Source of the DNA: Brachycybe producta
Taxonomy: Eukaryota > Arthropoda > Diplopoda > Playtdesmida > Andrognathidae
Length of the DNA stretch: 64,000 nucleotides
Assembly (NCBI GenBank): GCA_036925085.1
Contig: JAUPFP010000002.1
Span: forward strand, 13,424,100 to 13,488,099
Direction: 5' to 3'
In this document: positions 1 through 64,000 of the stretch, piece after piece
Numbering within the stretch: position 1 is the first letter of the stretch
How the letters are laid out: every line of letters begins with the position of its first letter
The notes under the pieces: model-generated
Seen by the model: only the letters and a program-made list of their open reading frames with translations
The model's database searches: none
What the model was told of the DNA's origin: nothing
Translations under genes and position numbers: made by a program

Positions 1-446
1 GACAACTGGGCAATCGGACATTTCCCCCCTATATGCCAGACAGTTTTGTGCCGAATTTTGCATTATAAGACCGATTTCACAATGAAACGAATAAAAATTT
101 TAAAATCGCACCAAAAATGAACAAAAAACTAATGTTTTTAGCAATATAAAATGTGAAAAAAGTAAAAATGACACATTTTTGTTTTAAAAAATAGGAAAAT
201 AATTGAAACAAAAAAAAACAATTTCACGCAGTTGCATACTTTCTTTAAAAAAATTTGTTCGCTGCGCTCACTAGTGCAAAATATTAAACGATGACAAATT
301 TATTGCGAGCAAAAAGCAATATGTAATTAAGGTGGTATAATTTTTTAGATCAGTAAATACTTTTTTCAGGCCGGTTTTTTCTCTCCCAGTCTGCCTCTGG
401 ATTGCTTGTTTTTATGTACGTGGAGAAATTTTCTTCTCTTCGTAAA
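1..446. other. AT-rich non-coding flank, nothing recognised
   Basis: Downstream (3') of carboxypeptidase copy 1, which reads on the minus strand and stops at 447. The stretch is AT-rich with poly-A runs. I see no reading frame, RNA gene or clear repeat in it. Confidence 0.5.
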
Positions 447-2885
447 TTAGACACCGTCCGATACGTTGAACGGTTTATTGTTGATGAACCGTTCGACAAT
501 TGTGAGAAATTTTAGTGGTTCGTCTGATGGAATTATGTGGCCGGCATTCCGAACTATGGCATAACACAGATTAGCCGCACACGTGATATAACCGGCCGTG
601 TTTTGGTCATCATCGTTGACCGTCCATAAGATGCGAGTGGCATGGGTGTACGGCTCGGCATGTTTCCATTGAAGTGATTCTATCGTATCCGTAATGCTTG
701 TCGTCGGTATTAAAAAGTCCATGTTTCCCGAAACGAGAATCGTTTTTAGTCCTCTGTTCAGAACTTCAACTAATTGGTTTACGTAAGGTGTAGCCAAGTC
801 TCCTGTTTCAGTGATTCCAGTCAAGATACCCAATGGAGCTTCTTTAAATGGTTGCGATCCAACATGAATGGCTCTTCTGACCTCGGTGGAATCCACGAAC
901 GAAGGGTATGTGTCGTACACGTCTTGCACGTTGTCGTAAAGGACATTTCTACTACTCGAGATTCCAGATTGTATGGCTACTATGTCTATGTCTTTCAAGC
1001 TGTTACTATAATTTACTGGAATTCCTCCAGACAACAGACCGTAGAATATTTTAGAAGCCTCTTTATATTGTCCTATTTGAGCTTGTGCTACAAACAGTTG
1101 TTGAGCGCGAGAATACTTCATCATTGTTTTCTTGTCGATCAAGGCGGTCTCATAGAGGAATTCGCCTGGTCTTACGTTTTCGATTGGATTGAAAAGTCCC
1201 GACGGCAGTACGAGCCCTGTGAAGTTCATTTCGGAGGTTGTATTCTTCGTTAATATGTCTGCCATTACGATGGCATATTTGGCTACGAGAAAGAGAGAAA
1301 GTAGTTAAAAACTATCCGTGTAATTATTACAATGAGTAGTTAGTAATTACAATGATAAGATGGTTTATGAACAGCTGACTATTCTTCATTTTCTGGAGCA
1401 AAATTAACAAAAATACAGAAAGCGTTTAGATACTAGAACTCAGTTAATGATATTTTCATGTTGATTATCTTTCAAAATAAACTTTTTAGAGACAAAAATT
1501 TAAAAAAAAATATTGTCTGCTTAAAGTTGGGTCATTTTCAGACTCTTAACTGAAAAAGCTTATTTTGAAAGATAACTTTAAAATGTCATCAAGTGATTGA
1601 GAGCTACCCTTCTAGTTTCTAAAAACACATTAAAGTTTCTCTTCATTTTGCACAATGAAAGACAGAATAATCAGGGTTCGAGTGGAGTTTACACTTTAAA
1701 ACCACCTTGACTGACTACAATTTCAGTAACAATGTTTATAATGCACTTTTCTACCTGCGTACGACTGTCCAACGATGTAGAAATCATTCTTCTTAAATTC
1801 TGAGAAAACTTGGAAGAATTGTTTCATTGCTTCAACCAAATCCTGAGCTATTAAGGTACTTGTGTTTGTGTAATAGTCAACTGACTTTGCAAAACTGAAA
1901 CCTACATTTTGAAATGCGCACGATTAAGTCACATAATTGTTCATACATTTGACTTGAAAGTTGATTGAATTTGAATCAACTGGATATAGTCGGGTATTTA
2001 ATAATGGCGTCTTTCTCAATTTGTATAAATCAGTAAAGACGAGATCGAGAAATATCGACTATAACTACTTAAGATATTTTCTGAACATCTGATTTTCTCT
2101 AAGGAGAAATTGGAGACGTTTTAGAAACTAGAAAGGTAAACGCATCACATTTGATATCTTTCAAAATCAACTTTTTATAGACACAAAAATTAAAAAATAT
2201 TGTCTACTTAAAAGTTGGGTTCTTTTTTAAACTGAACATAAAAAGCTTATTTTGAAAGATATTAAGTACTCTTAAAGTGATTGAGCTACCCTTCTAGTTT
2301 CTCTTAATTGTTCTGCTGAAAGACAGAATAACCAAGAATTCGATTGTCGTTTACAGCTTTACCTGTTCCAACCGGGTTGTCAATAAATAAAAGATTAAAT
2401 TCAGACACCCAGGTGACATTTCGATAGCAAACTTTTCCATCATCATTGATAAAATAAGGTCCGACTGAGCCGAAGTTTCCAAATGATGAAGATAATCCCG
2501 GTCCTCCGTCCATCCAAAGTACGACTGGCTTATTCAGAGAGTCATTCTGGAAAATGGTACGGAAGAGATAAGTCGCAAAGAAAATGGTACGAACTCAAAC
2601 GTCGACACTTACGAGAGCTGGAAAGAACCAAAAGAATAGATTAGCATCACCGTTTTCTCTGACAGTAAAAAACCCGGAGTAACTCTCGAGATTCATTCCC
2701 AAAACCAAAGGAACTCTACTATTATTTCTGGCCTCGTTAATTTGTCCATTCCGAATCAGTGGAGTTAAGATAAGAGGCTTGTTATTGATTGAAGTGTCTC
2801 TTTTGGGCCGTGATCCTGATGTTAGCTGGGAATCCGTTGCTATTAGGAATACGGAAAAGACAAGGATGTTTCTGATCAGATTCAT
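447..2885 (-). CDS. CPVL-type serine carboxypeptidase (S10), copy 1
   Basis: Four exons on the minus strand: 2613-2885, 2363-2546, 1755-1901 and 447-1282, with GT-AG introns; together 479 codons, close to human CPVL (476). Exon 1 encodes a hydrophobic N-terminal signal peptide and the S10 opening motif SYSGFFTV. Exon 2 carries the oxyanion segment WMDGGPG. Exon 3 ends at the nucleophile-serine box, which reads GQSYAAKYA where copies 2 and 3 have GESYA. Exon 4 has the catalytic Asp in SGNMDFLIP and the catalytic His in NAGHIIPSDEP. S10 enzymes remove C-terminal residues from peptides in lysosomes or after secretion. The triad is complete; the E-to-Q change next to the serine could alter acid-pH behaviour (inference). 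It is the most 3' copy of a tandem trio. A MITE sits in intron 2 and another in intron 3. Confidence 0.9.
1374..1710. mobile_element. Symmetric MITE, family M1, in carboxypeptidase copy 1 intron 3
   Basis: Near-palindromic copy of the window's main MITE family. The left half contains GAGCAAAATTAAC and ACTAGAACTCAGTTAATG; the right half ends with CTACCCTTCTAGTTTCTAA and GACAGAATAATC. Flanking and internal motifs match the other copies listed. Confidence 0.75.
2068..2345. mobile_element. Symmetric MITE, family M1, in carboxypeptidase copy 1 intron 2
   Basis: Contains TTTTAGAAACTAGAAAGG on the left and GAGCTACCCTTCTAG on the right with AAAGACAGAATAACC at its end. It stops about 15 bp short of the exon 2 donor at 2362, so the insertion nearly touches the exon. 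Confidence 0.7.
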
Positions 2886-3559
2886 CGTTTGTCGGTGAAA
2901 AAGTTGACGATCTTGTTCAAGATGATATCAATTGGAACTACTTGATGTACTTTTCGTTATCGGAGCATGGAGAGAGCGGTCTTTTCAGTCTAATGATTTT
3001 TCTTAGGTGCCAAGTTCTTTGACTTTTATATTGCGAACTTAATCATGTTATTGAAAATCTATTTCGTTGATGTTTTGGACAGATGTGTCAGCTGTTTCAA
3101 CAGGTTTTAGTTTACTTTACAATTGACACGAAACATGCAAAGTGTAATGCAAATTGTTTTATTTTTTGTAAGGATGTTTGATTTTTGCCTCTTGTTTCTT
3201 CCGCTTTTTGTTAAATCTTTTTTGATGAATAATGTGCCCATTGGAAGGTGCTCTGGTACGTGGTTTACGTGTGGTTCTGCGCGTAGCAGATGTACCAAAC
3301 AGACATGCTATTGTAGTATTTTGTTTCTTATTTTCGATTTTGATGGTTTCTTTACATAGTTTTATTACAAATATTTGCCATAACACACACACATGCTCTT
3401 TGTGAAAAAAATTAAAGTAATGATTAATGTTTAATTATGATTGATAATGATTAATGAAATTTTCAGACGTCAATAATTGTTTTATTTTTTATGTGCTGTT
3501 CGATCAAAAATCTATAAAAAGCCCAATTTTATAGTTGTATAAACATTTTTTGTCGTATG

Positions 3560-3760
3560 TTAGAAGAAAGTTGTAAGAGCTCTAGGTTTAAGAGGCACTG
3601 CGCAAGTTTCTAAACGTAGCGGTTGATCTAGCTGCTTTTTCGGGAGCATTTCTAAATATTCTGATATGTTTTCCACTAATTCACGATGCGCGGCCTCTAT
3701 ACATTTATCCATTCTTTGTGGATCAACTATATGTTGAACTCTTCCTTTAGAAAGTGTAGA
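3560..3760 (-). other. Orphan exon-like reading frame, unidentified
   Basis: A minus-strand open stretch that reads as plausible coding sequence (contains DPQRMDKCIEAAHREL and SEYLEMLPKKQLDQP) before its stop. Upstream it runs into a G/GA microsatellite, so its 5' part is unreliable. I do not recognise a family. It could be a transposon-derived fragment or a lone exon between carboxypeptidase copies 1 and 2. Confidence 0.25.
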
Positions 3761-3761
3761 A

Positions 3762-3795
3762 GGGGGGGGGGGGGGGAGAGAGAGAGAGAGAGAGA
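3762..3795. repeat. (G)n-(GA)n compound microsatellite
   Basis: About fifteen consecutive G residues run directly into about ten GA units. Confidence 0.95.
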
Positions 3796-5291
3796 AAAGT
3801 GGGAGGGGGTGACTGAAATTGAAATGAAAGGAGTAAAAAAGGAAAAAACGACGCGCCTGCGCACAATTGCCTGTGAATTTTGCTGTGGATTTTACAACCT
3901 GTAACACAACAATTAACCATTTTTCACAAAAATATAAATTTTTATGGAGAAACAAGACACAATAAACATGTCATCTTGGCTAATGTATCATGGTGAGCAT
4001 CTGGTGGCAATTTCGAAGTATTGCGCAACATTTTTTCACTCGCATTTTAGAGTCGAATGGGTCGGCCATCGCCATATAAGGAGGCTATGGTTTGACACAC
4101 AGTATGGCTGTGAGACGGATGTCGAGCATCCAACGTTCGACATTGGGGAGGGTATTGGAAGGCATTCGGGGGCAGGTGTCGGATTCCTTGCCCTGCGTTT
4201 AAAGGTTTCCAATGTTTGTCCCAATGTTAGACACAGTCTGCACGCACCAAGTGTCCAACGTTGGACACAAACTTGTGTCCCAGTTAGCAATTAACGAGTT
4301 GCAAACTGCATCAATGGAAAGAATTATTTGTCTTCATTTGCGCAAATTTGTTAATTCTTAAATTTAGAAATTAATCATTGTGTTGCGAAAGATGTTATTT
4401 GTTGAAGGTTTTCTATGGGGCGCCAATTGTAAATGGGAAACACATGTTCTTTCTGCTATTTATATATATCGTCGTTTAAGAAGTGATACCACGTAACTAA
4501 CAAAATATACATTTTACAAGAGGAATAAAAGGCAGCGAGGCGGTGGTTTCTTTTAAGATTATGTTTATGAATGGGGTTTCTAGTTTCTTATAAAAATGTC
4601 ATGCAGTTCTACGGAACTGTTTAATTTTTAGAAAATGTTTCGTGTCGAGGAGATCGATTTTTAATTTACTGTTAAAAACTAGAAGATACACAAAAATCTT
4701 TTATAGTTATGTTTATGAAAAGGTTTTCTAGTTTTTTTCATTATTAAATTTTATTAATTTTTATAAAGCTGTTTGGTTTTTCGAAAGTATTTTGTGTTTT
4801 GATATTATCATGTTAAGTGAATTTAAAAAGTAGAAGGTACACGAGGGGAGGTGGGTTGGTTACGTTGCTAATGTACTCAATGTTTATGAAGCTTTTAACT
4901 AAATGGTTTATTTTTTAGTTTTACAGCATAAACCTCCGAACCCTATTATCATTATTCAGAATTACAAATAAGTTTTGTAATTTTGTTTCATTTGTATTTT
5001 GAAACTATTTCTATATAAAAAATGGATTACTAAACTTAAGTCACTTGTTGATCGCAAAATTAACCATGAAGACCTGGTAAAACACAAAACCTGGAGGACA
5101 GTTTAAATCATGTTTAAACAGTAGTTTAAACCACGTACGAGTGGGCAGAATAATGCCCCAACCCTTATTATATTAACTTAATAAGGATCTGAACTGGAAA
5201 ACTTTAAAAATATTATAACATATATTTTAATGAGACCTTGCAACATGCAATACATTTTATTTTTCATTTATGACAATACAATAGGCCCAGG
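3796..5291. other. Intergenic, with CCAACGTTGGACAC-like repeats near 4125-4280
   Basis: Between carboxypeptidase copies 1 and 2. Around 4125-4280 variants of (C)CAA(C/T)GTT(G/A)GACAC recur (for example CCAACGTTCGACATT, CCAATGTTAGACAC, CCAACGTTGGACAC). The remainder is AT-rich. No gene is supported. An AATAAA polyadenylation signal for copy 2 lies at about 5256-5261 (minus strand), some 30 bp past its stop. Confidence 0.4.
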
Positions 5292-7349
5292 TTAGTATTC
5301 GGATACGTTGAATGGTTTATTATAGACGAACCGTTCGACTGCCGTAAGAGCTCGTAGCGGTTCGTCAGCCGAAACAGTGTGACCAGCATTCCGCACTATT
5401 GCAAAGCAAAAATTAACGGCGCACGTGACGTAACCAGCCGTGTTCAGATCGTTCGTGTTGACTTTCCATACGATTCTTGTGGTCTGTGCGTACTGTGAAG
5501 CGTACTTCCATACGATGGAATCTATCGCGTTCGTCACGCCAGCTGTCGGCACTAAATAGTCCATGTTTCCCGAAATCAAGATCGTCTTGTATCCTCTGTT
5601 CAGGACGTTCTGTAATTGGTGGGTGAAAGGTGTAGCGAGATCTCCTGTTTCAGTTATTCCATCCATGATGACAGAAGAGAATTGGTTAAACGGTTGCCTT
5701 CCGACGTGAAGTGCCTGTCTCACTGGAGTGGAATTCACGAATGGAGTGTATGTGTTGAACCATTCTTTCTGATTGTCGTAAAGGATGTTGTCACTAGTTC
5801 TGATTCCGGAATTTTCCGCTAATAAATTGTCAAACGCTGTCACTGCCACTAGTTGAGCCGCTTCCATTTATCAAAAATGTGAGAATGTAAGATGCCATCT
5901 TATAGTGTCTCATTCGAGCGAGTACTACGAAACCGTTTTGCAACAATGATAGCATGGTCTTGAGCTTCTTGTCAATTAGGGCGTTCTGATAGAGATATTC
6001 GGCAGGTTTTAACATGTTGACCGGATCGAACAATGCCGACACTAAGATGAGCCCTTTGAAGTTGGCTTCAATGCTTTTGTTCGTTGTAATCATATCTGCA
6101 ATTACGATGGCATACTTGGCTACGAAAGAGAAAAAAATCATTTAAATGCATTTAGAACTTGGAAGTTAATGATCTTTGTAATATTATTTGTTAATTACAG
6201 TGGTTAATGTATAATAATAATTAAAAAGAAATTAAGGTTGGCTAATACCATACCTGCGTATGATTCTCCGGCGATGTAGAAATCATTGTTTTTAAACTCA
6301 GAGAAAACTTCGAAAAACTGTTTCAATGCTACGACCAAATCTTGAGCAATCAGTGAAGTTGTGTTTGTGTAAAAGTCAACCGACTCTGCGTAACTGAAAC
6401 CTAAATTGAAGAAAAACGCAGGGTTAGGTCATACAATTTATACTTCAGGTGATCCTATGTGAGCCTAGAGATACTCCAGCACGTTTTTAAGGAGTCGTAA
6501 GGTCTTTTGGTTGCAATATTTGAAACCATTTTGTATTATGCTAATTTGTCGACCCGTGGTCTATTTTGCTGTCTATGATTTGTTCTTCAGGAACATCTGT
6601 CTGTCAGCTTTAAGAAAAAAATGTATGTATTCTTTGGTATGTGCTTCAGGTAATGAGGTATTTTCATGACGTTTCGAATTGCTGTTTTGTTGCTGGAGTA
6701 ATTTGTAGCAACTTTTGAACCGCCAACTTGACCACGTCTGGTGGCGTGCACAACTCTTGAAGGGGGTCTAGGCTAGTAATCTTAAAGCCTTTATATTTTG
6801 TTGGAGTTTTGCTTTTACTCGCCTGTTCCTACAGGAGTGTCAATAAATAACACGTTAAATTCTGACATCCATGTGATGTTACGGTAATTCACTTTTCCAT
6901 CAGCTGTTATATAGTAGGGTCCAATTGCGCCAAAATTTCCATACATTGACGTTAGACCGGGTCCGCCGTCCATCCAGAGTACGAGCGGCTTTTTCGCTGA
7001 TTCATTCTGAAAAGGTAAAGTGGCTGTCATCAATTACAGACGAAAATAGAACGGTGCACAAAATCAGTCGACTTACGAGGGCTTTGAAGAACCAAAAGAA
7101 CAAATTGGTATCACCTTTTGTCCTAACCGTGAAAAACCCAGAGTAACTCTCGTAGTTCATTCCCAAAACATTTGGAACTCTACTTTGAGTCCTGGCCTTG
7201 TTGATTTGCCCATTCTCAATGAATGGAGTTAGGATGAGCGGCTCGTCTCTGGCTGAAGTAGCTCTTTTTTGCCGAGATCCTAATGTTAACCCTGTTCCCG
7301 TGGCACACAAGAGTACGGCTAAGACAAGAATTTGTCCGATCAGATCCAT
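5292..7349 (-). pseudogene. CPVL-type serine carboxypeptidase (S10), copy 2, frameshifted
   Basis: Same four-exon layout as its neighbours: 7077-7349, 6823-7006, 6254-6400 and 5292-6119. The signal peptide, WMDGGPG segment, serine box GESYAAKYA, Asp box SGNMDYLVP and His box NAGHTVSADEP are all present. In exon 4 the frame containing LINGSGSTSGSDSV hits a stop at 5830, while the homologous downstream sequence (SGIRTSDNILYDN) continues in another frame that is open from 5867. The spliced length is 1432 nt, one more than a multiple of three, consistent with a net 1-nt insertion near 5830-5867. This is either a recent pseudogene or a sequencing/assembly error; everything else is intact. Intron 2 appears to use a GC donor (GCGAGT), at the position where copies 1 and 3 have GT. 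Confidence 0.75.
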
Positions 7350-7820
7350 TTATTTGAAATGCGGTCGTGGTTGTTTGCAAAGCTAATAATGAAACTACTT
7401 TAGTACTTTCTAAAATGGAGGAGACTGAACCAAAAATAGATATTAGATGTAATTTCTGCTCTTACTCAGTCAAAGTTATTTAAAAAAGACGTTCATTACG
7501 TCAATGACAGATGCACAACTATTTGAACAGGTTTTTACTGTACAATTGGCATATTTGCCTGCAAAAGTACAATTTGTCATGTCATTGACGTTTAGTATTG
7601 GCTCCTCCTGTTTTGGTGTTTCTTTTGCCTTTTTGGCAAAATAAATTAGTTTGAACTTAGAATGTGCATGGCCAGTTGGTCGCAACCCACTTCTGTACTT
7701 TGGTGCGATTCGCATGGCTGGTTCCTGGCCCTAGAACAATGGGTTTTAGTTAAAAGATTATACCATAATCTATTCAGGATTATCAAAAAAAAAAGATGGC
7801 CCGGAATTTATATTCTAATA
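7350..7820. other. Upstream region of carboxypeptidase copy 2
   Basis: Holds a block around 7515-7570 (with TTTGAACAGG and TACAATTGGCA) that also appears upstream of copy 1 (about 3090-3140) and copy 3 (about 13755-13810). It may be shared promoter sequence carried along with the gene duplication. No open gene is supported. Confidence 0.4.
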
Positions 7821-8093
7821 CAGTGATTCCCAAAGGATGTGCCATGAGTTTTTCTAGGTGTGTGGATACGTGACAGTGAATATTTTAATATAATTTAATA
7901 TTTTTATCGAAATAAAATAATAAACAAAATTTAACTAACTGTATTGCACGTAGGTACTAAACAAGTGGTTTCTACAGCCAAAGGGTGTGATGAGACTCAC
8001 TAGTGTGCCATGAGTTTCGTTAGGTGTGCCACAATTTCTCCAGGCAAAGAAATACTGAGCCATGTGGAAAAAAAAGTTTGGGAACCATTGCTG
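7821..8093. mobile_element. hAT-like non-autonomous element
   Basis: Begins CAGTGATTCCCAAA and ends TTTGGGAACCATTGCTG. These are imperfect terminal inverted repeats of the CAGTGGTTCCCAAA type common to hAT transposons. The interior repeats GTGTGCCATGAGTTT-like segments. A matching 8-bp target duplication is not evident and there is no transposase frame. Confidence 0.5.
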
Positions 8094-10510
8094 TGATACC
8101 TTTCGAAAAAAAGTACCTCAGTGATTTTGTTTGTAAATTGTGCCGAAAATTACCAGATTTTACTAACAACAAATTGCATGTCTTACTTTGAGCACCATTT
8201 GTAGCTCCAGCATTAGCATTTCACACCCTTATAGGCTGGATCACATGTTCTGCTTGATGACAGCTGCAGTGGTGGCAGCCATCTTTTGCATCTCAGCAGC
8301 TTCACAGCTGAGAGGGCGTTCTTGGACCCGGCAAACATTTACCAGGACTTAGAACCACACTTCTAAAAGCAAATGTTGCACACCTGGTTCCCCACAGAGC
8401 ACTTACTTTGTAGTGAGGAGATTGAAGCCGGGTGACTCACCAAACACGAATACCCCGGATAAAATAATAATCACCCAACAAACGATGAAGTAGATTAAAA
8501 ATGTTTACAGTACGGCCTCGACTGATGAGGTTAATTTAATTCGTTCGAAAGGTTTCCGTGCTACTTATTTGTTATTTTTATTACGGTGTTTGATAGACGG
8601 CGTTGCTGGTTGTAAGGTGACGGACTGGAAATCTGCGTTAACTCGAGGACTTACCGTTCATTTTTAATAACTTTTGTCCAACAATTTGAGCACCATCTAT
8701 TATAGAGTGGAAAACAAAGCAAATAAAACCCATTTCTAAGAAACACAAATTTTAAGTGTCGGTCTTCATCGGTACTGATGATGTGAGTGTCAGTAACGTC
8801 AATCAAAGCACTATTTCTGAACACAGTAATTAGATATTGACTTTTGATTGGCATTGAATCTGATGGCTGGAAACACTTGCTTTTTATGAATATTAATCCA
8901 ACCCAAATAATTACTACCTTTGTAATGGTGTGGTGTGGACACAACAGAATTAATGTGAAGAGAAAAATACATATATGACCTTTATGTCGAAAGATATTTG
9001 AGTTAGAAATTGAGAACATCTTTTTTGGACGACTGTGTACAATGTACATAGTTTATTTGGTTATTATTGGCTTATAATTGGTATCATAAGTTGTGACAAA
9101 ACAGATTCACATATTGGCGTTTGGACAACTTGCTCCTCCAAGTATAAATAACTTTTATTTACAACACCTGTAATGGCGTAATAAAATTGAAGACTAACAT
9201 GGCAAATGGAATAAGCAAACGCGATCAGTAGGCCTAAATAATTCAATTCAATTCAATAATTCAACTTAAAGCCGCTATTATTAATCACTAGCAACTTTAA
9301 CACTATAAACAAGGAGGTTGCATGTCACATTGCACATTTTATTGCATTAAAAGTAGCTTGTGACGTCATTTTGTCTCCTAGGCGAAGAGGATAATTACAA
9401 AAGGATTCAAGAAACCATTTGTTCTAAACTTTTGCTATCGCTGACGTCATTACTTCGAACTTACTGTATGGCAATTGCGTGTCAAATAATAAAGACAAGA
9501 AATGTCGAATGTAAACCTACCTATTAATACTAACGTGAAAAATGATGCATTTTTTTCAACTGAAGGGACTGTTTAAAGGCTTAGTTATTATGTATTTTCA
9601 ATGAACATATATATACTGTGGGTTCAAATTCGAAAAGGACATTTGGCATTTGAACTTCAACGTGTGTACTCAGTTCTCGGAGTTAAGAGTCCAACATTGA
9701 AAAACCCTGTTCAAGTCTACTGTTTGAACAGGGTATATATATGTTCGACCCCTGACTGACTATAGGGGATTCAAGTGCTAAGTTCACATCTTAAATTTGT
9801 GCCAAAGTTTCCAATTTGTCAATTTCCATACCTGAATCCAATCATCAAATAAAGTAATTCAAAGTAACTAGTACTAACTATACAATTCAACGATACGTCA
9901 TTGTTTTTTTAAATGTTGGAACGCTGTTCTGAGGGTTGAAGTTTAACTTCAAAGTGCTTAGTTTCCATCTTGAATTTGATAATTTATGGTTCTTCTAGAA
10001 AGATGGTTGCAATAAGAAGCCTAATTCTTCACCATGTAGTTATTATTAATTTATTAACTATATTTGCATTTGCCTCGCTTATTTCGTAATTTCCACGGAA
10101 TCCTGTTTTTCAACACTTATGGGGAATGAATAATGGAGGATTATATTTTTGATCCTACCATATAAATTGAAACGTCAAATATTTATTGTGATGCACACGA
10201 TCACTATAAGAAATTGTGCAATATATAAAATATATAACAAATGAAACAACACTTGTGTCTACACACATGCAGTGTAAACGTAGCGTATTACGTTTGTGGT
10301 AATGCATCATAATAGAGAGAGAGAGAGAGAGAAAATAAAGTTTAAAATACAACAACAACAACACAGCATGTAATATATATGAAGGGCATTTCAAATTGCA
10401 TCATATTTTATTTTTTATAAGATAATTCTTCAAATATTATTATTATCAAAGTTTCATCTTGAATGTGTTTTAAGTGAAGTTGAGTTGCCCTCAATTGAGT
10501 AATGGAGAGG
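8094..10510. other. Intergenic, mostly unassigned AT-rich sequence
   Basis: I see no gene I can support. A hairpin at about 9704-9735 pairs ACCCTGTTCAA with TTGAACAGGGT. An (AG)n run is at about 10313-10332. Fragments resembling CAAGTGCTAAGTT recur at 9768 and 34760, suggesting an old dispersed repeat. Confidence 0.35.
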
Positions 10511-10795
10511 TTAAGTGCCTTGGCACATGGACCACTTTTGAGTGATGAGTTCGACTGCAAAGTGTTGTCGCTGGGGTGGCTGGACAGTGGTTGACATTGT
10601 ATTGCTATGGAAAGATGCTGACCTTCGAAGACGAACGGTTTCTGAAGTCGGAAACGGCCACCGGTGGTGGGTCTGTGGTTGCAATGTATTGTTATGGAAA
10701 GATGCCGGCGGACCTATGCACACGAGCCACATGCCGACTTCATTTTGCAGTCGGACTCGACTACAAAAAAGTGGTTCGTGTGCTAAGGGACTAAT
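10511..10795. mobile_element. Hairpin element, family M3 (copy 1)
   Basis: Ends are imperfect inverted repeats sharing ACCACTTTT and a GACTGCAAA(G/A)TG motif. Inside, TTGTATTGCTATGGAAAGATG and its near-copy GCAATGTATTGTTATGG form a direct repeat. A second copy lies at 61869-62035 in the opposite orientation. Confidence 0.5.
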
Positions 10796-10913
10796 AGTTT
10801 ACTGTGGGATTTTAGTAATAACCCTGTCATAAATTACTGGCATAGGATTCCATTGAATTTCATAGAAATAATTAACTGAGTTATTAATAAAACGAGTTAA
10901 ATTGGTTCTTCGT

Positions 10914-13498
10914 TTAAACACCGTTTGATACATTAAAAGGTTTATTGTTAATGAACCGTTCTACTACGGTCAGAGCTCGAAGCGGTTCGTCTCCCGGAAG
11001 ACGATGGCCGGCATTCCGCACTATTGCAAAGCAAAAATTAACGGCGCACGTGACATAACCGGCCGTGTTCAGATCGTTCGTGTTGACCTTCCATACGGTT
11101 CTGGTGGTCTGTGCGTACTGATTAGCGTAGTTCCACTCGAGTGAGTTTATCGTGTCCGTCATGCCGGCAGTCGGCACCAAATAGTCCATGTTTCCTGAAA
11201 TCAAGATCGTCTTGTAACCTCTGTTGAGGACGTTCTGTAGTTGGTCGGTGAAAGGTGTAGCGAGATCTCCGGTTTCAGTGATTCCTTCCAGGATGATCGG
11301 AGGGAAATCATTGAACTGTAGGCTTCCTACGTGAAGTGCCTGTCTCACCGGTGTGGAATTCACGAACGGAGTGTATGTTATGAACGTAGTTGGCTCGTTG
11401 TCGTAAAGGATGTTATCGCTCGATACGATTCCCGAATCGGCCGTGAAGAAGCTCGGGTGGTAAGCATTACCACCGGCAGATGTGCCACCTCCGCCTATCA
11501 GAAGGGCCATCATTTTCGAGGCCAGCGTATAAAATCTCACTTTTACGAGCATTGAAAACACACCTTCGAAGGTGGAAATCGTGGACATTAATTTCTTGTC
11601 GATCATGCCGTCTTGATAGAGATATTCTGCCGGTTTCACCATCTGTCCCGGGCTAAACATTCCTGAAACTAGAATGATACCTTTGAAGTTGGCACCAATG
11701 ACTTTGTTTGTTGTTATTATGTCGGCAACGACGATGGCATATTTGGCTATGGAAGAAAGATAAACAAATTTAAATTAATTTGGGACAAGAGAGAAATTGA
11801 AAGTGTGTTAGAAACTAGAACGGTAGCTGAATTACTTAATGGTATTTTTAAGTTGATATTTTTAAATAAAAGTTGAGTCATTTTCAAAATAACATAAAAA
11901 GCTTATTTTGAAAGATATCATCAACGTGAAAATATCTTCAAGTGATTTAGCTACCCTTCTAGTTTCTAAAGCACTTTCATGTTTTTCTCTCTGAACTACA
12001 AAATCAGAATTTGGGGGGCTTAATTTATGTTTTAAAAATGATTATCAAAAGTATTTAAGAAATTAAATGACCCATTTAATTACTAATTATGAGATGTTAA
12101 TCATAATTAAAAAACAAGAAATGGTTTGTTGTTGCCAAAAACAATAAACATTTTTGTTGTTGTAATTACATGCGTAAGACTCTCCGGTGACGTAGAAATC
12201 ATTGTTTGAAAACTCCGAGAAAACTTGGAAGAATTGCTTCAATGCGACGACCAAATCCTGAGCAATCAGTGAAGTTGTGTTTGTGTAAAATTCAACTGAC
12301 TTTGCATAACTGAATCCTTAAATATTCACAATTAATACCACAGGTGTTTTAATCAGGTTTAAATCATTTATTGGTTTTCCACCCAACCCCGACCCCACTT
12401 TTTTTTTCTCCTCACCTGTTCCAACTGGAGTGTCAATAAACAAAACGTTAAACTGGGACACCCAAGTGACGTTACGACGATTCACTTGACCGTCAGTCGT
12501 GATATAATACGGACCGATTTCCGCAAAATTGCCCGATAACGACGTTAGACCGGGTCCTCCGTTCATCCAAAGTACGATCGGTTTATGTGCTGAGTCATTC
12601 TGGAATATTATTTAATTATTTATTTGGGTGTGGAAAAATTTAGGATACTAGAAAGGTCGCTCAATCACCTAAGAGTATTTTTCATGTTGATATCTTTGTT
12701 TATGTCAGTTTGAAAATGAACCAACTAATTCGATAGGTTTTAATGTTTTGTCTATTATAAAAAAGTTTATTTTAAAAGATAATCAACATTAAAATACCCT
12801 TAAATTATAGAGCTACTCTTCTAGTTTATTATAATTTTGCTCCTGGAAGCTGAAGAGTTCAAAAATCAGCTTAAAGAAACAACTTTCAAGTTTTATAGGA
12901 AACTAGACCGAAGGTACGGTGATAATTTTCGTTATATTTTTCAAAATGGACTTTTTATTGCTATTTTAAAAAAGGTTGTCATCATTTATTTCTTTTAGAC
13001 AATCAGATCAAATGTAAGATAAAAACGCTTAATATTTCGGCTTTTTTTTTAAAAAAAAATGTCATTAGAAGTAAAAAGTTTATTTTCAACTATATTTTCA
13101 TGAAAATTATTTATGTAACTTTGGTTACATTTCTAGTTTCAAATGTTATTCTTAAAAAAAGCTCTTTAAGTAGATTATTTTTGGTAAAAATGAATGGATC
13201 TTACGAGTGCTGGAAAGAACCAAAAAAACAAATTGGCATCAGCATCCGGTCTGACGGTGAAAAATCCGGAATAACTTTCGAGGTTCATTCCCATTACGGA
13301 TGGAACTCTACTTTGAGTCCGCGCTTGTTTAATTTGTCCTTTCTGAATGAATGGAGTTAAAATAAGGGGCTCTTCATTATTATCATCATTAGATGAAGGA
13401 AAACCTCGCGATTGATGACACGATCCCTGCAATATTACACCAGTTCCAGTTATAAATATCAGCGCGATTAAGACAAGGATTCGTTCCATCAGGTCCAT
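10914..13498 (-). CDS. CPVL-type serine carboxypeptidase (S10), copy 3
   Basis: Four minus-strand exons: 13205-13498, 12416-12599, 12170-12316 and 10914-11746; together 485 codons plus a stop. The start at 13498 (MDLMER) was chosen over an upstream in-frame ATG at 13513 because it aligns with MDLIGQ of copy 2. Exon 1 encodes a signal peptide, then FIQKGQI and SYSGFFTV. Exon 2 has WMNGGPG. The nucleophile box across exons 3 and 4 reads GESYASKYA. The Asp box is SGNMDYLVP and the His box NAGHRLPGDEP, so the triad is complete. Copies 2 and 3 are closer to each other than to copy 1 (for example in the TAGYVTCAVNFCFAI segment). M1-type MITEs occupy introns 1 and 3. Confidence 0.9.
11785..12007. 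mobile_element. MITE, family M1, in carboxypeptidase copy 3 intron 3
   Basis: Contains GAAACTAGAACGGTAGC on the left and TAGCTACCCTTCTAGTTTC on the right, in near-palindromic arrangement. Confidence 0.7.
12636..12870. mobile_element. MITE, family M1, in carboxypeptidase copy 3 intron 1
   Basis: Left half ACTAGAAAGGTCGCTCAATC, right half GAGCTACTCTTCTAG, then TTTTGCTCCTGGAAG. A further degenerate copy may follow at about 12895-13140. Confidence 0.65.
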
Positions 13499-13513
13499 TT
13501 CTGGAGTTTTCAC

Positions 13514-14544
13514 TAAAGTTTTGGACTAAAAATTCTTTCTTATTTTGTAGCTGATTTTGTTGTCACTTTTAACTTTCTTTTGTAACTTGTGTTTTAATCA
13601 CTGTAATATTCTTATAATGATGTATTTCATTGCATCTGTGTTAATTACTGGGTTGATTGGAACGGAATCAACCAATGAAATGTCGTCGTCGTCGAATGAT
13701 TATTTCACTTTTGGCTCCTCTTCTTTTTATGTGATCTGAAAACTATATAATGAGTTATTTGAACAGGTTCTGTTAGACTCCTTTTGTACAACCAACTGGC
13801 AACGTTTGAAATGCATCGCAAACAGCTATTCTATTGTATTTTTGCATTTCGATTACGTGATTCCATTGTCTTCAATGATGTTATTTTAAGGGAGGTTTTT
13901 TTCTTCTTTGGTCTTATTTTTTTAAACGATATTTTCTTTAAGGATGGTGCGTGTCGTCACTATCCAATATTTACATTTGTTTCTGAAAGTTGACATGTCT
14001 TTTAGTAATCATATGTTTTCACAATTTTTTAAGAGAGGAAAACAAATGGAAAATGTTTTCAAAATAGAAGAGTAAATAAATAAATCATATTTTTTTTTAG
14101 TTTAAAATAAAATTCTTACTAAAATTGTGCAAAAGTCTAAAAAAAAAGTGTGCCTCAGGGGGAGATTCATTTGGCCCCAAAAGTAACCAAATGACCAAAA
14201 TTCAAATTGAGTCTAAATTTCTTGAAAATAATGCTTTAGATGAGGGGTAAACTGTCCTCAAGAAGTCCAAAAACGTTTTGAAAAGCACACTAATTCAAGA
14301 ATTTTGAAAACTTGGAAAAAAATATTCAAAATTGATAGGGTGTATAATAAATACTCTAAAAATGCCTCAATCGTCCTCTTTTGTCCGAAGAAAAGGCTTG
14401 AAGAAATATAAACATTCAAGAATTTATTAAATTTGAAGAAAAAAATGGCCGAAATTCAAAAAGTATGTCCTGAAATTTCGTCAACTGATCCATGAAGTTC
14501 CAAAAGGTGCTTCAAAAAGTTAAAATGTATCAGGAGGGCTCAAC
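13514..14544. other. Intergenic, A-rich dispersed repeat at about 14140-14520
   Basis: The 14140-14520 part (AAAAGCACACTAATTCAAG and similar) shares phrases with 63390-63910 at the right edge of the window (AAAAAGCACAAGATTCAAG). This suggests one old interspersed repeat. No gene seen. Confidence 0.35.
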
Positions 14545-15037
14545 GGGGCGACTGAATAAGCGCCAAATTGAACAAACGCCAAACTGAATAACCGCCAAAT
14601 TTTTGGCTTTTATTCAGTTTGGCGTTTCTTCCATTTGGCGCTTATTCAGTTTGGCGTTTGTTCCATTTGGCGCTTATTCAGTTTGGCGTTTGTTGCATTT
14701 GGCTTTTATTCAGTTTGGCGGTTATTCAGGTTTTTTGTTAATTCTGATGGTCCAAATATTGTGAGCTTTTATAGACGTCAGACTGTGCAGATTTACAAAC
14801 AGAACATGCTAACCTAACCAAATCTAACCTAACCTAACAATGTGTTTATCACATTTGGGCGGTTATTCAGTTTGGCGCTTGTTCAGTTTGGCGTTTGTTC
14901 CATTTGGCGCTTATTCAGTTTGGCGTTTGTTCCATTTGGCTTTTATTCAGTTTGGCGTTTGTTCCATTTGGCGTTTATTCAGTTTGGCGTTAGTTCAATT
15001 TGGCGCTTGTTCAATTTGGCGCTTGATCAGCGCCACC
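14545..15037. mobile_element. Fold-back minisatellite element with 8-bp target duplication
   Basis: Both ends consist of alternating GCGCCAAATTGAAC and CGCCAAACTGAATAA units pointing inward in opposite orientations; the interior is many tandem TTTGGCG(C/T)TT-plus-ATTCAG units. The element is flanked by a perfect direct repeat GGCTCAAC (14537-14544 and 15038-15045), as expected of an 8-bp target-site duplication. A short AACCTAACC run lies inside (about 14812-14838). No transposase frame is present. Confidence 0.7.
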
Positions 15038-15044
15038 GGCTCAA

Positions 15045-17720
15045 CTGACCACAAAATTCCACAAAGTTAAAACAATTGGAGGAAGTTTTTTCCCCAAGGG
15101 TAGTAGAGTGAGAAGATTTGCTGGTAACATAAGGGATTCAAGGAATTTTAGGACCATGGAAATAAGGATGTACTTTGACGTAGGCACGTATATCTCGCAC
15201 CATCACTCGCCCTATTGTCTACGTCATAGTACGGCCCAATTGCTAGAGTGGATGGTAAACCCCTTCCTTAGTTATGAGCTCACCTTCACTCACTCTATTA
15301 ACTTTGGAAGTTTTCCATGTGTTTTTTTTTTTTTTCAATAAAACGTTACAAATCAATCCGTGATCTTCAATTTATTATACAAAGTTATGAATAAAATAAT
15401 GAAACAAGTTGTTTAATTCCTTTCAATTGTTTGATCGAATGTACATAATAACAATGTTCTCCAAGGTAACAAGTTATAACAACTGTGTTTCCATACTTTT
15501 ACATCGATTGCAATGTAAACATAACATCATCATGTGTTTGTTTTTTGTTATGTAGCGTGTTAATACTATCCTGTTAAAAAATAACGCTAAGTCAAGTATT
15601 TAAAAAACTCATCAGTTTTTTTAGCATTAGCTACACCGTTTTAGCAGGCTCGGATTTTTATGCAATATCAAAAGCAAATGTTTCTCAATGTGTGGCCCAA
15701 GTGCCAATTGTGAACTAACAATCCCGCGTTGAGATCAACCAGCAATTGTTTGTTTGTTTGTTTTTTTCAATCAAAAACACTGGTTAGAGGCTAAAACTCT
15801 CTAGTTGACGACTGTTAGTAACTAGCCATTTAGCCTCTAACTATCCTTTTTTTATTAGAAAAAGTATAATTGCAGTTGCTCTAATGATGATGATTATTTC
15901 ACAATTGGGGCACAAATTGAGAAACATTTGCTTGATATTGCAGACAAATCTGAGCCCTAAAAATGAGTCATATTTGCAAAAATTGGAAATACATGTATGA
16001 TGTAAATTTCAGCATTTCAGACATACCGTATATTAATGCAAATGATGGGATAGAGACAAGACACACAACATTTTCTGATGAACGTTCTAACTCATAAAAT
16101 AACATCAGTTGTACATTTATTAGGACTATGTATAAATATTTTGCTATATATTGTTTGATTGTCAAAGTGAAATTACATACTGTATGTTGTTTATTTTTGT
16201 ATAGGCCTAGGCAGGTTGGGTGTGCCGCTGTCACAAGTTAGACATGTGAGCAAATATAGGCTGTAATTATAAGGCTCCATATTGTACAATACCCCATGGA
16301 TCCTATTTATAATATTTATTATATGTAAAAATTCAACAATTCGTCTAGTAGTTTTTTAACATAATCACTGAATTCTGTACCCTTCTAGTATTTAAATAAA
16401 AAAATCTAACATACATGCGATGTGACTGGTTGCAAATCAGTTATTTTGGATAAAAATCGTGTAAAATGTATGATATGAGTAATGAGTAAGAATAGATATT
16501 ACAATAATTTCGAATATAGTCTTAAATATGCAATAAAATGAAATTATTTTGAGTTAATTCCAATCAGTAATTAAATTATGGAATGGCTGACTTGTCAATT
16601 CGAGTAGTCAGCTAAATAGAACAGTAGTTTTCTGTTTCTCTTGATGAACAATGAACAGCAGAATACCTTAAAAAGTGTTGGATGTCCCAAAAAATATTGG
16701 AAGTTCCAAAAAATGTTGGATGTCCCAAAAATGAGTAACAAAATGTAGACAATTTTAACTACCAACAAATGGTATTTCTTGATGACAGAGGGTCCTGTAA
16801 TGTAATATTTGGCTCACATTTGCTTGGTATTTTATTTCTAACTGAATAAATATTATCATTTAATTTTTATATACCTGTCTAGCCTACTGTTAATGTTACA
16901 CGGCTGACTATTGGGAGTACGAAAGGTGGAATTTAGGCATTGTATATCTGAGTACTACGCAATTTTCCAATAAATCATTCAATAATTATTTATAATTTAT
17001 TTTTTGAACGTTAGTGAATTAGAGTAATTTGGTTCGAAAGGCAACATTTCATTGTTTCATTAATGTATTTGTGCATAAATACACTCTGAAGTTGGAAATT
17101 CAGTTAACTGGTTAACGATTAGATAACTCACTCTACCACATAGTTGTTTTTTTTTTAGCCATTTTAAGGGAATTTAAAAAATAAAACTAGAAATGTTCAA
17201 AGAAATGAGTTTCTGCTTTCGAGACATTTTCATATTTCTTGTTTCTACCAACGTTCACTGGTATTTCGAGCAACTGAAACTTGTGTTTTATTTGAAGTAA
17301 TTATTGCTCAGATGAAGAACAAGTACTGTTTAGAAAAAGAAAAACAGATTCTTGCTTTTTAGTTAGGACCACATTCAGGATTTCGGGTCCTTTCTGGTGT
17401 ACAGCCATTTTGTACTGATGGAGGCTAGCAAATAAGAGGATTGCATTAAAGTACCTCGTGTGTCTGAGAACACATAAACTAGGATGTTGCTAGCCTCCTC
17501 CTCCAGCCCTCATTGTCGTTTGAGATGGATTTGTTTCAGATGGAACACAACAAAAATACACTTCATATATCAAGAGTGAATTGTGAAACATTTTATTTCA
17601 TAATATCCAATATTTAATATCCAATGTTTGCATCACAGATGTATAAAAACAGGGGGGGGGGTTGGTTGTCGTTAACTTTGTAAAAAAAAAAACAGGCATT
17701 TATTTATGAGGGTGTTTGTT
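15045..17720. other. Intergenic, one hAT-type MITE and AT-rich sequence
   Basis: Holds the MITE at 15646-15959 (separate entry) and otherwise AT-rich sequence with no gene I can support. Confidence 0.4.
15646..15959. mobile_element. hAT-type MITE, family M2 (copy 1)
   Basis: Terminal inverted repeats GGCTCGGATTTTTATGC and, on the other side, GACAAATCTGAGCCC. Internally TTAGAGGCTAAAACTC pairs with TAGCCTCTAAC. It is homologous end to end with the better preserved copy at 57409-57691, which has an 8-bp duplication. Confidence 0.65.
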
Positions 17721-17897
17721 TCAGTTATAAACAAACCGACAACATTGTTGAAATAACGAACAACAGACACGACTGGTGAGAAAGTCGGTGCATTCGGCAC
17801 AAAGTAAATCGGCTTCGGCTGTCGGCAACAATGTCGAAACGATGGCCACTAGTAGTGTCGCTGCCACAACCAACATCCTACAATTAGTCGTCCACAT
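17721..17897 (-). CDS. Small predicted secreted cysteine-rich peptide A
   Basis: A 58-codon frame starting at 17897. It has a hydrophobic signal sequence ending LPTAEA, then a mature part of about 29 residues with six cysteines in the pattern C-x2-C-x8-CC-x5-CC, starting DLLCAEC and ending near RFVYN. The same cysteine spacing appears in peptide B 1.4 kb away. I do not recognise a family; secreted neuropeptide, defence or effector roles are all possible. The frame is short and intronless here, and an upstream non-coding exon cannot be excluded. It is below usual gene-finder thresholds, so it would normally be missed. Confidence 0.4.
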   Translation of the reverse strand: MWTTNCRMLVVAATLLVAIVSTLLPTAEADLLCAECTDFLTSRVCCSLFQQCCRFVYN

Positions 17898-18336
17898 GAT
17901 GATCCTTTTTTTGATGACAACAAGAAGAAAACCTTTAAATAATTAATAGTAACCAATTGATTCAGTTTTATTGCACATTAATAAATTAATTATCTAGTTA
18001 ATTAATTATTTAGAAACGACATAAAAGATGGTGGCTAATTGAACAAGGTTCAAACTGGACAACCGACATTTGAAAACAGCGCCAAATTGAACAAATGCCC
18101 AAGTAGAATGAAAGAATTTCAAGTTTTCTTGAAAATTTCAGGATAAATTGATGAATGATGATATCGTTAAAAATAAACTCTTTTAACGAAAATCATTTTT
18201 GCAGCTTCATTTACGTTTTTTATTTTAAATAAATATGTTTTATTTTAATAAGTTACTTTTAAAAAAAAAACCAATAGTTTATTATGAAAATATTAAAGAT
18301 TAAAACGTAAAAAAAGGTTGTAAAAATAAAGTGTTT

Positions 18337-18417
18337 GGCAGCGGTGGGATTCGAACCCACGCCTCCGAGGAGACTGGTGCCTAAAACCAGCGCCTTAGAC
18401 CACTCGGCCACGCTACC
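18337..18417 (-). tRNA. tRNA-Leu (anticodon UAG)
   Basis: The reverse complement folds as a class II tRNA: acceptor GGTAGCG pairs with CGCTGCC; A box GTGGCCGAGTGG; anticodon stem CTGGT/ACCAG enclosing the loop TTTAGGC (anticodon TAG); a long variable arm; B box GGGTTCGAATCCC. It has no intron. Length 81 nt. It lies between the two cysteine-rich peptide frames. Confidence 0.95.
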
Positions 18418-18744
18418 ACATATTTTATCGGTGATTTTATAGCCGACACAGTCGATATATTTATAATAAAAAAATCCATTTATAATCAGATACATTTATA
18501 TATTTTTAATTATAAATATCCTAACATAGGACAGTCATAAGATTAAATCACTGACACACAAATACTATACATATTTTAAATTATTTTTGAAAATATTTTT
18601 ATATTTTCTAATTTTTCAGAAAATGACACTTGAACGAATTTATAGACATTTTTTCGTTTTCAAATCAACTTTTAAGAAGAAATTTAAAGTATATTAGAAA
18701 CTAGAAGGGTAATTCAATTACTCCTAGAAGTTTTGGTTATTCTC

Positions 18745-19045
18745 CTGTCTTTCAAGAGCAAAATGAAAAGAAACTAGAATGTCTTTTAGAAACTAGAATG
18801 GTAGTTCAATCATTTTTAGGGTTATTTTATGTTGATATATTTTTAAAATAATTTTTATGGCAGTTTTGAAAATGATCCAACTTTGAGCAGACGATATTTT
18901 TTTTTATACAAAGTTTATTTTGAAAAGTATCAACATTTAAATACTAATAACTAGTAATAAATAATAATAAGCAATTTAGCTACCGTTTCTAGTTTCTAAC
19001 ACACTTTCAATTTATTTTTTAATGTTATTTATAAAACGCAGAATA
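18745..19045. mobile_element. MITE, family M1
   Basis: Starts near CTTTCAAGAGCAAAATG, has AAACTAGAATGGTAG on the left and TAGCTACCGTTTCTAG on the right, and ends by CGCAGAATAAC. A partial copy precedes it at about 18680-18720. Confidence 0.7.
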
Positions 19046-19105
19046 ACTATTGCATGGTGCAATAATTATATTATTGATGTTTTATTTTCTAAAAATAAAA
19101 TTAGT

Positions 19106-19369
19106 TCAGAATGGTAAAGGTAGAATTCCCAAATTGGTTCCGACGTTATCGACGGTATCTTCAATTTCTCCGAAAGCCCTTCCCGAATGGTGGCAACATT
19201 TACTCCTTCGAATGCAACACAAAAGACCGAACATGTTAATGCCGCAAAGACTACAAGCGAGCCCTTCGAACATATCGATGGCTATGGAGGCCTCAGCCGT
19301 CGTCAGCCAAACCAACATCAAAAGGGCCAAAACCAACGTCATTCTCGCACTTTGTCTGACCAACAACAT
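19106..19369 (-). CDS. Small predicted secreted cysteine-rich peptide B
   Basis: An 87-codon minus-strand frame from the ATG at 19369. A hydrophobic leader ends WLTTAEA. The mature region contains six cysteines as C-x2-C-x8-CC-x5-CC (starting ACSLC and ending SKCC), identical in spacing to peptide A, followed by an acidic tail (GEIEDTVDN). The leader resembles that of A (RM-x-L-V and TAEA). I infer two diverged tandem paralogues. Function unknown. The C-terminal end may be mis-called if an intron interrupts it. Confidence 0.4.
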   Translation of the reverse strand: MLLVRQSARMTLVLALLMLVWLTTAEASIAIDMFEGLACSLCGINMFGLLCCIRRSKCCHHSGRAFGEIEDTVDNVGTNLGILPLPF

Positions 19370-19399
19370 CCTCAAAAAAAATCAACCTCCAAATTTTGA

Positions 19400-21114
19400 T
19401 CTAAATACAAACGACAAAGAAAAAAACAAACAATGGGTCACATTCTTTGTTTATGGACCTTTTAGACCCTTATCATTAATTAATAATAATAATCATTATT
19501 ATTATTATAATAGTAAATAATAAACTTTACTTGGAAATTGAAGGTGGGGGTGGAAATAAGGTATTTCGTTTTTTTTTAAAGCAACTTTTAAAAGTTTTTA
19601 GAAAATATTTAAAACGACAATAATTGAGTTGTGCAATAATTGCATTTTCATGATGGTATTTTTCAAAATAAATCTTTTTATGACAATTTCATAAAAAAAT
19701 ACGGATTTTCACCTTAAAAATCTCCTTTCGCGTAAAAGTGTTAATTTATTGCATTCCATTTTATTTTTTTTTTAATTTTAAAAGAAAAACTTAAATTATT
19801 TTTCAAAAAATTGCTTTAAAAAAAAAGCAAAATGCTTCTTAATTAATTGTAACTGATCCGAAATATGTATAATTAAATTATGAAGTGAGAGAATGAAACG
19901 GGTTGAAATTGAATGAATATTAGATAATAGAAAAATGTAATATTTCTAATCACATAAATATTGTCATAGAAAATAGGTTTATTATTTTGACAGTATTGTA
20001 TATTATACTATATTAATATACAATAAAAGTTTTAATATAAAAAAGTAGTTCCTAATGACGCGGGAGACAACACGGTCAATGACCCTGATTTGACCTGAGA
20101 TTTTTATTTTGTCATATTTGTGTCCTATGATCTCCTATCCTTCCACACATTATCAGGATTCAGGAGGGTTTAAAGCCTTTTTGTCTTCTTCTTCAGGTAA
20201 AATAATGAAAGTGGTTTTTACAAGTAAGAGGAGGAGAACTGGACCTATTTTTCAGGTAACAGGTTTAACGTTTTTTTTTTTTGAGTAAAATAGCATTGAA
20301 CCGGATACATTTCTTTTGTCTCCTTTTTTTCTTTCTGGAAACTTTGAAATTTTTTTTTCTTGTTGTGTTACGGTGTTAGTAGGTCAAATAATGTGAGTCC
20401 TAATAAAAAATTAGAGAGACACACAGGTGAATTTGGATGGAAAAGGAGGCGGAATTCGGACATCAGAATATGGGGAGTGAGTGGGTTGGAGAAAAACCCA
20501 TTTAACTTTCATTTCCTTGTTTTGTTTTGTCAAAATATATTATTTTTTTTATAAATTTATAAATTAACAAAATTTCGGTATTGTTTATTTAAATTATTTT
20601 GGATAATTACTAAAACAGCTTTGTAATTAAAATAATTTTAAGATTTCATGTTTCAACTTTTAAATTCTGACCTCATTTTAAATTATAATCAAACGAACAA
20701 GTATGGAGAGGGAACTTAAAAATGTAATTTCTTAGTCATTTTATTAGTTAATTATTACTGGTCAGTGTCACTCTGTTAATTGATTGCTCGTAAGGTAAAT
20801 ATTTTTTATTAAAATAAAAATTCAAAAATATGCAAAATTGCTTTTCAGAAATTAGGCGATTCATGCAAATAGAAAATAAATCACAAAAAAAAATGCAAAT
20901 ATCTAATAAAATGATTATTGAATATTGTATATTTTTGTATATAATTGTATATTTAATAACAAAAGGGACGTTCAAAAATAAATTGGTTTTTAAAAAACTT
21001 TCTAAAGTTTATTTTCTAATAAATTAAAGAAATAAGTGACGTTCTGGAATTATTCAATATTTGCATTTTTTTTATTAAATTGGTTTCAAAATGTAAATGC
21101 ACCGCGAACTCTTA
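19400..21114. other. Intergenic AT-rich sequence
   Basis: Low-complexity and AT-rich; no gene, RNA or repeat boundary I can support. Confidence 0.4.
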
Positions 21115-21430
21115 TTTTTTCGCTCTCAAGAGCAAAATAAAGATAACCTAGAAAGTATTTTAAAAACTAGAAGAGTAGTTCAGTCACTTAAGGGTATTTT
21201 CACGTTGATATCTTTCAAAATTGAATTTTTTGACGTGAGTTTGAAAATGACCCAATTCCAAGATGACGATATTTTTTTAAATTTTTGTTATTTTGAAAGA
21301 TTTTCAACATGTGAATCTATTAAGTAATTCTGCTACCCGTTCTAGTTTCTAAAACACTTTCAATTTCGCTTTTGAGTTCTTCTTTTGAAATGCACAATAA
21401 CCTGAGTTCCCTAAATCAGCTGCTCATAAA
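21115..21430. mobile_element. MITE, family M1
   Basis: A nearly complete copy: AGAGCAAAATAAAGATAAC, AACTAGAAGAGTAGTTCAG, central GACGATATTTTTTTAAA, then GCTACCCGTTCTAGTTTC. Confidence 0.75.
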
Positions 21431-22662
21431 ACAGCTTAAACTAATAATTAATTATTGGCCATATGGCACTTCTATGGTACAACAGCAATAATTGGGTTTA
21501 ACCTGTTCTTTATGCAAATTTATTGCAAACTTTTTTGGTTTTACTGATTTAATTATTCCATTGACTCAGAACTTTATAAACATTTAAAACAAAAGTCTTA
21601 ATGTCATGTTTCGATGAACATAAACAAAAAATGGTCTAAATTTAAACTAGAAAGTTTTTTTTTGTGCTATTTGTGGTCAACGGCCACAATTAAAGTAATA
21701 AAGAATAATAATACCCTTTTGGCATAAAATTACTATCTTGGTTGAACAACTAGTAATAATAATTATAATATTTTCTTTTCTTGAAAACAAAAGTTGTTTT
21801 TGATGCTTGATGCAAGATCTAGAGCAAATGAAATCAACTGTTTTTTTTAATATTTTACAAGATTTATTATGATGCTTAACTTGTTTCTTGAAATTGAAAA
21901 TAAATGAGAATAAGCAACAAAAAAAACCTCCCTCCACCCTAAACTCACTTTCATTTGCTCGGATTTTCAAGTACATAAGAAAGAAAAAATACACAACTAA
22001 AAAAAATTAATAATTAATATTATTCTTACCAAAAGAATTCGTGATTAAATTAAAAACAAAATGGCGTTTGAAGTAAAAGCAAGATGGCCGCCGTTCGTCT
22101 TCTACTTGATATCAATTAAAATGAGAATTACTGATGAAGTTTTAAGCAGAAGTGTGTTTGCTGATCACCAACAATGAATGAGATGTGGATGTTCTCAAAT
22201 GTTGTTGGTTTCTTTTTATAAAAAGTAAAAATTTATCCATTGTTCTGATTTTTGTTTTTTGGGTTTAAATTTTTGGTTTCTGCCTTACAAAAGATGTTAG
22301 CTTTGTTATGATTGGTCTAAAATTAAGATGACGTTTATTTTTAAGACAAAAAAAATACCCGGAAGAGTATATTTATTATTATCAAATTTTTAACTCTCAC
22401 ATGCTGACTTAAATTAAACTATTACAGAGTGTAAAGGAGAATTTCCAAGAAACCATTAAATCAATTTCTGTGTCATGACGACTATTGACTTCTTGAAAGG
22501 AAATTACAAACTAGAAGAGTAACATGAATGTGCCTAAAAAGTACCTGTATGATTAATATTTTTCAATTTACATTATAAAGTTAGTTAGAAATTTACTTTT
22601 TGACCCAAATCCCACAACATTTTTAAACATATTATGGAAATATTCTTAATAATTATTAAGAT

Positions 22663-22950
22663 GGTTTATGAACATCAGACTTTCATGTGCAAAATGATAA
22701 GAAACTTGAATGTGGTTTATAAAGTAGAAGGGTAAGAGGATGTTTCAAAATAAAAAATTTTATTGGCAAAAATTTAAAAAAAATATCGTCTGCTTAAAAT
22801 ATGGTCATTTTCAAACTCGCATAAAAAGCTTAGTTTGAAAGATATCAATATGAAAATTACTGTTAAGTGATTTGTGTTACAATTCTAGTTTATAAAACAC
22901 TTTCTATTTTCTCCTCATTTTTGCACCTGAAAAACAGAATAATCAGATTA
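22663..22950. mobile_element. MITE, family M1
   Basis: Starts GGTTTATGAACATCAGAC, contains ATATCGTCTGCTTAAAAT at the centre and AACAGAATAATCAG at its right end. A further partial copy is at about 22490-22600. Confidence 0.7.
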
Positions 22951-24674
22951 AGAGTAAAGAGAGGCCCCGTTAAATACATTTTAAAACCACATTAACTACA
23001 TTTACTATTCTAGTGTCAGATATACTTTACTTATTTTTTTTTAGTAATATTTCATAAAGAAATATATTTATTCTATATAAACAATTATTATTTTATCAGT
23101 TGTTTTTACATATTTAACATTTATAATTAAGGCAAACAAATTATGCTTGTTTTAAACAAAAAGACTTGTTTTTGAGGCTAGTGTTCTCCCAGATACAATC
23201 GCTACTTAAACCAAGTTTTCTTAGATTTTAGCCTCTAAACCATTGAAAAAAAAATCAGATTTTCGTTCGCCTTATGGTAAATAAATAAATCCATTATGTA
23301 GGCTTGCACTTCACAATTTTGTGGTTTCATCTGAATGAATTGAATCATTTCATGTTTGCAACGTTACCGTTGCAAACATGAATGACATGAATGAATGGCC
23401 ACCAGGTAGACAGACATTTATGTTTGTATTTGGAGACACAATTGACCACACTCCACTACAAATTTAGGCCACTTTAGATTTTAAACTTTTTACAAACATG
23501 TGATACACCTGATCTTTCATTAATTATCTTCTGTTGATAATTAAATAAATATTAACTGCAGTGTTTGGACAAATTATTTTCTAAAAGTAATTAATTACAA
23601 TTACTAATTACACCAGTGAAAAATAAATAATTATGATTAAATTTTAAAAAAGAAATGAATTGCGATTACTGCTTTCCTCAAAAAAACATTTCAATTATTT
23701 TTGAATTGCAAATTAAGTAACAGATTCTAAAAAACAACAATTACCAATTCATTATCAGTCTGTCTGATAAAAATAGCCAATAATAGTTAACTCAAGTTAA
23801 AAGTAATTTGAAAGCCAAAAGACAAAAGCAAAAATTAATTGTATTTTTTTCATTAGAAAAGGCGCAATTGATTACATTTACAAAATTTCAAAAGTAATGT
23901 ACTGAGTTACTAATTACAGTATTTCAGTTACTTTTGACAAGTTACTTTCCAATACATTGTGATTTTCCATTAAAATCTGTCATAATGTGAAATTTATGAG
24001 CCCAAAATGGGGTTTTTAAATAAGAAAATAAATTTATTCTTTCTATCTGGGTTTCCTGGTTAAGACCACACGGTTAAGACCAGTTTTATTTAAGAAGATA
24101 GTCGATGACCCCATTTTTTTTTAAAAGTCTTTCACCAATTTCAAGACCTGATTTTATTTTAATAAAAAAGCGGAAAAGAAAATTCCTTATTTTTCGAAAA
24201 TCAGATCAATTTCGTAACTCCTGGCCTCCAATTAAGCGTATAAAATCAAATATTAGAGATTCTAGGTTAAAATGTTTTATATATAGAGATAATTTTCAAA
24301 TTTTTGATTATTCTACGTTTCTGAAGAGCACACTAAAGAGAAATTGAAAATTTGTTAGAAACTAGAACGGCAGCTTTATCCCTTAATATCATCTGCTTAA
24401 AAAGTTGCCACTTTCAAATTTATCTTAATTTTGCTTTTCTGAAAGATCGAGTATTCAAGAGTCCGAATGACGTTTATAATTTTATAACCAGCTGAATCAT
24501 TTCATTCAGCTTTTATCGTTTGTGAAGTTTGACGACTTTTATAAAAGACAAAATTGCACCGTCATTAGACGAGAAAAAAACTTTTCATTTGGATGTAAAA
24601 TATTTTTCATCAAATGTGAAAAGAATTTGACAACGAGACGAAAATTTATGGTAGAACATCATTTTATTGTTTTA
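22951..24674. other. Intergenic, with a perfect hairpin and a partial MITE
   Basis: A perfect 15-bp stem with a 4-nt loop occupies 23349-23382 (TTCATGTTTGCAACG facing its complement). A truncated M1 MITE lies at about 24320-24470 (GAAACTAGAACGGCAGC). No gene seen. Confidence 0.5.
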
Positions 24675-27112
24675 TTATAATTGTTGGTTTGTAGATTTTT
24701 CCGTCTTTTTTTGGAATCTCTTCATCGCTGAAAAAAAAAGAAACAGAAAAAGAGAAAAACAATTAAAATATCTCACGATTTTTAATTAAAAATTACCTTT
24801 TCTTTTCTTTTTCAGTGATTTCTTGAGCCTTCCATCAATAACCGTTCGCTTCTTCTTCTGAGGAGATGGATTAATTTGTTCTTCTTCGTCGTTATCACCA
24901 ACGGTTTCGAATTCATCCCAAAAAGGATCTTTGACCAATGGTTCGTCTTTTTCAGAAACGCCGTCCGACGACGAGGTAACTTTATCTTTCAATTCGACAT
25001 CTGCGGGAGGTTCTCCACCGCGATATAACAAACAATTTAGCCGCGATTTCAAATAAACCTTCCGATCGGAATAGAAAAAGCGATTGTTTTAGAATTTAGA
25101 TTCGTTTTTCGACTTCTTATTATCGGGCTCACTTTATGAAGCAGCGTCATAGAGTTAATATTATGAATCCTTAAAAATCTATCGAGTCCGCAACTCGCGA
25201 CTAACGGTTGTGTCGGATGCATCTGAATGCTACGTATGCTACCGGCAAAACCTCTGTAACAGCGCATCAGTACAGGTTTCCTCATATCGAACAGTCCCAT
25301 TTTACCACGACTATTTCCGGCGATAACGTAACTAGAAAAAGAAAAACCAAACTTGTGATAACTTGTGATTGTGAAACTTGCGATAATAAGAACGGTTTTA
25401 CTTTTCTCGATCTCCGAGCGACATTGCCGTTATCGGATACTCGTCAAACACGATTTCAATCACGGGACGTTTTTGTGATGTGCTCGGATCGTAAACACGA
25501 ACCTGTAGAAACGGATTTTTTTAAAGGCACTTTCGAAATAATAAGAAAAGGAATCGAAATTAATAAATGTACGTGCGAGTGTCCGGTACAAACGGCCACT
25601 TTGTCGTTTTGCGGAAAAAATTGCATGTCTGTCACCCAGATCGGAACTTCTAATTGCAGGAAATCATGTGGAACCTTAAGTGTTTGAAACAAATTGAGTT
25701 TGTGACTGTCTTTCAGGGCAAAAATTAAGATAAACTTGAAATGAGTTTTAAATTTAAAAGGGTAGCTCAATCACTTTAAGGGTATTTTCATGTTGATATC
25801 TTCCTAAATAAGCTTTTTATGTGAATTTAAAAATGAGCGAACTTTAAGCAGACAATATTTTTTAATTTTTGTTCTATAAAAAGTTTATTTTGAAAGATAT
25901 CAACATGAAAATACTTCCTATGTGATTGAGCTAGTGTATTGTTCGTTTGGTAAGCAGATTTCTAGTTCACATGTTCATAAAAAAATTTCAATTGTCTTTA
26001 TCAAATGCCAAAATATATTAAAATCGAACACGCTTGCTAGAGAAATAACAATTTTTTGATAAGTAAAATATTATTTCACGTTTTTAGCTTTGAAGATAGG
26101 AGCCTGGAGGTTGTTTAGATCCCATAGTTGAAGATCGTTCTTTTTTCCTCCAGTTGCTATCATCCACGGCTTTAGTCCATTCTGTCTCATTCGATGGACG
26201 TTTCGTTTCAAGTCCAGTTTTGTCTTTTCTTCCCCCTTTTCATTCCAGACCTTGACCAGTCCCGAATCAACGCACGTTATGAACCCCCTTTAAAAAAACC
26301 GTTTACATAAAAAGCAAAAATTATTTTTAAAAATGGTGCATTTTTGTGCTACAAAATCTGTAATGGTTTTTTTTTTGTTGTATATTTTAGCAATTTCTTG
26401 TATTTTTTTTTCTGTTTCCCTTAAACTGTTTTTGAGTTTTCTCACAGATTCCTTCAATCTCTTGATTTAAAAGAGTCTGTGTAAATTTATGTGCAACTTT
26501 CTTAGTTTTTCAAACACATTACTAAATTTGTATGCGTATTAGACGCAGATTAATTGTCTCATGCGACATCTAACCCATCATGCTGAGCGAATCCTCTAAG
26601 TGGCCCTTCTCCTCCATCAACAATCAAATCCGTGTCTTCGTATGTGTAGTTACGAGTGTCGTATAATTTCACTTTTCGGTTTCTCAAACCGCAATATATC
26701 TAAAAAGAAACAAATATTCATAAATAACGTGTTTATTACCGCGTTTATAGTCTGGCACTTTGCGTTCTCATCCTTTCTGTGTAAGACTTAAATACAGAAT
26801 CTGTAAAGCCGGCATCATTAAATGCCCGACTATAAACGCGTCATTATACGCCTCAAAACCATCCATTTGTCGTTACGCGAGTCTGATCCGAGTTGCGATC
26901 CCAACACATTGTTTGAATCTCTTGCTCTTTGTCCAACCGATCACCAAGTTTATTCACATTTTCAAAGTATTTCTTATCTATATTCACACCTAAATAACAA
27001 TATACATTGTCAATTAACCGTTTCTGTGGTTTAAATTAAAAAAGATACGCTACAAACCTTTTAAAAACCCCGTTTCCGAACCTACGAACACATCATGCCA
27101 GGGCGCCGCCAT
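24675..27112 (-). CDS. WDR74: WDR74 (WD-repeat ribosome assembly factor)
   Basis: Nine minus-strand exons: 27058-27112, 26877-26989, 26575-26699, 26080-26287, 25573-25674, 25402-25502, 25133-25331, 24797-25058 and 24675-24727. They sum to 405 codons plus a stop and close in frame. The protein starts MAAPWHDVFVGSETGFLKG, matching the WDR74 N-terminus. Further hallmarks are ITCVDSGLVKVWN, ATGGKKNDLQLWDL, VPIWVTDMQFFP, HVRVYDPSTSQKRP, GFAGSIRSIQMHP and LVASCGLDRFLRIHN. The C-terminus is acidic then lysine-rich (QKKKR, LKKKRK), as in nucleolar proteins. WDR74 (yeast Nsa1) is a seven-bladed propeller that works in pre-60S maturation with NVL2 and the MTR4 exosome. The start faces GCHFR head-to-head across 0.7 kb. 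An M1 MITE fills most of intron 4, ending about 30 bp from exon 5. Confidence 0.93.
25703..25975. mobile_element. MITE, family M1, in WDR74 intron 4
   Basis: Contains AAAAGGGTAGCTCAATCAC, central TTTAAGCAGACAATATTTT and AAAGATATCAACATGAAAA in the right half; the right end is degraded. The left edge is about 30 bp from the acceptor of WDR74 exon 5. Confidence 0.75.
26738..26840. repeat. Hairpin element, family M4, in WDR74 intron 2
   Basis: CGCGTTTATAGTCTGGCA faces TGCCCGACTATAAACGCG across about 65 bp. A related hairpin is at about 52935-53033. Confidence 0.55.
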
Positions 27113-27844
27113 CTTGATTAAGGCTGATTGTGTTTGTGTCGTGTGATGGCGCTTTTGAGATTTTATCGTTTAGCCGAAGCGTCGTTGTTTTTAAATTTAT
27201 GGCGTAGTCTGCTAGAATTTGAATACGGAGATCGGGTGTTGGCTTGCATTCTGTCATGTATCATTGATGCTCAAGACGTGACTTAGTACACAGTGAATGT
27301 AGACTATATAAGGGGTTACCTGATATGTCAGCTTAATTGTACGTTACGAGCGCGCCATTTTCGTACTCTTTCTTGCCTGTCATATTAGGCTTCATAATTG
27401 TGGTGTCATGCCATAGCTTATTTTTTTTTCTTTCTTAAAATGATTCAAAAGGGACGACATAAGGAGTAAATCTCGTACGGTATGCAAGCCGTTTTACTTT
27501 TTATCTGCGTTTTACTGGATATCCAGAATTAAATTATTTTCTGGGTTTCTAGTAAAATTGGAATAAAATGTAAAACGGGTTTCCGTACATACGCACTGCT
27601 GTGAATCTTAGTGAATCTCGTCTATGATTTTCTTTTATGTCGTCACCATCCGATTGATTTCATGCATGTGGTCTGAGATTTCATGTTTACTTGTAGCGTT
27701 GAGATTGTAATAGATTCAATTCGAAGTGAGAGTGTGAATCGGGGTCATGACCTTTTGTCCACGTGGTTGTATTAATTTTCTCTGATTTTTGGTGAAGTTT
27801 GTTCTCGAACTTGGTATATTTTTAGTATTCTGTCATAATTTAGA
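27113..27844. promoter_or_regulatory. Head-to-head intergenic region between WDR74 and GCHFR
   Basis: Divergent start codons at 27112 (minus) and 27845 (plus) bracket this 732-bp stretch, so it must hold both promoters. It also contains a short plus-strand frame at 27146-27289 (begins MALLRFYRLAEA) that could be an upstream ORF or an unrecognised first exon. No specific transcription-factor site can be supported. Confidence 0.5.
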
Positions 27845-28240
27845 ATGACGTACATATTAATAAGCACACAGCTCCAATTAGTAAGTAATAAAGGAATTTC
27901 AGTAAGTGTAATTAATAACGTTTTGTATTTTAATTAATTTGCATAGGAATGTGGACCGACACGTGTCGGTGACCAAGATTTCGATCCGGAACTGGCGACA
28001 TTTTTGGAGGCGACACTAAAAAAGGAATTGGGATACAATTAGTATATAGAAAGAAGACCAAGCTTTCTTTAATAAATCTTACGAGTCCCTTTTCATTTTC
28101 GTCTATATTTTTTCAGTAGCTGGTATGAGACAGAATTGGGTCCTAGACTGGTCCTCAATAGGTTGGCCACAAAGGGTTATAGGGTCGTTGCTTCGACCGG
28201 AATTGGTCAAACGTGCACCTGGACACTCTACAGAGATTAG
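27845..28240 (+). CDS. GCHFR: GTP cyclohydrolase I feedback regulatory protein
   Basis: Three short exons: 27845-27880, 27947-28041 and 28120-28240, with GTAAGT and GTATAT donors and ATAG and GTAG acceptors. They give 83 codons plus a stop; human GFRP is 84 aa. The start MTYILISTQLQLE matches the family N-terminus MPYLLISTQIRME, followed by GPTRVGDQDFDPEL, the central RLVLNRLATKGYRV and the C-terminal STGIGQTCTWTLYRD. GFRP forms pentamers that sandwich GTP cyclohydrolase I and mediate phenylalanine stimulation and tetrahydrobiopterin inhibition, setting BH4 output. All exons are too short for ordinary ORF scans; identification rests on co-linear similarity over the entire protein. It is followed on the same strand by WDPCP after about 1.2 kb. 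Confidence 0.93.
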
Positions 28241-29466
28241 AAGAGAAATTAGAAAAGGAAAACAGTTATCTAGTTACTCGAATGGTCATTTTTTAGTTGT
28301 ATGAATTGAACGAAAACGTTATTTCAGAAGAAACACGAAAACTATAAGAATATTTGGTTATTCGAAAAGTTTTTTTTGTTTTAAGGTAACTTTAAAAATA
28401 AACATTGTCATGTGAGTTTGAGTGAAAAAGCGAATTTTATGTGCCTTGATATTTAAAAACATGTGGAATTGGTTTAAGTCAAGATTTATTGCACAGAATT
28501 TTCTGTAAAAATACCAAAAAAAAAATGCAAAAATATTTCAAATCGGATTTGTTAAATGAAAGTTTTTTTTTCTAAAGTATTATATGAAATTGGTAAAAAT
28601 GAAATTTATAAAGTGTTACATTAATAAAAGAAAACTTCAGAAAACGTCGTGGTATAGTTCACTCAACTATATTTATTCTAATAAAGAGAACCTTGACCTT
28701 TACGCTGTTTATGTAATTATTGGAAGGAACTTGTATTCTAATGACTCATGAGCAAGATAAATGTATAGAGGTAGCTCAACTGTGAGCTTTGCGTTAAGAA
28801 GGATTTCGTGCCAGGGCTGAGTGTGGCCAATAGATGGCGCCACCTCAATTAAATGAACATTGTATGAGGAAGCTTCATGCCGTCAGAAGGGTTGAGAAGA
28901 AATTTAAGATTGTCATTTAGTCTGATATAAATTAGATAATTGCAAAGGTTCTTAACATTTTAAACAAAAATGTTCTTCAATTCTTGTGTTATTACCCATT
29001 GTTCATCAATCTAAATGACACAAGCGGAAATATTTTGTCAACCCATTTGACGTCACAAGTTTCTTCTTAACGTGTTAACTATACAAAAATAGTAGATGGG
29101 TTTGAAAAAGAGGTTCAAGTTTATTTTTTTACATGTATAATAAATAGAAATAGCAAAATTAGGCGAAGTCATAGGTATAAAGAGAACCTTGACGAGCGAT
29201 TTGATAAGTAATGCTCACTCACTTATGGCGTATTTCTTTAAAACGGAGTTGAGCTTCCTCTATATTTATCTTTGAAATGTGAACGAATTTAGCTCTTAAT
29301 TAGAGCTTGCGTCATCTATTGATAGCGCAGTGCAATCACACAGAGTATGCTATATTGATACCTGTTGAATGTTGATCTACCTCTATGTATAATAATATTA
29401 TTTCAATGTATTTCTTGGTTTGAACTTTCGAAGTTTTTATTTTGTATTTATTTTTGTGAAATTCCA
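28241..29466. other. GCHFR-WDPCP intergenic region with an inverted-repeat element
   Basis: At 28751-29274 ends AAGATAAATGTATAGAGG and CCTCTATATTTATCTTTG form an imperfect 28-bp terminal inverted repeat about 520 bp apart. A direct repeat ATAAAGAGAACCTTGAC occurs at 28681 and 29176. No gene is seen in this gap. Confidence 0.45.
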
Positions 29467-32400
29467 ATGGCGTATTTACTGGGCCAGTTGCATTTTTGGA
29501 CACTAAACGACGACGCTGTAATATTTGGTAACATATTTTCAAAGGCTTGTTTTAATATATGCAAGGATGTTGTCATTTTTGTTGATATTTTTTTAGATTC
29601 TGACATCGGTTGCCACAGCTACCATGGAAAAGGATCCAAAGGAAATCAAACTTACTACGAACAAATGAAAACGTTTACTGAAGGTTTACTGAAACATATA
29701 ATACAAATAAACCTCCCAGATAAACATCCAAAAGTTAACTTTAGTCAATTTGGCCCCCCACCGCCCCTAAAAGTGGTTATTTTTGTTACTGCAATACATG
29801 CTTGTTAGGCAGAAAAACATCCGAAAGTTAACTTTGGTCAATATTTGCCCCCTGAAAGTGGAAATTGTTGTTACACATTTGTTATGCAGAAAAGTTACAA
29901 TGATTTAACAAAAGTCAAATACGTGTTTCTTGCCCCGTGTTATGTTTTGTATATTCATGGCCCTGTTTTTCTTATTTAGATCGAGGATTAGTTTGGAGTC
30001 CGGGAAAGAAGAGGCCGGAGAAGATCAGAGACGAATTGAAAGAAGTCGAGGTTTCATTTTTTCACTTCAAACCTCTTCTTCTTCTCTTGAGTTATTCATC
30101 TTGCTTTTCATAATGGGATTTTTTTTTAAAACTCCACTCAGAGCATTCGAGTTGAAGATCACGTTTTAAGTTTTCATCTTGAATTGGTGCATTAAAGGGT
30201 TTTTTTATTTTCAGGAGCTTCTCTCAACGTTTCGTTGCGTTTACTGCGCTTGGTGTGAGCGTAATCGTCTTCAAGTACGACACTCTTTTTGTGTTTACTT
30301 ACTCTCTCGTAACTTTCGTTTATTTTTCTTGTTATAAAGATGATGTTCAACAATGGAATGATTGTCGTCATCAGAGTTAAAGCTGGCATAGGAGATATCG
30401 AAAAGATACAGCTGGATAGGTTTCTTGTAGGGAAACTACATTCGGATCACGTTGTCGATGGTTTTGAAAGTTTTTGTTTGAAATATTTTCTCACGATATG
30501 AATAGTTTTTTTAATTTTCTCGTAGTTGTCTTTAACGATTCGTCTATTCTCATCTCGTACGTCGATCCGAAACTTACTCACGTCCAATTTTCCAAGAAAG
30601 TATCTTCGGACGAGAGGTCATCGAAAAAGTGGGAGAAATTGTCTTCGGTCGACGCGAAGGTTTTAATCAATTTAGTAGAACTCAACTTATGGTTGTTTTT
30701 TTGTATCTCGTAACTGCAACTTTTGTATTTAGATATCGAATATTGATCTCATGGGCCCGATGGGACGCCGTTTGGAACGGAAACTCAGTTGCAACGTACA
30801 GAAAGATCAAGTATAGTCACAGAATGTAAACGTTTAAGCGTTTTATAAATCAACTGTGTATGTTTATGTCTTTAAATAGATTGTGATCTGGTGGAAAAGT
30901 GGATCGGACGAGGTTTGGCCTTGGACTCCAATCGCGTCGGACCGTGAAAGGGCGAACATTCACGTCTACTCCATGAACAGGTGTTAAACAATCTTAATCG
31001 ATAAAGATCTTGGGTATTCTTTCGATTAGAAGCTGGTAACTTCAAAGCTAAGGGTTCGAAGTTGTTATATAGGTTGCGATAAGGTGAGAGTTATACAACT
31101 TCCTACTTAGAGGCTAAACAGCGCATACACTCGTAATTGGAAGAATTTTCAAGAACTCTTTGGACATCGTTTAGTATAACAAAATTTACTTTGATTTCAG
31201 TGGAGAAATTAAAATTTCATGTTATACGAGAACGAAATCGGATCCTCTCTGGGTTTCGTTCAGGTTTGTTTTTTGCTTTCGTTTGCAAGTCATAAGTTGC
31301 TCATCTGAAGGTTTTTTTGTTCAGTCGTCTCCACAGTTATCAGTTCCATACAATAGAACAGAAAGTGTCGAGAAGAGGAGAGATTCTGGTGGATATGTGT
31401 GTCTACGAAGTGATAATGAACAAAGTAATTTAAATTCATTTTCGTTCTTTGATCTCTTCATTTTTTATGGTTTTCTTTTTTATTTCTCGTAACTTAGATC
31501 CAACAGATTTCGGTGACGACAATTCCGTTAGAAAGTTTGGCAGTTTGTCACGGTATGAATGAAATGGAAGATCGATTTCTTCTCGGATGCAAAGATGGTT
31601 CTCTCGTCATGTATGATGCTCACTGCAAGACGACGTGGATCGTCAAAGCTTCTTTCGTAAGGAGAGGCGATTGGCTTATTTTTATGCTTTCAAAACGTTG
31701 AATGAATCGTTTTTTTTTTAGAGAGTTTGACAAAAATTATGAATAAGAACTTGAAAGTGTTTTAAAAACTAGAAGGGTAACACAATCACGTATGGTTATT
31801 TTTATGTTGATATCTTTTAAAACATGAAAATAACCCTTTTACTCTTCTAGTTTTTAAAACACTTTCATGGTTTTCTTTATTTTGCGCTTGAAAAACAATA
31901 ATCAAGAGTTTGATGGATATTTCTGCTTTAAAACCGTTTAATTTAATTTCAGGTGCCAACGACGATAAGTTGGCATCCAAGCGGCACGATCGTAATGGTC
32001 AGTGACGATAAAGGGCAGTTCCAGTGTTACGATATGGCACTTTGTTGTATTCATCTTCAACTGCTGAGCGAAAGAACGGATCCAGTAAAAGTGATGGACC
32101 TTTCAACATATTTCAAGTGATTTTGTTGATTCATTTTTACGTTTTACGACACTCGATCGGGATTTAATCGTATCTGTGGTTTTTAAAGATTACAGCCGAA
32201 TATACAGAAACTTTTGTGGAATCCTTACGAATATTTGTCGAAAGATGCTAACGGATATCTCGACAATACGCATTCTCTTCTCTTCTTTATCGAAAGAGGG
32301 CCACTCGTTCTTTTCGTGCTCAAAGTTGGAGTTCACAGCAAAGGTTCCCTTTCTCCCATCGATCTCGTTGCTCAGTACATAACTTATAAACAGTTTGACG

Positions 32401-34284
32401 AGGTTTTTTATTATTAAAAATTAAGGGAGTCCGTCTCATATATATTCAACAAAATGTGGATTTTTTTTGCTGACAGGCTGTGAATTTGTTGTTAAATATG
32501 AATTGGAACATCAACAGCGACACGTGTTGTCGTTGTTTATCCATGATTGTCAACAATTTGCTTAGAACGAACCTGACGGACGAGAGCGAAGGTTTCACGG
32601 TCGATCGTTATTTTTGAATATATACATTATTACACGTTCTCAATTTGGTAACATTATTCCATTCGTTTCAGTTCAACTAGAAAAAGCTTTGGGAAGTTTT
32701 TATTCGCCGTTGTATCCGCTTTCGGATGTTGTTTTACTGGAATATGGAACGAAAATGCGTCATTTGGCGCGCCGGTTTTTTCATCACCTACTGAGGTGAT
32801 CATCTAAAATAAATCTCTTTTAAATAATTTTTTTAAAACCTCTATAATCCCAAATCTAGATTCTAGATTGAAGTTCTTAGCTTTTTAAAAAGTTACTTTT
32901 AAAAATAAGTAAAATCTATTCGAAAATTTTATAATAAATAAATCAAGAATAGTTTTAATGATGATACCTTTGACAAATTAACTTTTTATGGCAGTTTTAA
33001 AAGGATTCTTTTGATTTTTCATTTAAGTCGGACTTTAAAAAATGTCATTATTTTTATTCTTCAAGTTTCACGCATAAATAAAAAACTCTTTACGTTGTCG
33101 TACTTAGGTTTGAAAAGTTTGAGAAGGCATTTTTATTAGCTGCCGATATCGGATCACGAGACTTGTTTATGGTAAAAAAAATCCGCTCGATTTTCAAAAA
33201 AATGTGTTTAAATAAGTTATTTTTTATCCCATCTTCGGAAGGACATTCATTATGTTGCAATTGATAAGGGAGAGAGGATTTTGGCTCAAGTTGCAATCGA
33301 CAGAGCTCGTCAGTTGGAACAGGGTTCCGACCTGTCGTCAGTCGGTAAAAATCGAAAATTCGTATTCGACTTGTAGCATCGTAATATATTTCTCATTTCT
33401 TCTCTAAAAAAAAAACAAGATTCTAGGCTCGATGGTCCGAGTGGTTCGTCCTGCAGTAGTTACAGCGACGAAGATAGCGATCTAAGTTACGACGAATCGA
33501 AAGACCTCATAAGATCAAAAGAACCAACGATCAGAGTATATAAAACTCGTTTTATTTATTAATATCGAATAAAACAGTACACATATACAGATTGTAAATG
33601 TTTTCAGCCGAGCACAAGTGCCTTGAAAGTCAGTCATGGTCATCATAATCACGTATCGACGTCCAGTAATCAGCCATCTTACAAGTGGCCGAGTGCAACA
33701 AAAATGGCGCAACATCAAACGGGAAGCACTCAAAGGTGATCATCAGAAACACATTAAAGCAAACTTAAATTTCACTTTTTTTTATCAAGTTATTTAAGAG
33801 GAAACTTTTTCAAAGATTTTTTTTTATAAACTTTGTCCTAGTATTCTAGTTTATAACAAAGTTTGAAAATGTTCCTAATGTTTCTTCTGAAAAATTCACT
33901 TTACTTTGTGCCGGCGAACCTGGTTAGAGATTAGAGTTCTTGTGTGAATGAGACTAGTTTTATAAAGTACTGTTACGTGGAGCCCCTGAACTCTAGCCTC
34001 TAACCGGGTTCTTTGACAGAAAGATATTTTTCTGATTATTTGAACTGCGTTTATTTATTTAAGATAAAAACTGAATACAAATTTCATTGTTATTTTTTCA
34101 ATTTAGAATGTCGCAATCGGAACCAAGTGCCGATGGTAAAAAAAAAATATGACATGTAAATTTAAAAAAAAAGAAATCGTTTCATTTTGTTAAAAACACC
34201 CTTTTTACGTTTTAAGAAACGTTCGAAGAGGATGACGAAGAAGGTCACGGAACTGTTCACGTCGTCCACTTTGGAGTCGTCTGA
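29467..34284 (+). CDS. WDPCP: WDPCP / Fritz, planar cell polarity and ciliogenesis effector
   Basis: Twenty-one exons: 29467-29527, 29597-29683, 29980-30050, 30215-30274, 30340-30460, 30526-30659, 30733-30810, 30880-30980, 31201-31263, 31325-31424, 31498-31656, 31953-32116, 32189-32402, 32477-32591, 32672-32795, 33108-33171, 33242-33344, 33420-33535, 33608-33735, 34107-34135 and 34217-34284. They total 2160 nt, 719 codons plus a stop, closing in frame (human 746). Family landmarks in order: MAYLLGQLHFWTL, WSPGKKRPEKIRDELKE, IVIWWKSG with VWPWTPIASDRERAN, RFLLGCKDGSLVMYDAH, ISWHPSGT, GQFQCYDMAL, FIERGPLVLFVLK, RFFHHLLRFEKFEKAFLLA, GSRDLFMDIHYVAIDKGE, and the C-terminal VHFGVV (human IHFGLV). 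Fritz joins Inturned and Fuzzy in the CPLANE complex and recruits intraflagellar transport cargo and septins. An internally deleted MITE lies in intron 11 and a hairpin at 33915-34011 in intron 19. It ends about 100 bp from the 3' end of the next, opposite-strand gene. Confidence 0.95.
29716..29905. repeat. Two imperfect tandem copies in WDPCP intron 2
   Basis: AAACATCCAAAAGTTAACTT followed by GGCCCCC recurs about 100 bp later as AAACATCCGAAAGTTAACTT with TTGCCCCC. Confidence 0.7.
31738..31913. mobile_element. Internally deleted MITE, family M1, in WDPCP intron 11
   Basis: Only outer halves remain: AACTAGAAGGGTAACACAATC with GTTGATATCTTTT joins directly to the mirrored right half CTCTTCTAGTTTTTAAAAC. 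The central segment found in full copies is missing. Confidence 0.75.
33915..34011. repeat. Hairpin in WDPCP intron 19
   Basis: AACCTGGTTAGAGATTAG and CTAGCCTCTAACCGGGTT are inverted repeats about 95 bp end to end. The GGTTAGAGGCTA-type core resembles the interior of the M2 hAT-type MITEs. Confidence 0.6.
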
Positions 34285-34382
34285 ACCATAAAAGTGGATT
34301 CATCTCGTTCCGTAAAGAAAGAAATCCAAACCGAGAAACCTCCATCACTCGGTTCTCTCTCTCTGTCGAATCATCTCGTTTA

Positions 34383-35986
34383 TTAGTGGTTGACGTCGTT
34401 CGTCGTTTTCAAACTGATGGCAAAATCACTGATGTCCAACTTCCTTTCGAGATCTCCGTTCTGGCCGAACTGTGTCTGTGCGATCCTTAACGAATTCGCC
34501 TTCGACGTCACTCGGTGGCTTATCTGCGTCACAAAATACAGAAACTTTTACTTAAAATGTAACTAGAGGAATTTTATTTGTAAACAATTTAGAAATCTTG
34601 CCACTTGTACTCCCCGCGAACAAAGTCCAAAAATAGAAAAAAACTGTTCAAAAGTATTAAAATATAAAACACCAAGTTTTTCTCTATTGAAGTACTATAA
34701 TTTTGGAACCCTGTTTAGAGAGTTCAAGTGAAAAGTTTCCTTCTTTTAAATTAGGTCTTAGCACTTGAACTTCAACCCTTTAGAGGTTCAAGTGCCAGGA
34801 TTCCTTTTTCAAATGTTAAGTTTCTGTCAGCCTTTTTATTAAAAAAAGTCTTTTAGAAACTAGAAATGAAATAAAAAATATTTTCATGACGATATCTTTC
34901 AAAATAAACTTTCTCTCGTAAGTTTAATAAAGACAATTCTTGTTTCATAAGTTTTCTTCTGAATAATATTAATCATGAATCTGTCTTTATTGCATTGATT
35001 TACTCTTCTATTGGTGTCCCGTCCCCACATCTCATTCCGTGTCCCAATGTTCAAATAAAATCTCCTCAGTTTACGTATTTTAATAACCTGTTTGATTGTG
35101 GTTAAATTAGTTGCAACGGACTTTGCTAATCCGATCAGCTCTTCGTCCATTAGATCGACTGATTCGTTGCCTTTTTCTTCTTCTTTGAGTCGTTTCGATA
35201 CGTTCAGTTCACCGGATAAGTTCGTTTCGTACTGAGCTGCCTCCTAAAAACACACACGCACAGAGATAGGAAGATACGAGAAACATTTCAGAACGAATTT
35301 GTTACACGGTTATGCATTTACGGAACTAAACTACCGAAACGAGCTTCGTTTGGAGACGTTGTCTACACTTTGCTGGATAAGTCTTCCGCTTTCTCGCGAC
35401 GTCGACGAGGATTGTATCGACCTTCGGAAGGACTTCCGTACAATAGTAATGAAGCCTCGAGTTCGATCCGTTCGCCTCTTCGTTTTTTTCCTCGTCTTTT
35501 ACGAATCGAAGGTTTTCGCTCATCGTCTCACGGAAACTCTTTATATTTTTGTAAGTTGAAAAACATACATATAATATAAATTCATTAAAAACCTACAAAC
35601 ATTTTTACTCTTGAATTGACAACGTAGGCTAGGACGAGTAGTCTCGGTATAAGGGACACTTAGTAAACCGTTAGAAAGAGTTGTCCCATATATCGAGACT
35701 TACCTCAAATTTCGCATCTATAAAGAGCGTAACGCGCGTTGGAAGTATAGGAGGGGAGAGCATTGCTGAAGAACGCACGTGCGACGCGCGGTTTTTGCGT
35801 CGTGCGTGATCGATCGTTTACCTGTTCGAAATTTGCGATTGCGAGTTTGCACCTTTCGTCTTGTTGGCTCGCCGACGCCGTTTCTTTAAAAACCTCACTA
35901 GCCGTTTGCTTAATTGTTACGTAGACGTCTTCCAGTAGTCGTGAATTTCCGTATTCGACGCGCGCGACTTCATAATTCGTAGCCAT
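34383..35986 (-). CDS. Unidentified four-exon coiled-coil protein
   Basis: Minus-strand exons 35822-35986, 35369-35518, 35088-35243 and 34383-34523 join in phase 0 throughout to 203 codons plus a stop. The start MATNYEVARVEYGNSRLLED is at 35986. Exon 2 is basic (RKRRGKKRRGERIE, then YGSPSEGRYNPRRRREK). Exons 3 and 4 are heptad-like (DEELIGLAKSVATNLTTIKQ, then NSLRIAQTQFGQNGDLERK). The EELIGLAKSVATN stretch resembles the SNARE-motif start of Use1 (EEMLGLARSLKTN), but no C-terminal membrane anchor is visible, so a Use1 assignment is only a suggestion. Exon 2 has a second open frame, so its acceptor is the weakest part of the model. It shares a 167-bp divergent promoter region with DNAJC17 and is tail-to-tail with WDPCP. 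Confidence 0.5.
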
Positions 35987-36153
35987 TATGTAATTTTTCG
36001 ATGATTTTTAAAAGTATAGTTGACACAATAACCCGCCAAAAACCGCCATTGCGGTGACGTCATCCACTCGGTCACGTGATTGTCATTGTAGCGACTATTT
36101 TTTAATTTGTTAGCGGCGGATCGCCGCCGGCTGATTTATTAAAAAAATCCAAA
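35987..36153. promoter_or_regulatory. Divergent promoter region, coiled-coil gene and DNAJC17
   Basis: Only 167 bp separate the two start codons (35986 minus, 36154 plus), so a shared bidirectional promoter is likely. Includes GGTCACGTGATTG, an E-box-like CACGTG at about 36072. No TATA box is obvious. Confidence 0.55.
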
Positions 36154-38385
36154 ATGGAAGACGTTACGAGTATGGATTTGTACGAACTTCTTGCAATTCC
36201 TGACGATGCCGGTCAAAAAGAGGTGATTATCTTGTATATTAATTAAGTATTGTGTAGTTTATTAATGATATTATTAATTTAAAAGCTTTTTTGCCTGCAG
36301 TTTATTGTTAAGTCGGTTTATTCGTGTAACAAAAATTGTGTCATTAGTTAAGCGCCACCTATCGACCAAAAAAAGACGTGTTTTGCAAGCGAATTAACGC
36401 GCGTTTATTTTGCTAATTTACTTACAGATTAAAACTGCGTACAGGAAAAAGGCGTTGAAATGTCATCCAGATAAGAATCCGGACAATCCAACTGCTAGTA
36501 AGTGTTTTTAATTGATCTGAAACCTTTAAAGTCGAAGTTTTTGCCTTAATATTCCGTTTGGAGCGCTGCAATAGCGTTGTTGACCAGCTGATTTTTAAAC
36601 TCTTGATTATTGTCTTTCAGGAGCAAAATTAAGACAAACTTGAAAGTGTTTTAGAAATTTCTAAAATACTTTCAAGTTTTAATTTGTTTTGCACCTGAAA
36701 GACAGAAATAATTAAGAGTTCAAGTGGTGTTTACAATTTTAAAACCGTCTTGAATGTGACGTTAACGCTTAGTCTGTTGCTCGTTTTAGTTTTGCTGTTT
36801 CATCAACTATCGAAAGCTCTTGAGATATTAACCGATGGCAAAGCGAAAGATGCTTACGACAAAATACTGAAAGCTCGAAAGGCTGCGGCTATACGTAACA
36901 GACAATTAGACAGTAAAAGGAAGAAACTCAAAGAAGGTATAAAATCAGTTTTGCCTAGAAAGTGTTTCGGTTTCTTCACGAACATCTTGTAATTATACAA
37001 AATAGATCTTGAAAGTCGTGAAAAAGACGCAGAGGTTAAACAGAGCGAAACGGTCGATGCCATCAAGAAACTGAATGCAGAAATCGAGCGTCTTAGAAAG
37101 GAAGGATCGAGACAAGTCGAAGAGGAGAACGAATCAATCAGACAGCAAATTAAAGAGGAGAAGGAGAGATTGAATGGATCCGTTTTAGAAAATGATCAAG
37201 TCAATTTTGCACGCATTAAAGTTCAATGGAAGCAAGCAAAAGGACAAACTCAGACTTACAACGACGAAACGCTTTCGTCCATATTCAGTAAAGTGAGTTC
37301 GCTATCTTGTCAGATGTCGCCCTTGATGAACGATAAAAGTAATAATCGTGTTTTGGTTTTTTTTTTAACGAATTAATAGTATGGAGAGATTTCTTGTCTC
37401 GTGTTATCAAACAAGCGAAGAGCTCTCATTGAATTCAAGACGTTGTCTTCTGAGGTAAGTCTTTAAGTTAAACGGGGTTTTAGAAGCAACATTAAGAAAA
37501 AAATGAACGTGTTTTAGAAACTAGAAGAGTAAATGAATCACGAGAAAGTATTTAAATGTTGATATTTTTTAAAAATAAACTTTTTAAGTAAATTTTTGTA
37601 ACGAATTTCGAAATTCTGTGGCTGAAGAAGTGATAATTTAAAAATGTCATAAAAAGTTTAATTTTAAAGATTTCATGAAACTAGAAAAGTAATTGAATCA
37701 TTTAAGGACATTATTTTTGAATTCTGATTTATCTGCGTTTTGAGAGCATTTATTTTATTTTATTTTTAAAAAAATTAGAAAATTAATTTAATTTAATTAG
37801 AAAATTAAATGTTTCTTAGAAACTAGAATGGTAGCTTGAATCACTTAAAAGATAATGTTTGCTTAATTTCAAAATTGCATAAAAAGCTTATTTTAAAAGA
37901 TATTAACATGAAATTACCTTTAAGTGATTGAGCGACCCTTCCAGTTTCTAAAACACATTTAAATTACTCTTAATCACCCGAAAGACAAGACTGACCAGAA
38001 TAATTCTAGTTTTTTAAAACACTTTCAATTTTCTTTTTCTAATACGTGTCGTATCCCAGACTTCTGTTCCTATTTGTGTATATTTTTGCAATGGATGCTT
38101 TTTCTATTTTTATAGGACGATTCAGTTATAAAAGAGACGGGACTTTCAGAATCTCCTTTTCGAGTATCGTGGATTCAACAACCCGTTACAAAAACGTCAC
38201 CACCAATTCCTCCTCCTAATCCTCGTCCTTCTTCGAATCCGCCGTTCGAATCCTTTTCCGGCAGTAAAAGTCGTGATAACACCGATTACGAAAGTCTCGT
38301 TCTGATGAGGATGCGTCAAGCTCAGGAAAGGAAGAGGCTCATCGAACAGATGGAAACCGAGGACACGGAAAACGATAAATCCTGA
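36154..38385 (+). CDS. DNAJC17: DNAJC17 (J-domain plus RRM splicing co-chaperone)
   Basis: Six exons: 36154-36222, 36428-36497, 36790-36936, 37006-37292, 37380-37454 and 38116-38385; 305 codons plus a stop (human 304). The N-terminus [17 protein letters not shown] begins a J domain, with the HPD motif (residues 36-38, in [11 protein letters not shown]) that stimulates Hsp70. [15 protein letters not shown] and [15 protein letters not shown] follow as in human. Next is a charged coiled coil, then RIKVQWKQ, the RRM core [19 protein letters not shown] and FRVSWIQQ. The tail [20 protein letters not shown] is the diagnostic C-terminal motif. DNAJC17 (yeast Cwc23 relative) binds the spliceosome. M1 MITEs lie in introns 2 and 5. 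Its 3' end is 139 bp from that of KNL1 (convergent). Confidence 0.95.
36606..36725. mobile_element. Minimal M1 MITE: terminal repeats only, in DNAJC17 intron 2
   Basis: CTTTCAGGAGCAAAATTAAG with CTTGAAAGTGTTTTAGAAA is joined directly to its mirror image TTTCTAAAATACTTTCAAG and TTTGCACCTGAAAGACAG. It forms a near-perfect hairpin of about 120 bp and gives the cleanest view of the family's terminal repeats. Confidence 0.8.
37495..38030. mobile_element. Two degenerate M1 MITEs in DNAJC17 intron 5
   Basis: First copy about 37495-37720 (AAACTAGAAGAGTAAATG). Second about 37790-38030 (AAACTAGAATGGTAGCTTG on the left, GAGCGACCCTTCCAG on the right). Confidence 0.65.
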
Positions 38386-38524
38386 AATGCTCAGAACTAA
38401 TTATTAAAGCAAAAATGACGTCATAAGGTATTTTTTATTGATTAAATTATATTTTCTTTTTATTATTCTGAAATGGTTGAAAAATATTCAAAGATATGAA
38501 ACTATAAGAAACTTAATATGAAAC

Positions 38525-41500
38525 TTAAGAATTTTCATTTGGCAACTTCTTTAACGTCTCTTCCAAGTTATTTACGACTCGAGTCAAATAACAAGGGCCA
38601 GTGTTGACTTTTGTAGCCTCTATCAGGGTGTCCTCACTGTTAAGATCAGAATAAAAACACAATTTGGATATATTAAGACTGAAAACAAAACTAGTAAAGG
38701 TTTTTGAATACTAACGGTGGTTTTCCATACAAAGACGCGATAGAAAACGAAATGGGTTCATCTGGATACGTTCCGGGAATGATCGCGAACTTCAGCACAA
38801 AGTCGATCATTAAGTTCAGATCGATAAATTCGATCGAAATGCTGGGGGGGAAAAAAAATAGATCGGAAACGAATTGAGTCGTTTAAACGTTGGCTACGAT
38901 AACTTCTACATGAACTTTTACTTTTCGTCTTTGACGAAGACATTGTGCGATACGGTTATCGATTGCAGATTGGAATACAACATTCGAACGTTTGTCGAGG
39001 TTACGGAGATCTCGTGAAAGACCTTAAAAAGAGATATAATAAAAAGAAGAACGGGGATTTAGAAAGTGGCTGTCTCGATTCGATGATTTAATATACATAT
39101 TTGAGATCGTCTGTGGTTCTACAACGACGCAAAAGATCCTCTCGATCGATGCTCCTCCACAGGGAGTCGTAACAGTAACGTTTAAGTGGATCGGAACCAT
39201 CTACGATAAAAAAAATGTGTCAAAATGATTCCGAATTCACAGTGCCACTTGTCGTCAGGAACAACCAGTCCCTCTTAAAAGCATAGAAAAACACAAATAG
39301 TGTGTAACCTTTGAGTTCGGACCATTTGGAAACTCCAACGATGGTCTGAACTTTTCCTCCAGACACGAGTGGCGGCGCCAAGGAGAAACTTAGATGTAAT
39401 GTGTCGTTCAAGAAGGAGAGGTGCAGAGTTGTGTCCGACCATTCGGAAATGAAGAACTCGCAGCATCGTGTGAGCCACATCAGTGACGTCCATTGTTTCT
39501 CCTCTGCTTCTTTTGCTTTTGTGGCTTTTTCCACTTCGGTTTTTAAAGTTTCCTCCTTTTCCTGCATCTCTCGACGCTCCTTTTTTTCTGCACGAAGGAC
39601 ATCGTCCAGTTTATTCAGCGTCTGTTGCTTCTGTTCAATCTCAGCGTTTAGTCTTTCTAGCTCCAAACACTCCTCCTCCGTGGGAAGGTCTCCGACAAGA
39701 CGATTAAGACAACAACAAGCTACAAAAAACAATGAGAAAAAAAAATGACTTTGTCATCAGAGGGATATTTTTTTGGCACACATCAAAATCGAAGAAAGGT
39801 CCTTAGCTTTTTAAAAGCAATTTTTAAAACAAATTTTATTTCAAACTAGAAGAGTAAAGAAATGGAATAAAGATATTTTTCCTCAAATGCAGGGTTATAT
39901 TCTATCTTTTAAGCAGAAAAATTAAGACAAACTTGAAAGTGTTTTAGAAAAATCAACTGTTTAAAAAAAAAAACGTTTATTTTTAAAGATTAGTCATGGA
40001 AAAATAGCTTTATTCCATTTTTTTTTTTACTTTTCTACTTTGTAATTAAATTTTGAACTTTTTTAAAAATATGCTTCTAAATACTTACGGACTATTTATT
40101 GTATGGTTAAAATTTTTACTGGTATTTTAAATTTTAAAATTTGACACATTTCTCAAGACGTTCCACTGAAATTTCACCTGACTCAAAATCATAAACGAGA
40201 TCTTCGGCCATTTCCAGCAATTGAGGCATTTCTTGAGAAACAATTTCATCGTCATCCACTTCTGAAACGACTTCGACCTTCTTCTGAACGAGTGGTTTAA
40301 AACTGATCCTCGTTTCTGTTTTCCGGTTGGTGATCGGCGACGTTACCATAATATTTGTATCGAGAATCGGCACGAGATCGATGGATTCCTTGATTGTATC
40401 TTTCAACTCCGAAGCCAAGATCTCGTCTTTTTCAGTCTCACTCTGCTTAGAAACTTTTTCAGTTGTCGGACGATCGCAAGAGAGAACCGCTGTGATCGTT
40501 GTCGTTTCAGTCGTGTCCTTCGTTTTTACGTTGATGATCTGATTCGTAACGACATTATTTGTATCGACGATCAGCTCGAGATCGATGGATTCCTTGATCT
40601 CATCTTGCACCTCCGAACTTCGTTTCTTAACTGAGATCTCTTGATCTCTTTCGATCTCTGTCTGTTTCAGTATTTCTTCAGCGATGGAATGATCGCAAGA
40701 GGCAAACGTTGTGATCATTGAACTCCTAATCGTCTCCATTGTCGCGTTCGGAAATTCCACGTCGTCGATATTCTCGTAATTCTTACTAATATTGTCATCC
40801 ACCGAAAGTGCACTGATGTGAGACTCCGCTGCAGTTGTAATTTGCGGTACTTTTACACGAGATCGTGACAGAGATTCGTGTTTTAGGTCAGTTACATGTA
40901 CTTGTTGTTTCAATGACGATAAGATCAAATCGTCTCGAACAATCTCGTCACTCGGGTTAGCGATCGTAAGATTGTCTCGTACGTCGTCCACTGTAACAAC
41001 CATTTCGTCCTCAAAGACGCTGTCGTCATTAAGTTCTGGCAACTCAGAGCCCAAAGTCTTCATCATACTCGCGACATCCGTGATGTTGGTGCTCTTTGAC
41101 GGTGTCATCTTTTCCAAGTGACTCGTGGAACTGAGTAAGCGAAACGACAGAAAGTGGCTACGAGACGAAGATGGATGCAGAGTCGGTCTTTCTGCTGGTC
41201 GCTCCTTTGTACGAACTTCATCTTCAGTTATCGGTTTCCGTTGTTGTTGTTCTTTGAACGATGCATCTGATGCTCGCTTCTTTTGAAAGCGTTCCTCAAT
41301 TGTGTTGCAGAGGGGTCGCTTTTTCTGAATCGATTGGTTAGAAGTACCGATTATCGCTCTTTCACTTTGTCGCTCCTTCTTACGAATTACATCTTCAGCC
41401 ATCGGTTTCATTTGTTCTTCTTTGTACGGTACATCGGGCGATCGCATCTTTTGGACGTGTTCATCGATCACATCGTACGTTGATTGCTTTTTTGGAATCA

Positions 41501-44500
41501 GTTGTTTAGAAGTAGCGATTATTGCTTCTTCAATTTGTGGCTCCTTCGTATCAATTTCATATTCAGTAGTGATCGGTTTCCTTTGTTGATCTTCTTTGTT
41601 AGATACAGCGGGTGAATTCTTCTTTTCGAAACGTCCCTCGCTCGTTACATGTAGTGATCGCTTTTTTGAAGATGAGGCTTCGTTCCCTTTTCTGATTATT
41701 TCTTCTTCTGCTTGTCGATCCTTTATACAAACTTCAGCTATCGGTTCCTTTTGTATTTCTCTATGCGATGCATCGGACGATCGATTCTTTTCGTCGTGTG
41801 TCTGAATTGTGTTATGCAGTGATCCCTTTTTTGAAATTGACGATCGGTTCGAAGTAACGATAGTCGCTTCTTCCGTTTGTGGTTCCGTCGATTTCACCAT
41901 CGATCGATTCTCGGCTTCTTCGTGTCGTTTCGCCAGATTATCTCCTTCAACAAGAACAATTTCATCGATGTTAACTTCTTCAACTTTGCCGACGATCGAA
42001 GACTTCTCTGTGTCTATAATGTCTTTTTCGGTCTCGATTTTGTTTTCCATTTCGACTATTTTCAGTTCGTTATCAATTTTACTGTAGGATTTTATATGGG
42101 ATGCATTCAGTTGCGGCTCACATTGAGCATTAAAAGACTGTTCTTTTGGCTTTGACGTGGAACAAACCGTTAAAATCCTTGGGCTGAAATTGTGAGTCAA
42201 ATTCGTGATATCGATCGTTTCATCGTTTAACACCAAGTTCTCTTCATCATGTCCTTCGATCGTTTCTTCCTCTTCCGGTTTTTGTGGATCGTTTGAGATG
42301 GATTCCTCCTTTTTTCCCTCTTTGTTCGAACACTGTCCAACCGGATCTTCGTCCTCCATCTTTTCCTCATCTTTAGTTGACATCAGAATGTTTTCTTTCT
42401 TCGAGAATATCGTCTTAAGGACATCCTTAAGAGTACGATTTGTAGGAGGTGGAGTAAGAGGAGACGTGACCTTTCCCATTCCGGACTGATTCATCACGGT
42501 TTCCGTCAGATTCATAGTTTCGCCAAAGCCATCAAAGTAAATCGTCTTATTTCCCTTCTGCAACCAGGAATGCTCCTGTGGTTGTTCAGTGATGTCCATC
42601 TGCATGTCGCTGCATTCGTCTTCAGAAGGAGAAGGTTCGACATAGAAGCTACGATTAGTCTGGTCGATGCTCATCTCGAAATCGTAGCAAGTTCGTTCTC
42701 CGACGATCGAATGATCACTGAGTGTCTCGAGTGCCTTACGCTTACATCCTCCTCCGCTACGACGGCGACCGTGTTTTTTAAATGATTCAACAGGTTTTGT
42801 CTTCGAGCTGCCGACATTGTCGTTATAGCTAGAATCTTTACTGGTATCTATCGAAAGAGGGAGATACTGAATGGGTCCCGTTAGAAGCAAACCAAGATCG
42901 GGCCGAGATCTAGCCGAAGATTCCGATTCTTGGTCTTTCCGTACTTCGCAAGATCTGTGGTTTTCAATGGAAATCGGAACGATATTAACTAATAAAGCGT
43001 TTGAAAGATGTGAAAAAAGGCTTTAATAATTTACTTTTCCATTGCAGAAGTCGCATCTTTGCTTTGTTTGTCGTTCGGCTCTTTGTTTTTCTTATCTAAG
43101 CAAAAGAGAAATTTCAATTCAAATGAGTTCGAAAACCAAACTCTTCACAAACCAACACTTCATAAAAAAAATGTTTTACTAACCGATGACAATCGGAACA
43201 TCTTTGTTGTTCTCTTTGTCGATGCCGATACGAGGATCGAGACAGAATTCTCTGATAAAAACAACAGTAATACAGAGATATTAATTTATCATAGAGAGAA
43301 GAAACTTGGGACGATCCGAATCGGGATCTTCGTATATATTCATCTTTCACTCAACTGTACTTGACACGTGTTTGCAAAGCTGACTCTTTTCGAAATACGT
43401 TTTTCTTCCACTTGTTGTTCCGTGTCCATTATAATCTTAAAAACGTTGAAAGCAAACACAAATCGAACGTCACAATTGACCGAAATATGGCAAGCCGTTT
43501 TATTTTTAAATCACTTTTTTTCTCAATGCCACGCATATCCACAATTTTAGAGAATTACACATATCTCTAATTGAATTGCAGATATCTCTAATTCAATTAA
43601 AGATATCAGTATGTGGCGAAATATAGTAATGTATGTTAGCAGCTACATACTTGATTTCATTGCCACCTGCCGGTGAATGGCAATTTACAGCAGGATTTTG
43701 TATCTTTGATAATATAACAACGTTATGTCAATTGTATTAGAAATATCTCCAATTGTATTAGAGATATCTTTAATTGAATTAGAGATATCTGTAATTCAAT
43801 TTGAGATATCCAAAATTGAATTAGAGATATCAACAAGCTCAGTTCTATTTTTGATATCTCTAACTGAATTTGAGATATCAATAATTAGTTTAATTTGTGA
43901 TATCTGTAATTGCATTCGAGATATCAAAAATTTAACCAGAGTTTTTGATATCTCTAATTCAATTTTGGATATCTCAAATTGAATTACAGATATCTCTAAT
44001 TCAATTAAAGATATCTCTAATACAATTGACATAACGTTGTTATATTTTCAAAGATACAAAATCCTGCTGTAAATTGCCATTCACCGGCAGGTGGCAATGA
44101 AATCGAGTATGTAGCTGCTAACATACATTACTATATTTCGCCACATACTGATATCTGTATTTGAATTAGAGATATCTGTAATTGAATGAATTGTAGATAT
44201 CTGTAATTCAATTAGAGATATGTGTAATTCTCTAAAATTGTGGATATGCATGGCATTGAGAAAAAAAGTGATTTAAAAATAAAACGGCTTGCCATACCGA
44301 AACCCAAAGTTTTAAAGACGGAAACTTAGCAATTGAACCTTCTCAAAGTTGTTCCAAAATTATATATGTAAAAAAAACTGTACGAAGAGTACTCTTTAAA
44401 ACTCCTGTTTTGAGGGTTCAAGTGCCAATTTTCTATTTCTTGAAGTCAAAACCTGCGTAAAATCATCAATCGCGACGTTGAAATCCACTTCCTGAAGTGA

Positions 44501-44876
44501 AAGTCTTCTCGTTGTTGTTGTTGTTGTCGGTGAAGATCCTAATCCATCGATCTTCGTTTGCTTCAGTATCTAATTATCAAACGGAGAGACGAAAATAATA
44601 ATGAAGAGGTTGGAATTCTCAAAAAGTGTAGCTCAGGTTCTCCCTTCCGAGCTCCTTATGTGTGGTGTCCGGTCCCCCCCCGTTTGTTCCTATGTGACGT
44701 AGAAATGCTTTTACAGTAAACCTAAACAACTTACGGAAGATCTTCGTTTTGTTTTTATCATCTTTGACGATGTGATCTCCATAGAGTGACGTCTACATTG
44801 ACAAACAAAACAATACGAAATACATTAAAAACGAGCCACTTTTGTTCGCCACATCGAAGACTAACCTTGAATCCAT
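38525..44876 (-). CDS. KNL1: KNL1 kinetochore scaffold
   Basis: Twelve minus-strand exons: 44866-44876, 44735-44792, 44453-44569, 43351-43435, 43184-43249, 43035-43095, 40178-42954, 39309-39719, 39097-39200, 38922-39022, 38716-38841 and 38525-38636; 1342 codons plus a stop, in frame. The N-terminus has a SILK-type motif (RRSSILK, residues about 20-26) and the PP1-docking motif RVSF (79-82, KRVSFANT). The large exon has few MELT-like motifs (MDIT, MNLT following KTIYF, IDIT) but two tandem repeat families: four units of about 57 residues (41190-41870) and two of about 60 (40317-40712). The C-terminal exons encode a coiled coil (AEIEQKQQTLNKLDDVL) and a tandem RWD region (EWSDTTLHLSFLNDTLHL, FVLKFAIIPGTYPDEP). 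KNL1 recruits Bub1/Bub3 and PP1 to the kinetochore. The donor of the large exon (40177) could alternatively lie slightly further downstream. An 811-bp fold-back element sits in intron 3. Confidence 0.88.
39840..40080. mobile_element. Degenerate M1 MITE in a KNL1 intron
   Basis: Contains AAACTAGAAGAGTAAAG, AAATTAAGACAAACTTG and AGTGTTTTAGAAAAATC, in disturbed order, suggesting rearrangement or nested copies. Confidence 0.5.
43486..44296. mobile_element. 811-bp fold-back element in KNL1 intron 3
   Basis: Terminal inverted repeats begin TATGGCAAGCCGTTTTATT and end with the mirror ...CGGCTTGCCATA. They are flanked by CCGAAA on both sides (43480-43485 and 44297-44302). The arms (about 270 bp) match across CACCTGCCGGTGAATGGCAA and its complement. 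The centre is a tandem array of 20-25-bp ATATCTCTAATTCAATT-type units. No coding capacity for a transposase. The right edge as read on the gene's strand is only 50 bp from KNL1 exon 4. Confidence 0.85.
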
Positions 44877-45557
44877 CTTAATCTATCAAAATATTCAAAA
44901 TAACAACAAGAAAAATTGATAAAATCAACTAAATTTCGTCAAATTCTTCTTTGGTATATGCGTGAAATTCATTTAAAAAACCTCCATTTTTCCGTTACTC
45001 AGCGATACTGAGCGACTTATTCACCATTATGACGTCACTTATTTTAAAATATAATGAAGTTCTGTCACACTGCTAAATAATCCGATGAGTAACGGAATGT
45101 TCTGAAGGGTCATAGGCTCATAGCCAATGGAAGGGTAATCTGGCGGTTTTACGCGACAGTGTTGCCAGATACACGTTCAGGAAAATATCTCCTTTTTAAC
45201 CTAACGTAAAAACTCCCCAAGTCCCCATATACTTACTATAGAGAAAGGGAAAGAGGGTGAGTTTTGTCAACTTTTGTGTCGCGTTCTGGCTTTATTTTAA
45301 GCAACGTTTTTGAATACAAGGATTGAGAGGATGTATGTATTTATTTACTGTCTTGAAAGTTTTTGCTTAAGTTAAATTGTTAATATTTATATCGATTTAA
45401 TCGTATATAATTTGTATCGATTTAATTGTATATAATTTGTATCGATTTAATTGTATATAATTTGTATCGATTTAATCGTATAATCGTGTAGAAAATCGAT
45501 TTTAAAATAAATTTCATCATAGTTTGAACATAAAGTTTTAAACATATAGCGCAATGT
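44877..45557. other. Upstream of KNL1; left part of an interrupted repeat
   Basis: KNL1 promoter region followed at about 45390-45490 by four copies of a 24-25-bp unit (TATCGATTTAATTGTATATA). At about 45495-45557 AATTTCATCATAG and AAGTTTTAAACAT match sequence just upstream of the tRNA-like repeat inside the palindrome. The downstream remainder of this repeat resumes at 51343. Confidence 0.6.
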
Positions 45558-45596
45558 TATGGAAGCCCGTTTGGGACATTTTGCACAATAATTTAC

Positions 45597-45845
45597 GTTC
45601 AATTATATTGCGTGCGCGCTCAATAATATTGTGCACACGCACAATAATATTGCGCACACGCACAATAATATTGCGCACACACACAAATATTGTGCGCACA
45701 CGCTCAATAATATTGTGCACACACACGCAATAATATTGCGCGCACGTTCAATATTATTGTGCACCCACACTCAATAATATTGTGCACACACACGCAATAA
45801 TATTGCGCGCACGTTCAATATTATTGTGCACACACACACACAATA
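45597..45845. repeat. Minisatellite in the left palindrome arm
   Basis: About ten units of 20-24 bp built on the palindrome CAATAATATTG plus (CA)n or (CG)n spacers. The right arm counterpart is 51141-51303 with a different number and order of units. Confidence 0.85.
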
Positions 45846-46786
45846 AAATGTCCCATTTGGAGCACCAGTGAGAAAGAAGTAATCGTGCACAATACCTTAT
45901 TGGTCGAGAGAAATGGGGTGGGGTTTTCGTACTTGAAAGACGCTGCCCAGAATGACGACACAAGATGTCCGCCTAGTTTGACTGCTTTTCATAAAAGAGG
46001 GCGCGCCTATATATAAAAACAATATTTAAATGAATTTTAGGTTACAACGCTCTTTATAATGTCGTTTATGCAAGGATACTACATAATAGCTTAGACTATC
46101 ACCTTAGAAGAAGAATAGCATTTATTGCTCACTTCTCTTTGGTTGTTGAAAGTAATTGTAACTCATATTACTTGAGTTACTTTTTTTTTCACAAAAAATG
46201 AGCAGAAATTATAAAATCGAAAAGGAGCGAAAGTTATTTTTATGAGTTTCGACATTCCAATCACTTTCATATCAAACTCAGTAAAAGCAAAGATCACAAT
46301 AGTTAATTACAGCTGCAATTTATTTTTCAAAATGCAAAATTTAATTGCTTTGTATAACGATGAAAACAATTTTTTTTTCTGAAAATGTATTCGTAATTAT
46401 ATATTAATTAATTATGCTTATAATTTAGGCAGAATTAAGAAGAAGAAAATAAGTAATAATTAGGATGTGTAGCTGCATATCTTTAAAACAAAGTCTCGTT
46501 TAAATTTGCTTTTGTTGTCTCTCTCGTAGTTTATAAATATTAGTTTAAAAAAAGAAATCCCTGTTAATTACCCTGTGATATATTTATTCTGCTAATTAGA
46601 TTTGTGTTTAACAAAGACAAAAAAAAAATGCAAATTTGAAATATTTTTCAAGTAGGATTTTAAAATTGAAAAACGGTTTTTTAACGTTTTTTCTCCCGGT
46701 TTGAAGTCACATAATAATTAATTGAAAAATAATTTCGCGAGCTAATCTTCTAAAAAAAAACATTGTGAAGCCAGTAGATTAATGCA

Positions 46787-47345
46787 TGTGCTAATTTTTG
46801 TGTGATTGTTCTAAGTCGTTTTTAATGGGAGTTCTTCAAATGTTTGGGTGACGGTTTTTTGGTCCTATGGGAATTAACATGGAGTTAAAAAAACGTAAGA
46901 TTTTAAATGTTATTTAAAAATAGAAAGACCTTTTAAAATTTAGAAAAAGGAATAAACCTGAAGGCAATAAACACGTGTAAGTACGTGCTAATTTTTCTGA
47001 TTGCTCTAAATCATTTTTAATGAGAGTTCTCTTAACTTTTGTTGGACGGTGTTTTAGTCCTATGGGACTTAACATGGAGTTTAAAAACGTACGATTTTAA
47101 ACGTTATTAAAAAATAGAAGGACCTTTTCAAAATTAATAAAAAGGAAACATCGTGAAGCCAATACATGAATGTATGTGCTAATTATTTTGTTATTGTTCT
47201 AAATCAGTTTTAACGAGAGTTTTTCAAATGTTTGTGGGACGGTTTTTGATCCTATGGGATTTAACATGGGGTTGAAAAAACGAACGACTTTGAACCTTGT
47301 TTAAAAATAGAAGGACCTTTTCAAAAATTATATAAATCGAGCACA
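46787..47345. repeat. Three tandem units of about 190 bp in the left arm
   Basis: Each unit has GTGCTAATT, ATTG(T/C)TCTAA(G/A)TC, the core GGTCCTATGGGA or a close variant followed by TTAACATGG, then AGAAGGACCTTTT. The mirrored array is at about 49650-50230. Confidence 0.8.
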
Positions 47346-47627
47346 TGAAGAACAATACTTTTTATTGCATTTTGCGCTTTACTGTATTTGAATTGAGCGA
47401 TTGTGAGGTGATTTCTTGCAGTTTTAGTAACACCATATAAGAACACTCATTTGCCTCGTTGTCATCTGCTCAAAACAACAAGATGGACGTGGATCTAGGC
47501 TCTTATGGGTGAGCACAGAGGGGGAAAAAGCGGGAATAAACGGCCGTGTTTGCAAGGCCGTCTTTAGAATTATAAATTAACGACCCTATTTGCAACAACC
47601 ATAAGTTTTAAAATTGTAGGCTATGAA

Positions 47628-47701
47628 TTGGCTGAGTGGCGTAATGGTAAAATCTCGGCCTTCAGAACCTGTGGTCCGTGGTTCGATTCTCTGTTGGGAC
47701 T
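47628..47701 (+). repeat. tRNA-like sequence in the left arm
   Basis: An A-box-like TGGCTGAGTGG and a B-box-like GTGGTTCGATTCT are at normal tRNA spacing, but acceptor and T stems do not pair well, so it looks like a tRNA-derived relic, not a functional gene. The mirrored copy is 49284-49358. Confidence 0.6.
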
Positions 47702-47739
47702 GTTAATTTTTAATTATTTAATTTAAATTGTTAATAACC

Positions 47740-48373
47740 ATTATATCGATTTAAAAATAATATCGAAAAAATATCGATTTAAAATCGATTTAAAAAATAA
47801 ATTTCATCATAGTATAAATATAAATATAAGTTTTAAACATGTGGTATATGTAGATGCCTGAATAGTGCAATTGGTTAGAGCACCTGACTATGAACCTTGG
47901 GGTAACTTAAGGTCATGTGTTCGAATCCAGGACGTGTCTTTTTCATGCATATGTCTACCAGAGTTGATCTGCTCTGCTGCAATGTTTCGATTGAATGAAT
48001 ATGTCGTCATATTCAATCCTTCTCTGTGGGGATGTGCTGCGGTACATGGTCCGGTGTAGGTTGGTGGTTCCCAACCTCTCGGTAAGAGGCCTTAAGAGGC
48101 TGCGCTGCCCACCAGAGTTGGTTGAGTTGGTTGAAAGTGTCGGAAAGATACGACGGGAGAAGATGTGACAGGGAGTCCAGTGGGTTTCGAGCCCTCGGTC
48201 AGAGGCTACCATACTGTTGCAATATCTCCCTGATATCTCCCAAGTACACATGAAAACTATATGATTGCATTGAAATTCGGGTTGGAGCTGGGTCCTTAGT
48301 AGATCGACTGTTGGCTTTTGAAAATAATTTTAAATTAATGATTTTTTAATTATTTTTTAATTTTATTTTGAGC
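47740..48373 (+). mobile_element. tRNA-headed SINE-like repeat, copy A (left arm)
   Basis: AT-rich leader with repeated ATCGATTTAAAA, then a tRNA-like head (A box TAGTGCAATTGG at about 47863, B box GTTCGAATCC at about 47919), a body with GGTACATGGTCCGGTGTAGG, and a tail in which GGGTTTCGAGCCCTCGG looks like a second B box on the opposite strand. Copies B (right arm) and C (outside, from 51343) share the whole structure. Confidence 0.7.
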
Positions 48374-48611
48374 AAAGGGGAAATTGCAGCTGTCGACGGA
48401 CTCCTTCTTTAGGATAATTGAGTTGGGAATTCCTATCGCTTGATAAATCATAGCCGAATAGCGACCCTAGTGGCAAGTTCGGTGAACTACTTCCAGCGTC
48501 GAAAGGCAATCGTCAAATTTGGCGCCTTTAAAGAAGGATTCCGTCGCCACTCAAAATAAAATTAAAAAATAATTAAAAAATTATTAATTTAAAATTATTT
48601 TCAAAAGCCAA
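48374..48611. other. Spacer between the palindrome arms
   Basis: 238 bp of non-palindromic sequence at the centre. Within it, CGACGGACTCCTTCTTTA and TAAAGAAGGATTCCGTCG are imperfect inverted repeats about 155 bp apart, so the loop may itself be a small inserted element. The last 60 bp (48552-48611) directly duplicate the inner end of the right arm. Confidence 0.65.
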
Positions 48612-49245
48612 GCTCAAAATAAAATTAAAAAATAATTAAAAAATTATTAATTTAAAATTATTTTCAAAAGCCAACAGTCGATCTACTAAGGACCCAGCTC
48701 CAACCCGAATTTCAATGCAATCATATAGTTTTCATGTGTACTTGGGAGATATCAGGGAGATATTGCAACAGTATGGTAGCCTCTGACCGAGGGCTCGAAA
48801 CCCACTGGACTCCCTGTCACATCTTCTCCCGTCGTATCGTTCCGACACTTTCAACCAACTCAAACAACTCTGGTGGGCAGCGCAGCCTCTTAAGGCCTCT
48901 TACCGAGAGGTTGGGAACCACCAACCTACACCGGACCATGTACCGCAGCACATCCCCACAGAGAAGGATTGAATATGACGACATATTCATTCAATCGAAA
49001 CATTGCAGCAGAGCAGATCAACTCTGGTAGACATATGCATGAAAAAGACACGTCCTGGATTCGAACACATGACCTTAAGTTACCCCAAGGTTCATAGTCA
49101 GGTGCTCTAACCAATTGCACTATTCAGGCATCTACATATACCACATGTTTAAAACTTATATTTATATTTATACTATGATGAAATTTATTTTTTAAATCGA
49201 TTTTAAATCGATATTTTTTCGATATTATTTTTAAATCGATATAAT
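48612..49245 (-). mobile_element. tRNA-headed SINE-like repeat, copy B (right arm)
   Basis: Mirror image of copy A, nearly identical, including A box, B box (GGATTCGAACAC on the plus strand) and tail. A few substitutions relative to A are visible (for example TCAAACAACTC against TCAACCAACTC types near 48862). Confidence 0.7.
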
Positions 49246-49283
49246 GGTTATTAACAATTTAAATTAAATAATTAAAAATTAAC

Positions 49284-49358
49284 AGTCCCAACAGAGAATC
49301 GAACCACGGACCACAGGTTCTGAAGGCCGAGATTTTACCATTACGCCACTCAGCCAAT
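49284..49358 (-). repeat. tRNA-like sequence in the right arm
   Basis: Mirror copy of 47628-47701 with the same A-box and B-box-like motifs. Confidence 0.6.
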
Positions 49359-51140
49359 TCACAGCCTACAATTTTAAAACTTATGGTTGTTGCAAATAGG
49401 GTCGTTAATTTATAATTCTAAAGACGGCCTTGCAAACACGGCCGTTTATTCCCGCTTTTTCCCCCTCTGTGCTCACCCATAAGAGCCTAGATCCACGTCC
49501 ATCTTGTTGTTTTGAGCAGACGACAACGAGGCAAATGAGTGTTCTTATATGGTGTTACTAAAACTGCAAGAAATCACCTCACAATCGCTCAATTCAAATA
49601 CAGTAAAGCGCAAAATGCAATAAAAAGTATTGTTCTTCACGTGCTCGATTTATATAATTTTTGAAAAGGTCCTTCTATTTTTAAACAAGGTTCAAAGTCG
49701 TTCGTTTTTTCAACCCCATGTTAAATCCCATAGGATCAAAAACCGTCCCACAAACATTTGAAAAACTCTCGTTAAAACTGATTTAGAACAATAACAAAAT
49801 AATTAGCACATACATTCATGTATTGGCTTCACGATGTTTCCTTTTTATTAATTTTGAAAAGGTCCTTCTATTTTTTAATAACGTTTAAAATCGTACGTTT
49901 TTAAACTCCATGTTAAGTCCCATAGGACTAAAACACCGTCCAACAAAAGTTAAGAGAACTCTCATTAAAAATGATTTAGAGCAATCAGAAAAATTAGCAC
50001 GTACTTACACGTGTTTATTGCCTTCAGGTTTATTCCTTTTTCTAAATTTTAAAAGGTCTTTCTATTTTTAAATAACATTTAAAATCTTACGTTTTTTTAA
50101 CTCCATGTTAATTCCCATAGGACCAAAAAACCGTCACCCAAACATTTGAAGAACTCCCATTAAAAACGACTTAGAACAATCACACAAAAATTAGCACATG
50201 CATTAATCTACTGGCTTCACAATGTTTTTTTTTAGAAGATTAGCTCGCGAAATTATTTTTCAATTAATTATTATGTGACTTCAAACCGGGAGAAAAAACG
50301 TTAAAAAACCGTTTTTCAATTTTAAAATCCTACTTGAAAAATATTTCAAATTTGCATTTTTTTTTTGTCTTTGTTAAACACAAATCTAATTAGCAGAATA
50401 AATATATCACAGGGTAATTAACAGGGATTTCTTTTTTTAAACTAATATTTATAAACTACGAGAGAGACAACAAAAGCAAATTTAAACGAGACTTTGTTTT
50501 AAAGATATGCAGCTACACATCCTAATTATTACTTATTTTCTTCTTCTTAATTCTGCCTAAATTATAAGCATAATTAATTAATATATAATTACGAATATAT
50601 TTTCAGAAAAAAAAATTGTTTTCATCGTTATACAAAGCAATTAAATTTTGCATTTTGAAAAATAAATTGCAGCTGTAATTAACTATTGTGATCTTTGCTT
50701 TTACTGAGTTTGATATGAAAGTGATTGGAATGTCGAAACTCATAAAAATAACTTTCGCTCCTTTTCGATTTTATAATTTCTGCTCCTATTTTTGTGAAAA
50801 AAAAAGTAACTCAAGTAATATGAGTTACAATTACTTTCAACAACCAAAGAGAAGTGAGCAATAAATGCTATTCTTCTTCTAAGGTGATAGTCTAAGCTAT
50901 TATGTAGTATCCTTGCATAAACGACATTATAAAGAGCGTTGTAACCTAAAATTCATTTAAATATTGTTTTTATATATAGGCGCGCCCTCTTTTATGAAAA
51001 GCAGTCAAACTAGGCGGACATCTTGTGTCGTCATTCTGGGCAGCGTCTTTCAAGTACGAAAACCCCACCCCATTTCTCTCGACCAATAAGGTATTGTGCA
51101 CGATTACTTCTTTCTCACTGGTGCTCCAAATGGGACATTT

Positions 51141-51303
51141 TATTGTGTGTGCGCGCGCAATATTATTGCGTGTGTGTGCACAATATTATTGAGTGTGGGT
51201 GCACAATAATATTGAACGTGCGAGCAATATTATTGTGTGTGTGTGCACAATATTATTGTGCGTGTGCACAGTATTATTGAGCGCGCACGCAATATTATTG
51301 AAC
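51141..51303. repeat. Minisatellite in the right palindrome arm
   Basis: CAATATTATTG units with TGTGTGTGC or GCGCGC spacers. It is shorter than, and not collinear with, the left-arm array. Confidence 0.85.
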
Positions 51304-51342
51304 GTAAATTATTGTGCGAAATGTCCCAAACGGGCTTCCATA

Positions 51343-51830
51343 CAATGTAGAAGGCTGAATAGCGCAATTGGTAAGAGCACCCGACTATGGACTTCCGAGG
51401 TCGCGTGTTCGAATCCCGGTCGTTTCTGTTTCATGTCATATCTGCCAAAGTTGACCTGTTATAGCGGGATTTCGATTTTAATGAAGAAGTCGTCATATTC
51501 AATTCTTCTCTGTGGGGATGTGCCGCGGTACATGGTCCGGTGTAGGTTGGTCGTTCCCAACCTCTCTGTAAGAGGCCTTAAGAGGCTGTGCTGCCCACCA
51601 GAGTTGGTTGAAAATGTCGGGAAAGATACGGCGGGAGAAGATATGACAAGGGAGTTCAGTGGGTTTCGAACCCTCGGTCAGAGGCTACCATACTGTTGCA
51701 ATGTCTCCCTAAAATAATCTCCCAAGTACATAATATGATTGCATTGAAAAGGTGGGTTGTAATATCTAGTCCTTAGCAGATCGACTGTTGTTGCCTTTTG
51801 AAAATAATTTTAAATTAATATTTTTTTAAT
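51343..51830 (+). mobile_element. tRNA-headed SINE-like repeat, copy C, interrupted at its 5' side
   Basis: Head with A box TAGCGCAATTGG (51360-51371) and B box GTTCGAATCCC (51408-51418), body GGTACATGGTCCGGTGTAGG, tail GGGTTTCGAACCCTCGG, ending AATAATTTTAAATTAAT. Its 5' leader lies at about 45390-45557 on the other side of the 5.8-kb palindrome. Joining the two flanks at CAATGT restores the arrangement seen in copies A and B. Confidence 0.7.
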
Positions 51831-51894
51831 TTTTATTTATAAATTCAGTTGAGTTTTTATGTCATTCATTTATGTTGACATAAGTTGCAGATTG

Positions 51895-52200
51895 GACTAA
51901 TTGCAGAGGAACAAAATGCCATCAAGTGATTGCGTTACCCTCCTAGTTTCTAAAACACTTTCTATTTTCCTTTCCTAATCAAAAGTTCGAAAATGAACAA
52001 CTTGTTCATAAACTACTTCGATCTTAAACTGGTTTTAAAAGTGTTTAATTCTTTCGTATTGTGTCTTTCAGGTGCGAAATGAAGAAAAACTTGAAAGTGT
52101 TTTAGAAACTAGAAGGGCAACTCAATGACTTTTGGGTATTTTCATGTTGATATCTTTTAATCAGTTGACATTTTAGTCTATAATTAATAAGTCAACATCT
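51895..52200. mobile_element. Rearranged M1 MITE halves
   Basis: A right half (CCCTCCTAGTTTCTAAAAC, 51895-52010) is followed by a left half (GAAACTAGAAGGGCAACTC, 52060-52200), the reverse of the usual order. This looks like two truncated copies. Confidence 0.55.
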
Positions 52201-52493
52201 AAATACTATTAGATTTAAATGAATATTCCATTTTCGCGAATATTCCATGTCGCTTTTCTAAAACGTAGAAATAATCAAGAGTTCTAAATTTTAATCAGCT
52301 GTTCTTAAAACCAAGTGTTGATAAAACGCCGTTTTTTTAAATAACTTTTAATTATTACAGGTGTATGAAAAAAAGGACATTTAAACGAAAAATGAACAGA
52401 ATGAACGAAGGGAGAAAAAGGTTCTTTTTCAAATAAGAGATGGAGAAACACACACGATTTTCACTTCTTCCAACAAATGTCAGGTTTGTTTCT

Positions 52494-55400
52494 TCAGATG
52501 AACGATCTGTCGTTATCGCTGTTGTCGTTTTGCGTCGTCGTTCTCATCGGAATCACTTCTACGTTTCCACCGAGAGACGCACTACGCTTCGGATAAGGAC
52601 ACCTGGAGGAGATCTGTTGAAGGATCAGTTCGTGTTCTGAACTAGAACTCATCTTTGTGTAACTGTTCTTTATAGGATGAGGCGAACCTCGATGGACTGG
52701 AGTCGGTTGTGTACCGGACCAGGTCACCTTGGTGTTTGGTTTCACTTCGCCGCTGGTTTCCACGAGAGGCGGCGGAGGAGGAAGAGGTGGAGGTGGATCG
52801 ATCATCTCCTCTTCGGAAGTGTGGCTACAGGTCTCTTTCACGATGCTCAGCCTTCGTGACGTACTGTCCGAAGAACGACGATCTCCTTCCATCTACGAAA
52901 TAACAAACAAAAGGTTGAAAACACATGAAACATATATTTATGCTTCGTTTATAGTCGGTCATTTAACAATAACGTTCTTCAAGAAAGACTACGAGAGAAC
53001 GTGATCGTGAAATGGCGACTATAAACGTAGCATTACATCAAAAAGTGTTTTAGAAACTAGAACAGCGAATAATTCATGTTTATTAAAACGTGAAAACGGG
53101 GCCTCTCGTACTTCGATTATTCTGTCTTTTTTTTTCTTTCATGTTGCTATCTTTCAAAATAAGAGTTTTTAATCATATTATATTTTTAAAAGTTCATTTT
53201 GAAAGATAATAAACCTTAAGTCTTCTGAAACCAAGAATAACCAGAGTAACCACTCTTTGAAACAGATCATAAACACACAATAATCAATAAATAAATGTGA
53301 ATTTCTACCTTATTATTGACCATTGTCTTCTTTTCCTTTCCTCCTCCTCCTCCTCCTCCTCCTGTACAGCAACAACCGTTGTTGTTTCCTTCCGAACTGT
53401 CTCTTCGTCGTTCCGGCGATGGAGTTTCGATCAGAGACGAAGTTGCAAAAGGAGATGGACAAGAAGCGCTGTTGTGATTCTTCTTACTCGCAGGATCCAT
53501 CAGAGAGATCTGAGTGAGAAGAGTTGATCCACGACGATGGTTATAACCACGTCCGACACCACCACCAGATCCGCTATGGTTGACGCCTCCTCCTACAGGA
53601 GGACGACCACCGACGTTCGTCAAGTTCGAACTATAAGTAGGTTTGTATTTATTTGCTTTCGAAGCGAATAAACCGTAACGATTCATCATTATGAACAGAT
53701 CTCTTCGATATTGTTTCGTAAAGATAGCGTACAGAAACGGATTTGCACAAGAGTTGAGAGGATAGAAGAAAACTAGAAGGATCTTGGAGTTGGTGACGTC
53801 GATTAGAGGATATCCGGCGACGGCCGTAAGTCCAAAGAAAGCAATCGGGGCCCAACAAGCGAAATCGGTGAAGACTAGAAGGGCCATTCGTTTCGCAACC
53901 GTTTTATCATTCTGAGTTACAGTCGAGTTGTGTCCACTGATTGACCAATACATTTTTCCATAACAGGCGCAGATTAGAACGAAAGCGAGTCCGTTGACGG
54001 TTAGAAGTACGATGAGATAAGCGATGTCGGCAGAATCGGAGTTCTCGAAAGGAAGACAGATACTCGTCTTCTGATAACCGCTGATTCCGACGAGAGGAAG
54101 AACGGCGAGTGCGATCGCGTAAGTCCATCCGAAAACCATAATACGAGCTGCAGCTCCGAGCCGTAATCTCTTGTTCAGATGAATTGCGTAAGTTATCGCG
54201 TACCATCTCTCGAGAGTGATGACGGTGAGAGTAAATATCGATAATTCGCTTCCGAAAACTGTCAAGAAACCTGCGATTTTACATCCGGGACCTTCTTGCC
54301 AGTCGATAGCGTAATTAAAATACTTTCCGATCGTATGAAGATCCATCGCAGCAACGACAAACAGGTAAAGTCCCATACAGAAATCGGCAAAAGCAAGATT
54401 ACACATTAAGAACTTGGATACGGTCATCTTGAAGCGGCTACTCATGAGTACGACCATTACGGCGAGGTTTCCGAGAACCGCAGCGACGACGACGAACCAG
54501 ACGGCGACACGTAGTCCGACGTTTCCCATGATGTCTTCGCATGGATTAAAAGGATCGGGTGCGGGGTCGCAACGCACCTCGTAGTAGTTTTTAGACCAGT
54601 TGCCGCACATTGCGAACAACGACGAATCTTCGTCTACATCTACGGCAACGTGGAATTTACCGCGGTCGATTCCGAAACCACGTTGTGACACGGAAGCGTT
54701 TGAGAGATCGAACCGACCGAAACCGACATCACCCATAGTAGTGACGGACACGTTATCGTCTACGACACTGTGAAAAGTACCGAAACCTCCGAACATTTGG
54801 CGTTTTTGTCGGATGTGACCCTTTTTAGCGATTGCGGACGAACCGACAGAAGCACAATTGAGACGTCGGTCTAGAACATATTTGTTATAGTTCTCGTGAG
54901 CTCCTCGGTTGTGTGTTTCGGGAAATCGGAACGCGCAACAGTGATAAGAATAAGTTAGGAACGCTTCTTCGATGTGATGGAAATTGTAGACTGATGGGAA
55001 CACTTTGAGGGTTTGAACGTTTTGAAGTCGTAATGTTTTAAGGTGCAGACGTTGAAGTCCGGCAGTCGGAAGTCGGATGATCTTTGTTTCCGAAAGATCT
55101 CTTTAAAAAGTGAACAAATTTTAAGTGACAATAATTTTTTCTTGGTGTTTTGATCAGGCAAATTAGTTCTTAGAACTTTTTAGAAGCATATTTTAAAAAG
55201 AAATTCAATGAAACAAATTAAAATATCTATTGAAACTACCTCTGCTAAGATTGTTTTCAAGTGTAAACGGGGTTTCTCGAACTTTGATTATTTTTTCTAT
55301 CAGAAGAGCAAACCAAAGAGAAACTTGAAAGTTTTTTAAAAACTAGAAGTGTAGCTCAGTCACTTCAGAGTATTTCATGTTAATAACTTTTAAAATAAAC

Positions 55401-58400
55401 TTTTTATATGTAAAAATTTAAAAAAATATCACGTAGTTTTAAGTTCGCTCGTTTTCAAACTGACACAAAAAAAGCATATTTAAAAAAAAATAATTAGCAT
55501 GAGAAAAAAACCTTAAAAGATTGAGCTACTCTTCTAGTTTCTAAAACACATTGAATAGTTTCTCTTCAAAAAAGACAAAATAATTAAGAGTTAGGTAAAA
55601 AAAAAAAGAAATTTACACTTCAAAACCGGCTTAGATTTTCTAAAAAAAATAACCTTTGAATGTTTTTGTTTAAAAGTTGCTTCACACAAAGTTCGAACGA
55701 CATTCACTTGGTGCAAATGACATTTAAGTAAACATCTTAATTGTTATTAAGGAAAGACTTACAGTTCGCGTAGTTCTTGAAGACCAGCGAAAGAATCATC
55801 GTGAAGATGAACTAATCTGGGATTATGTTTAAGAATCCTGGTTTGCCGTACGATAAGAGTGAAGAAAATGACAATTGTGAAGAAGGGATGTTAAACGGAT
55901 AAAAAAAAAGAATTCTCAATATAATGAGAGACGAACTTACAACTTTCCGATCTTGGAGCCATCGAAAGCTCTCGCGTCCACTTCTTCGATCCAATTGTAC
56001 TGCAAAGTGCTAAAGGAAAGAGGTAACAATTTAAGGTATTTTTCTCACGTCTTTTTTTTACTTATATTGTGCAATGTAAAATGAAACGGTTTTGCAAGAG
56101 AGAGAGAGAGAGAGAACGAATAAGGGCTTACAGTTGCTCTGTTTTCACTCGGATTAGAGCTGAGCCGAGTCTTTTGATCTTATTCGAGTCGAGGTCACTG
56201 CAGAAAAGCAAAAAACATGAGACAGTTGATTAGGAATCTGGAGTTTCTTTGCTGTGAAATCCTTAGAAATTGGGAACCACTTAAAAGTCCGTTAGCTGCG
56301 ATTTTGAAGGCTTATTGAAGTTATTTGAGAATGTGGGTAGTGGCGTTGGCTTTTTCGATGCGGAAACGAAAAACTCATCTTCTTTCAGTGGGTTTTTTTT
56401 TATTTTCACCTTCAAACTGGAACTTCAACTCACGAATACAAAAGTGGATTTATAAAGTGACGGGAATTTGTTTGTTTGTTTTTAGAAAAGAATAATCAGT
56501 TCAAAGAAACTAGAATAGTTAAAACTTGCGCTTCAACGTGAACATTCTGAACAGGATTTAAACATTGGAAAACAGCTTCTTCGAGAGTATTCAATTAAAC
56601 AGGGTGTTTCCATGTTAGAACACTGCGCTGAGGCTTCAAGTTGAAAGTCAAGTGACAATATTTTTTTATTTTTGAATTTGTGGTAAACTTTTATTGCCAA
56701 TTTTTTTAAAAAAAAATTAATTTTCAGTTTTGCCCAGAAAAGAAAAACTATTAATTTTATAAAATTAAGTATATTTTTTTAAAAAAAAAGATATAATAAT
56801 CATTTACTATTCTAGTTTCTAACAAAAATTGAATTTTATTCTTATTTAGTTGCCACCTTTAAGTATGGAGCGTAAGAGGATTCATAGTTATTCTATATCT
56901 TTTTCATGGTGATGGCGTATAATGTATATTTCGATGCATTTCATTGGAAATTTAGCTCTTTAATAGCAGGCTAAAAAAAGTGCCTGAAAAGATAATTTTC
57001 AGAGCTGAAATACCATATTGGCCCCAACCCACTCACCCACATTGAGCACCGATTTTCATTGTGTCGGTTGTTCTCTTTTGTAATGAAAACATCTTTTCTA
57101 TTCAGGATTTGCTCCTTTCCCCCCCCCCCCCCCTTTATCTCGTTGTCACAAAAAAGTAGAAAAGATCTTCTCTTTTGTTAACAAAAGCACTGAATTGAAT
57201 ATTTTAGAAAGTTTTTACAGAAACCAAATTAAGTTACCGTCAAATCCTAATAAGAATATTTCTAAATCCAACCTGACACCAGTAGAAGAAAAAAAAAGAG
57301 ATTTCAATAATCTCTAAAAAAAAATATAAAATGAAACCGAAACGAAATGTATTGAAATAATTAATTAATTATATTTTGGTCTTTTTTAAGAAAGAAATGG
57401 GAGATTATTAGGGCTCGGATTTTTATGCAATATTAAGGAAATGTTTCTCAATCTGTGGCCCCATGTGCCCCATTAGAGTAACTGCAGTTACGCCTTTTTC
57501 TAATAAAAAAGATTGGTTGGAGGCTAGATGTTTGGTTACTATCAATTGTTAACTAGAATTCTAGCCTCTGACGAGTGTTTTTAATTGAAAACCCCATAAA
57601 TGGGAAATATTGTTACTTCACAATTGGCTCTTGAGCTATCCATAGATTGAGAAACATTTGTTTTGATATTTGCATAATAATTCGAGCCCTAGAGATTATA
57701 AAAGGTGGGAAAATATTGAATGGTGGGTTTCAGTTACACATATTTAAAAGAAACTCACATCATTTGCATGATTTCTGTTGTCTGTAGGTGATTTAGGTGA
57801 ATTTCTTCCAGTCCAGAATTGACAATACGACTGAGAAATTAGAACAAAACACAATGAAACGTTTTATAAATATACAAAATATAAGTTTATAGCAATCATT
57901 TTAAAATTAATCTTTCAGTCAATTCTTTATTTAAAAATCTAATTTGAATGAGATTTGTAAATAAGATTTATTGAAGTAAGTTTTAAAAATTAATCTAAAG
58001 TCTCGTTAACGATATTCTTTTTTACATTAAGGTAATTTTAAATAAATAACTGACTTAAATCTTAAAATATGTTTTAGTTTGAATATTTCTTTTAAAAAAA
58101 GATAGTTGTTTCTAATTTTCAATAATTGAATGTTAAAAATGAAGACTCACAGAATACGAAGTGTGTTCCTTTTGGTTTGCAACAGGTCCGGAGGAATGAT
58201 TTTCAGTTGCGGCGCTTGCCTTATGTTACTGAGATATACAAACACAGAAATCAATACTACAAGTTATATGCAACACATGTATATGCAAAATAAACTATTC
58301 TCCTTCTATGTAAAACATAAAATGGTTTAAAAATGAAACAAGAAAACTTACATGGTCCTTAGATTGTCCATGTTACCGAAAGTACCAGGTGCAATTGTTG

Positions 58401-58877
58401 ACAAATGTTTGACGCCACTGGCAAAACTATCACATTAAATGTGAACAAAAAATAACACCATTCCATTCCATATATGTTAAAACGAAAAATATTTTGATCC
58501 ATTGAAGTGAGAAAAAGAAGAAAAATCTATTTTCTCAAATAAAGAGAAGAAAAGCACGTTTTGCTGCTGCTTTTTTGTTGTTGTTGTTGTTGAAGGATTT
58601 CGTATTATATATGTTGCATCCATTTGGTGTAATTGTCTATTACACGAAAATGTATGTCCGTTTCACGTTTTGCATCTGTGTGCATTTCGTGTAATGGACA
58701 ATTACACCAAATGGATTCGACATATTCAGTATAATATAGGCCCCTATGAGTGTATGCAGTGATTGCCTCTTTGTAGGGAGCAAAACACTTATTTGAGAAC
58801 CGAAACTCTTTCTTGTATTTACTGTTTACCAAAATCTTATAGAAACAGTAGTCACTTGGGACAATCAGTAGTAACTC

Positions 58878-58931
<54 letters not shown>

Positions 58932-61695
58932 CTAGGAAATAGAGTTTATTTTTGACTATTTTCTAAAGGGATTTTTCAGTGTAAGTTGTCTAAAGTTTTC
59001 AAAAAGCACTACATGTAAACAGGAAGTTAGGGTGCATTTTATCACAACGTCAGAAAGTAGAAATGGGACAATTTTATTTCCTTTTGTTGCAATAAAAGTA
59101 TATTATAAAATTTTAAAATCTTTACTATTATATTTTGAGATTTTAAAATGTACTTTTTTTGTGTGTGTTAATCGTTTTTCACTGCATTATATTCATCAGA
59201 TTCGCTTATTAAGTTATTTTATTCACTATTCACATATTCAATAATTTAAAAATAATATAGTAAATGAATAAAGTGAAAACCGTTTAACACGAAAATGAAT
59301 AACTGGTCCTTTCGAATAGAATGAAAATTATTTTATTAACAAGAAATTTGTTTCAAATGATTTATGAACAGCTGATTTTCGAACTCTGATTATTCTTGTT
59401 CGGAAGAACAAAATTAAGATAAATTAGAAAGTGTTTTAGAAACTAGAAAGGGCCAGCTTAATTGCTTAAGAGGATATTTTCAAAATAAGCATTTTTCTAG
59501 GCAAAAAAAATATCGTCTGCTTAAAGTTGGATCATTTTAAATCTGACATAAAAAGTTTATTTTAAAAGATATAAAAATGAAATAATTCTAGTTTCTAAAA
59601 CACATTGAAGTATCTGTTAATTCTGCGCCTGAAAAAAGGCTGTTTATACTTTAAAACTATCTTAATATTTAGTTAATATATATATTTTTTGTAATAAATT
59701 GAGACATGACAGTTTGGAAATACTTTTCTTGAACATCTTTTTCTTTAATCTTAAGTTGTCTGTAATAAATTATCTCAATTAATTTAAACTCCTTTTGGGT
59801 TTAATAAATCAAGAACGAAGGTGAAACTTGACGTTTTTCTTTTGTCCATGAAAATTCACCCCCGGACCCCCTTCGAGGAAAAAGAAGGTCAATTCTGTTG
59901 GATTACATTTATTTTTTTTTTAAAGATGAAGGCGTTTAATTTTTCACTAATGTTCACAATAATTAATTCATAACATATTTTAATAATAATCCTGATCCAT
60001 CCAAAAGTGAGAATATAAACACATAGAAAGGAGGAGCTCCTCCTGTTTGTTTTTTTCTTGGTGGCTTTTAATTGGCATTGTGGAGAAATGCATTTTTAAC
60101 CGCAAACATAATGATGATTAAGTTAATTGATTCACGGTTGGCTACAGTTTCCAGAGTAAACGCATAATGTTTTCATTGCGTTTCAGTTGTTATCCTATTC
60201 GGAGGCATCAGAAAAAGAAAGGTAAATCACACCCACGCCTCTTATAGGGCTCTCTATACATAAATCATTTTCATAAGAAGATTTGTAATTTTTAGGTCCC
60301 TTTTTTCCCCTCAAACAGTTAAGGGTGTGTGTTTGATGAGGTGTTGTAAAAAGAGAAATTTCGGGGGGTGGTTTGGCCTAATTCTTGAAATGTTTGTGTG
60401 ATTTTTGTACATTTGTTGTTTCCTTTCACAACAAATAGGTAAAAAGAAGTAAAATTAGAAACAAAAATAGAATCAAAATCTTCCAACACAATCTATAAGC
60501 TGGATGCAGACGGTCAATTCCGACTTGTTCATATTTGGGGGTTTTCTTCGAAAATTATGTATGTGGGTGGGTAACGCCTAATTTTTATTTTTTTTTTTTA
60601 AAAAAAAGTGGCTGAATAGTTATTTAATTTTTTTGTGATGGTTTAAGTCCAACAAATGCATAAGTTCAATAGATGTCACCCCCTTCTACCCCACTTTTTT
60701 TTGTTTAGAAATCATGTTTTTATGTAAACTTTTTTCAATAGAAACATTACGAAAAAATTCAAAGTATTTTATAAACTAGAATAGTTGGTGATAATGCTAA
60801 ATGTTTTTTCACGATGGGGATATCTTTCAAAATAAACTTTTTATAGACGAAAATAATTTTTCATGAAATGTGAATGGAAAAAACTCTCAAAACAGCTCAT
60901 TTCAAACTGCTGTAAAATGTGTATTTATCAATATATTGCCAGGAAAAAACTTGTAACATACTCTTTTAACATTTATAGTTTTGAAAACAATTTGAATTAC
61001 TTTTTTTCTGAAAAACGTTCACTCGACGTTTTTGCGTCCAAATTTTATAAGAACATCTACGAAACATCGCATTAGCCATTGCAGTCTCCTTAACCTTAAA
61101 ACAAAATTGACAAATTTTTTTTTAGATAAAGTTATTCTAAATTATATGTTCGTTTTTTTATTTTAATAAAGATTTTCATAAAATATTGTTCGTAAATTGG
61201 TAAGAGTTTATTTTCTCACAGTTAGAATTGTCAAGCCAGAATTGACCGTCTGTATCCAGCTTAAAGTGAAGAAGAGAAAACACAAATTGAAAGTAACTGT
61301 TATATTTTAGTAATAACTGTTATACTACAGTATATATCTATAGATATATATACAACCTTTTGTTTTGTGTTAATTTTAATTAATTCACTGAGACTCTTCT
61401 TGTCTTATTATGTTTACTAATGAAGGAACATCAAAGATTGGAGATTTCAGGTGAGAGACGAATGAAGATATTAAGGGTGGTTGTTTTTTTTTTTTGGCTC
61501 CATTTAATAAGTATACGCGGTGCCATTTATTTGTGGTCTTGATTAGATTTAATTATTTTCTTCTTCTTCTTTTGTTCTTTTAATATGTTTTTTTTTTCAA
61601 TTAAAGTTTTGTCAACTTACAAATCTTGAAGGGTCATTTTGTAGGGTTGGAAAGATGAGCTCGAAAGGTGTTCCATTTCGGAATCCACCAATGAT
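52494..61695 (-). CDS. Glycoprotein-hormone-type LGR receptor (GPCR), 5' end missing
   Basis: Minus-strand exons: LRR exons 61621-61695, 58352-58417, 58151-58228, 57759-57830, 56132-56197, 55941-56009 and 55763-55837 (66-78 nt, all phase 2, the classic LGR one-repeat-per-exon layout), a 7TM exon 53309-55100 and a tail exon 52494-52892. The 7TM exon continues the LRRs (DLSETKIIRLPTAGL), then has the hinge cysteines YSYHCCAF, the family signature FNPCEDIMG before TM1, ERW after TM3 in place of DRY, FTDFACWAPIAFFG in TM6 and NSCANPFLYAIFTKQYRRD in TM7. This places it with FSHR/TSHR/LHCGR and insect LGR1, which couple to Gs. The cytoplasmic tail is rich in Gly, Pro and Ser and has RRLSIV. No signal peptide or first LRR exon was found before 64000, so the 5' end is missing or lies beyond the window. 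Confidence 0.92.
52935..53033. repeat. Hairpin element, family M4, in an LGR intron
   Basis: CTTCGTTTATAGTCGGTCAT faces ATGGCGACTATAAACGTAG. It shares the CGTTTATAGTCGG core with the WDR74-intron hairpin at 26738-26840. Followed at about 53040-53230 by a partial M1 MITE. Confidence 0.55.
55288..55596. mobile_element. MITE, family M1, in an LGR intron
   Basis: Nearly full-length: AAGAGCAAACCAAAGAG, AACTAGAAGTGTAGCTCAG, then GAGCTACTCTTCTAGTTTC and AAAGACAAAATAATTAAG. Confidence 0.75.
57409..57691. mobile_element. hAT-type MITE, family M2 (copy 2), with 8-bp duplication
   Basis: Starts TAGGGCTCGGATTTTTATG and ends TAATTCGAGCCCTA. It is flanked by a perfect 8-bp direct repeat GAGATTAT (57401-57408 and 57692-57699). 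The terminal TAGGG and the 8-bp duplication are typical of hAT transposons. It lies in an LGR intron; no transposase. Confidence 0.85.
58616..58720. repeat. Long hairpin in the large LGR intron
   Basis: CCATTTGGTGTAATTGTC and GACAATTACACCAAATGG are complementary, extended by TATTACACGAAAATG against GCATTTCGTGTAATG: about 36-bp arms around a loop of roughly 30 nt. Confidence 0.75.
58879..58925. repeat. (AG)n microsatellite
   Basis: About 23 AG units. Shorter AG runs occur at 56096-56115, and a run of about 15 C at 57119-57133. Confidence 0.95.
59385..59640. mobile_element. MITE, family M1, in the large LGR intron
   Basis: Preceded by TTTATGAACAGCTGATTTTC; contains AAACTAGAAAGGGCCAGC, central ATATCGTCTGCTTAAAG, and AATTCTAGTTTCTAAAACAC. 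A truncated copy follows at about 60740-60880. Confidence 0.7.
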
Positions 61696-61868
61696 CTAGA
61701 AAAACAAAAAGAGAAAAAGCACAAATTGAGATGGAAGATGGTTTTAATTAAAATTATCTTAACAATCGAAATGAATTTTATAGGGAAACTGTGGCAAGAA
61801 AGATAATTTTAACGGTTTTTTTCTTCTGTTTTACTCAATTTTCAAACTCAAAACAGATGTGATCTTAC

Positions 61869-62035
61869 GGGTTGGAACACACCAGACCACTTTTGGACCA
61901 CTTCGAGTCTTTCTATAAAAAATACATTACAACCACATTTCAGCCACTTTGCATCCACAGCCCAGCCACCTGCAACTTCATTTTGCAATCGAAGCCGACC
62001 TCGAAAAGTGGTCTGTTTGTCAAAGCCCTTAGTAG
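61869..62035. mobile_element. Hairpin element, family M3 (copy 2)
   Basis: Opposite orientation to the copy at 10511-10795. Shares CATTACAACCACA (the complement of the GTGGTTGCAATG motif), CATTTTGCAATCGAAG and terminal ACCACTTTT repeats. Confidence 0.5.
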
Positions 62036-64000
62036 ATAGCCGTAAATCAAATGAAAATAAACGCGTTTTAAAAACTAGAAAATTACCCATCAAAATTATA
62101 ATTTCGGAGATATTTTATTTTAAACGATTTAGTTCGACACGAAATGAATGTTATTGTGGTGACGATAACCAGTGACAGTAATGTGGTTAATGTACATTAA
62201 TCTTAATGTCTATTAAGATGACACAACAAATACATAAAAAAAAGTATCAGAACAATTTTAATGCAAACACCTTTAATGAATGGCTGTAAAGCCATCATTT
62301 TAATATGAAATGCATGGCTTGTTTTGTGTAATATTAATATTAATTAATTATTCTAAAACAACCAATATTTAGATTGTATTTTATGGCCTACGTTGACTTT
62401 ATAGGATGTCAAACTTTTTAACTGTTATGTAATCTAATTAAGTGATACAATGATAACAACATTAAAAGAACTCTTGTGTTATTTTGCAGTTTCAGAAGAG
62501 CAACACGAAGGAGAAATTGAAAGTGTTTTAGAAACTAGAATGGTAGATTAATCACTTAATACTATTTTCATGTTGATAGGTTTCAAAATAAACTTTTTAA
62601 TAAGACAGACATTTAAACAATATCGTCTGCTTTAATTTGGATCATTTTCAAACTTGACATAAAGAGCTTTACTTTGAAAAGATATTAAATATGAAAATAC
62701 CCTCAAAGGGATTGAGAAACCCTTCTAGTTTCTAAAACACAGTGAAGTTTCACTTAATTTTGCTTCTGAACGACAGAATATCTAGAGTTAAATTGTCGTT
62801 TACACTTTAAACCCGTCTTAAAGTTTGTTTTTCTAATGAAAACTGAAAGGAATTCGTGATAATATTAATTGAAGACATTGAAAAGAGAGGCTTTTGGCCG
62901 TTTTATTCTGTCTATTCTGTCTATTAATAAGAACATAGATAGAAACTCAGGGGGGAAAATGGAGAAATAAATAACTTGTGTCAAAGTAAACATTTTATAC
63001 AAAATGACACGTTCTTGATTGGGGTGTGTGTGTAACAAACACTTTTTTTCATTAAAAACTAGAAGTTGTCGTTTTCAAAGTGTGTTAATGTATTTTTTCT
63101 TCTGTCTACATTGTGTGTGTCCCTTGTGGTGGTGGTGGTGGTGTTTTTAATGGTCATCAAATTGATTGTTCGTGTGTCATTGTTAGCTTTGAGCATTACT
63201 TTCAACAAATATCCTGGAATTGTTTTTTGTTATCTTTCAAATTCTAAATCGTGTAACATACAATAATAATATTATATAATCAACTTAACGTAGTTTTCAA
63301 GTAAATGTGCTCAACGCAACTTAAATAAAGTTACGAAAACGATTCAAAAATTCATTAATTTGGCTAAATCCAAACATTTTTTCTAAATTATATGAAAAAA
63401 GCCTCAAGAAGGCTCAATTGGCCCCAGAAACATAAAAAATACTAACATTGAAATGTTTTTTTTTACATTGGACAACAATAAGGGAAAATTATTACTGATA
63501 TTGACTATGGCAGAGGGAAACGAGATCGAAATAACGTCGAATACTGCAAGGATTCAAGAAATTTGAAAAAATGAGATAAAAATCAAGTGAAATTGGCCAA
63601 AAATCGAAAAATGTTCTATTAAAAAAGGTTCTGAAAAGGCCTCAGGAAACCCTGGTCAGTTGACCGTAGAAGACCCAAAAATACTTCAAAAAGCACAAGA
63701 TTCAAGAATTTTTAAAATTCAGAAGAAAAAAATTTGAAAAATGAAGTGACTTGCTTTTTTTCTTCAAAAAACGGCCAAAAATCGAACGGTAATTTTAAAA
63801 GCTGTTAAAAAAAACCTTAAAATGCCTCAGAATTGCTCAATTGGCCCTAGGATGCTCCCAAAAGTGCAAATATTCAATAACTTTTAAAAATGAATTTAAA
63901 AAATCAAGGCCAGAGGTTCGCAATTAGGGGGCTCCCAATAGATACACATATAGAAAATAATGGAACACTTGTTACTAAGAGGTGGGTGGGGCAGAAGATA
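62036..64000. other. Right edge of the window: repeats only
   Basis: Holds an M1 MITE at 62486-62790, a (TG/GTG)n stretch near 63110-63145 and the A-rich dispersed repeat at 63390-63910. I looked for further LRR or signal-peptide exons of the receptor on the minus strand and found none. Confidence 0.45.
62486..62790. mobile_element. MITE, family M1
   Basis: Contains AAACTAGAATGGTAGATTA, ACAATATCGTCTGCTTT at the centre and CCCTTCTAGTTTCTAAAAC in the right half, ending near CGACAGAATATC. Confidence 0.75.

Follow-up and report, generated by a model that had tools for sequence, protein, structure and literature searches.

Is a long palindrome that encodes no transposase a mobile element, and if so, to which family does it belong and how did its two arms come to be alike? 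The question is raised by a locus of Brachycybe producta (Diplopoda, Andrognathidae; assembly GCA_036925085.1, contig JAUPFP010000002.1, positions 13,424,100 to 13,488,099, forward strand), analysed here as a window of 64,000 nucleotides from whose first position all element coordinates are counted. The element occupies 45558-51342 (5,785 bp), with termini TATGG...CCATA, and its ends read CAATGT, then TATGGAAGCCCG ... CGGGCTTCCATA, then CAATGT. A preliminary description, made from the letters of the window alone, had given these coordinates and the CAATGT on both sides, and both are exact as read in the sequence.

The inverted symmetry of the window copy is far above chance. Its arms are 98-99% alike, and 93-95% in the outermost parts, and they align as three inverted pairs: 46181-48373 with 48612-50804 (2,193 nt, 99%), 45720-46197 with 50789-51266 (478 nt, 93%), and 45558-45664 with 51236-51342 (107 nt, 95%). 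The arms described previously are borne out by alignment, with the qualification that the centre, 238 nt between the long arms, has no mirror copy; about 76 nt of it find no placement against other copies. TRF recovered in each arm the minisatellite and the three units, earlier put at about 190 bp and here at about 195 bp; it also recovered a 63-bp tandem duplication (48550-48674), one of whose two copies lies inside the non-mirrored centre (Table 1). The block that carries the three units is found at one end only in the read parts of 30-, 36- and 55-kb relatives, at 89-92% identity.

The window copy has no coding capacity: its stop-to-stop frames of at least 120 aa are a 124-aa frame, mirrored in both arms, and a frame at 51193-51714 that begins in the right minisatellite, exits through the right end and has no Pfam match. 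The tRNA labels of the preliminary description were given because of A/B-box-like motifs judged by eye, and tRNA models lend them no support: ARAGORN in its bacterial setting found no tRNA at either labelled place (the tRNA-like sequence and the head of the left-arm repeat), and the Rfam tRNA model gave no match at E ≤ 0.1, none at E ≤ 10 on 47600-47960, and none at E ≤ 10 on the flanking repeat copy. Rfam miRNA matches, mostly in the minisatellites, were set aside, all being under their gathering scores; we attribute those in the minisatellites to the inverted repeats there.

Table 1 Features of the fold-back element and its insertion site (window coordinates).
Feature	Position	Strand	Remarks
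Left target-site duplication, CAATGT	45552..45557	.	Exact duplication length 6
Terminal inverted repeat proper of the left end, ~0.5 kb, including minisatellite 45600-45846	45558..46106	+	Common to short-TIR and integrase-bearing copies
Arm segment	46129..46667	+	Shared by all ten fold-back pairs; one solitary match elsewhere (C31, 97%)
Subterminal block with three ~195-bp units (46751-47336)	46670..47505	+	Also in larger relatives
tRNA-like sequence of the preliminary description	~47624..47702	+	A/B-box-like motifs judged by eye; not recognised by tRNA models
tRNA-headed repeat, left arm	47852..48275	+	82% identical to right-flank repeat
Non-mirrored centre, 238 nt	48374..48611	.	Right part aligns with the right end of the ~1.9-kb spacer that other copies carry
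Right arm, inverted copy of left	48612..51342	-	Repeat 48710-49133, units 49649-50234, minisatellite 51140-51305
Right target-site duplication, CAATGT	51343..51348	.	Exact duplication length 6
Host repeat, insertion at its 5' side (target, outside element)	51349..51760	+	

The preliminary description had suggested searching the genome for the termini, for an empty site and for a coding relative, and all three were found. Searching with the element ends, we found that the same termini recur through the genome in dispersed copies, those with two ends having 0-3 mismatches to the window termini over the first 25 bases. An exact 6-bp target duplication flanks 11 of 19 two-ended copies, compared with 2 of 342 mismatched flank pairs, and the 18 copies examined for duplication length showed no exact repeats except those of 6 bp; L010 and C17 have common flanks and may not be independent copies. 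In the remaining 8 copies a strict count finds no exact 6-bp duplication, although two of them carry one that is displaced, by 2 bp in L031 and by 17 bp in L014, whose terminus has a 17-bp duplication with a matching ATTCAT further out on either side. When the flanks of the window copy are joined, they align across the insertion point with a repeat also present in its own arms, so that the repeat copy in the arm (82% identical to that of the right flank) serves as a paralogous empty site. As had been proposed, these results support a mobile element and not a segmental inversion.

The absence of a transposase, claimed previously, holds for the window copy but not for its family. A 490-aa integrase is encoded by two larger, same-ended copies (C6 and C1; 29.9 and 54.6 kb), whose frames match rva_4 (PF24764) with E values of 8e-83 and 7e-83. 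Against NCBIfam the C6 frame reaches E 4e-12 with IS481 and E 2e-9 with IS3, matches that fall under the curated cut-offs, and no PDB sequence matched the integrase at E ≤ 0.001. The motif residues are D243, D300 and E335, with 34 residues between the last two. IS3EU elements are described as having TA..TA ends and usually 6-bp duplications (PMC10045372), and fungal members as having TAYGG..CCRTA ends and 6-bp duplications (PMC12730594), a pattern that the TATGG..CCATA of the window element fits. Thus TA..TA termini, 6-bp duplications and, in the two larger copies, an IS3/IS481-like DDE transposase between the same ends all occur in this family. Because of the termini, the duplication length and the integrase, we assign the element to IS3EU/GingerRoot and not to Foldback or Galileo; sequence comparison makes it very probable that it is a non-autonomous DNA transposon of this kind whose palindrome arose by re-copying of one half, probably more than once. 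The window copy differs from described members in being non-coding and in its 2.7-kb fold-back arms. The larger copies share with those members an IS481/IS3-like integrase and a further gene within the element, which is HECT-like here, whereas TET/JBP and alpha-kinase genes are described in TET-bearing fungal families (PMC12730594). It is a new variant within a known superfamily and no new class, and it shows a transposase-less fold-back element tied to a named superfamily by its termini, its duplication length and its integrase-bearing, same-ended copies. The rva_4 integrase of the larger copies would bind the element ends and move the element. The arms combine the family terminal inverted repeat with the subterminal block that integrase-bearing copies have at one end, and further contain sequence added from repeats or the host.

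How the palindrome was made can be read from sister copies, some spacer-bearing, some palindromic, and one with a junction that still shows the jump. An arm-specific probe gave 21 matches, which form ten inverted pairs and one lone fragment. Among these ten fold-back copies, seven are extended palindromes whose centres differ (in L012 coordinates, about 3811, 3851/3852, 3884, 4004, 4422 and 4525), and three have an asymmetric spacer of about 1.9 kb; in L018 the left side breaks off at 2427, where it meets a mirrored segment that runs outward from 3811. The two halves of one copy are sisters in the tree in 9 of 10 copies. Within copies the halves differ by 0-2.0 per kb in six extended palindromes and by 3.6-6.7 per kb in the three spacer copies, with the window copy, at 3.5, close to the least different of the latter; the nearest other copy is 4.3-16.5 differences per kb away. 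We propose that inverse copying of one half rebuilds the other and so makes the palindrome, through repair of a break or gap by fold-back or inter-arm templating, starting from copies with the asymmetric spacer and probably in more than one event in this genome. Such re-copying would reset the two arms to near identity.

A single origin is the main alternative, and one we regard as possible though unlikely: one longer palindrome would have arisen once, the differing centres would be later central deletions, and ordinary gene conversion would keep the arms alike. By reasoning, a central deletion of a palindrome would leave the same small-loop signature; L015, L016, L031 and L032, whose loops are small, group in a single clade; and all seven extended palindromes retain the same spacer side, which independent events would not require. 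Several observations speak against it: (i) The AU test rejects placing the palindromic copies in a single clade (p-AU 0.004 with 7 copies, 0.010 with 6 and 0.013 with 5), with values that are somewhat optimistic because the classes, though structural, were drawn up with a first tree already in view and the subsets of 6 and 5 copies were chosen later. (ii) Palindromic L013 is the sister of spacer-bearing L012 (support 99/98), in a tree in which 2 of 7 inner branches are well supported and which exchange between copies could mislead. (iii) Spacer copies cannot be regained from palindromes that have lost the left spacer. (iv) Within the four-copy clade, halves differ by 0-2.0 per kb within copies versus 4.3-5.5 between them, although gene conversion could also give that. 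With a single palindromic clade rejected, the arms were therefore probably re-copied more than once. A bolder extension of re-copying, which we hold to be doubtful, makes palindrome formation part of the life cycle, each new copy being freshly mirrored with its own centre, and IS3EU here a system of integrase and convergent HECT-type ligase. If so, one half would routinely be rebuilt from the other during or after mobilisation, and the ubiquitin ligase would serve transposition or evasion of the host.

The preliminary description likened the element to Drosophila FB elements. Drosophila Foldback makes 9-bp duplications and has a Mutator-like transposase. The likeness holds for architecture only: the present element has long inverted arms that contain tandem repeats, variable arm length and a non-coding body, and composite inverted arms with tandem repeats also occur in Foldback and in Tm1. 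Duplication length and termini point to IS3EU/GingerRoot. Tm1 of root-knot nematodes, a Mutator/Foldback element, is reported with 9-bp duplications (PMC3169594), and Galileo with a P-type transposase and 7-8-bp duplications (PMC4168063); here the duplications are 6 bp and the transposase with the same ends is the rva_4 integrase. We rejected both Foldback and Galileo for duplication length and type of transposase, and consider membership of either group very improbable. The earlier statement that no described element has this combination went too far as regards architecture: a close structural parallel from another superfamily is copy 112 of Galileo in D. willistoni, described as 9 kb long and nearly all inverted repeat, its arms also holding tandem repeats and fragments of other transposons (PMC4168063). 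Accounts of Galileo (PMC3573991, PMC4168063) report long arms that are repetitive inside, the recruitment of other transposons and of internal sequence into both arms, and TIRs of one copy that are 98-100% alike; Galileo shows similar arm turnover and has no family relation to the present element.

An assembly artefact, or a simple segmental inverted duplication, is just as improbable. Near-perfect palindromes are a known assembly hazard, and copy L011 contains 5,000 N, but the mirror symmetry stops at the flanks (300-bp flank inverted-repeat scores of 17-33 in 19 copies versus a mean of 22.2 in 342 mismatched pairs), 6-bp duplications are present, the outermost 400 bp differ between arms, mainly by gaps, in 7 of 8 copies, and ten copies lie at separate places. 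Least probable of all is a Polinton/Maverick derivative, our first idea given the 6-bp duplications, long inverted ends and 30-55-kb copies such as C6 and C1, and dropped since Polintons begin with AG whereas this element begins with TA, since the integrase matches rva_4 and only weakly IS481/IS3, and since none of the 11 scanned C6 frames encodes DNA polymerase B, packaging ATPase, protease or capsid.

The HECT frame of C7 has no significant match to the 526-aa frame of the C6 copy (E 0.059). A literature search for HECT with IS3EU, IS481, integrase or DNA transposon, its scope leaving Repbase and the GingerRoot paper outside, found no paper on the pairing. A convergent HECT-like gene lies within 2 kb of 9 of 25 integrase loci (six families at most), making rva_4 integrase and HECT-like gene a repeated pairing in this genome.

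The fold-back element of the window spans exactly 45558-51342 (5,785 bp). Its arms are inverted copies that align over 2,193 nt at 99% identity, with outer pieces at 93-95%, are separated by 238 nt, and are directly flanked on both the left and the right by CAATGT, in agreement with the preliminary description. The description also proposed that a minisatellite and three repeat units follow in the same order in each arm and that the element has no coding capacity. TRF places the minisatellite and three units of ~195 bp at mirrored positions in both arms, and the frame listing and Pfam gave no coding frame of note inside the element. A proposed tRNA-like sequence and tRNA head found no match with ARAGORN (bacterial setting) or Rfam; we retain the term tRNA-headed repeat as a label only.

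The suggested genome search was run with the outer 143 bp against the 295-Mb host genome and returned at least 137 matching pieces, many of which are minisatellite units, together with further two-ended copies; as scoring covered 40 of 154 candidates, the number is a lower bound. Among 19 two-ended copies examined for target duplication, the 6-bp duplication is exact in 11 (window, L010, L012, L015, L016, L018, L019, L020, C17, C6 and C1), of which L010 and C17 have flanking sequence in common and may not be independent; in the control, 6-bp agreement occurred in 2 of 342 mismatched flank pairs. The other eight (L004, L009, L011, L013, L014, L017, L031 and C74) lack an exact duplication. In L031 a 6-bp repeat is present but displaced by 2 bp. 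At the left end of L014, the outermost 17 bp of the terminus are tandemly duplicated outside the element, followed by ATTCAT on both sides, and at the right end of C74 (L026) ~25 bp of the terminus are tandemly duplicated outside, with no flank match beyond. L004 (contig C16; 1501-2192) is a 692-bp copy of MITE-like size with the same termini. When joined, the flanks of the window copy align with part of the element's own arm, namely the tRNA-headed repeat together with sequence upstream of it, and the alignment crosses the insertion point. Judged from this alignment, the window copy has a paralogous empty site, which the description had recommended seeking, and its target is another copy of the repeat carried by the element (82% identity to that in the arm).

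Foldback elements have 9-bp duplications, and Polintons have AG ends. The termini (TATGG...CCATA) and 6-bp duplication of the window element fit published features of IS3EU: complete families are described as having TA..TA termini and usually 6-bp duplications, with GingerRoot in the same lineage (Kojima and Bao 2023, PMC10045372), and TET-bearing IS3EU elements of rust fungi as having TAYGG..CCRTA and 6 bp (Kojima 2025, PMC12730594). A coding relative, which the description also advised looking for, was found twice: C6 (29.9 kb) and C1 (54.6 kb) have the same termini and each carry a 490-aa frame matching the integrase family rva_4, with motif residues D243, D300 and E335. Their end pieces are 98.5-99.2% identical in three stretches of 3.0-6.0 kb and their left TIRs 96.0% across 0.6 kb, but their target duplications differ and they are thus separate insertions. 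The C1 copy also has a gag frame, the C17 copy (13.9 kb) has reverse-transcriptase frames from an LTR retrotransposon, and the C74 copy (36 kb) has one endonuclease frame. The C6 copy was read except for ~0.5 kb, and C74 and C1 without most of their middles; the Pfam scan of C6 covered 11 frames, which did not include those in satellites or a few of short length. Long minisatellites in C6 (L023:5877-8744 and L029:2735-3693; period 20-60 bp) are open in several frames, probably owing to periodicity only.

In the parts read, a 0.84-kb block that includes the three ~195-bp units is present at one end only of C6, C1 and C74, and in fold-back copies it is present in both arms. Thus, both arms resemble that one end. 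The arms contain an additional segment, 46129-46667, whose lone match elsewhere (540 bp, 97% identity; 1986-2525 of L030, C31:1106500-1112500) may represent the donor of sequence captured by the fold-backs.

An arm-specific probe gave 21 matches in the host genome, comprising 10 inverted pairs and one lone fragment, that at C31. The analysis took in all 10 pairs, with L032 represented up to but not including its right terminus.

Centres and half-versus-half differences of the ten fold-back copies
Copy	Class	Centre or spacer	Differences/positions
L013	palindromic	21 nt	0/2913
L015	palindromic	45 nt	1/2932
L016	palindromic	43 nt	0/2937
L018	palindromic	1.43 kb	1/2963
L032	palindromic	49 nt	3/2952
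L031	palindromic	20 nt	5/2532
Window	palindromic	238 nt	8/2304
L012	spacer	~1.9 kb, colinear, asymmetric	15/2247
L014	spacer	~1.9 kb, colinear, asymmetric	8/2194
L017	spacer	~1.9 kb, colinear, asymmetric	12/2190

In six of the palindromic copies the mirror symmetry reaches a small centre (20-238 nt). The seventh, L018, differs: its arms are 3.55 kb long, and its left side breaks off at template position 2427, where a mirrored copy running from 3811 outward is attached. The nearest other copy differs at 4.3-16.5 positions per kb. In a tree of halves, a copy's own halves are sisters in nine of ten cases (exception L031; support for L012 only 73), as they were in 8/8 in an earlier, smaller set. 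Forcing the palindromic copies together was rejected (p-AU 0.004 with seven copies, 0.010 with six, 0.013 with five), and palindromic copies other than L018 cannot be the source of spacer copies because the left part of the spacer is lost. By these comparisons the palindromic state probably arose more than once, and the two arms would have become alike during or after each such event. Several observations favor the contrary view: (i) In all seven palindromic copies, L018 included, the retained part of the spacer comes from the same side. (ii) Only two of seven inner branches are well supported. (iii) L015 and L016 probably have one event in common. (iv) The copy classes were named only after the first tree had been seen. 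(v) The arm difference of the window copy is about that of spacer copy L014. We infer a mechanism of inverse-orientation repair, in which a copy would be broken or gapped and repair would then copy the surviving half, inverted, as far as its terminus. For Galileo, break repair with another TIR as template has been proposed, internal regions are reported to join TIRs, and the similarity between TIRs of a single copy is given as 98-100% (Marzo et al. 2013, PMC3573991); a 9-kb D. willistoni copy is described as almost only TIR, its arms containing tandem repeats as well as fragments of other transposons (PMC4168063). The family of the window element behaves similarly, though in another superfamily.

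Across the genome, 36 rva_4 matches fall into 25 loci and 71 HECT matches into 35. Nine of the 25 integrase loci have their nearest HECT match no more than 2 kb away, convergent in every case; the chance of a HECT within 5 kb is about 0.001 for each locus. C7, C11, C13 and C45, four of these nine, agree in scores and frame lengths and are counted as a single family, which leaves at most six independent cases. At C3:10100732 a convergent HECT lies at 9.4 kb but is common to C3:10109459; in C6 and C1 it lies 12-13 kb from the integrase on the same strand; and 13 of the 25 loci have no HECT profile match nearby. C74 has a HECT without an rva_4 match, and the HECT matches of C6 and C7 are confined to the C-terminal third of the profile. 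The C7 (C7:6382437-6389556) and C45 copies (L033-L036) are 7.1-kb IS3EU-type elements with ends TACGGAGCCC..GGGCTCCGTA (TACGG..CCGTA), 6-bp duplications (CTTAAC, CAAATG), an open 402-aa rva_4 integrase, a convergent 640-aa HECT-like frame and a ~0.8-kb minisatellite close to one end; the C11 and C13 matches equal them in frame lengths. The C7/C45 integrase and the C6 integrase share 29% identity across 333 alignment columns.

Elsewhere in the window, three minus-strand serine carboxypeptidase (Peptidase_S10) frames (450-1304, 5295-5867 and 10917-11774) apparently form a tandem gene family. A minus-strand 962-aa frame at 39223-43022 has no Pfam match; beside it, Knl1 RWD C-terminal is matched weakly, below cut-off (E 2e-4), and the region is possibly a KNL1 kinetochore gene. 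Minisatellites of period 16/32 bp and TTTGGCGTTTATTCAG type lie at 14553-15030, the first adjoined by a short array in opposite orientation, and 21/46/115-bp repeats built from GATATC-containing units lie left of the element at 43552-44230 (both TRF). A rhodopsin-type receptor (7tm_1) is encoded by a single 611-aa frame on the minus strand at 53270-55102, 2 kb right of the element.
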